Source: Verrucomicrobiota bacterium (lineage in GTDB: Bacteria > Verrucomicrobiota > Verrucomicrobiia > Limisphaerales > UBA9464). Taken from it: a stretch of 39,606 nucleotides of DNA. Of this stretch, positions 1-39,606 are shown in pieces. Positions within the stretch are counted from its first letter, which is position 1. Each line of letters begins with the position of its first letter. Location: positions 1 to 39,606 of the forward strand of contig CANGMH010000005.1 in the NCBI GenBank assembly GCA_947454005.1, read 5' to 3'. The notes under the pieces are model-generated. The model was not told the origin of the DNA. It worked only from the letters and a program-made list of their open reading frames with translations, and did not search any database. The translations under genes were made by a program, and so were the position numbers.

Positions 1-936
1 GCCCAGGGCAACCTGTACGCCGGGACCGGCGACAACACGCATCCGGGCGCATCGGACGGCTACACGCCGGTGGACGAACGCGACGGTCGCGGTCCATGGG
101 ACGCCCTGAAATCGGCCGCGAACGCGAACGATCTCCGCGGGAAGATCCTGCGGATCCATCCGGAACCCGACGGCACCGCGACCATCCCCAAGGGCAACCT
201 CTTCCCGCCGGGCACTCCGAAGACGCGGCCCGAGATCTACGTGATGGGCAACCGCAACCCGTGGCGCATCTCCGTCGACCAACGCAACGGCTACCTCTAT
301 TGGGGCGAGGTCGGGCCGGACGCGGGCGGACCGAACGAGAAGCGCGGACCGGCGGGCTTCGACGAGATCAACCAGGCGCGCGTCGCCGGCAACTTCGGCT
401 GGCCCTTGGTCATCGCGGACAACAAGCCCTACCACCGCCACGATTTCGCCACCGGCGTCAGCGGCGAGGCATGGGACCCGCTGCATCCGGTGAACGGATC
501 GCGCTACAACACCGGTCCGCGCGAGCTCCCGCCGGCCCAGCCGGCCTTCATCTGGTATCCGTACGGGCCGTCGACCAAGTTCCCCGCGGTGAAGGACGGC
601 GGCCGCACCGCCTGCGCCGGCCCGGTGTACCACTTCGACGAGAAGCTGCGGTCGCCGACGAAGCTGCCGCGCGAGTACGACCGCACGCTGTTCATCTACG
701 AGTGGTCGCGGAACTGGATCATGGCCGTCCATCTCGACGAAGACGACCGCATCGCCAAGAACGCCGACGGGTCGCTGCGCATGGAACGCTTCTGCCCGAA
801 GATGACCTTCGTCAGGCCGATGGACATCGAGCTCGGGGCCGACGGCTGCCTGTACGTGCTGGAGAACGGCACCGCGTGGACCGGGAACAAGGACACCCAG
901 ATCGTGCGGATCGAGCACCATCCGGCCGCGGAGTGA
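1..936 (+). CDS. PQQ-dependent sugar dehydrogenase (glucose/sorbosone dehydrogenase family), C-terminal part
   Basis: The reading frame is open from base 1, so the N-terminus lies upstream of the window; the track start at 70 is only an internal Met-initiated call. The visible 311 residues match the later blades of the glucose/sorbosone dehydrogenase six-bladed propeller: GTGDNTH, LRGKILRIHP, the family hallmark MGNRNPWRIS, YWGEVGPDAG, and a late blade with DIELGADGCLYVLENG. The family oxidises aldose sugars in the periplasm with PQQ or a related quinone. In Bacteroidota and Verrucomicrobiota such proteins are often large and fused to ThuA or cytochrome modules; none follows here, since the protein ends shortly after the last blade. 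The next gene is convergent and 10 bp away. The substrate cannot be told from the sequence. Confidence 0.85.
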   Translation, partial: AQGNLYAGTGDNTHPGASDGYTPVDERDGRGPWDALKSAANANDLRGKILRIHPEPDGTATIPKGNLFPPGTPKTRPEIYVMGNRNPWRISVDQRNGYLYWGEVGPDAGGPNEKRGPAGFDEINQARVAGNFGWPLVIADNKPYHRHDFATGVSGEAWDPLHPVNGSRYNTGPRELPPAQPAFIWYPYGPSTKFPAVKDGGRTACAGPVYHFDEKLRSPTKLPREYDRTLFIYEWSRNWIMAVHLDEDDRIAKNADGSLRMERFCPKMTFVRPMDIELGADGCLYVLENGTAWTGNKDTQIVRIEHHPAAE

Positions 937-946
937 GCGGCGCGGA

Positions 947-1771
947 TCAGGCGGCGTCCCACTCGAGCTCGGCGAGCACGGGGCGGTGGTCGGAAGCGAC
1001 GCGTTCGTCGAGGACGCGGATGGTGACGACGCGCCAGCGCGCGGCCGGTCGGGCGAACACGTAGTCGATCCGCACCTTGGGCGCGTCGGCCGGATCGGTC
1101 GGCTGCGGGTCCTCCGCGGCGGCATCGGACCAGCCCTCCGAGAACCCGCGCACCACCGGGCTCCCGGGCAGGTCGTTCATGTCGCCGGCGAGGATCGTCG
1201 GCGTCGCGTCGGTGAAGAGCTGGTGCAGCTCGGCGGATTGGAGCCGCCGGTCGCCGTCGTCGCGGGTGGCGTCGAGATGCGTGCCGACGAAGCGGATCCC
1301 GGGCATGCCGGGAGGACGTACCATGGCCGAGACGGCGATGCGCGGCTCGCGCTTCGACGGGTTCGGTAGATGGTGGGTCGCGAAGCCCGAGAGGGGCCAT
1401 CGGCTGAGCAGCATCTGCCCGTATTCTCCGCCCTGGAAATCCATCGCCGCACCGAACTCGCCGTGGAGCCCGGTCAGACGGATGTACTCGGCCGGTTGGT
1501 CCACGCTCCCGGTGCGGCGCGCGCGGCGGTCGAGCTCCTGCAGCGCCACCAGGTCGGCACCGGAACCGCGGATGATCCGCGCGATCCGCTCCAGGTCGAC
1601 CTTCCCGTCGAGTCCTTCGCTGTGGTGGAGGTTGTAGGTGAGGACGCGGAGCGCCGGCCGCGTGGCGGCGGTCCGGCATCCTGCGGCGAGCGCCGCGGCG
1701 AAGGTCCCGGCGATGAAGCCGCGGCGGTCGATGGTCCTGGTGTTCATCTTGCGATCGGTCTCGTCCGTCAT
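947..1771 (-). CDS. Endonuclease/exonuclease/phosphatase family protein, Tat lipoprotein
   Basis: The fold is the DNase I-like phosphoesterase family (EEP). Its catalytic landmarks are in order: LTYNLHH near residue 44, LQELDR (metal-binding Glu), GTHLD, GDMND, DYVFARP and SDHRP near the C-terminus. The N-terminus carries a twin-arginine motif (DRRGFIAG) followed by a hydrophobic stretch and a good lipobox (LAAGC, Cys32), so the protein is probably exported folded by Tat and lipid-anchored. Met9 (1747) is an alternative start and still keeps the Tat signal; no clear ribosome binding site decides between them. It lies 75 bp downstream of the propeller gene on the same strand and may be co-transcribed. 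The substrate could be nucleic acid, phospholipid or sugar phosphate; the family alone does not tell. Confidence 0.85.
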   Translation of the reverse strand: MTDETDRKMNTRTIDRRGFIAGTFAAALAAGCRTAATRPALRVLTYNLHHSEGLDGKVDLERIARIIRGSGADLVALQELDRRARRTGSVDQPAEYIRLTGLHGEFGAAMDFQGGEYGQMLLSRWPLSGFATHHLPNPSKREPRIAVSAMVRPPGMPGIRFVGTHLDATRDDGDRRLQSAELHQLFTDATPTILAGDMNDLPGSPVVRGFSEGWSDAAAEDPQPTDPADAPKVRIDYVFARPAARWRVVTIRVLDERVASDHRPVLAELEWDAA

Positions 1772-1829
1772 CCGTTCTCGGTGGCCGGGATCAAGAAGCG
1801 GACGAGGACCGATGGCAAGGTCGGCGACA

Positions 1830-1845
1830 CGGCCGGAGCCGGCCG
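1830..1845 (-). terminator. Possible weak stem-loop after the propeller gene
   Basis: A 6-bp GC stem (cggccg) closed by a 4-base loop lies directly after the stop of the minus-strand propeller gene. There is no T-tract, so it may only be a GC-rich chance hairpin. Confidence 0.25.
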
Positions 1846-1846
1846 C

Positions 1847-2968
1847 TCAATCCGCGACGTTGACGAGCTTGAGCGCGCCGATGCCGCCGGGGTTCCACGC
1901 GGTGAAGACGATGTACACCTCGCGCTTGCTGCCGGTGCCGGAGACGTACCAGCAGGCGCCGTGGACGCTCTGCACATCGGCGTAGCCGAGGTCGTCGCGA
2001 GGACGGATCGTGGCGACGACGGCGTGTTTCTTGAGGTTCACGATGAAGATCGGGCCGGCCTTGGTCTTGTCGGTGTCGTTGAGGCACGGCGCGAGGGCGT
2101 GGTCGCCCCAGATGTCCATGTTGCAGATCGTGCTGCCGGGCGGCAGGCCGTCGATCGCCTGGAAGCGCTCGTGCTTCATGTCCCAATCCATGATGCGGCC
2201 TTCGGGGCGGGCCGAGATTAGCAGCGACCCGGTGCGCGGATCAAAGGAGATCCCGTGCGGCGTCTGCGACATGGCTTTGCCGCCATGGATCTTCGCGGAG
2301 TACCGCAGCGGCGATGTCTCGGCGCCCATGAAGAACGCCTTGCCGTAGCCGTCGGTGATCCACAGGTGGCCTTCGTCCTGGATGGCCACATCCGTCGGTG
2401 CGTAGCCCTTCTTGTCGGCGTATTGCGCGAACGGCGGCATGCCGAGGTTCTCGCTGTGCTGGAACGTGGTGTCGGTCAGGTGGATCTGGCCGTCGTCGTT
2501 GTCGGCGGCCGCGACCAGCGCGGGCCTGCCCTTGCGGGGGAAGATGTCGGCGCCGTGCAGGTTGCCCTTCTTCAGCGCGGGATCGCCCTCGACGATCCAC
2601 GACCGGCTGAGCTTGTTGCTGAAGCCGACGAAGCCGACGTCCTTCAGGCCCCAGTACACGGCGTCGTTCTTGGCGTCGAAGATCACGGTGCCGTGCGCGC
2701 CCTTCACGAACGGGACGGCGGCCGGCGGGACCGGGACGAGATCGGGCGCGGCGATGAACTTCCAGAATCCTTGGCCGGAGACCTTGGTGCCGGGTTCCAG
2801 TTTGGCCGCTTTCGGCGCGCGGACGGGCCCGGTCTTCTCCACGACGAACGGGAGCGGGACGGCGGTGACCGCCGTGTCCTTGGGATGGCCGCCACCGGCG
2901 TCATGGGCGGAAATAGCCGGAGAAAATGCCACGAGGGCACACGTCAACAATACAGGTAGGGAACGCAT
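1847..2968 (-). CDS. Secreted beta-propeller protein of unknown function
   Basis: I chose the start at 2968 because MRSLPVLLTCALVAFSPAISAHD is a clean Sec signal peptide; the track start adds 31 residues without signal character. The mature protein (about 350 residues) has NHL/SMP-30-like propeller strands: GTVIFDAKNDAVYWGLKD, ALVAAADNDDGQIHLTD, VAIQDEGHLWITDGYGKAF, GISFDPRTGSLLISARPEGRIMDWD and CNMDIWGDHALAPCLND. No catalytic signature is obvious. It is probably a periplasmic or outer-membrane-associated binding or structural propeller. The endonuclease-like lipoprotein gene follows on the same strand, and a small membrane protein gene is divergent upstream. I do not recognise a named family. 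Confidence 0.7.
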   Translation of the reverse strand: MRSLPVLLTCALVAFSPAISAHDAGGGHPKDTAVTAVPLPFVVEKTGPVRAPKAAKLEPGTKVSGQGFWKFIAAPDLVPVPPAAVPFVKGAHGTVIFDAKNDAVYWGLKDVGFVGFSNKLSRSWIVEGDPALKKGNLHGADIFPRKGRPALVAAADNDDGQIHLTDTTFQHSENLGMPPFAQYADKKGYAPTDVAIQDEGHLWITDGYGKAFFMGAETSPLRYSAKIHGGKAMSQTPHGISFDPRTGSLLISARPEGRIMDWDMKHERFQAIDGLPPGSTICNMDIWGDHALAPCLNDTDKTKAGPIFIVNLKKHAVVATIRPRDDLGYADVQSVHGACWYVSGTGSKREVYIVFTAWNPGGIGALKLVNVAD

Positions 2969-3120
2969 TTGTTTGGGTTTGGCAACGCGAGATGCCGGGG
3001 AGGAGGCTTCCAAGCCGCGGCGATGAAGTGAAGCGAAACCTGTCGTCGGACACGGGATCATCGTTTTTCCGCGCGATGGGGCGGCGACACGGAGCCGTCC
3101 TCGTCGTAACGTCGGTCCCG

Positions 3121-3627
3121 ATGCGCCTCATGCATCTTGTCGTGGAGGATCCGAAGAAATCGCCGGACACGGGCGCGGTCGCTCCCGTCGTCTGGATCGC
3201 CCTCGCGGCGGCCGCGGCGTTGACGGTGTTCGCAGCGTGGGTCTCCGGCGGCAGGAGCGCCCCCGTCCCGGTCCCGGAAGGGATCCGCATCGCGGCTGCG
3301 GGCTATTCGACCAACGGCGACGGCGAACGCTGCGCCGTGCTGCGCATCCACAACGCCAACCCGGTCCCGATGCTGGGCCTGACCTACATGGATGCCTACC
3401 CGAACCGGCTGGGTCTGTTCGTGCCGTTGCCCGCGTCCGGGGATGCGACGGGCGTGCTGTCCCTTCCGACGAACGCGGTGGCAAGCGCGGTCCAGCTGAC
3501 GTGCTACGTCGAGGACCGCCGGTGGTACGTCCTGGCGTTGATGGCGATCGAACGGTGGAGGACCGGCCGCGTGCAACCGGCCCACCGGGTGCTGTTCGTC
3601 GTCCCCGGCCCCGTGGTCGGACCGTGA
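3121..3627 (+). CDS. Small membrane-anchored hypothetical protein
   Basis: I place the start at ATG 3121; ATG 3130 is equally possible. The track start at 2926 is unlikely because it overlaps the start region of the divergent gene. The 168-residue product has a short cytoplasmic N-terminus, one transmembrane helix (VVWIALAAAAALTVFAAWV, about residues 22-40) and an extracytoplasmic domain of about 120 residues rich in beta-strand-like segments (CAVLRIHNANPVPMLGLTY, VASAVQLTCYVEDRRWYVL). Two or three Cys residues could form a disulfide. I recognise no family. It is followed 105 bp later by the kinase gene on the same strand. Confidence 0.5.
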   Translation: MRLMHLVVEDPKKSPDTGAVAPVVWIALAAAAALTVFAAWVSGGRSAPVPVPEGIRIAAAGYSTNGDGERCAVLRIHNANPVPMLGLTYMDAYPNRLGLFVPLPASGDATGVLSLPTNAVASAVQLTCYVEDRRWYVLALMAIERWRTGRVQPAHRVLFVVPGPVVGP

Positions 3628-3732
3628 GCGGTCGTCGTCCCGAGCGACGGGCACCCGGCGCCGGAAACAAGACTGCCGACCGGGCAGGGTCCTCTGTAAC
3701 CTCGCGTCCCGTCCTCCTCAGGAAGCGCGTGT

Positions 3733-7038
<3,306 letters not shown>

Positions 7039-7119
7039 CCGATGGCGGCCGACTCCGTCATGCCCCTCTACCCCGAGGTCGGTGCGGTCGATCCAGCCCC
7101 GCGGGGAGTCCGCGAGGTT

Positions 7120-7277
7120 TTGGACTGCGGCAGTCCTCTGCCGCTTTCGGAGATCAGGTTTGGCTACGAAGGGGCGCAAGCGGCGCAAAGACGCCGATTC
7201 CGATGGCTTTATCTTCTTCGGCCCTCCGCGACTGCTAGCGCTCCGGCCCAAAGCGGCAGAGGACTGCCGCAGTCCAA
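7120..7277. repeat. Inverted-repeat element with perfect 28-bp arms (REP/MITE-like)
   Basis: The left arm 7120-7147 (ttggactgcggcagtcctct...) and right arm 7250-7277 are exact reverse complements over 28 bases, separated by 102 bases. The outer flanks also resemble each other imperfectly. It fills most of the gap between the kinase and sigma genes. The track ORFs that run through it (for example 7082) are artefacts. I recall similar ggcagaggactgccgcagtcc sequences as dispersed repeats in Verrucomicrobiota genomes, but no second copy lies in this window. Confidence 0.8.
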
Positions 7278-7327
7278 GACGCTGGCGCGACTTCCCGCGG
7301 CCTGCCCATCGAAGTGAAACTCACGCC

Positions 7328-8077
7328 GTGAACACTCCCGCCCTCTCCGCCGCCGCATCGGGCGCCTTCGGTCCGACGCGTTGGACTCTCGTGCTCGCGG
7401 CCCGGGGCGGGACGCCGGAGGCGCGGGCGGCGCTGGGCGAGCTGTGCGCGGCGTACTGGACGCCGGTGTTCCGTTTCCTCCGTCGCGAAGGGCGCGACGA
7501 GGACGCGGCGCGCGAGCTGACACAGGAGTTCTTCGCCCGGCTGCTCGCCCGCGGCGGCGTGGCCGGAGCGGCGCCGGAGCGCGGACGTTTCCGCTCGTTC
7601 CTGCTCGGCGCGGTGAAGCATTTCCTCGGCGACCTACGCGACCGGGAGAACGCGGCCAAGCGCGGTGGCGGCATGGTGCCGGAATCCCTCGACCACGACA
7701 CCGGCCACGGCACGGCCCCGGGGTTGCAGGTCGCGGATCCGACCTCGGACGTGCCGGATCGTGCGTTCGATCGCGAATGGGCCTTGGCCGTCATGGCGCG
7801 CTCGCTCGGCGCGCTGGAAGCCGAGTTCGCCGCGACGGGCCGCGCCGCGCATTTCACGGCGCTCAAGCCGTGGCTCGTCGGCGACGCGGCGGCGCTCTCG
7901 CAGGCGACCGTCGCCGCCGCTCTCGGGATGAGCGAAGGCGCGGTGAAGGTGGCGATCCATCGGCTGCGCCGACGGTTCCGCGAACTGGTCCGGACCGAGG
8001 TCGCGCAGACGCTGCCCGCAGGGGACGATCTCGACGCCGAGCTGCGCTACCTCATCGAGGTGTTGACTGGTGGTTGA
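7328..8077 (+). CDS. ECF-like RNA polymerase sigma factor (kinase-linked type)
   Basis: I take the GTG at 7328 as start (MNTPALSAAASGAFGPTRWTLVLAA); the longer track ORF only reads through the inverted-repeat element upstream. The 249-residue product has a sigma region 2-like segment (AYWTPVFRFLRREGRDEDAARELTQEFFARLL, about 40-75) and a region 4 helix-turn-helix (SQATVAAALGMSEGAVKVAIHRLRRRFREL, about 195-225). The PTRWTLVLAA opening and acidic DEDA/LTQEFF block are typical of the sigma factors that accompany serine/threonine kinases in Planctomycetes and Verrucomicrobia. The kinase gene upstream on the same strand is the likely partner. No ribosome binding site is evident. No anti-sigma gene is adjacent, which fits control by phosphorylation; that is inference. 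Confidence 0.8.
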   Translation: MNTPALSAAASGAFGPTRWTLVLAARGGTPEARAALGELCAAYWTPVFRFLRREGRDEDAARELTQEFFARLLARGGVAGAAPERGRFRSFLLGAVKHFLGDLRDRENAAKRGGGMVPESLDHDTGHGTAPGLQVADPTSDVPDRAFDREWALAVMARSLGALEAEFAATGRAAHFTALKPWLVGDAAALSQATVAAALGMSEGAVKVAIHRLRRRFRELVRTEVAQTLPAGDDLDAELRYLIEVLTGG

Positions 8078-8218
8078 CCCCGCGCTCCCGGGAGGGAGGA
8101 TCCTGCGACCCGCTCTCGCGGCCGGGCTTTGCTGCCGCCGCCATGCCCGTTGTCCGGACGCAGGGTGGACATCGGGAACCAGCCGCCGTGTCGCGGGCCG
8201 GTTCCCGTGGACCGCGGA

Positions 8219-9070
8219 TCACGCCTGGGTATCGCGGCGGAGTTTCCGGGCCACACCGAGCAACAAGCAGGCGCCGCCGGCCAGGGCGGCCCATTCCTGC
8301 GGTTCGGGCACGGCGGTGAGGGCCTGGGGCTCGCTGTAGAAGAAGTCGTCCATCGCCACGACGTCGTGGGTCGGGTCGTCGATGTTGCCGGGGCCGAGAG
8401 CGAGGTTGCCCGAGGTGATGCGGACGCTCGTCGCGACCTGTCCTGGATCGAGGGTGAGGCCGAGGAAGGAGAGCCCCTGGTTGTTCACCGGCGCGAACCC
8501 GCTCGCCAGCACGACCCCGCCGGCGCCGATCAGCTCGAGCTTGGTCGTGTTGGCGAGGTCCACGTCCGCGAAGATAGCGCCGAACGCGGTGATGGTCGCG
8601 GCCTGGGAGGTGGTGTTCGGTTGGAAGAACGTGGCCTCGAGGTTGACCGAGCCGACCGCGGCGAAGAGGCGCTGCGGGCTGAACAGGCTGAACTCGGCGA
8701 CGTATCCGGCGTCCACGTTGCCGAACTTCCGCGTGACGCTGGACGCGCTGTTCTCGCTGACTTGGAAGCCGCTGCCGTCGGTGCCGAACACGGCGCCGCG
8801 CCGCGAGGTGGTGTTGAAGAAATCGGCGGGCATGGAGACCGGGAGCGCGGCGGCGTCCCAGTTGATCTCGCGGCGCCCGGTGGCGAGCGTGGTGCCGAGT
8901 GTGTTGTTCGCTCCGTTGTTGGCGCCGCCGATGGCGGTCTTGAAGTCGTTGACCGGCGTGCTCAGCCCGGTGTCGGAGCTGCCGGTGCCGATGCCGGAGA
9001 AGAGCGCGGCCTGGGTGTCGAGAGCGAGAGCCGCGGTGGCCGCGGCGAGGAGGGATCGGGTGTGTTTCAT
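8219..9070 (-). CDS. PEP-CTERM sorting domain protein
   Basis: The 283-residue protein starts with a Sec signal peptide (MKHTRSLLAAATAALALDTQA). Its C-terminus is a PEP-CTERM sorting signal: VPEPQEWAALAGGACLLLGVARKLRR, that is VPEP, a hydrophobic helix and a basic tail. An exosortase would cleave this at the membrane. The body has phrases seen in a widespread PEP-CTERM family (GRREINWDAAALPVS, FFNTTSRRGAVFGTDGSGFQVS, FGAIFADVDLANTTKLEL, VAMDDFFYSEP). Its ligand or function is unknown; a matrix or surface role is likely. No exosortase gene is visible here. It is divergent from the ECF sigma operon, with a promoter-like arm upstream that mirrors the one before the sigma gene. Confidence 0.9.
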   Translation of the reverse strand: MKHTRSLLAAATAALALDTQAALFSGIGTGSSDTGLSTPVNDFKTAIGGANNGANNTLGTTLATGRREINWDAAALPVSMPADFFNTTSRRGAVFGTDGSGFQVSENSASSVTRKFGNVDAGYVAEFSLFSPQRLFAAVGSVNLEATFFQPNTTSQAATITAFGAIFADVDLANTTKLELIGAGGVVLASGFAPVNNQGLSFLGLTLDPGQVATSVRITSGNLALGPGNIDDPTHDVVAMDDFFYSEPQALTAVPEPQEWAALAGGACLLLGVARKLRRDTQA

Positions 9071-9118
9071 GGTATCGGTGGGGAGTGATCCGGCGCGGAC
9101 GGTCTTCGCCCGGTCACG

Positions 9119-9148
9119 CCCGATGACGCCGAGGCGCTGCGCGGCATT
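9119..9148 (-). promoter_or_regulatory. Putative ECF promoter driving the PEP-CTERM gene
   Basis: Read on the minus strand this arm has GTAATGC, 15 spacer bases, then GGCGTCATCGG, so GTAAT and CGTC are 17 bases apart. The layout resembles ECF promoters with an AAC/AAT-type -35 box and a CGTC-type -10 box. The CGTC box lies about 52 bases before the PEP-CTERM start codon. Together with 9195-9224 it forms an imperfect inverted repeat. Confidence 0.5.
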
Positions 9149-9194
9149 ACACGGCGCGCGAGGATTCTCCCGGCTTTGGGCGGCGGGAGTTTTC

Positions 9195-9224
9195 CGGTAA
9201 TGCTCGCCGCGCCTCCGGCGTCAT
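9195..9224 (+). promoter_or_regulatory. Putative ECF promoter driving the sigma factor operon
   Basis: Read on the plus strand this arm has GTAATGC, 15 spacer bases, then GGCGTCATCGG, with the same 17-base GTAAT-CGTC spacing as the opposite arm. In an ungapped alignment the two boxes are identical between the arms while the spacer differs, as expected of promoters. CGTC lies about 65 bases before the ATG at 9285. The sigma factor probably activates its own operon from here; this is inference. Confidence 0.5.
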
Positions 9225-9272
9225 CGGTCCCGTGGAGAAGGTGACCTGGCCGGACGGCGGCCGATGCCAGAA

Positions 9273-9278
9273 GAGGGA
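9273..9278 (+). promoter_or_regulatory. Ribosome binding site that decides the sigma factor start
   Basis: The sequence gaggga sits 6 bases before ATG 9285. No such site precedes the earlier ATG at 9264, so 9285 is the preferred start. Confidence 0.55.
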
Positions 9279-9284
9279 ACGGAC

Positions 9285-9851
9285 ATGACGGCGTGCTTGG
9301 AGCGCGTGCGCGCGGGCGACAACGCCGCGGCGCGCGACCTCGTGGACGCGCTCGCGCCGCTCGTCGGCAAGATCGTCGGCGCCCATCTGCCGTGGCGGCT
9401 CTCGGCGGACGACCTGCGCCAGGAGATCTTCATGAAGGTGTTCGCGCGGTTGGACCAATACGCAGGCGTGGTGCCGTTCGAGCATTGGGTCGCGCGGGTC
9501 GCGCTGAACACCTGCCGCGACCACCAGCGGGGCGAGCAACGTTCGCGCGAGGTGCGTTGGACCGACCTCGGGGAGCAGGAGGCGGCGGTGCTCGAATCCA
9601 TCGCCCACGAGACGGCGGCGCCGGACGCGACCGAAGGCATCGCCGCGCGCGAGCTGGCGGAGCGGTTGCTCGCGACGTTGTCGCCGGACGACCGGCTGGT
9701 GGTGACGATGCTCGACCTGGAGCAGCGCACCGCGGCGGAGGTCCGCGAGTTGACGGGCTGGAGCATCACGGGCATCCGTGTCCGGGCCTTCCGGGCGCGG
9801 CGCAAGCTGCGGAAGCAGATGGAGCAGTTGCAGGAAGGACCCCGACCATGA
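9285..9851 (+). CDS. ECF sigma-70 family RNA polymerase sigma factor
   Basis: This 188-residue protein has the standard two-domain ECF layout. Region 2 (about 10-85) reads AAARDLVDALAPLVGKIV, DDLRQEIFMKVFARLDQY and FEHWVARVALNTCRDHQR. After an acidic linker, region 4 (about 125-185) reads LLATLSPDDRLVVTMLDLEQRTAAEVRELTGWSITGIRVRAFRARRKLRKQ, a complete helix-turn-helix for the -35 element. ATG 9285 is preferred over 9264 because a gaggga site precedes it. Its stop overlaps the next start (ATGA), so translation of the downstream membrane protein is probably coupled. A promoter-like arm upstream, mirrored towards the PEP-CTERM gene, suggests autoregulation. Confidence 0.9.
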   Translation: MTACLERVRAGDNAAARDLVDALAPLVGKIVGAHLPWRLSADDLRQEIFMKVFARLDQYAGVVPFEHWVARVALNTCRDHQRGEQRSREVRWTDLGEQEAAVLESIAHETAAPDATEGIAARELAERLLATLSPDDRLVVTMLDLEQRTAAEVRELTGWSITGIRVRAFRARRKLRKQMEQLQEGPRP

Positions 9852-10381
9852 GCGTACGGAAGCCATCTTGGGAGCAGCTCGCCCGCGCCGCGCGGCCGGT
9901 CGCCGCGCGTGCGGAGCCCGTTCCTCCCGCGGATTGGACCGCTGCCGTCGCCGCGAAGGCGATGGCCGGCGCGTCGCTCGGGAAGCCGTCGCTCTGGACC
10001 GTCGTGGCCGCCTGGGCCTCGTCGCCCAAGGTCGGCCTTCCGCTGCTCGCGCTGCTGCTCGCCGGAGGGATGTGGCTCGGGCCGCGGTACCTCGGGAACG
10101 GACCTTCAGCGGAGCAGCGTTCGTCGCTCTGGGCGGAGGCGACGCTCCGCCAGCTCAAGGCGTGGCATCCGATGGAATGCGAGGAGGCCGGTGCCATCGG
10201 CCGATTGCTCCAGCGTCGCGCCTCCGAGCTGACGACCACGACCAACGCCGCGGCCGTGCTGGATTCCATGCGGGACGAGATCGGCCGGTTGCTCACGCCG
10301 CCGGAGCGGGCCGCCTTCGAATCCGAGCAGGCGCGGTTGCGGGCGAGATGGTTCCCCGCCGCGAAAGGGATGACGCCGTGA
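9848..10381 (+). CDS. Single-pass membrane protein, possible anti-sigma factor
   Basis: The ATG overlaps the sigma factor stop codon by four bases. The 177-residue product has a cytoplasmic N-terminal segment of about 60 residues, one transmembrane helix (VGLPLLALLLAGGMWLGP) and a C-terminal domain that is mostly helical and charged (LTPPERAAFESEQARLRARWF). The position directly after the ECF gene and the single-pass layout are what an anti-sigma factor would show. However, I see no zinc-binding HxxxCxxC motif, and the N-terminal part is not recognisably an anti-sigma domain. The function is therefore inferred from context only. Its stop overlaps the GTG of the pseudopilin gene. Confidence 0.65.
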   Translation: MSVRKPSWEQLARAARPVAARAEPVPPADWTAAVAAKAMAGASLGKPSLWTVVAAWASSPKVGLPLLALLLAGGMWLGPRYLGNGPSAEQRSSLWAEATLRQLKAWHPMECEEAGAIGRLLQRRASELTTTTNAAAVLDSMRDEIGRLLTPPERAAFESEQARLRARWFPAAKGMTP

Positions 10382-11235
10382 AGGTCCGGTCCGCCGCGCC
10401 CGTTCGCCGGGCCTTCACGCTCATCGAGCTGCTGGTGGTCATCGCCATCATCGCGGTCCTCGCCGGCATGCTGTTGCCCGCGCTCGGTCGGGCCAAGGCG
10501 CAGGCGCAGAAGACCGTGTGCCTCGGCAACACGCGCCAGCTGGCGATCGCCTATCTCCAATACGCCGGCGACCACGACGACCGGTTGCCCGACAACTCCA
10601 CGCCCGCGGGACAACCCGGCCTCGCGGGTCCGGACGCCTGGGTGCAGGGCAACGTGCAGACCTGGACGCCGTTCTACGCGTCGAACCTGTCGGGCAACGC
10701 GCTCCACACCTACGCGCCGGCCGACGGGGTGTGGCGTTGTCCGGCGAGCAAGGCGTTCGTCACCGCGGCCGACGGTCGGCGCGTGCCGCACAACCGCAGC
10801 TACTCGGTCTCGGCCTGGCTCAACTGCAACTCGCTCACCAACTCGATCAAAGGCGCGCCGCCCATCGCTGCGTCGCTGGTCGGAAAGCTCTCCGGCGTCC
10901 GGGCCCCGTCGCGGGTCTTCGTGTGGGCCGAGGAGAACGCGGTGAGCATCGACAACGGCGCCTTCGGCATCCGCGGGCCGGACGAGTTCGCCTGGTTCTG
11001 GCATCTGCCCGCGAGCCGGCACGGGCGCAGCGCCACGTTCGCGTCCGCCGACGGCCACGCCGAAGCGCGCACCTGGACCGGTCCGACCGTCGCCCGGCAG
11101 AACGAGACCGAGTTCAACGCCGACGACACGCGGACGCAGCGGCCGAACCCCGAGGCCAACCCGACGCTCGCCGTGCCGACGCCGCCGCAGGATCCCGACC
11201 GTGTCTGGTTGATGGAGCGGGTGCCCTACGATTGA
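10378..11235 (+). CDS. Type II pseudopilin-like protein with H-X9-DG C-terminal motif
   Basis: The start is GTG 10378, overlapping the previous stop (GTGA). A short basic leader is followed by the prepilin peptidase site and hydrophobic helix ([27 protein letters not shown]), so PilD-type cleavage and methylation at Phe is expected. The globular part (about 240 residues) contains QLAIAYLQYAGDHDDRLPDN, WRCPASKAFVT and the C-terminal signature RHGRSATFASADGHAEARTW (His, nine residues, Asp-Gly). Proteins of this DUF1559-like class are greatly expanded in Planctomycetes and Verrucomicrobia and stand apart from secretion operons. The unusual point is its coupling to an ECF sigma factor. The 285-residue length is normal for the class. 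Confidence 0.9.
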   Translation: MKVRSAAPVRRAFTLIELLVVIAIIAVLAGMLLPALGRAKAQAQKTVCLGNTRQLAIAYLQYAGDHDDRLPDNSTPAGQPGLAGPDAWVQGNVQTWTPFYASNLSGNALHTYAPADGVWRCPASKAFVTAADGRRVPHNRSYSVSAWLNCNSLTNSIKGAPPIAASLVGKLSGVRAPSRVFVWAEENAVSIDNGAFGIRGPDEFAWFWHLPASRHGRSATFASADGHAEARTWTGPTVARQNETEFNADDTRTQRPNPEANPTLAVPTPPQDPDRVWLMERVPYD

Positions 11236-11236
11236 T

Positions 11237-11257
11237 GCCGGATGTCATCGGTCCGGC
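11237..11257. terminator. Possible shared terminator hairpin between convergent genes
   Basis: A gccgga/tccggc stem with a 9-base loop lies between the convergent pseudopilin and LOG-family genes. It has no T-tract, so support is weak. Confidence 0.3.
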
Positions 11258-11287
11258 CTGGAAGCGCTCCGGGAACGCCCTTCCGCT

Positions 11288-11869
11288 TCACCGCGCCACC
11301 GTGTCGAGCCACTTGGACAAGTGGACCGGCCGGTAGGTCCGCAGTTGAGCGAGCAGGCTTTCGGGATCCGCCGCGACGAGCACCATGTCCCGGTGCTCCG
11401 GACGCGTGAGGCCGCCGGCCACCGCGGTCGCCACCTGGGCCAGCAGGCCGTCGAAGTAGCCGCCGATGTTCACCAGCCCGCACGGCTTCTCGTGGATGCC
11501 CAGTTGCGCCCAGGTGAGCACCTCGCAGAACTCGTCGAGCGTGCCGAAGCCGCCGGGCAACGCCACGAAGGCGTCGGATAGGTCCGCCATCAGCGCCTTC
11601 CGCTCGTGCATCGAACCGACGACGTGGAGCCGCGTCAGGCCCTTGTGCTCGAGTTCGCGCTCCTTCAGCGCGTGGGGTAGGACGCCGATGACCTCGCCGC
11701 CGCCGGCCAGCGCCGCGTCGGCGACCACGCCCATCAGACCGACGCGCGCGCCGCCGTAGACGAGCCCGAACCCTTCCCGGGCCAGCAGGGTTCCCAAGCT
11801 CCGTGCCGCCGCGGCGAACGCCGGATCGCTGCCCAGGCTGGAACCGCAGAAGACGCAGACCCGTTTCAT
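11288..11869 (-). CDS. LOG family (TIGR00730) nucleotide phosphoribohydrolase
   Basis: The start at 11869 (MKRVCVFCGSSLGSDPAF) gives 193 residues, the usual length of the LOG/TIGR00730 Rossmann-fold family; the 1009-residue track ORF is an upstream read-through opposite the next gene. The motifs are all present: the N-terminal VFCGSSLGSDPAF, GLVYGGARVGLMGVVADAAL, MHERKALM and the signature PGGFGTLDEF. In this family the MxxRK and PGGxGTxxE motifs bind the nucleotide and carry the catalytic Arg and Glu. Characterised members hydrolyse nucleoside 5'-monophosphates, including cytokinin ribotides, to the free base and ribose 5-phosphate. The physiological substrate in bacteria is often unclear. 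It is divergent from the propeller/phosphoesterase gene, with 177 bp between them. Confidence 0.92.
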   Translation of the reverse strand: MKRVCVFCGSSLGSDPAFAAAARSLGTLLAREGFGLVYGGARVGLMGVVADAALAGGGEVIGVLPHALKERELEHKGLTRLHVVGSMHERKALMADLSDAFVALPGGFGTLDEFCEVLTWAQLGIHEKPCGLVNIGGYFDGLLAQVATAVAGGLTRPEHRDMVLVAADPESLLAQLRTYRPVHLSKWLDTVAR

Positions 11870-12046
11870 CGCGGAAACGATGATGCGGGCCTGTCGACCG
11901 GTGGAACCGAAATCTCCGCGCGGCCCGGACGCCCCCCCCGGTCCGGGGCATCGCGCCGCTTGCCGGCCGCATGCGACAGTTCGCGGGATCGTGACGCGAG
12001 CGGCCTTGCTGCGAGGTGCATCCGTCCCGATTCTCGGCACGCCCGT

Positions 12047-14749
12047 ATGAAGCCAACGTCCACGTTTTCGCTCACCTCCGTCCTGCTCGCCTCCGGTCTC
12101 GCGCTGCAGGCCGCTTCCTCGGCTCCGCTCGCGCCCGGCACCACCTCCGAACGCGTCGGGCGCTCCGGGACGAACCGCATCGTGTTGCCGGTGAACCAGG
12201 TCGTCACGCCGCTCGGCCGCCAGGTCGACCTGCCTGGATTGCGCCCGCAGGTGCTCGCGCTCTCGCCCGACGGACGCCGGCTCGTCGTCTCCGGCAAGAC
12301 GGCCGAGTTGCTCGTGTTGGATCCGGTCGGCGGCACGGTCCTCCAGCGCGTGCCGTTCCCGGATGAGAAGGTGAACGAGCCGCGGCCGGACGTCGTCTCG
12401 CCGAACATCCTCAAGCCGGACAAGGACGGCCTGGTCAGCTTCACCGGTCTCGTCTTCTCGGCGGACGGACGCCGTATCTTCCTCAGCAACGTCAACGGCT
12501 CGGTGAAGGTCTTCGCGGTCGCCGCCGACGGCACCGTGTCGCCGTCGCATTCGCTGCCGTTGCCCCATGCCGACGCACCTCGCCGCAAGGACGAGATCCC
12601 CGCCGGTCTGGCGCTCTCGGCCGACGGCGCGAAGCTCTACGTCTGCGGCAACCTCTCGAACATGTTGCTCGAGATCGAGGCCGCCACGGGCAGAGTCATC
12701 CGTCGTTTCGACGTCGGCGTCGCCCCTTACGACGTCGTGCTGGTGGGCGACAAGGCGTACGTCTCGAACTGGGGCGGACGTCGCCCCGGCGCCGGCGACC
12801 TCACCGGACCGGCCGGCCGCGGGACCGTGGTGCGCGTGGACCCCGTCCGCCACATCGCCAGCGAAGGTTCCGTCAGCGTCATCGATCTCAAGGCCGGCAA
12901 AGGCACCGCCGAGATCCTCACCGGCCTGCACGCCAGCGCGCTCGCTCTCTCGCCCGACCGCCGATATCTGGTCTGCGCGAACGCCGGCTCCGACAACCTG
13001 AGCGTGATCGACACCCGCACCGACAAGGTGGTCGAGACCGTCTGGGTGAAGGCCAAGCCCAGCGATATCTTCGGCGCGTCGCCCAACGCGCTCGCCTTCG
13101 ACAAGAAGGGCAAGACGCTCTATGTCGCCAACGGCACCCAGAACGCCGTCGCCGTCATCGGCTTCGACCCGGGCGACCGCGAATCCAAGCTGACCGGCTT
13201 GATCCCTGTGGGCTGGTTCCCGGGCGCGCTGGCCTTCGACGCCGTCCGCGGGGTGCTCGCCGTCGCGAACATCAAGGGCCACGCCGTGGTCCCGAAAAAG
13301 GACAACGACGGCAAGAGCGGCTTCAACTCGCACCAGTACAACGGCTCGGTCTCGCTCGTGCCGCTGCCGAAAAAGCGCGACCTGCCGAAACTCTCGGAGA
13401 CGGTCATGCGCAACCTGCGCCGCGAGGCCATCGTCGCCAGCAAGCTGCCGCAGCGTCCCGGCCAGCCCGCGCGCCCCGTGCCCGAGCGCATCGGCGAACC
13501 GAGCCCCATCAAGCACGTCGTGTACGTGATCAAGGAGAACCGGACGTACGACCAGGTCCTCGGCGACATCAAGGAAGGCAACGGCGATCCGGCCTTGTGC
13601 ATCTTCGGCGACCACGTGACGCCCAACCAGCACAAGCTCGTCCGCGAGTTCGTCCTGCTCGACAACACCTACTGCTCCGGGATCCTCAGCGCCGACGGCC
13701 ACCAGTGGAGCACCACGGCCTTCGCCACCGATTACATGGAGAAGTCCTTCGCCGGCTTCCCCCGCAGCTATCCCGACGGCATGGGAGAGGACGAGGACGA
13801 CGCGCTCGCCTATTCGCCCGGCGGGTTCCTCTGGGACAACGCGATCAAGCACGGCAAGACGCTGCGCGACTACGGCGAGTTCGCCGCGCCCGCGGTGAAG
13901 TGGCGCGACCCGAAGCGCAAGGGCTCGCCGAAGTTCATGGACTGCTTCCGCCAGTGGAAGGGCGAGACCGACGACGTGCTCTTCTCGAGCTACCCCATGG
14001 TCGCCTCGCTCAAGCCGCACATGCCCACCAACTACGTCGGCTGGGGCATGGAGGTGCCCGACCAGTACCGCGCCGATTTCTTCATCCGCGAGCTCAAGGC
14101 CGCCGAGGAAAAAGGCGAGTGGCCGTCGCTCATCCTGATCTGCCTGCCGAACGACCACACCAGCGGCACCAGCAAGGGATCGCCCACGCCCGCCTCCTGC
14201 GTCGCCGACAACGACCTCGCCTTCGGCCGCATCGTCGAGGCGATCTCGAAGAGCCGGTTCTGGCCGGAGACCGCCATCTTCGGCATCGAGGATGATCCGC
14301 AGGCCGGCTGGGACCACGTGAGCGGCTACCGCACGACGGCCTACTGCATCAGCCCCTACGCCAAGCGCGGCGCGGTGGTTTCAACGCAGTACAACACCAC
14401 CAGCCTCATCCGCACGATGGAGCAGATCCTCGGGCTGCCGCCGATGAACCAGTTCGACGCCAGCGCGACGCCGATGTCCGAGTGCTTCACCGACCGGCCC
14501 GACTTCACGCCCTTCACCGCCGTCCCGAACCAGATCCCGCTCGACCAGATGAACCCGGCGCCGCAGGCGATCAACGATCCGGTGCTCCGGCGCGACGCCG
14601 AGGTCTCCGCGAAGCTGAACTTCCGCGAGGTCGACAAGGCGCCGGAGGACGTGCTCAACCGCATCCTGTGGCACACGATGAAGGGCAGCGCGATCCCTTA
14701 TCCCGAGTGGGCGGTGACGAAGGACGCGGACGACGACGACGACAAGTGA
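12047..14749 (+). CDS. Secreted YncE-like beta-propeller/phosphoesterase fusion
   Basis: I chose ATG 12047 because MKPTSTFSLTSVLLASGLALQAAS is a signal peptide. Residues of about 60-470 form a seven-bladed YVTN/YncE-like propeller (LALSPDGRRLVVSGKTAELLVLDPVGG, GLALSADGAKLYVCGNLSNMLLEID-like blades, LVCANAGSDNLSVIDTRTDKVV, LYVANGTQNAVAVIGFD). Residues of about 485-850 belong to the phosphoesterase/phospholipase C-acid phosphatase family (PF04185-like): HVVYVIKENRTYDQVLGD with the metal-binding ENRTYD, LLDNTYCSGILSADGHQWS, LPNDHTSG and EDDPQAGWDHVSGYRT. The tail is acidic (DADDDDDK). Fusions of this kind are known in Acidobacteria, Planctomycetes and Verrucomicrobia. It probably hydrolyses phosphate esters in the periplasm, perhaps under phosphate limitation. 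The substrate is unknown. Confidence 0.9.
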   Translation: MKPTSTFSLTSVLLASGLALQAASSAPLAPGTTSERVGRSGTNRIVLPVNQVVTPLGRQVDLPGLRPQVLALSPDGRRLVVSGKTAELLVLDPVGGTVLQRVPFPDEKVNEPRPDVVSPNILKPDKDGLVSFTGLVFSADGRRIFLSNVNGSVKVFAVAADGTVSPSHSLPLPHADAPRRKDEIPAGLALSADGAKLYVCGNLSNMLLEIEAATGRVIRRFDVGVAPYDVVLVGDKAYVSNWGGRRPGAGDLTGPAGRGTVVRVDPVRHIASEGSVSVIDLKAGKGTAEILTGLHASALALSPDRRYLVCANAGSDNLSVIDTRTDKVVETVWVKAKPSDIFGASPNALAFDKKGKTLYVANGTQNAVAVIGFDPGDRESKLTGLIPVGWFPGALAFDAVRGVLAVANIKGHAVVPKKDNDGKSGFNSHQYNGSVSLVPLPKKRDLPKLSETVMRNLRREAIVASKLPQRPGQPARPVPERIGEPSPIKHVVYVIKENRTYDQVLGDIKEGNGDPALCIFGDHVTPNQHKLVREFVLLDNTYCSGILSADGHQWSTTAFATDYMEKSFAGFPRSYPDGMGEDEDDALAYSPGGFLWDNAIKHGKTLRDYGEFAAPAVKWRDPKRKGSPKFMDCFRQWKGETDDVLFSSYPMVASLKPHMPTNYVGWGMEVPDQYRADFFIRELKAAEEKGEWPSLILICLPNDHTSGTSKGSPTPASCVADNDLAFGRIVEAISKSRFWPETAIFGIEDDPQAGWDHVSGYRTTAYCISPYAKRGAVVSTQYNTTSLIRTMEQILGLPPMNQFDASATPMSECFTDRPDFTPFTAVPNQIPLDQMNPAPQAINDPVLRRDAEVSAKLNFREVDKAPEDVLNRILWHTMKGSAIPYPEWAVTKDADDDDDK

Positions 14750-14768
14750 GCCGTCCGCGTCCGCCCCG

Positions 14769-15701
14769 TCACAGCTTCGCCAGCGCCTTGCCCTCGCGGC
14801 GCTGGATCAACGCCTCGATCTTCGGCACGTACATCTGCGTCTCCGCCGACAGGCCGGACGCGATGTGGTCGAAGCTCTTGACCTTCGACTTGGCCAGCAA
14901 ACGGCGGACCCGTCCGTCCCCGGCGTTGTAGGCGGCGAGCGCCAGCGGCCAGTCTTTGAACTCGCCGTGCAGCGTGCGCAGGTACCTGGCCGAGGCGCGG
15001 GCGCTCTTCTCGGCCTGGTAACGCTGGTCGGTCGGCCGCATCGCCAGGCCCATGCGCTGCGCCGTCGGCGGCATGAGCTGGAACATCCCGGCCGCGCCGC
15101 CCGGGCTGCGCGCCTCGGGGTTGAACCGCGATTCGACCTCGGCCAGCCACACGAGCTCCGGCGGCACGCTCTCGGAGACGAACACCGGCTTCAGCATCGG
15201 CACGTAGCGCTTCGCCTCCGCCGGCCACGGTTCGGTTGCGACGACCTGGGTCCAGACCTGCCGCTGCTGCGCTGGCGTCGGGTTCACCGCCTTGGGCGCA
15301 GGCTTCCCGGGCGTGGACGGCTTGGGCTTCGTCGGCGGTACCGGTGCGATCCGGCGAAGATCATCGGCGGCTCGGAAGTAATCCATGCGCGTCCGCAACC
15401 ATCCGGCGTAGGGACGCGACGCCGCGTCCTGCTCGAGCAGCGGAAGAGCGGCCTCGGCGACCTCTTTGAAACGGGCGATGTCGACCACGTCGTCGCCGGC
15501 GAAGGCGTCCTGGATCTGGCTCACCAGGCGGCCCGCCGCCGCCACGTCGAGCGGCGGGAAGAGCTCGGCCACACGAGGGTCGAGATTTTCGCGGAGCGCT
15601 TGTTCGCCGGCCTTCAGCACGTCCTCGATGGACGGATCGGCCGCGTGCGCGCCGGTCGCGGCGACGAGTGAGAGACCGATGACCCACGCGAAGGGCTTCA
15701 T
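14769..15701 (-). CDS. Periplasmic lytic transglycosylase (SLT domain)
   Basis: The protein has a signal peptide (MKPFAWVIGLSLVAATGAHAA), a helical N-terminal region of about 100 residues, a Pro/Lys-rich linker (VPPTKPKPSTPGKPAPK, about 121-143) and a C-terminal SLT domain of family 1. The SLT motifs are intact: PELVWLAEVESRFNPEARSPGGAAGMFQLMPPTAQRMGL with the probable catalytic Glu190, and WPLALAAYNAGDGRV. The enzyme cleaves peptidoglycan glycan strands to 1,6-anhydromuropeptides, in wall turnover or to make room for envelope machinery. The domain resembles MltD-type enzymes, but no LysM repeats are present. The gene converges tightly (19 bp) on the phosphoesterase gene. The start is unambiguous because of the signal peptide. 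Confidence 0.92.
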   Translation of the reverse strand: MKPFAWVIGLSLVAATGAHAADPSIEDVLKAGEQALRENLDPRVAELFPPLDVAAAGRLVSQIQDAFAGDDVVDIARFKEVAEAALPLLEQDAASRPYAGWLRTRMDYFRAADDLRRIAPVPPTKPKPSTPGKPAPKAVNPTPAQQRQVWTQVVATEPWPAEAKRYVPMLKPVFVSESVPPELVWLAEVESRFNPEARSPGGAAGMFQLMPPTAQRMGLAMRPTDQRYQAEKSARASARYLRTLHGEFKDWPLALAAYNAGDGRVRRLLAKSKVKSFDHIASGLSAETQMYVPKIEALIQRREGKALAKL

Positions 15702-15799
15702 GGCGCGAGCATAGCAGGCGGACGGGAAGATTCAGCGGGAGATTCGGCGGGGCTGGACGCGCGCAGGTGCCGTCGGATGCCTTCTTGTCGCGCCCAGCT

Positions 15800-16774
15800 T
15801 CAATACCATTTCCGCAAACGCACCTCGATGCCGAGGTCGGTGCCGACCTGGGTCTTGAACTGCTGCGTGTTGGATTCGGAGAAGTGGTACGGATAGACGA
15901 CCTTGGGCCGGAACTGGCGCACGGCGCTGACCGCCTTGGGGATCGTCATCGTGAACGGCAGGTTCATCGGGATGAAGGCGACATCGATGTCCTGGAGCGC
16001 GCGCATCTCCGGGATGTCCTCGGTGTCGCCGCCGATGTAGATGCGCCGTCCGCCGATGGTGAGCAGGTAGCCGTTGCCGCTGCCTTTGGGATGGTAGGCG
16101 GAGGTGAGGTTGTACGCCGGCACGGCGTCGACGGTGAGGCCGAGGACGGACACGACCGCGCCGTTGGTCATGGCCGTGGTGTTGGTCTTCAGCGAAGCCG
16201 GCAAGGAGACCTGCACGACGGCCGGCGCGAGCACGACGGCGTTGGTGCGGCGGATCGCGAGGATGGTGGAAGCGTCGAGATGGTCGCTGTGGTTGTGGGT
16301 GACGAGGACGAGATCGGCCTTGCCGATGCCTGTGAACCGCCCGACGCCACCCACCGGGTCCACATAGATCAGCTTGTCCTGCCAGCCGAGCACCAGCGTC
16401 GCGTGGTTGATCGGGTGGATGACGACGTCGCCGTCGGCCGTCGGCAGATGGTCACCGGTCAGCACCGTCGTCGGTTCGACCGCGAGCGCGCGATAGAAAC
16501 GGCTTCCGGTGAACGGCGCGCCGCCATCGGTGAACGGATTGGTCCCGACAGAAGCGGCGGAGAACAGCGACGACCAGGTCGTCAGGTCCGCGGACTGTTC
16601 GACGCGGAAGACGGACTTCGCGGGCGCCGTCAACTTCAGCGCGACCTCCCCGTTGGTGCCGGGCTGGAGCGAGACGAACTCGGGCGCGACCTGCGCCCGC
16701 GCGACCGGTGACGCCGCGGTCAAGACCAGCAATGCGCCGAGGACGAGGCTCCGGAGCGAGGAAAGGAGTTTCAT
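15800..16774 (-). CDS. Secreted metallo-beta-lactamase-fold hydrolase (UlaG-like)
   Basis: A signal peptide (MKLLSSLRSLVLGALLVLTAASPVARA) precedes a short beta domain (about 30-97; FRVEQSADLTTWSSL ... RFYRALAVE), a module often seen in secreted verrucomicrobial proteins. From about residue 105 an MBL-fold domain follows: INHATLVLGWQDKLIYVDPV, the zinc motif THNHSDH (159-165), YIGGDTEDIPEM and a late histidine in VVYPYHFSE. This is the UlaG/YycJ-like branch of small metal-dependent hydrolases, which includes L-ascorbate-6-phosphate lactonase, but the periplasmic location speaks against that substrate. It may act on a lactone, phosphodiester or similar bond outside the cytoplasm. Fusion of a surface-type beta domain to the MBL domain is mildly unusual. 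Confidence 0.88.
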   Translation of the reverse strand: MKLLSSLRSLVLGALLVLTAASPVARAQVAPEFVSLQPGTNGEVALKLTAPAKSVFRVEQSADLTTWSSLFSAASVGTNPFTDGGAPFTGSRFYRALAVEPTTVLTGDHLPTADGDVVIHPINHATLVLGWQDKLIYVDPVGGVGRFTGIGKADLVLVTHNHSDHLDASTILAIRRTNAVVLAPAVVQVSLPASLKTNTTAMTNGAVVSVLGLTVDAVPAYNLTSAYHPKGSGNGYLLTIGGRRIYIGGDTEDIPEMRALQDIDVAFIPMNLPFTMTIPKAVSAVRQFRPKVVYPYHFSESNTQQFKTQVGTDLGIEVRLRKWY

Positions 16775-16886
16775 CGAGGGTGAAGTCGTCGGGGGCGAAG
16801 GTGGGAGTCACCAAAGCGATGGGGCCCGAGGTCGGCAAGGCACAAGATGCGGCCGAGGGCCCGATGGGTACATCGGACGGCCAAGG

Positions 16887-18089
16887 CTAGGGCGGCAGCG
16901 AGCTTTCGGTCCGGACTCGCCAATACCGGAACGGCGAGGAGCCACGGACGTCGTTGAAGAGCGTCGTGGGCCCGGCGGCGGTCGCGGCCAGGACCGACGT
17001 CCACGCACCGGTTCCCAAAGCATCGGTCGACTCCACGACGTAGTTTCGGCCGGCGATGCTCCCGAAGGACAGGGTCGTTTGCGCATCGGTCAGCGAGACG
17101 AGCGCGATGGCCAACGGCGGAGCGACGGACAGCTTCACGGGGCTGGTCGTGGCGGTGCCGGAAGGACCGGTCACCGTCACCGAATAGTCGCCGGCGTCGG
17201 AGGCCGAGACCTTCGCCAAAGGAAGCGTCGCGGCCGTGGCGCCGGGCAGTGGCACCCCGTCCTTGCTCCATTGGTAGGTGAGCGGCGCAGGGCCTTCGGC
17301 GGTCACCTGGAACGAGGCGGGTTCGCCTTCATGCACGGTCTTGGCCGTCGGCGGAACGAGGATCGTCGGACCTGCGGCCGTCACGACGAGCACCGCGGGC
17401 GCGCTGAGGACCACCCCGGCGGCGTTCGACACGCGGACCTTGTAGCTGCCCGCGGAGGCCGTCGTCGCAGACGTGACCGTGTAGGTGTCGTTGGTCGCCT
17501 TCGCCAGCTCGATGTCGTCCTTAAGCCAACGGTACTTCAGGCTCGTGCCTTCGGCGGCGACGTCGAATGTCACCGGCGTGCCCACCGCGACGGTCCGGCC
17601 CGTCGGCGATCGCAAGATCACGGGGTTCTGATCGGCGATGGGCAGGCTGATGCTCGCCGTGAAGTCGTGTCCGCCGGGGGGGCTCTTTTCGTATCCAGTG
17701 ACCCGGACCGCGAAGGTCCCTGTCTCGGTCGGCGTGCCGGTGATGACTCCCTGGAGGCTTCCTTTCAAACCTGCCGGCAAGCCGGTGAAGACATACGCTT
17801 TGGCCGTCCCGTAGTCGGCGCTGGTGACCTGCACCCGATAACCGGAAAGGACCAGCCCGTTGGTCCCCTTCGGGCTGACGCTTGGTCCCGTGCCTTGCGT
17901 GACGGTGAGCCCGGTCGCTCCCGACACCGCATGGAACGCCCCGGACACCGCGATCGAGCCCACGATCCAGCGCATCACGATGGTCCATGGCGACGCCAGC
18001 GCGATCGCTTCGGGCGCGAGGCCGCGGCACAATGGCGCGAGCTGGAGCAACGCGGAGAGAAGAAGGGCGGATGGACGGAACCACTTCAT
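16887..18089 (-). CDS. Secreted protein with putative Ig and Ig-like domains
   Basis: The start at 18089 gives a signal peptide (MKWFRPSALLLSALLQLAPLCRG); the track start adds 20 residues without signal features. The mature chain reads as a putative-Ig (He_PIG-like) segment (YVFTGLPAGLKGSLQGVITGTPTETGTFAVRV, about 115-150), then two immunoglobulin-like domains with the usual Trp/Tyr-Cys-less pattern (TSLKYRWLKDDIELAKATNDTYTVTS ... AGSYKVRVSN; LTYQWSKDGVPLPGATAATLPLAKVSASDAGDYSVTV), and a C-terminal beta domain (YVVESTDALGTGAWTSV ... RYWRVRTE) like the one in the neighbouring MBL protein. There is no enzymatic motif. It is probably a surface or extracellular adhesion or carbohydrate-contact protein. 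The ligand is unknown. Confidence 0.85.
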   Translation of the reverse strand: MKWFRPSALLLSALLQLAPLCRGLAPEAIALASPWTIVMRWIVGSIAVSGAFHAVSGATGLTVTQGTGPSVSPKGTNGLVLSGYRVQVTSADYGTAKAYVFTGLPAGLKGSLQGVITGTPTETGTFAVRVTGYEKSPPGGHDFTASISLPIADQNPVILRSPTGRTVAVGTPVTFDVAAEGTSLKYRWLKDDIELAKATNDTYTVTSATTASAGSYKVRVSNAAGVVLSAPAVLVVTAAGPTILVPPTAKTVHEGEPASFQVTAEGPAPLTYQWSKDGVPLPGATAATLPLAKVSASDAGDYSVTVTGPSGTATTSPVKLSVAPPLAIALVSLTDAQTTLSFGSIAGRNYVVESTDALGTGAWTSVLAATAAGPTTLFNDVRGSSPFRYWRVRTESSLPP

Positions 18090-18169
18090 GGAGACCTGCA
18101 GGACCTTAGCAGGTCCCGAGCCCCGTGCAGCGCGGACCTGTCGCGCCACGGGGAACGGTGATCGCGGGT

Positions 18170-19189
18170 TCAGGTCGTCGCATAGGCGTGGAACCGGCGG
18201 CTCACCAGCGTCTGCGTCTCCGTCACGATGGCGCCTTCCACGCCCATGGTGGTGTCGAGCAGCTTGCGGCCTTCTTCGGCGCCGAGCGTGAAGATGGAGG
18301 TCGTGAGCATCCCGGCCTGGGTGCAGGAGGGCGCGAGCACGCTCACCGAGAGGACGCCGTTGGACACGGGGCGTCCGGTCCGGATGTCGATGATGTGGCC
18401 GTAGCGGGTCCCGTCCGCCTCGAACTTCCGCACGTAGTCACCGGAGGTCGCCACCGCGGCATCGCGCACGGCGAGGCCGGTCCAGCACGCGCCGGGCTTC
18501 CGGGGATCCTCGAGGCCGATGTGCCATGCGGCCCGTCCGTCGGGCGGCGGTCCGAACGCCCGGATATCCGCGCCGAAGTCCACCAGCGCGCTGGTACAAC
18601 CGTGGGCGCGGGCGAGCATGGCGACCTGGTCGACGGCGTATTCCTTGCCCATGCCGCCGAGGTCGATGCCCATGCCGGCGCGGGGCAGGAAGATCTTGCC
18701 TGGTGCGCGTTGGACCCCGCGCCATCCGACCAACGCCTTCGCCTCGGCGACCTCGGCATCGGTGGGCAGGGCGGTCCGTTGTCGGCGCCAATCCCAGAGT
18801 TTGAGCAGCGGCAGCGCGGTCGGATCGAAGACGCCGCGGGTGAGGAAGTGCAGCTCGTGGCAGAGCGCGAGGACGCGGTCGGCATCGGCGTCGAGCGCGA
18901 CCGGTTCCTTGCCGGCGGCGGCGTTGATGCGGCTGACCAGCGAGGCGTCCCAGAAGCGCGACCACTTCGCTTCGAACGCGGCGACCCACGCCAGCACCGC
19001 GGGCTGGAACGCCGCGGCGACCGGCGGCGTGGCGACGAAGGCGATGCGGCACCCGGTGCCGAACGCGCCGAAGGTCAGCTCGCGCGCTCCGTTGGCGGCA
19101 CCCTCGCGGAGGCTGCCGCGGATGCGGGCGAGGATGGCGGTGGCGCCGAAATCGTCCGGCGGCCGTCCGGCCGGTGAGGGTCCAGCCAT
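18170..19189 (-). CDS. ApbE-like FAD:protein FMN transferase, possibly degenerate
   Basis: Homology to ApbE is clear: GTGCRIAF near residue 45, LHFLTRGVFDPTALPLLKLW, GIDLGGMGKEYAVDQVA, ALVDFGADIRAFG and GHIIDIRTGRP (the family usually has HIIDPRTG). ApbE moves FMN from FAD to a Ser/Thr of flavoproteins such as NqrB/C and RnfG/D, using magnesium. The C-terminal AD(A/G)xxT motif that supplies the metal-binding Asp reads QAGMLTTS here, with Gly293 at the Asp position, so activity is uncertain. I see no signal peptide, whereas many ApbE proteins are exported. It starts 12 bp after the ThuA-like gene and should be co-transcribed. No Nqr or Rnf gene is in the window. Confidence 0.85.
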   Translation of the reverse strand: MAGPSPAGRPPDDFGATAILARIRGSLREGAANGARELTFGAFGTGCRIAFVATPPVAAAFQPAVLAWVAAFEAKWSRFWDASLVSRINAAAGKEPVALDADADRVLALCHELHFLTRGVFDPTALPLLKLWDWRRQRTALPTDAEVAEAKALVGWRGVQRAPGKIFLPRAGMGIDLGGMGKEYAVDQVAMLARAHGCTSALVDFGADIRAFGPPPDGRAAWHIGLEDPRKPGACWTGLAVRDAAVATSGDYVRKFEADGTRYGHIIDIRTGRPVSNGVLSVSVLAPSCTQAGMLTTSIFTLGAEEGRKLLDTTMGVEGAIVTETQTLVSRRFHAYATT

Positions 19190-19201
19190 GGGCCTAGGCG
19201 A

Positions 19202-20182
19202 TCAACGCTTGCCCTTCGGATCGAGGTCTTGCTTGAGGTCGTCCTCGGTGATGGCGGATTCCACGCCGCCGGCGGGGACCTCGACCTTGGCGATCCAGAG
19301 GAGCGCGTTGAGCAGCGCCTTTCGTTGGCTGGCGACGCCCCAGTTCGCGTGGGTATGGCCGCCGGTGAAGCCGAAACCGCGTCCGCCGTCGGGACGCTCG
19401 AAGGCCCACATCATGGTCTCCTGGCGACCGCTCGCGGCGATGATGTGCGGGTACGGCCCCGGGGGATACACGTACGGGCCTTTGCGCACGGCGTCGCTCG
19501 GGGTGGCGACGAGGATGGGCGTGATGCGCTTCTGGGCGGCCTCATCGGGCACCCAGCGCATGTTGAAGTACCATTCGTCGCGGTCGCTGAACGGTTTCAC
19601 GCCGCGCGCGATGGGATGCGCCGGGAACTTCTCGTAGCTCGGGGACCACATCGGGTTCACCGAGAACTGGTGCTCGTAATGCCCGCCGATCCATCGCTGC
19701 ATCGCCGCGCCGGGCTCCCCGGCCGGGACCTCCACGCCGTAATGCGCGAAGCCGAGGCCGACGCCCTTCGCGGCCAGCGCGTCGATCAGCTTCAGGCGGT
19801 CGGGTCTGATGGCCGGATGCCCGCCGCCGCCGTCCGCGTAGACCACCACCGCGGCCGCGCCCTCGAAGACCGAGTTGTCGTCGACGCGGTTGGTGCCCTC
19901 GACCTTGGTCGGCCAGCCGTTGGAATAGACCTCGACCGTCACGCCGGGATAGCCCGCGAGGCTCTTCTGGAGCAGCAGGCTGCCGGCACGGAACTCATGC
20001 ATGCCGGGCGGATGACTCGGACGGCCGGCGATGAGCAGGATGCGCTTCGGCGCCTTCGAAGCCTGGCCGGTGCCGACCGTCGCGCAGCCGGCGACCAGTG
20101 CGGCCACCGCGACACCGAGGATGCAGGTCGAGAGCACGGCGCGCGACAAGGTCCGGAAAAGGAGACGATCAGAAGGGGCCAT
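19202..20182 (-). CDS. ThuA-like domain lipoprotein
   Basis: The N-terminus is a lipoprotein signal peptide (VAVAALVAGC, Cys33). The mature protein is a ThuA-like glutamine-amidotransferase-fold domain: RILLIAGRPSHPPGMHEFRAG, VVVYADGGGGHPAI, GVGLGFAHYGVEVP, WIGGHYEHQFSVNPMW, HPIARGVKPFSDRDEWYFNMRW and RGFGFTGGHTHANWG. ThuA-like domains are linked to trehalose or other disaccharide use and to 3-keto sugar metabolism in several bacteria, though the reaction is poorly defined. The ApbE-like gene follows 12 bp later on the same strand. A DUF1080 protein and a D-tagatose 3-epimerase-family gene lie upstream on the same strand, which fits a sugar-catabolism cluster. The start is set by the signal sequence. 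Confidence 0.88.
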   Translation of the reverse strand: MAPSDRLLFRTLSRAVLSTCILGVAVAALVAGCATVGTGQASKAPKRILLIAGRPSHPPGMHEFRAGSLLLQKSLAGYPGVTVEVYSNGWPTKVEGTNRVDDNSVFEGAAAVVVYADGGGGHPAIRPDRLKLIDALAAKGVGLGFAHYGVEVPAGEPGAAMQRWIGGHYEHQFSVNPMWSPSYEKFPAHPIARGVKPFSDRDEWYFNMRWVPDEAAQKRITPILVATPSDAVRKGPYVYPPGPYPHIIAASGRQETMMWAFERPDGGRGFGFTGGHTHANWGVASQRKALLNALLWIAKVEVPAGGVESAITEDDLKQDLDPKGKR

Positions 20183-20294
20183 AGAAAGTGATCAGGATGT
20201 GGGAGAACGCTGCCGGAAAATCCCGTCCGCGACCTTCGCTAGCAAGGTGAAATCCGCTGCCGGACCGCTTCGGGAGCCGTGCCTGGAAACGAGA

Positions 20295-20320
20295 ACGGGA
20301 CGCCTTTTCGGGCGTCCCGT
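20295..20320 (-). terminator. Intrinsic-terminator-like hairpin after the DUF1080 gene
   Basis: A perfect 10-bp stem (acgggacgcc/ggcgtcccgt) with a 6-base loop lies 25 bases past the DUF1080 stop. The minus-strand sequence after it (tctcgtttcc) is only modestly T-rich. It probably separates the epimerase/DUF1080 unit from the ThuA/ApbE unit, perhaps incompletely. Confidence 0.6.
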
Positions 20321-20344
20321 CCGCTTCGGAGGACCAAGCGCGGC

Positions 20345-21067
20345 TCAGGGCAGCTTCTTGATCTTGATGTCGCGGAACTGCACGACCATGGGCGGGCCCA
20401 CGTGGATCTGCAGGGCGAGGATGCCGGATTTCGCGGCGGCGGCCGGCTGCTCGTCCAGCACGTCGATGGTCATGCGGTTGTTGATGAAGTGCATGAGGTG
20501 GTTGCCATCGGCGATGATGGTGTAGTCGTTCCAGTCCTCGTCCTTGATGTTCGCCTGGAGTTCGGCGGACGAGGCGAGGTCGCCGACCTTCGTGATCTTC
20601 GTCTTGCCGTTCTCCTCGGTGATGCGCGTGCGCTGCCCGCGCTCGGCGAGGATGCCGCGGCCGCGCTCCTCGTACAGGATGCCGCTGTAGGTCTTGCCGG
20701 CCTCGAAATCGGCCTGATAGCCGCCGACGATGAACTTCTCGGCGTCGATGAGCTTGCTGCGGTACTGGACGCCCGAGTTGCCGCCGATCATGCGGTAGCG
20801 GAAGCGCAGCTCGAAGTTGTCGACCGTGCCGTTCGTCCAGACCAGGAAGGTGTTGTTCTTGAGCGGGTCCGCCTTCTCGGTGTAGCCGGTGATGGCGCCG
20901 TCCTGGATGCGCCAATGGTTGGCCACCCCTTGCCAGCCCTTGAGCGTCTTGCCGTCGAACAACGGCACGAAGCCCTTGTCGGTGTCGGCCGTGGTGCGGC
21001 AGGCGGTCTGGGTGAACGCCAAGGCGCCCAACGTCAGGGCCGCGAGGAACGTGCTGAACTTTTTCAT
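20345..21067 (-). CDS. DUF1080 (3-keto-disaccharide hydrolase-type) secreted protein
   Basis: The start at 21067 gives MKKFSTFLAALTLGALAFTQTAC, a signal peptide that may end at a lipoprotein Cys23, though the lipobox is not ideal. The rest is one DUF1080 jelly-roll domain: GFVPLFDGKTLKGWQGV, FELRFRYRMIGGNSGVQYRS, YEERGRGILAERG, WNDYTIIADGNHLMHFINN and GILALQIHVGPPMVVQFRDIKIKKLP. This lectin-like fold is abundant in Verrucomicrobia and Planctomycetes; some members act on 3-keto-disaccharides and others may only bind carbohydrate. The epimerase gene lies 20 bp upstream on the same strand, so the two form an operon. A hairpin follows the stop codon. Whether this copy is an enzyme cannot be seen. 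Confidence 0.92.
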   Translation of the reverse strand: MKKFSTFLAALTLGALAFTQTACRTTADTDKGFVPLFDGKTLKGWQGVANHWRIQDGAITGYTEKADPLKNNTFLVWTNGTVDNFELRFRYRMIGGNSGVQYRSKLIDAEKFIVGGYQADFEAGKTYSGILYEERGRGILAERGQRTRITEENGKTKITKVGDLASSAELQANIKDEDWNDYTIIADGNHLMHFINNRMTIDVLDEQPAAAAKSGILALQIHVGPPMVVQFRDIKIKKLP

Positions 21068-21087
21068 GGTGGGTCGGAGGAGGGGAC

Positions 21088-21936
21088 TCAGGCGCCGAAC
21101 GCTTTCTTGAGGTTCTTCAGGCCCTTGACCGCGATCTCGTCGCGGGTGGGCTCCATGCGGCGCCAGATGGCGGCGGCGCGGGCGATGACCTTCACGTCGG
21201 TCGTGAACGACTCGATGACCACGTCGCCCGTGTACTTGATGGACTTCAGCGCCTTCACGATCGGCTCCCACTGGAGCGAGTCGTTGCCCGGCGTGCCGCG
21301 GTCGGTGCCGCAGGCGTGGAAATGGGCGAGGTGCTTGCCGGCCTTCTTGATGGCGGCGGCCTGGTTCTTCTCCTCGATGTTCATGTGGAACGTGTCGAGG
21401 TGGAGCTTTAGCGCCGGCGAGCCGACGTCGGCGATGAGCTTGAGGCCTTGGTCGCAGGTGTTGAGGAAATCGGTCTCGAACCGGTTCAGCGGCTCGACGC
21501 AGATCTGGACGCCCTTCTTCTCGGCGTACTTGGCGAGCACCTTGAGGTTCTTGACCACCAGCGCCCATTCCTTGGGCTGCTGCTTGGGTTCCACGGCGTC
21601 CGCCTTGCCGACGACGCTGTACACCGGCCCGATCAACGACGGGCAACCGAGCACCACCGCTTGGTCGATGAGCGCCTTGCAGTAGACCATCGCGGTCTTC
21701 TGCTCCTCGGCCGTGCCGCGGAAATCGCGGCCGGGCCCCATGCACGCGCAGATGGACCCGCAGGCCAGGCCGGCCTTGTCGAGCTCGGCGCGGACGTGCG
21801 CGGCGTTGATGTGCGACGGGTCCTCGATGGGGATCTCGACCGTCTGGAAGCCCCATTTCTTGAACTGGGCGAAGAGTTTAGTGCTCTCGTCGGTGAACGG
21901 AGAGGCGAAGAGGAAGGAATTGATGCCGAATCTCAT
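21088..21936 (-). CDS. Sugar phosphate isomerase/epimerase, D-tagatose 3-epimerase-type TIM barrel
   Basis: The 282-residue protein is a full-length xylose-isomerase-like TIM barrel without a signal peptide. The four metal ligands of the D-tagatose/D-psicose 3-epimerase family can be placed: Glu148 in ICVEPLNRFE, Asp181 in LKLHLDTFHMN, His207 in HFHACGTDRG and Glu242 in VVIESFT. Their spacing is exactly that of the Pseudomonas cichorii enzyme (152/185/211/246, as I recall). The family epimerises C3 of free ketoses with a divalent metal; related members handle 3-keto sugars. It is the first gene of an operon with the DUF1080 gene, which suggests cytoplasmic processing of a sugar released outside. 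The actual substrate is not known. Confidence 0.92.
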   Translation of the reverse strand: MRFGINSFLFASPFTDESTKLFAQFKKWGFQTVEIPIEDPSHINAAHVRAELDKAGLACGSICACMGPGRDFRGTAEEQKTAMVYCKALIDQAVVLGCPSLIGPVYSVVGKADAVEPKQQPKEWALVVKNLKVLAKYAEKKGVQICVEPLNRFETDFLNTCDQGLKLIADVGSPALKLHLDTFHMNIEEKNQAAAIKKAGKHLAHFHACGTDRGTPGNDSLQWEPIVKALKSIKYTGDVVIESFTTDVKVIARAAAIWRRMEPTRDEIAVKGLKNLKKAFGA

Positions 21937-22015
21937 GGTCTGTGGTGCTGGAAGCTAGGGATCGGGGCGGCTGCGGGGAAGCGTTTTCCAGTGTCCGTCG
22001 GGCTCGTGGTCGGGG

Positions 22016-22834
22016 TCACTTGTATTTGCCCTCGGCGTACGACGCGGCCTGGAAGCGCTTGAGGTCGCGGTTGTTCTTGCCTGCCGCGGGATACGGGCCC
22101 TTCAGGTTGATGGTGCCCGGTTCGACCCAGCGCCACAGCTCGGAGTGCCCGTCGGAGAAGGAGACCACGCCGCCGTTGCCGTGACGGCTGGCCGGCGGGT
22201 TGCGCCACTGGCTGGATTGGTGCGAATCCACGGCGAAATAGCCGTCGTCGATGCTGCTGAGGTCCGACTTGGCGATGTCGGGATAGGCCTGTTCATCGAT
22301 GAAGAACAACGCCTGGCTCGGGCCGGGGTTGTTCACGTCGGAGAAACGCTTGTTCTCCGGGATCCCGGGATGCACCGAGGTCACCGCGAAATCGCTGTTG
22401 ATGCCCATCATGCCGCTCAGCGAGTAGCTGCGCACCCGGGTCGCCGTCAGCGTCTTGGAGCCGCTCTTCAGGTTGAACTGGTCGCTCGGGCACTGGTAGA
22501 TCTTCAGCGAGCCGTTGTACGGGTAGAGACGGCCGTTCTTGATGTCCAACTGGTTGGTCGCGCCCGGCAGGGAGGCGACGTTGCCGCCGATCCAGGCGTT
22601 GGTGTCGCCCAAGAGGTTCGGCGGGATGAAATCGCGGAAATCGGTCGCGTACAGGTGCGCCGCCAAGGTCAGCTGCTTCGTGTTGTTCAGGCACGAGATG
22701 CCCGAGGCCTTCTGCTTCGCTTTGCTCAACGCCGGCAAGAGCATGCCGGCAAGGATGGCGATGATGGCGATGACGACGAGCAGCTCGATGAGCGTGAAGC
22801 CGGCAGGGGTGCGACGATCAGGTCTGGCGTTCAT
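22016..22834 (-). CDS. Type II pseudopilin-like protein with H-X9-DG C-terminal motif
   Basis: The start at 22834 ([36 protein letters not shown]) gives a proper short prepilin leader; the track start adds 53 residues of upstream sequence. The 272-residue product has the cleavage site before Phe, the hydrophobic helix, [47 protein letters not shown], and the C-terminal [20 protein letters not shown], in which nine residues separate His from Asp-Gly. It is a second copy of the class seen at 10378, with moderate similarity. The epimerase gene begins 79 bp downstream on the same strand, so read-through is possible. No secretion ATPase or secretin gene is nearby. Confidence 0.92.
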
Positions 22835-23367
22835 GGTATGCGCGACGAAGCGTGTGGGACCTCTTGGTTTTAGCCCTCGCGGCGGTCCAAGCCAGCCAAA
22901 ACTCGGCCCATCTCCGGTTTTCAGGCCAGCCAAGCTGCCGGAACCCGCGATGTCGGTCCCGGGAAAGAAGAAGCGGGCTTGGGGGTGACACACGGTTTAC
23001 ACCGCCCAAGCCCGCCTATCCCTCCACACGGAGGGATTTGAAATCTACTGGGGACGCGGCGGATTTAAGAGGCCGAGAACGGAAATTCAAGCCCTTTGAT
23101 CGGGCGCGTCCGGGCCGGCCGCCATGGGTCCCGGGAGGTACCTTCGGCCGACCTCCAAGCCTGCGCAATCAGGTCTTTTCCTCTGCTCGTTCCCCATGGT
23201 CTGGCGTCCGATCCCGGGCTTGGTTCCAGATGCCGCGGGCCGGCGGGAAGCGGACGCTCCAGCGATGGGTGGTCGGCCAGGGTCCCCGAGGGACCTGTCT
23301 GCAGCCGGTGGCCGACGGTCCCTGTCCCGCCTGTTTGTCTTTGGCGACCCCGCGGACGCCGTTTACC
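22835..23367. other. 533-bp divergent intergenic region between pseudopilin and ribBA
   Basis: The region separates divergently transcribed genes and should hold both promoters. It contains two adjacent hairpins (22973-23036). I looked for an FMN riboswitch, expected before many riboflavin genes, but could not find its conserved cores. Several overlapping track ORFs cross it; none shows protein-like features. Confidence 0.6.
22973..23036 (-). terminator. Two tandem hairpins, the larger followed by a T-rich tract on the minus strand
   Basis: The first stem is 11 perfect base pairs (gcgggcttggg 22973-22983 with cccaagcccgc 23005-23015), extended by ggtg/cacc after a bulge. The second is a 7-bp stem (23019-23025 with 23030-23036) with an acac loop. 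On the minus strand the large hairpin is followed by ttcttctttccc, like an intrinsic terminator, although no recognised minus-strand gene precedes it. Confidence 0.55.
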
Positions 23368-24579
23368 GTGCGCGGCGTGCGACCACAGAAATTTGATGGG
23401 ATCCCTGCCGTCCTCGCCGACCTCAAGCGGGGCAAGATGGTCATCGTGGTCGATGACGCGGACCGCGAGAACGAAGGCGACCTCCTGATGGCCGCCGAGA
23501 AGGCCACGCCGGCGACGGTCAACTTCATGGCCAAGCACGGCCGCGGCCTCATCTGCGTGCCCACGACCGGCGAACGGCTCCAGCAGCTCGGCATCGCCGA
23601 GATGGTGGCCCGCAACCGCGAGTCCTTCAAAACGGACTTCCAGGTCAGCGTCGACGCCGCCTCGGGCATCACCACCGGCATCAGCGCCGCCGACCGGGCG
23701 CGGACCATCCAGCTCATCGCCGATCCGCGGGCGACGGCCGGCGACCTCGTGCAGCCCGGCCACATCTTCCCGCTGCGCTCCAAGCCCGGCGGCGTGCTCC
23801 AGCGGAGCGGCCACACCGAGGCCGCGGTGGACCTCGTGACGCTCGCTGGTTGCCGGCCGGTCGGCGTGATCTGCGAGATCATGAACGACGACGGCACGAT
23901 GGCGCGGTTGCCGCAGTTGCGGAAGTTCGCCGCCAAGCACCGCCTGAAGATCTGCACAATCGAGGCCCTGATCGAGCATCGGCGCGCCTCCGAACGGCTC
24001 GTCGAGCGCATCGAGAAGATCACCATGCCGACCGACTACGGCGATTTCGACCTGCACCTCTACCGGTCGAACATCGACGGCGGCCACCACCTCGCGCTGG
24101 TGAAGGGCGACGTCTCGGGCCAGCCGGGCGTGATGGTGCGGGTCCACAGCGAGTGCCTCACCGGAGATGTCTTCGGGTCGCGGCGGTGCGATTGCGGTCC
24201 GCAGCTCCATGCGGCGATGCAGCGGATCCAGAAGGAAGGCCGCGGCGTGATCCTCTACATGCGCCAAGAAGGCCGCGGCATCGGCCTTGCCGCGAAGATC
24301 CAGGCCTACAAGCTCCAGGAGCGCGGCCTCGACACCGTCGACGCCAACCTGAAGCTCGGCTTCCCGATGGACCTCCGCGATTACGGCGTCGGCGCGCAGA
24401 TGCTCTGCGATCTCGGCCTCAGGACCATCCGCCTCCTGACCAACAACCCGAAGAAGGTCGTCGGCCTGCAAGGCTACGGGCTGGAGATCGTCGAGCAGCT
24501 GCCCATCCGGGTGAAGGCCAATCCCCACAACGCGGCCTACCTCGACACGAAGCGCAAGCGCATGGGGCACCTGCTCTGA
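23368..24579 (+). CDS. ribBA: Bifunctional 3,4-dihydroxy-2-butanone-4-phosphate synthase / GTP cyclohydrolase II
   Basis: RibBA catalyses the two entry steps of riboflavin synthesis. The RibB half (about 1-205) has VIVVDDADRENEGDLLMAAE, FMAKHGRGLICVP, DAASGITTGISAADR, GHIFPLR and SGHTEAAVDL. The RibA half (about 210-403) has the zinc cluster SECLTGDVFGSRRCDCG, MRQEGRGIGL, DLRDYGVGAQ and RLLTNNPKK. All key motifs look intact, so both reactions are expected. I use GTG 23368 as the start; GTG 23377 is nearly as good, and the track start at 22852 runs through non-coding sequence. The resulting 403 residues match the usual length. No other riboflavin gene is adjacent and no FMN riboswitch was seen. 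Confidence 0.95.
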   Translation: MRGVRPQKFDGIPAVLADLKRGKMVIVVDDADRENEGDLLMAAEKATPATVNFMAKHGRGLICVPTTGERLQQLGIAEMVARNRESFKTDFQVSVDAASGITTGISAADRARTIQLIADPRATAGDLVQPGHIFPLRSKPGGVLQRSGHTEAAVDLVTLAGCRPVGVICEIMNDDGTMARLPQLRKFAAKHRLKICTIEALIEHRRASERLVERIEKITMPTDYGDFDLHLYRSNIDGGHHLALVKGDVSGQPGVMVRVHSECLTGDVFGSRRCDCGPQLHAAMQRIQKEGRGVILYMRQEGRGIGLAAKIQAYKLQERGLDTVDANLKLGFPMDLRDYGVGAQMLCDLGLRTIRLLTNNPKKVVGLQGYGLEIVEQLPIRVKANPHNAAYLDTKRKRMGHLL

Positions 24580-24759
24580 AAGGGGCGGGCTGCTCGCGCA
24601 AAAAAGCGAGAAGGACGAGACCCGGGGCCGCATCCGGCTTCATCCAGTCGATGGCGCGGCTTCACGTGTCTTCTTTCCTGCCTTCCTGCTTTCCAGATTT
24701 GGCCCCCCCCTCCGCTCCCGAGATTTGACCGCGCGGCTTCCGCCTCCCAAGATCCGGCC

Positions 24760-26061
24760 ATGGATCCCCGATTGAGTTGGCTCCGCGTGGTCGCTTTGCT
24801 CGCGGTCGTGTCGAGCGCCATCGCCGCCGAAGTCATCCCCAGCAACGAGGACGAGAGCAAGGTCCCGCCCTACACGTTGCCCGATCCGCTGGTCTTCGCC
24901 GACGGCCGGCCGGTCCGGGATGCCGCCGCGTGGAGACAACGCCGCGCCGAGATCCTCGAGCTCTATCGCACCCACGTCTACGGCCGCACGCCCAAGGGCT
25001 TGCCCCGCCCGAAGGCCAAGGTGCTGTCGACCGAGGCCGGCGCCCTCGGCGGCGTGGCGGTGCGGAAGATCGTCCGCGTCCCGCTCACGTCCGACCCGAA
25101 GGGCCCGGCGATGGACGTTCTGATCTATCTACCGAAGGGCGCGACCGGCCCGGTCCCGGCGTTCGTCGGCTACAACTTCAACGGCAACCACGCCGTCACG
25201 CTCGATCCGGGCGTGCCGCTCGCCCGGGGCTGGGTCGAGAACCGCAAGGAGACCGGAATCACCGACCACGTCGCGAACGAAAGATCCCGCGGCAGCGAGG
25301 CGTCCGCCTGGCCCATCGAGCGGATCCTGGCCCGCGGCTACGCGGTGGCGACGATCTACTACGGGGACGTCGAGGCGGACTTCGACGGCGGCTGGAAGAC
25401 CGGCCTCCGGGGCGCGGTCGCCAAGGAGGGCGCCGCCCATGTCTTCGCCCCCGATGAATGGGGCGCCATCGGCGCGTGGGCCTGGGGCCTGGGCCGCGCG
25501 CTGGACCATCTGGAGACCGACCGGGCCATCGACGGCAAGCACGTCGCCGTCATCGGGCACTCGCGTCTCGGCAAGACGTCGCTCTGGGCCGGCGCCCAGG
25601 ACGAACGGTTCGCCATGGTGGTCGCCAACGAATCCGGCGAAGGCGGCGCGGCGCTCGCGCGGCGGTGGTTCGGCGAGACCGTGTGGCGCATCAACACCAG
25701 CTTCCCGCACTGGTTCTGCGGACGGTTCAAGGACTACAACCACGACGTCCCCGCCCTGCCGGTGGACCAGCACGAGCTGATCGCCCTCGGCGCGCCGCGC
25801 CCGGTGTACGTGGCCAGCGCCGAAGAAGACCGTTGGGCCGATCCGCGAGGAGAATTCCTCGCCACGCAGCATGCGGAGCCGGTCTATGCGTTGCTCGGCA
25901 AGCCCGGTCTCGGTGTGGCCGCGATGCCGCCGGTCAACACCCCGGTGGGCGGCACGCTCGGCTACCACATCCGCACCGGCAAGCACGCGCTCACGGCGTA
26001 CGATTGGGAGCAGTATCTCGATTTCGCCGACCGCCATCTGAAACCGGCGAAGGCGCGCTAG
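24760..26061 (+). CDS. Glucuronoyl esterase, carbohydrate esterase family 15
   Basis: A signal peptide (MDPRLSWLRVVALLAVVSSAIAAE) precedes an alpha/beta hydrolase of family CE15. The diagnostic motif is GHSRLGKTSLWAGAQDERF, with nucleophile Ser268; the acid is Glu291 in ANESGEGG, and His409 in GKHALTAYDWEQY completes the triad. Their spacing (23 and 118 residues) matches the Opitutus terrae enzyme OtCE15A (S267/E290/H408, as I recall). FNGNHA and WAWGLGRALDHLE are also typical. CE15 enzymes hydrolyse the ester between 4-O-methyl-glucuronic acid of xylan and lignin alcohols, loosening lignin-carbohydrate complexes. The gene stands alone on the plus strand after ribBA and precedes the two-component genes by 132 bp. 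Confidence 0.93.
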   Translation: MDPRLSWLRVVALLAVVSSAIAAEVIPSNEDESKVPPYTLPDPLVFADGRPVRDAAAWRQRRAEILELYRTHVYGRTPKGLPRPKAKVLSTEAGALGGVAVRKIVRVPLTSDPKGPAMDVLIYLPKGATGPVPAFVGYNFNGNHAVTLDPGVPLARGWVENRKETGITDHVANERSRGSEASAWPIERILARGYAVATIYYGDVEADFDGGWKTGLRGAVAKEGAAHVFAPDEWGAIGAWAWGLGRALDHLETDRAIDGKHVAVIGHSRLGKTSLWAGAQDERFAMVVANESGEGGAALARRWFGETVWRINTSFPHWFCGRFKDYNHDVPALPVDQHELIALGAPRPVYVASAEEDRWADPRGEFLATQHAEPVYALLGKPGLGVAAMPPVNTPVGGTLGYHIRTGKHALTAYDWEQYLDFADRHLKPAKAR

Positions 26062-26193
26062 CGGCCTGCCGGAAGAGCCTTCCTTGATGCATGGCGTGCC
26101 CGGCGAAGGTCCTTTTCTGCTCGGCGGAGAGGTCGACATCGAGGTCCGTTCCGGCGAGGCTGCCCGCATCCCGGCGACCGTGCCGTCGTCATC

Positions 26194-26847
26194 ATGAACC
26201 CGCCTTCCACCATCCTGATCGCCGATGATCATCCGATCTACCGGAAAGGGCTCTGCGAAGTGGTCGAGAGCGATCCTTCGCTGCGGCTGGTAGGCCAGGC
26301 GGCCAACGGCGAGGAGGCCCTGCGATTGATCCGCGGACTTCGCCCGGCGGTGGCGATCCTCGACATCAACATGCCGCGCCTGAGCGGTCTGCAGGTGGCG
26401 CAGGAATTGTCGGGCGAGGCCGCTCCGCCACGGCTGGTGCTGCTCACCATGCACGAGGACGCGGCGTTGTTCGACCGGGCGATGGAGTTGGGCGTGCGCG
26501 CCTATGTCCTGAAGGAAAGCGCGGTCGAGGACCTGCTGACGGCGGTGCGCACGGTGGTCGAGGGCCGCAACTTCATCAGCCCGACCATGGCCACCCTGCT
26601 GCTGAAGCGCCGGGAAGAGGGCGCGGTGTTGCGTCGGGAAAAGCCGGGGCTGGACCTCCTCACGCCCACGGAACGGCGCGTCCTCCGGTTGATCTCCGAG
26701 GACCGCACGACCAAGGAGATCGCCGACCTGCTCGGTCTCAGCCCGCGCACGGTGGAGACGCATCGCCAGAACATGAGCCACAAGCTGCACCTCAGCGGCA
26801 GCCACAGCCTGCTGAAGTTCGCCTTCGACCATAAGGCGCACCTGTAG
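26194..26847 (+). CDS. NarL/FixJ-type response regulator
   Basis: The receiver domain (1-120) has the acidic pair ADDHP (Asp11, Asp12), phospho-acceptor Asp57 in AILDINMP, Thr85 in VLLTMHED and Lys107 in AYVLKES. A LuxR-type helix-turn-helix follows (about 150-212; LTPTERRVLRLISEDRTTKEIADLLGLSPRTVETHRQNMSHKL). All switch residues are present, so normal phosphorylation and DNA binding are expected. The Reg_prop histidine kinase gene begins 18 bp downstream, which makes it the likely partner and places both in one operon. The CE15 esterase gene upstream is a candidate target, but this is only proximity. No clear autoregulatory site was found. Confidence 0.93.
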   Translation: MNPPSTILIADDHPIYRKGLCEVVESDPSLRLVGQAANGEEALRLIRGLRPAVAILDINMPRLSGLQVAQELSGEAAPPRLVLLTMHEDAALFDRAMELGVRAYVLKESAVEDLLTAVRTVVEGRNFISPTMATLLLKRREEGAVLRREKPGLDLLTPTERRVLRLISEDRTTKEIADLLGLSPRTVETHRQNMSHKLHLSGSHSLLKFAFDHKAHL

Positions 26848-26865
26848 CCCGAGCCTCGCCCTATC

Positions 26866-29800
26866 ATGTCGAACTGCGTCGGATGGATCCAAGGAGCGAT
26901 GCGGGCGGCGACCCGTGTCCTTCGGTGGGCGGTGTCGTCGGTGCTCCTCGGGCTGGCCGCCGGGCCGGCCTCGGTCGCCTCGACGGCGGTGGTCGGCGAC
27001 CTGCCGAAGGAGTATTCCATCGATGTCTTGCAGGTGGAGGACGGCTTGCCGGGCAACACCGTCACGTCCATCGCGCAGACGCCGGACGGCTATCTGTGGT
27101 TCGGCACCTTCCAAGGGTTGGTGCGTTTCGACGGCGTACGTTTCACGGTGTTCGATTCCACCACTCCGGGCTTGGAGAGCGAACGGGCCACCCGGTTGTT
27201 CGTGGACCGGGCGGGGAGCCTGTGGGTCACGATGGAACAAGGCCAGGTCGCGCGCTATGCGGATGGCCGGTTCACGCCCCTGACGAAAACCGATGGTTGG
27301 CCGGGCCTCGCGGTGAAGTGGATGGCGAACTCGGCCGAGAACACCGTGCTGATCACGGTCGGGGCCGATGATTTCGGTCCGCGGATACTCCTGGAGTATG
27401 CGGCGGGGCGTTTCCGCGAGGTGCTTTCCAAGCCCCCGGTCCCGCCCGAGATCGTACCGACACGGGGCTCGGTGGGCGACACGGTCGTGGAAGTGGACAC
27501 CACCGGCCGCCGCTGGGTGGTGCAGGATCGCCGGCTCGGTTTCCTTGAGCGCGGTCGCTGGCAGCCGTGGACACCGCCCGCGGGCGAGCCGGTCCCGACC
27601 ATCGCCCGCATCGCCGCCAGTCCGCGCGGCGGCATATGGGTGTGCGCCGAGGGTCGCATCCGCCGGCTCGTCGACGGGCGCTGGAGCACGGACACACCGA
27701 CGTTCGCTTGGCCGAAGGAGAACGTGGTGATGGAGCTGATGGAGGATTCTGCCGGCCAGCTCTGGGTGGGAAGCTGGAGCAAGGGGCTGATGCTGGGCAG
27801 GCCGGACGGCTCCACCGAATGGCTCACGACCGGACGCGGCTTCACGAGCAACACGGCCAACTGCGTCTTCGAGGACCGCGAGCACAACGTCTGGGTCGGC
27901 ACCACCGCCGGCGGCCTGCTGCGGCTCCGGCACCGCGATTTCTCCACCTACGACCAGCGACACGGCCTGCCGACCCAACCTGCGATGGCCATCGCCAACG
28001 GTGCGGATGAAGTTTGGCTGGGCGTCACCGCCGGCGGCCTGTGGCGGTTGGCCGGGGGACGATCCGCCCCGATCGAACTGCCGGGAGCCCCGGATCCCAC
28101 CGTGCGGTCCCTGTGCTTCGACCGCGGTGGAACGCTCTGGTCGGGCCTGCATGGCAACAGCCTTTTCCGGCATCGCGCGGGTGAGACCGCGCGCTATGAC
28201 CGGGAGCAAGGGCTGTCGCACGAGATCATCTATGCGCTGTTCGAGGATCGGGACGGCATGCTCTGGATCGGCGGCGACAAAGGCGTGAGCCGGTTCGACG
28301 GCCGCAAGTTCGAGACGCTGACGAAGCGCGACGGCTTGTCCTCGGATCTGGTCTCGGCGATCGCCCAGGACCGGGATGGTGCCGTTTGGTTGGGCACCTT
28401 TGGCAGCGGCCTCGACCGCTTCCACGCGGGCCGGTTCCAGACCTTCACGCGTCGCGAAGGGCTGGCGCACGACACGGTGCGGGCGCTGCTGGCCGATGAC
28501 GACGGCACGCTCTGGATCGGCACGGGTGGCGGCGGCCTGAGCCGGTTGCGCGATGGCCGTTTCACGACCTACTCCGCCCGGACCGGGCTGCCGGGCAACG
28601 AGATCTCCGCGGTGCTCGATGACGGTTTGGGCCAGCTTTGGCTCGCCTCCAACCGCGGTGTGTTCCGGGTGGCGCGGGCGGAATTGGAGGCATTCGCCGA
28701 CGGCCGCCGAAACCGGCTGGAAGGCGTCACCTATCTGCCGGCCGACGGGTTGGCCGCCATGGAATCCGCCGCGGGCAATCCGTCCGCCGTGCGCGACCGC
28801 GAGGGTCGCCTGTGGTTTGCTTCCGTGAAAGGGGTGAGCATGGTGGACCCGCGGAAGCTCCGCACCAACCTGGTCCCGCCCACGGCGGTCATCGAGGAGG
28901 TCTGGCTGGATGGCGTCTGCCTGCTCTCGAACGGCAGCCTCGATGGTGACGCGAGCCGGATCCAGGCGACGACCCCTTACCGCGTTCCCCCGGGAAAACA
29001 GCGGCTGGAGATCCGCTACACCGGGCTGAGCCACATCGCCCCGGAAAGGGTGCGCTTCCGGCACCGGCTCACGGGCTTGGACCAAGGCTGGGAGGAGGCG
29101 GGTTCCCGTCGCACGGCCACCTATCACCTGCTGGCTCCCGGCGACTACCATTTCGAGGTCATGGCGCGGAACCATGACGGCGTGTGGAGCCCCGTGGCGG
29201 CGGCCTGGGATTTCAGCGTGCTGCCGGAGTGGCGGCAGACGCTCTGGTTCCGCAGCGGAGCCGGCCTGTTCCTGCTCGCGGGCGGGCTGGCGGCCTACCG
29301 TATGCGGATCCGCACGCTCACCCGGGCCCGGGTGCAGCAGGAGGTCTTCTCGCGCCGCCTCATCGCCTCCCAGGAAAGCGAACGGCAGCGCATCGCGAGG
29401 GAACTGCACGACAGCTTGGGGCAGAATCTGCTGGTCATCAAATGCCGGGTGGCGCTGGCCCAACAGCAATCGGCCCAGCCGGAGAAGCTGGCCGAGCAGT
29501 TGGGCGAGGCGGCGGCCATGACTTCCAGCGCCATCCGCGAGGTCCGCGAGATCTCCCAGGGCCTCCGGCCGTTCCAGCTCGATGAGCTGGGCCTCGGCCA
29601 GGCGCTGGAGGCGGTGGTGAGGAAACTGGCGGCGGCGACCCCGATCCGGTTCGTCGCGGAGATCGCCGAGCTGCGCGGGGTGTTCCCGCCCGAGTTCGAG
29701 ATCAGCTTCTACCGCATCGTGCAGGAATGCCTGAACAACGTGGTGAAGCACTCGAAGGCCGGCGAATGCCGCGTCCTCGTGGCCGACAACGGGTCCCAGG

Positions 29801-29991
29801 TCCGCGCCGAGATCACCGACAACGGCCGAGGGCTGGCGGGTGGGGACCGTCGGCACGGACCTGCGGCGGCCGAAGGCTTCGGCCTGACCAGCATCCGGGA
29901 GCGTGTCCGCACGCTGGGCGGGACGGTGGAGTTCACCTCCCGGCCCGAGGGCGGCACCCGCGTCGTCGTGGTCGTGCCGCGGCGTCCGTGA
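26866..29991 (+). CDS. Sensor histidine kinase with Reg_prop periplasmic propeller and Y_Y_Y domain
   Basis: The protein begins with a signal/anchor sequence (ATG 26899, codon 12, is an alternative start). A large periplasmic sensor follows, made of about eleven to twelve two-component propeller repeats (for example GYLWFGTFQGLVRFDG, AVWLGTFGSGLDRFHAG, TLWIGTGGGGLSRLRDG), then a Y_Y_Y domain (about 690-785; LEIRYTGLSHIAPERVRFRHRL ... GDYHFEVMARNHDG). One transmembrane helix (about 800-818) leads to a HisKA_3 dimerisation domain with His848 in IARELHDSLGQN and an ATPase domain (ECLNNVVKHSK, ITDNGRGL, GFGLTSIRERV, EGGTRVVVVVP). In Bacteroidota such sensors bind oligosaccharides and control polysaccharide loci; a carbohydrate signal is therefore likely. 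It pairs with the upstream regulator. Confidence 0.95.
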   Translation: MSNCVGWIQGAMRAATRVLRWAVSSVLLGLAAGPASVASTAVVGDLPKEYSIDVLQVEDGLPGNTVTSIAQTPDGYLWFGTFQGLVRFDGVRFTVFDSTTPGLESERATRLFVDRAGSLWVTMEQGQVARYADGRFTPLTKTDGWPGLAVKWMANSAENTVLITVGADDFGPRILLEYAAGRFREVLSKPPVPPEIVPTRGSVGDTVVEVDTTGRRWVVQDRRLGFLERGRWQPWTPPAGEPVPTIARIAASPRGGIWVCAEGRIRRLVDGRWSTDTPTFAWPKENVVMELMEDSAGQLWVGSWSKGLMLGRPDGSTEWLTTGRGFTSNTANCVFEDREHNVWVGTTAGGLLRLRHRDFSTYDQRHGLPTQPAMAIANGADEVWLGVTAGGLWRLAGGRSAPIELPGAPDPTVRSLCFDRGGTLWSGLHGNSLFRHRAGETARYDREQGLSHEIIYALFEDRDGMLWIGGDKGVSRFDGRKFETLTKRDGLSSDLVSAIAQDRDGAVWLGTFGSGLDRFHAGRFQTFTRREGLAHDTVRALLADDDGTLWIGTGGGGLSRLRDGRFTTYSARTGLPGNEISAVLDDGLGQLWLASNRGVFRVARAELEAFADGRRNRLEGVTYLPADGLAAMESAAGNPSAVRDREGRLWFASVKGVSMVDPRKLRTNLVPPTAVIEEVWLDGVCLLSNGSLDGDASRIQATTPYRVPPGKQRLEIRYTGLSHIAPERVRFRHRLTGLDQGWEEAGSRRTATYHLLAPGDYHFEVMARNHDGVWSPVAAAWDFSVLPEWRQTLWFRSGAGLFLLAGGLAAYRMRIRTLTRARVQQEVFSRRLIASQESERQRIARELHDSLGQNLLVIKCRVALAQQQSAQPEKLAEQLGEAAAMTSSAIREVREISQGLRPFQLDELGLGQALEAVVRKLAAATPIRFVAEIAELRGVFPPEFEISFYRIVQECLNNVVKHSKAGECRVLVADNGSQVRAEITDNGRGLAGGDRRHGPAAAEGFGLTSIRERVRTLGGTVEFTSRPEGGTRVVVVVPRRP

Positions 29992-30038
29992 CCACCACGG
30001 CCCCGTCCTCGGTGGTCGGTGGCGGTCGGCGGCTACGT

Positions 30039-30058
30039 GGGAACACCTAGTGGTTCCC
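30039..30058. terminator. Stem-loop after the histidine kinase gene
   Basis: A gggaac/gttccc stem with an 8-base loop lies 48 bases after the kinase stop. Without a T-tract it is only a possible terminator or processing site between the kinase operon and the receiver gene. Confidence 0.35.
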
Positions 30059-30123
30059 GCGGACCCGGTTCTGCGTGTTGGCTCTGATGCCGTGCCGCGA
30101 CCGGCCCGGCCATCCTGGGCACG

Positions 30124-30489
30124 TTGAAACGAGCCCGCCTGAAATTCCTGATCGTGGATGACCACGCCTCGATGCGCCTGGCGCTGCGCGAGTTGCTGAC
30201 CATCCCGGGCGACAGCGTGCACGAAGCGACGGACGGCGCGGAGGCCGAGGCCGCCTACGAATGGCAGCTGCCCGACTGGGTCATCATGGACGTGCAGATG
30301 CGGCCGGTGGGCGGGCTGGCGGCGACCCGTCACATCACGGCCCGTCATCCGGAGGCCCGCATCGTCATCGTCTCGCAGTTCGATGACCCCGACCTCCGCG
30401 CGCGCGCGGCCGAGGCCGGCGCCCGGGCCTACTTCACCAAGGACGACCTTTCCTGCCTCCCGCGCATGGTCCGCCCGATCCCGGCCTGA
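30124..30489 (+). CDS. Stand-alone response regulator receiver domain protein
   Basis: The start is a TTG codon; no ATG or GTG exists early enough to keep the first beta strand. The 121 residues form one receiver domain with Asp12/Asp13 in IVDDHAS, phospho-acceptor Asp56 in VIMDVQM, Ser84 in IVIVSQFDD and Lys106 in AYFTKDDL. There is no output domain, so it must act through protein contacts, as a phosphate sink, or on the adjacent kinase. It begins 132 bp after the kinase gene and ends one base before the PpiC-type lipoprotein gene, so it appears to head the operon that ends in the giant LamG gene. TTG starts are usually weak, which suggests low expression. Confidence 0.85.
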   Translation: MKRARLKFLIVDDHASMRLALRELLTIPGDSVHEATDGAEAEAAYEWQLPDWVIMDVQMRPVGGLAATRHITARHPEARIVIVSQFDDPDLRARAAEAGARAYFTKDDLSCLPRMVRPIPA

Positions 30490-30490
30490 G

Positions 30491-31417
30491 ATGAGCACAT
30501 CCTCCACCATCATCTTGATCGTCCTGGCCGCAGCGGTGGTCTCATGCCGTCAAGAGAAGCCGGCACCGGTGACGGAGCTGGCGCCGGACGTCGTGGCGAT
30601 GGTGGCCGGGCGTCCGGTGAAACGATCGGCGTTGGAGGCCGAGCTCGCGCGGCGCGGTCCGGGCGTGACGAAGGAAGCGGCGCTCGGCGACCTGGTGCGG
30701 CAGGAAGCGACGCTCGCCCAGGTCCGCGCCTCCGGGTTCGACCGCGATCCCGCGACGGTCGCCGCGATCGAGCGGTTGATGGTGGCGCGTTTCGAGGAAC
30801 GGGAACTGGCGGCGGCGGAGGCCTCGGCGGTGAGCGAGGACGAGGTCCGCGCGGCCTATGCCGCCGACGCGGCGCGGTACGCGGTGCCCGCGGCGGTGCG
30901 GGGCGGCGTGCTGTTCTTGAGATCCAGCCCCAGGTCGGCACCGGAGAAACGCGCGGCGGTGGCGGAGCAGGCGGAACGGTTGCGGATCCAGGCCCAAGCA
31001 GCCGATGGCGCGGCGTTCGAGCGGTTGGTGCGCGAACATTCCGAGGACCAGGCCACCCGATACCAAGCGGGTGACACCGGTTGGTTGAGCGCGGGTGCCG
31101 ACGACCAGCGCTGGGACCCCGCCATCGCCGAGGCGCTCCGCGCGCTCCAGCGACCGGGCGACTGCGCGCCGGTCGTCGCGACGGCGACGGGCTTCTACGT
31201 CGTCCGTCTCACCGGCACGAAACCCGCCGCCACCCGGCCCCTGACCGAGGTCGGGCCAGCCATCCGTCACCAGCTCCAGCAAGCCAAGCGCGAGCAGTCG
31301 ATCGCGGCCTTCCACGCGCGTATGCGCGCCGGTCTCGACATCCGGACCAACACCGCCGTCTTGGCCCGGATCGTCGCCCCCGACCCGTCGACCCCGCGTC
31401 CACCGGCCTTGCCCTGA
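30491..31417 (+). CDS. PpiC-type peptidyl-prolyl isomerase lipoprotein (foldase)
   Basis: The ATG at 30491 lies one base after the previous stop; the longer track ORF starts inside that gene. A lipoprotein signal peptide (IILIVLAAAVVSC, Cys19) is followed by a SurA/PrsA-like helical N-domain (VVAMVAGRPVKRSALEAELARRG ... LVRQEATLAQVRASGF, SEDEVRAAYAADAARYAVP) and a parvulin domain (about 140-250; VRGGVLFLRSS, AFERLVREHSEDQATRYQAGDTGWLS, ALRALQRPGDCAPVVATATGFYVVRLTG). Such proteins help secreted or outer-membrane proteins fold in the periplasm. The operon position before a 603-residue secreted protein and a giant LamG protein suggests it serves those clients. This is inference from spacing (25 and 18 bp gaps). 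Confidence 0.88.
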   Translation: MSTSSTIILIVLAAAVVSCRQEKPAPVTELAPDVVAMVAGRPVKRSALEAELARRGPGVTKEAALGDLVRQEATLAQVRASGFDRDPATVAAIERLMVARFEERELAAAEASAVSEDEVRAAYAADAARYAVPAAVRGGVLFLRSSPRSAPEKRAAVAEQAERLRIQAQAADGAAFERLVREHSEDQATRYQAGDTGWLSAGADDQRWDPAIAEALRALQRPGDCAPVVATATGFYVVRLTGTKPAATRPLTEVGPAIRHQLQQAKREQSIAAFHARMRAGLDIRTNTAVLARIVAPDPSTPRPPALP

Positions 31418-31442
31418 TCTTTCTCGCCTCTTTCCCCGAGCC

Positions 31443-33254
31443 ATGAAGACCCCATCCTCCTCCGCTTCGCTGTGGCGCCTTGTCGTCTGCCTGCTGTCGT
31501 TGCCGCTGGCCGCGCTGCTGGCGCGGGCCACGCCGACGACCACGCAGACCGTCACGCTCAACCCGGGCTGGAACGCCATCCATCTCGAGGTGGAGCCGGC
31601 GAACCCCGATCTGAGCGCGGTCTTCGACGGCGTGGCGGCGGACAGCGTGTGGGCCTACGGGAACAACCTGGGCCAGCCCGATTTCATCGCCGAGGTCACC
31701 GAGACGGCGCTGGCCAAGGCCGGCTGGTTCTCGTGGGTGCCCACCAACCGCGTCGATGCCTTCCAGAACAACCTTTTCCAGGTCCAGGTCAACCGGTCGT
31801 ACCTGGTGAAGTTCACCGGCGCGACCGCCGCCACGCTCACCTTGTCCGGCCGGCCGACCACCCGCACGCGGGCCTGGTTGCCGGATTCGTACAATTTCCG
31901 CGGCCTGCCGGTGGACCCCGCGCTCCCGCCGACGTTCCTCAGCTTCTTCCGTCCGTCCACCGCCCATTATTCGACGAAGACCGGTCTCGCGGCGATGTAC
32001 CGGCTCGACCCGACGGGAGCGTGGCAACGGATCGTGGCCACGGACCTGGTGCTCCGCGGCGAGGCCTATTGGATCTGGTGCCAAGGCGGTTCGGATTTCG
32101 TCGCGCCGTTCGTGGCGGCGCCGGTCTTCGGGGACGGGCTCGAGTTCGGCCTCTCTGCCGACGACGTGGAATTGGACCTGAAGAACCTGGGGAACACGGC
32201 CTTCAACGCCACCGTCCGAGACCTCGGCGCCCCGACGCCCAACCCGTTGTCGTATGCCCAGCGCTTGTCCGACCAGACGCTGAACTGGCCCGGGCTGCCG
32301 ACGCCGTGGGTGCGGCCGGTGCCGACGGGCGCCGCCCGCCGCGAGCGGATCGCGGTCCGCCGCGCCGACATGACGACGGATCTGTTCGAGACGGTCCTCG
32401 AGATCACTGACGGTCTGGGCACCCGTCACCTGTTGCCTGTGTCGGTCACCCGCGCGTTGACGCCGGTCGGCGCGGCACTGCCGGCGGTGGCAGCCCACGC
32501 CGGCCTGTGGGTCGGGGTCGCTACGTTGAACGCCGTCAGCGAGGCGCATTCCGGTCCGCTCACGACGAACATCTCGCAGGGTTTCACGGTCCAGCTCGAG
32601 ACCAATGCCGTCTCCAGGATCATCACCACGAACCTGGTCCCGCACTCGGTGGTGCGCACGGCGCCGTCCATGGCGCCCACGCCCACCGGCAGCGAGCTCG
32701 GTCTCAGGCTTCTTCTGCACGTGGATGCCGCGGGCCAGACCCGGCTGCTGAAGGAGGTCATCGAGATGTGGCAGGACGGCACGACCACCAACGATGCCTC
32801 CGGCACCGCGATCATCGACCGCCCAGGCCGCCACGTGCTGCTGACGGACGATTCCCTGGTCGGCAGGTACACCGGCGTGTCCGCCCGGGACGGCGTGCCG
32901 GTCGGCCGGCGGCTGAGCACCGCGGGTTTCGATTTCGCGGAAAACGAACTGCCGATGTCCGGCGTGTTCGACATCGGGTCGTCGGTGGTCGCGACGAACA
33001 CCATGTCCGATACCTTCGCCCGGAACCCCTTCAAGCACCGCTACCATCCGGACCACCAGAAGGGCTACGAGATCCGTCGCGTCATCGGGCTGGAGTTCGG
33101 CGCCGCCCCGGCCAATCCACCGCCCGGCTACGGCGAGCGCGTTCTCGACGGCATCTACCGCGAGACGGTCTCCGGCCTCCACCGCACCAACATCGTGGTC
33201 AGCGGCGCTTTCCGGCTGACCCGCATCGCGACCACCGCCGTGCTCAACCAGTAA
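31443..33254 (+). CDS. Secreted protein of unknown function preceding the giant LamG gene
   Basis: The protein has a signal peptide (LWRLVVCLLSLPLAALLARA) and no further membrane helix. I do not recognise a named family. The N-terminal part reads as a beta-rich domain (QTVTLNPGWNAIHLEVEPANPDLSAVF, VNRSYLVKFTGATAATLTLSGRP), and a central block has AYWIWCQGGSDFVAPF and VELDLKNLGNTAFNATVRD, like an Ig/HYDIN-type strand pattern. A C-terminal block contains RPGRHVLLTDDSL and a His-rich stretch (NPFKHRYHPDHQKGYEIRR) that could bind metal. No enzyme motif is visible. It sits between the foldase lipoprotein and the giant LamG gene with 25 and 18 bp gaps, so it is probably a co-secreted partner or an accessory of the giant protein. 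Confidence 0.8.
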   Translation: MKTPSSSASLWRLVVCLLSLPLAALLARATPTTTQTVTLNPGWNAIHLEVEPANPDLSAVFDGVAADSVWAYGNNLGQPDFIAEVTETALAKAGWFSWVPTNRVDAFQNNLFQVQVNRSYLVKFTGATAATLTLSGRPTTRTRAWLPDSYNFRGLPVDPALPPTFLSFFRPSTAHYSTKTGLAAMYRLDPTGAWQRIVATDLVLRGEAYWIWCQGGSDFVAPFVAAPVFGDGLEFGLSADDVELDLKNLGNTAFNATVRDLGAPTPNPLSYAQRLSDQTLNWPGLPTPWVRPVPTGAARRERIAVRRADMTTDLFETVLEITDGLGTRHLLPVSVTRALTPVGAALPAVAAHAGLWVGVATLNAVSEAHSGPLTTNISQGFTVQLETNAVSRIITTNLVPHSVVRTAPSMAPTPTGSELGLRLLLHVDAAGQTRLLKEVIEMWQDGTTTNDASGTAIIDRPGRHVLLTDDSLVGRYTGVSARDGVPVGRRLSTAGFDFAENELPMSGVFDIGSSVVATNTMSDTFARNPFKHRYHPDHQKGYEIRRVIGLEFGAAPANPPPGYGERVLDGIYRETVSGLHRTNIVVSGAFRLTRIATTAVLNQ

Positions 33255-33272
33255 TCTCCACGAGATCGAGCC

Positions 33273-36200
33273 ATGAAATCTTCCTTTTCCCTCTTCCTTC
33301 GGCGCTCCGTTCCGCGCTGGTCCGCGCTGCTCGTGTGCTTCGCCGCCTTGGCCCAGGTCATGGGCCGGGCCCAGAATCTTCCGCCCGTCGCGGGACCGGC
33401 CACCGCGCTGGAGCTGGACGGCATCAGCCAGCAGGTCCTCCTGCCCGCCCTGTCGCTCAACAACCGCTCGTTCTCCGTGGAGATGTGGGCGCGTCGCGCC
33501 GCGCCCAACCGCGCCGACTTCGTGCTCGGCCAAGGGAATGGCGAATATCAGAACGGGCCCGTCAACTACGCGCTCCATATCGGTTTCCGCCCTGAGAACA
33601 CCTTCACGTTCGCCTTCTACGGCAACGACCTCAACACCCCGGCCTACACCGACACCAACTGGCACCACTGGGCCTGCACCTTCGACGCTGTGACGAAGGC
33701 GCGGAGGATCTACCGCGACGGCGTCGTGGTCGCGGCCGACATATCCAGTTCCAATTTCCTGGCGGACGGGAACGTGATCATCGGCAACACGCCCCTCGGA
33801 GCCGGCTTCTTCAAAGGCGAGTTGGCCGATGTCCGCATCTGGTCCACCGCCCGCACCGCCGCGGAGATCGCCGACAACCGCGGTGCCAGCATCCCACCCG
33901 CCACGCCGGGGTTGTTGGTCAACTACCGTTTCAACGAAGGCTGGGGCACCGTCGCCACGGACCTCGCCAGCTCGGCTTCCAATCCTGACCAGGGCGGTGC
34001 CCAGAACGGGATCGTGCAGAACGGTGCGATCTTCGTCGGGGCGGATGCGGTGTTGGGCAGGTCCATCGGGTTCAGTCTGGCGGCGGGCCAGAAGATCACG
34101 GTCCCGAACTTCGCGGCGAGCCTGATCAACGGGGAGGCGGTCACCGTGGAGTTCTGGCAGAAGGTGGACGCTCAGGTCGCCCAGAGCACCATCAGCATGG
34201 GAAGCGGCTCGGTCCGGTTTGTCGCACACGTGCCTTATAGCGATGGCAAGGTCTATTGGGACTTCGGCGATATCAACGGCAACGGCCGGCTCTCCTACAC
34301 GCCGCCGGTGACTCCGGTGGGGCAATGGAACCACTTCGCCTTGGTCGCTGACGGGAACAGCCAGCAGATGAAGATCTATCGCAACGGTGTGCTGGAGGCT
34401 TCCAAAGCCAGCGCCGCCTTCTTCGCTCCGGCCTCCGGCGACCTGGAGATCGGACCGGGCGGGCGCATCGCGGATCTCCGGATCTGGAACATCGTGCGCA
34501 CCGCGGCGCAGATCGCGGACAACCGCTTCGCCCCGGTCGCGCCCGGCTCCCCGAACCTGATCCTGAATTATCGTTTCAGCGAGATCTCGGGAACGACCAT
34601 CGCCGATGTGGCGACGTACCGGGGCGCGCAGAACGGGACCTTGGTCAACAGCCCGCGGCTCCACACCGCCAACACCGAGGCGCTGGCCAACCTGCTGGTC
34701 GTGCCGGTGCCGGAGGATGCGTCGAGGGTCATCAACCTGCCCGCGGCCGACGGGAACTTCACGGCGCCGACCTATTCCAGCATCAGCGCGACGAGCGGGA
34801 GCGTGGTGCCGCTCACGGGTGGCAACGTGCTCTACACCCCGGCCTCCGGTTACTCGGGGAACGACACGATCAGCTACACGGTGAGCGACGGAAGCCTGAC
34901 CAGTTCCGGCACGGTGAAGGTGCAGGTCAACGCGCTGAACGATCCGCCGGTCGTCGGTCCCGGCACCGCGCTCGCGCTCAACGCCAGCGGCAACGGCAGC
35001 GGCAGCGGCAGCGGCCAGTATCTAGACCTGCCGGACGGCGTGTGGTTCGGCGACACCTTCACCGTCGAAGGATGGGTTCACGTCCGGTCCTATGCGACCT
35101 GGTCGCGGTTCTTCGATTTCGGCAACGGCCCGGGCATCAACAACGTCCTAGGCGCGCTGACCAGCGGCAACGACGGCAAGCCGCGGCTCGACATCTATCA
35201 AGGGGCCGCGGGTCTGCCGCAGTCCATCATCTCGTCGCAACAGGTACCGCTGAACACATGGACCCACCTCGCCTTCACCCGCGACACGTCCGGCATCGGC
35301 CACATCTACATCAACGGGATCGAGACCGCTTCCGGCGCGATCTGGGCGCCGCTGAACGTGACGCGCACAGGAGCCTATTTCGGCCATAGCAATTGGCCGG
35401 CGGACGCGGACGCCGACGCGAAGTTCGCCGACCTCCGCATCTGGAGCACCGCGCGCACCGCGCAGCAGCTCAAGGAGGACTGGAACCCGTCGCTGCTGAA
35501 CACCACCACCGGCCTCGTCGCCTATTACCGGCTGAACGAAGGCTCCGGTCCGACCGCTTTCGATTCCGCCACCGCTGATGGCGCGCAAAACGCCGCGCTC
35601 GTCGGCGCGCCCGTCTGGCGCCCGGTCGATGGGCCGGCCACCTCGCTGGCTTTCAACGGCACCAGCCAGTACGGCCAGGTGCTGGACAGCGCGGCGATCA
35701 GCATCACCGGCCCGATCACGCTGGAGGCGTGGGTCCGGCCGGCGGCGATCGGCACGGCGATGGGGATCATCGAGAAATATGGCGTCAACGACGGCGGCTA
35801 TTTTCTCAGGGTGGACCCGAGCGGCAAGATCATCTGCTCCACCGTGGACAAGTCGTTCACCAGCTCCGTCGTGACGGGCAACACAGTGTTGCGTACAGAT
35901 GTCTGGAGCCACGTGGCGGCCACCTGGGATGGCACGCTGCTTCGGGTGTATGTCAACGGCGTGCTGGACGGATACGGCCTGGTGGGCCGGAACCCCAAGG
36001 ACGGCGCGACACCGCTCTTCATCGGGGCGGTCGGCGACAACCAGAGCTACAAGTTCTCCGGCCGGATCGGCGATGTCCGCGTGTGGAACGTGGCGCGCAC
36101 GGCTGCCGAGATCGCGGCATCCCAGGGCGGCGTGCCTGCCGCCTCGTCCGGCTTGGTGCTGAACTACAAGTTCACGGAAGGCACGGGCACGACGTTGAAC

Positions 36201-39200
36201 GACGTCGCCACGGCCGACGGCGTGCAGAACGCCAGCCTCGTCGGGTCTCCGACCTGGCCCGCTCCGGAGGCGACGCTAGGCACGCTCCAGGTGGTCCGCT
36301 TCACCGAGGACATCGGCCGGCAGCTCGTGCTCCCGGCGTTCGACGTCGAAGGGAACCCGTTGACCTACTCGGCGGTCACGGCGAGCGCGGGCACGGTCAC
36401 GGCGGTGTCCGGGAGCGGCTTCACCTACACGCCGCCGGCCAACTTCAACGGTGCCGCGACGATCACCTACACCGTCACCGACGGCACCACGCCGATGACG
36501 GGGACCATCTACCTCCAGGGCATCGCGGTGGAGGACGGCCCGACGCTCGCCGCCATCGCCGACCAGACCATCGGCGAAGGCACCGGCACCGCCACGCTCG
36601 GCATCGCCCTGACCGACGGCGACCCGGAGCTCACCCAGACGCTCAGCATCACGGCGACCTCGAGCAACCCGGCCTTGGTCCGCAACCCGGGCGTCGTCTA
36701 CACCAGCCCAGCGGAGTCGGCCCAGCTCACCTACAAGCCCAGGCCGGGCCAGAGCGGGACCGCGGTCATCACGGTGGTGGTCACCGATGTGGCGGCCAAC
36801 TTGACCGCCACCCGGACCTTCAACATCACCGTCACCTCGGTGGACGACGCGCCCAACGTGGGCGGAGCGACGTCGCTGGCCTTCAACGGGGCGAACCACG
36901 TCAACATCCCCGGCTTCGGCCCCAACCTGCCCCTGGGCGAGGTCACCATCGAGTTCTGGCAGAACACCCCCGGCCCGCAGGCGCCGCCGATGTTCCAGCT
37001 GACGGCCGACGACCTTGCCAACCGGCTGAACGTCCACGTGCCGTACACGGACGGGAAGGTGTACTGGGACTTCGGCGACATCAATGGTGCCGGCCGGCTG
37101 GCCTACACGCCGCCGGTGCCTGTCGTCGGTTCGTGGCAGCACTTCGCGTTCGTGAAGAGCACGAGCGGGAACTATATGAAGATCTTCCGCAACGGCATCG
37201 AGGAGGCGACCAAGCCTGGCGTCTCGGCCCTCGTGCCGGGCGTCCGCGACCTGAAGCTCGGCGGGTTCACCGGCCAGTTGGCCGAGTTCCGCGTCTGGAA
37301 GGTCGCCCGCACGTCCGAGGAGATCCTGGCCACGCTGCACGCTTCGCTCCGGAGCGACACCGCCAACCTCGTCGCCTACTATCGTTTCAACCAGAAGCCC
37401 ACGACCGAGCTGACCGATTTCGCCTCGGCCGCGGGCCAGGGCGGCGCCCAGAACGGCGTGCTCGTCGCGGACAACGCGGACAACGACCCCATCTGGAGCA
37501 CACCGATGACAGGGGTCTCCGGGAACCTGCTCGGCCTCTCGTGGCAGGTGGCGGATCCCGCCTTGAAGGCGCTCCAGGTCCTGCGCGTCCCGGACGGCAC
37601 GGCGACCAACCTGTTCCTGCCGGCTTGGGATGCGGAGGACGGCCTCTCGCTCACCTGGCAGAGTGTCAACGCCAGCACCGGCGCCGTCGCCCAGGTCACG
37701 GGCGGCGTCTGGACCTACACCGCGCCCACCGGGCATGACGGCCCTGCGACGATCAGTTACAGCGTCCGCGACTCGGCGAACCACGTCACCAGCGGCTCCG
37801 TCAACGTGCGCGTCGTCATCGCCGCGAACGATCCCCCGACCATTTCCGTGGTGCCCAACAAGGCCTCGGAGGAGGACTCGGCGCTCATCGAGATCCCCTT
37901 CACCGTGGACGACGACCAGCCGGCAGCGGCGTTGACCGTCACGCCCCAGGCGCTGGCCAACGCAGAGCTGCTCCAGAGCTTCACCGTCCCGGCCGGCGGC
38001 AACTTCCGCACGCTCAACATCGTGCCCAAGCCTGGTGTCATCGGCACCGTCCATCTCCGGCTGAACGTCCTGGACGCCGGCGGCAAGAGCGCCCAGACCG
38101 AGTTCGACCTGCGCATCGAGGCCAAGCCGGCGTTCAGCGTGGTGGATCTTGGGGTGTTGCCCGGCAAATCGGCCGGCTTCGGCACGGCCATCAACGACCG
38201 CGGCGCGGTCGCGGGGTACATGGCGGACGAAGAATCGCTCGAGAGCAATCCGGTCGGCTTCTTGTTCAACGGCCTGGCGAACGGCGGCCAGCTCAGCCCG
38301 ATCGGGCCTTCGCCATTGTCGTCACCGTTCCGTGCCTTCGCCCTGAACAACAGCAACAGTCTTGCGGGTGCCGCGAAGAACGGCGGCCAGACAGTGGCGT
38401 GGCTGAAAGGACACGAGGATGCGGTGACCAGCCTTAGCGTGCTGCCGGGCGGAAGCTTCGCCGCGGTCCGGGCGCTCAACGCAGCCGGCATGATGACCGG
38501 CGTCGCCACCAACAGCGGCGGGAAATCGCGGGCGTTCTCGTTCTCCGCTGGTGCGGTCTCGCTGACCGACCTCGGGGTCGGGCCGGCGCCGTTCGACGAC
38601 CAGAGCGAGGCGTTCGCGCTGAACATCAGCAACCGCTACGTCGGCTCGGTCTCGGCGACCGACGGCCGCCGGCGCGCGATGATGGTGAAGGACGGCGTGA
38701 TGCGTCCGTTGTTCAGCGTGCCGGACGACACGAACAGCGTGGCCAACGGCATCAACGCCTTCGACCAGGTGGTCGGCCGGGCCACCACGTTCGCCGCGGG
38801 CGACACCGCGCTGGAACTCGACGGAGTGGACGACGTGTTCACCCAGGCGAACTTGTTGACCAATCCCACGGGCACCCCGCTCGTGGCCGGCAACGCGGCG
38901 CACACGGTCGAGGCGTGGATCAAGGTCGGCGCCCTGCCCGGGAACCGGTCCTGGCCGCTGTTGCTCGGCAACTATGGCACCGGTGCGCACCACTGGCTGG
39001 TCAACAAGGCGTCCTCGGGCGGCGACCTCTATGTGGGGATCTTCAACAGTGTCGGGGTGAGCGTCCCGGTGACGGTCGGCGCGTGGATGCACGTGGCGGC
39101 GACCTACGACCCGCCCACCTCCAAGCTGGTCGTGTATCGCAACGGCCAGCCGTACGGGACCAACACCGTGGCCGGCGTGAACCTGCAGGGCATCCCGCTC

Positions 39201-39606
39201 GTGCTCGGTGCCGCGAACGGCGAGGACCGGTTCAAGGGCGCCTTGGACGAGGTCCGCGTGTGGCGCACCACGCGCACCGCCGCACAGATCGCCGCCGGTT
39301 ACACCCAGCGCCTGACCGGCACGGAGACGGGGCTGGTCGCCTACTATCCGATCGATGAGGCCAGCGGCGCCGCGACGACGAGCCAGGCGTCGGGCGGCCT
39401 CGTGGCCGCGCTCACCGGCAATCCCGTGCGGACGGTCCGCGGCGGGCTTCCCGCGCCTGCGCTGACGGTCAGCGAACCGGCGCTCCAGTTCGACGGGGCC
39501 AGCAGCCAGCTCAACCTGCCCGCCTTCCCGCTTGCGAACAGCTCGTTCTCGCTGGAGTTCTGGGCCCGCCGCGCCGAGATCGACAGGAATGACTACGCGA
39601 TGGGCC
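33273..39606 (+). CDS. Giant secreted LamG / cadherin-like / HAF-repeat surface protein (5' part, runs off the window)
   Basis: The frame from ATG 33273 stays open to the window end, at least 2111 residues, and is absent from the ORF track because no stop is reached. A signal peptide (WSALLVCFAALAQVMGRAQ) is followed by LamG (Laminin_G_3-like) domains at about 44-222, 263-445, 563-756, 790-966, 1198-1376, 1843-2033 and 2068 onward. Between them lie cadherin-like/tandem-95-type domains (about 477-556, 1006-1086, 1089-1192, 1434-1519, 1519-1620; LYTPASGYSGNDTISYTVSDG, FTYTPPANFNGAATITYTVTDG). Residues 1622-1839 hold HAF-type repeats (VVDLGVLPGKSAGFGTAINDRG, FRAFALNNSNSLAG). These domains bind carbohydrate or protein, so an adhesin or matrix role is likely. 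How it is anchored depends on the C-terminus, which is not visible. Confidence 0.92.
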   Translation, partial: MKSSFSLFLRRSVPRWSALLVCFAALAQVMGRAQNLPPVAGPATALELDGISQQVLLPALSLNNRSFSVEMWARRAAPNRADFVLGQGNGEYQNGPVNYALHIGFRPENTFTFAFYGNDLNTPAYTDTNWHHWACTFDAVTKARRIYRDGVVVAADISSSNFLADGNVIIGNTPLGAGFFKGELADVRIWSTARTAAEIADNRGASIPPATPGLLVNYRFNEGWGTVATDLASSASNPDQGGAQNGIVQNGAIFVGADAVLGRSIGFSLAAGQKITVPNFAASLINGEAVTVEFWQKVDAQVAQSTISMGSGSVRFVAHVPYSDGKVYWDFGDINGNGRLSYTPPVTPVGQWNHFALVADGNSQQMKIYRNGVLEASKASAAFFAPASGDLEIGPGGRIADLRIWNIVRTAAQIADNRFAPVAPGSPNLILNYRFSEISGTTIADVATYRGAQNGTLVNSPRLHTANTEALANLLVVPVPEDASRVINLPAADGNFTAPTYSSISATSGSVVPLTGGNVLYTPASGYSGNDTISYTVSDGSLTSSGTVKVQVNALNDPPVVGPGTALALNASGNGSGSGSGQYLDLPDGVWFGDTFTVEGWVHVRSYATWSRFFDFGNGPGINNVLGALTSGNDGKPRLDIYQGAAGLPQSIISSQQVPLNTWTHLAFTRDTSGIGHIYINGIETASGAIWAPLNVTRTGAYFGHSNWPADADADAKFADLRIWSTARTAQQLKEDWNPSLLNTTTGLVAYYRLNEGSGPTAFDSATADGAQNAALVGAPVWRPVDGPATSLAFNGTSQYGQVLDSAAISITGPITLEAWVRPAAIGTAMGIIEKYGVNDGGYFLRVDPSGKIICSTVDKSFTSSVVTGNTVLRTDVWSHVAATWDGTLLRVYVNGVLDGYGLVGRNPKDGATPLFIGAVGDNQSYKFSGRIGDVRVWNVARTAAEIAASQGGVPAASSGLVLNYKFTEGTGTTLNDVATADGVQNASLVGSPTWPAPEATLGTLQVVRFTEDIGRQLVLPAFDVEGNPLTYSAVTASAGTVTAVSGSGFTYTPPANFNGAATITYTVTDGTTPMTGTIYLQGIAVEDGPTLAAIADQTIGEGTGTATLGIALTDGDPELTQTLSITATSSNPALVRNPGVVYTSPAESAQLTYKPRPGQSGTAVITVVVTDVAANLTATRTFNITVTSVDDAPNVGGATSLAFNGANHVNIPGFGPNLPLGEVTIEFWQNTPGPQAPPMFQLTADDLANRLNVHVPYTDGKVYWDFGDINGAGRLAYTPPVPVVGSWQHFAFVKSTSGNYMKIFRNGIEEATKPGVSALVPGVRDLKLGGFTGQLAEFRVWKVARTSEEILATLHASLRSDTANLVAYYRFNQKPTTELTDFASAAGQGGAQNGVLVADNADNDPIWSTPMTGVSGNLLGLSWQVADPALKALQVLRVPDGTATNLFLPAWDAEDGLSLTWQSVNASTGAVAQVTGGVWTYTAPTGHDGPATISYSVRDSANHVTSGSVNVRVVIAANDPPTISVVPNKASEEDSALIEIPFTVDDDQPAAALTVTPQALANAELLQSFTVPAGGNFRTLNIVPKPGVIGTVHLRLNVLDAGGKSAQTEFDLRIEAKPAFSVVDLGVLPGKSAGFGTAINDRGAVAGYMADEESLESNPVGFLFNGLANGGQLSPIGPSPLSSPFRAFALNNSNSLAGAAKNGGQTVAWLKGHEDAVTSLSVLPGGSFAAVRALNAAGMMTGVATNSGGKSRAFSFSAGAVSLTDLGVGPAPFDDQSEAFALNISNRYVGSVSATDGRRRAMMVKDGVMRPLFSVPDDTNSVANGINAFDQVVGRATTFAAGDTALELDGVDDVFTQANLLTNPTGTPLVAGNAAHTVEAWIKVGALPGNRSWPLLLGNYGTGAHHWLVNKASSGGDLYVGIFNSVGVSVPVTVGAWMHVAATYDPPTSKLVVYRNGQPYGTNTVAGVNLQGIPLVLGAANGEDRFKGALDEVRVWRTTRTAAQIAAGYTQRLTGTETGLVAYYPIDEASGAATTSQASGGLVAALTGNPVRTVRGGLPAPALTVSEPALQFDGASSQLNLPAFPLANSSFSLEFWARRAEIDRNDYAMG
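34986..35015 (+). repeat. Hexanucleotide repeat (agcggc)5 with one variant unit, in frame
   Basis: Five 6-bp units (agcggc aacggc agcggc agcggc agcggc) encode SGNGSGSGSG at the start of the third LamG domain, where other copies show only a short turn. Gain or loss of units keeps the frame. Confidence 0.85.

What the first reader, a model, noticed from the sequence alone, without database searches (positions are those of the whole stretch)
31443..33254. Unrecognised 603-residue secreted protein as probable partner of the giant protein
It has no known enzyme motif, an early LNPGWNAIHLEVEP beta segment and a His-rich patch (KHRYHPDHQKGYE). Its fixed place before the LamG gene suggests a secretion accessory, anchor or binding partner rather than a free enzyme.
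Basis: inference. Interest (0 to 1): 0.5.

Follow-up and report, generated by a model that had tools for sequence, protein, structure and literature searches.

The report
Dedicated secreted partner of giant proteins
This gene makes an exported protein of an undescribed family that, across a whole bacterial phylum, sits next to and is inherited together with one particular kind of giant exported protein, so the two very probably work as a pair, although what the pair does is still unknown.

Summary
The 603-residue ORF is real (31443-33254, Sec signal peptide) and matches nothing in Pfam, NCBIfam, PHROGs or PDB sequences. It belongs to a Verrucomicrobiota-wide family with up to about a dozen copies per genome. 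The partner idea holds, but the tie is not to LamG: the neighbouring giants share an undescribed ~1,300-residue C-terminal core, with variable LamG, FG-GAP or Ig-like parts in front. Of 78 homologues with at least 5 kb downstream held, 63 are followed by a core-bearing giant and 12 by a giant cut off or without a core call; most of the cut ones were completed later. In 289 sampled genomes all 43 with the core also have the family (Fisher 4e-47). Partner and core diverge together, also among paralogues of one genome. The window's giant is cut by the contig end; a matching end lies on contig C116. The operon includes a parvulin lipoprotein (window clade) or tail-fibre-like proteins. In eight relatives a SpvB/TcB-like gene adjoins it, hinting at a Tc-like device, but the giants fail the TcA profile. 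Four conserved His in the C-terminal domain leave a metal-dependent or enzymatic role open. Structure prediction failed (pLDDT 30-33).

The parts
31443..33254 (+). 603-residue secreted protein, the finding (P0001)
   Evidence: no family match
31443..31529 (+). Sec signal peptide, residues about 1-29 (ends ...LLARA); no lipobox
   Evidence: read from sequence; hydrophobic helix also (low confidence)
31557..31598 (+). L-x-P-G-W-N segment (residues 39-52) opening the N-terminal region (about 30-345), which may hold two copies of one module
   Evidence: G42, W43, N44 96-100% conserved; repeat only weak
32490..33251 (+). C-terminal domain, residues 350-603 (from GLWVG); in relatives it is encoded alone, takes LamG insertions or has LamG in front
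32718..32720 (+). H426, invariant in 76 homologues
33024..33056 (+). NPFKHRYHPDH motif (residues 528-538) with H532, H535, H538; most relatives continue DNLDxxF, lost in the window clade
30491..31417 (+). parvulin-type peptidyl-prolyl isomerase, predicted lipoprotein (MSTSS...VVSC)
   Evidence: Rotamase, Pfam E 3e-13 to 1e-9; same gene before the partner in 12 loci
30124..30489 (+). single receiver-domain response regulator, ends 1 bp before the isomerase start codon
33273..39606 (+). giant exported protein, N-terminal 2111 residues (LamG, Big_9, cadherin-like); cut inside a LamG domain by the contig end
   Evidence: probable C-terminal part with core on contig C116
26194..29991 (+). two-component pair: NarL-type regulator (26194-26847) and Reg_prop/Y_Y_Y/HisKA_3 sensor kinase (26866-29991), upstream; possible regulator of the operon
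   Evidence: kinase domains; regulator read from sequence; position; link to the operon inferred

Best explanation
P0001 is the dedicated, exported partner subunit of a family of giant exported proteins that share one C-terminal core. Shown: the pair is adjacent, co-occurs and diverges together. Inferred: the isomerase lipoprotein helps fold the chains in the periplasm; P0001, through its C-terminal GLWVG/His-rich domain, docks on the giant's conserved core, while its N-terminal GWN region and the giant's variable lectin-like front contact the cell envelope, a sister subunit or the target surface. It would act stoichiometrically as a structural or assembly subunit of an extracellular complex, one cognate partner per giant, rather than as a free enzyme.
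For: Of 78 homologues with at least 5 kb held downstream, 63 are followed on the same strand by a strict core-bearing giant, 9 by a giant cut before its core and 3 by a giant without a strict core call; background 8 of 246 other genes followed within two genes by a >1500-residue gene. Seven of the nine cut giants proved to have the core. Phylum sample: family in 47 and core in 43 of 289 genomes, all 43 shared (Fisher 4e-47). Relatives: 54 and 51 of 96, 48 shared (P 6e-17). Distances of partner and core correlate: rho 0.60 over 63 pairs, 0 of 1000 within-genome re-pairings reach it; rho 0.90 over seven pairs in one genome; nearest neighbour agrees in 38 of 63, about 1 expected. Fusions: whole module at the C-end of 2,350-3,300-residue proteins (L037-L039); LamG inserted into or fused before the C-domain.
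Against: Adjacent genes duplicate and move together, so co-divergence does not prove contact. No interaction, localisation or structure was obtained (pLDDT 30 and 33). Conserved His426/532/535/538, Arg490/546 and Glu574 could mean catalysis. A few homologues stand without a giant in held sequence (L059, L071).
Confidence: 0.6

Rival explanations
1. Maturation or export factor: P0001 is a metal-dependent enzyme or chaperone that processes, cross-links or escorts its cognate giant and is not part of the final complex.
For: Four near-invariant His with Arg490, Arg546 and Glu574 in the C-domain; a parvulin folding lipoprotein directly before it in the window clade, overlapping by 4 bp in L024 and L025.
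Against: No enzyme family match in Pfam, NCBIfam or PDB sequences. Insertion of LamG domains into the C-domain suits a surface-exposed subunit better. The N-terminal half has no comparable conserved polar site.
Confidence: 0.22
2. The operon is a Tc-like (ABC-toxin-like) delivery device: the giant is a distant TcA-like translocator, the SpvB/RHS protein its cargo cocoon, and P0001 with the fibre-like proteins extra subunits.
For: SpvB (with TcdB_midN and/or RHS domains where enough of the gene is held) directly next to the giant or its operon in 8 relative genomes; giants of about 2,200-3,600 residues with variable lectin-like front, a helix-rich stretch and a beta-rich C-terminal end in crude propensities.
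Against: TcA TcB-binding profile PF18276: none over cut-off in 96 genomes, one weak hit (E 0.88) in 25 cores, none in 31 C-termini at E up to 10. No SpvB in the window's genome nor next to most giants. No PDB relative by sequence.
Confidence: 0.12
3. Neighbourhood only: P0001 is an unrelated exported protein that travels with the giant because both sit in one mobile or co-regulated block.
For: Adjacency alone gives co-occurrence and co-divergence.
Against: Retained next to the core across dozens of genera with changing intervening genes; decayed remnants of both lie on one contig in G068.
Confidence: 0.06

Closest known systems
Tc (ABC) toxin complexes, TcA/TcB/TcC
   Same: Giant exported protein of about 2,500 residues with variable front and conserved C-terminal end; SpvB/TcdB_midN/RHS gene beside it in some relatives
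   Different: Giant fails the TcA TcB-binding profile; extra obligate partner of an undescribed family; no SpvB gene in the window's genome
Giant adhesins with dedicated accessory proteins (two-partner secretion, RTX/type I adhesins)
   Same: A giant repeat-rich exported protein with a dedicated neighbour gene
   Different: P0001 has no transporter, POTRA or barrel domain match and is itself exported
Tail-fibre-like proteins with collar or endosialidase chaperone (Peptidase_S74) domains
   Same: Such genes stand between partner and giant in about 30 loci
   Different: They are a neighbour family, not P0001; absent from the window operon
Reported giant proteins of PVC-superphylum bacteria (PMC12057145)
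   Same: Very large predicted extracellular proteins with carbohydrate-binding-like domains in the PVC superphylum
   Different: The passages read describe no partner protein or shared core

Membership tests
P0001 family (defined here) | GWN opening, GLWVG, H426, R490, NPFxHxxHPxH, G570, G588 in one exported protein | tested here: met
P0001 family (defined here) | followed by a giant with the shared C-terminal core | tested here: inconclusive
   Giant present but cut by contig end; a core-bearing end on C116 has the same three nearest relatives
Tc toxin complex (giant as TcA) | TcB-binding C-terminal domain (PF18276) | tested here: not met
   (relatives' cores; the window's giant is cut before this part)
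Tc toxin complex | TcB/SpvB-RHS gene in the locus | tested here: not met
   Met in 8 relatives; no SpvB anywhere in the window's genome, which is 89% complete
Tc toxin complex | Pentameric pore-forming channel | not testable with these tools
Two-partner secretion (P0001 as TpsB-like) | POTRA and outer-membrane barrel domains in the partner | tested here: not met
   No such match
Known enzyme family | Significant match to a characterised enzyme profile | tested here: not met
Parvulin PPIase (neighbour gene) | Rotamase domain | tested here: met

The most novel reading that the evidence does not exclude
A phylum-wide, previously undescribed class of extracellular giant-protein machine in Verrucomicrobiota, with its own conserved core, an obligate cognate partner (P0001 family) and exchangeable target-binding front ends and fibre proteins, which in some lineages carries SpvB/RHS cargo.
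Probability: 0.3. Interest if true: 0.85.

Novelty: new variant of a known kind. Interest (0 to 1): 0.6.

Why it matters
Giant proteins in environmental bacteria are often noted but rarely tied to a mechanism. Here one class gets a definable core, a cognate partner and a recurring operon, which makes it searchable and testable. If the SpvB/RHS link is functional, many free-living Verrucomicrobiota carry a delivery device unlike the known ones.

Tried and rejected
IMG/VR scans with the family and core alignments and a plasmid tblastn: no relative. Profile of the core against PDB sequences: only coiled-coil or chance hits. Internal repeat in the N-terminal region: weak (E 3.5e-4 in one comparison, probability 37%), not claimed. 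First core count used a model that also caught LamG; replaced by a strict core model. An 'EPxxVxYG' neighbour family was seen, but its iterated profile drifted onto unrelated long proteins, so no counts are given. Literature: no description of this pair or core found; the library lacks preprints and most subscription journals.

Full report
The ORF at 31443-33254 is real: 603 residues, ATG, a Sec-type signal sequence and tight spacing to both neighbours, 25 bp after the stop of the isomerase gene and 18 bp before the giant. A home-made codon-usage gene caller also picks it and its neighbours, with slightly later starts. Its own genome, a 4.3 Mb draft of 460 contigs, has one copy. The nearest named relative is a Verrucomicrobiales pond MAG, 63-65% identical.

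Nothing known matches it. Pfam, NCBIfam, PHROGs and PDB sequences are empty for P0001 and, for Pfam and NCBIfam, apart from single chance-level hits, for 39 homologues down to about 25% identity. The conserved positions in 76 homologues are telling: G42, W43, N44, W95, Y120, L121, W145, G154, A208 and W210 in the N-terminal part; G354, L355, W356, G358, H426, R490, P529, H532, H535, P536, H538, R546, G570, E574, G588 and R594 in the C-terminal part. In most relatives the His motif reads NPFxHxYHPDHDNLDxxF; the window's clade lost the DNLDxxF part.

Homologues occur in 54 of 96 relatives and 47 of 289 genomes sampled over the phylum, often several per genome. About a hundred loci were fetched and genes called. 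The pattern is uniform: partner, optionally one to three tail-fibre-like genes (collar and Peptidase_S74 domains in some), then a giant. With a strict core model, 63 of 78 homologues with at least 5 kb downstream are followed by a core-bearing giant, 9 by a giant cut by the end of the held stretch, 3 by a giant without a strict core call and 3 by none; 8 of 246 other genes are followed within two genes by a protein over 1500 residues. Extensions showed the core in L024, L025, L026, L030, L042 and L084, and in L027. One of the three 'none' (L091) has a core-bearing gene further along, behind two opposite genes.

The giants share about 1,300 residues at the C-terminus, 40% mean column identity over 25 sequences from across the phylum, ending at a nearly constant last strand. 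No Pfam, NCBIfam or PDB family covers it. In front of it lie variable LamG, FG-GAP or unassigned regions; in the window LamG, Big_9 and cadherin-like. The tie is thus between P0001 and the core, not LamG. The window's giant is cut at the contig end, which is the window's end. The only core in the genome is on contig C116, in a 2,577-residue frame that opens inside a LamG domain, as the window's giant closes inside one. Its core and the window's partner have the same three nearest relatives, L024, L025 and L026. That they are one gene is inferred; the ends share no 15-mer and were not joined.

Co-occurrence is close to strict: all 43 core-bearing genomes of the phylum sample carry the family, and the four family-only genomes hold a fragment, an interrupted copy or a marginal hit. 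Among relatives 48 have both, 6 only the family, 3 only the core, and several exceptions look like contig edges or incomplete drafts. Pairs diverge together: rho 0.60 for 63 pairs, not reached by any of 1000 within-genome re-pairings (maximum 0.58); rho 0.90 for seven pairs in one genome. This shows co-inheritance as cognate pairs, not contact.

Architecture gives further hints. N- and C-terminal halves are separate adjacent genes in over ten loci; LamG domains are inserted near residue 557 in L047, L065, L073 and L074 and placed before the C-domain in L052, L053, L087, L094 and L102; other inserts sit near residue 497. In L037-L039 the whole module forms the C-end of 2,350-3,300-residue proteins, and in L038 and L039 LamG-bearing genes follow directly. 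A domain that accepts lectin-like inserts is probably exposed.

In the window clade a parvulin lipoprotein gene comes directly before the partner (12 loci), overlapping it by 4 bp in L024 and L025. In eight relative genomes a SpvB gene, with TcdB_midN and/or RHS where enough of it is held, adjoins the giant or its operon. This suggests a Tc-like device, but the giants do not match the TcA TcB-binding profile and the window's genome has no SpvB gene, so it is not filed as one.

How it most likely works: shown are export (signal peptide), strict pairing with one giant family, and a recurring operon with a folding lipoprotein or fibre-like proteins. Inferred is that P0001 docks on the giant's core as a structural or assembly subunit of an extracellular complex. 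A maturation enzyme or chaperone role is the main rival because of the conserved His, Arg and Glu.

Limits: drafts and home-made gene calls; loci were taken from the best hits, not at random; the genome searches score only a limited number of candidates per genome; phyla outside Verrucomicrobiota were not sampled; two-sequence structure predictions failed.

Noticed in passing
G000:C116:3211-10941 (L140): The only copy of the giant's C-terminal core in the window's genome, in a frame running off the contig inside a LamG domain; probably the missing end of the window's giant.
   Followed up: partly
L034:1-309, L035:11850-12998, L045:3-1985, L054:3260-10216, L068:3-1775: SpvB genes (TcdB_midN and RHS where enough is held) beside the giant or its operon, in eight relative genomes; half of the 16 SpvB-bearing relatives have one there.
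   Followed up: partly
window 30124-30489 and upstream of L021, L024, L025, L029, L033, L048, L055: A single receiver-domain gene (often after a NarL-type regulator) closely precedes the operon: 11 of 70 family loci against 36 of 456 other genes.
   Followed up: partly
L034:7736-8866 and similar genes in about 30 loci: Tail-fibre-like proteins (YQGxL opening, some with collar or Peptidase_S74 domains) lie between partner and giant, one to three copies.
   Followed up: partly
L118:5406-6206, L051:10221-11033, L093:11577-14195: Another recurring neighbour, opening PxPxxxYGxV, some with TSP3 repeats, before the partner or after the giant.
   Followed up: partly
G068:C78:29616-34098: Decayed remnants of both partner and core with stop codons on one contig.
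   Followed up: no
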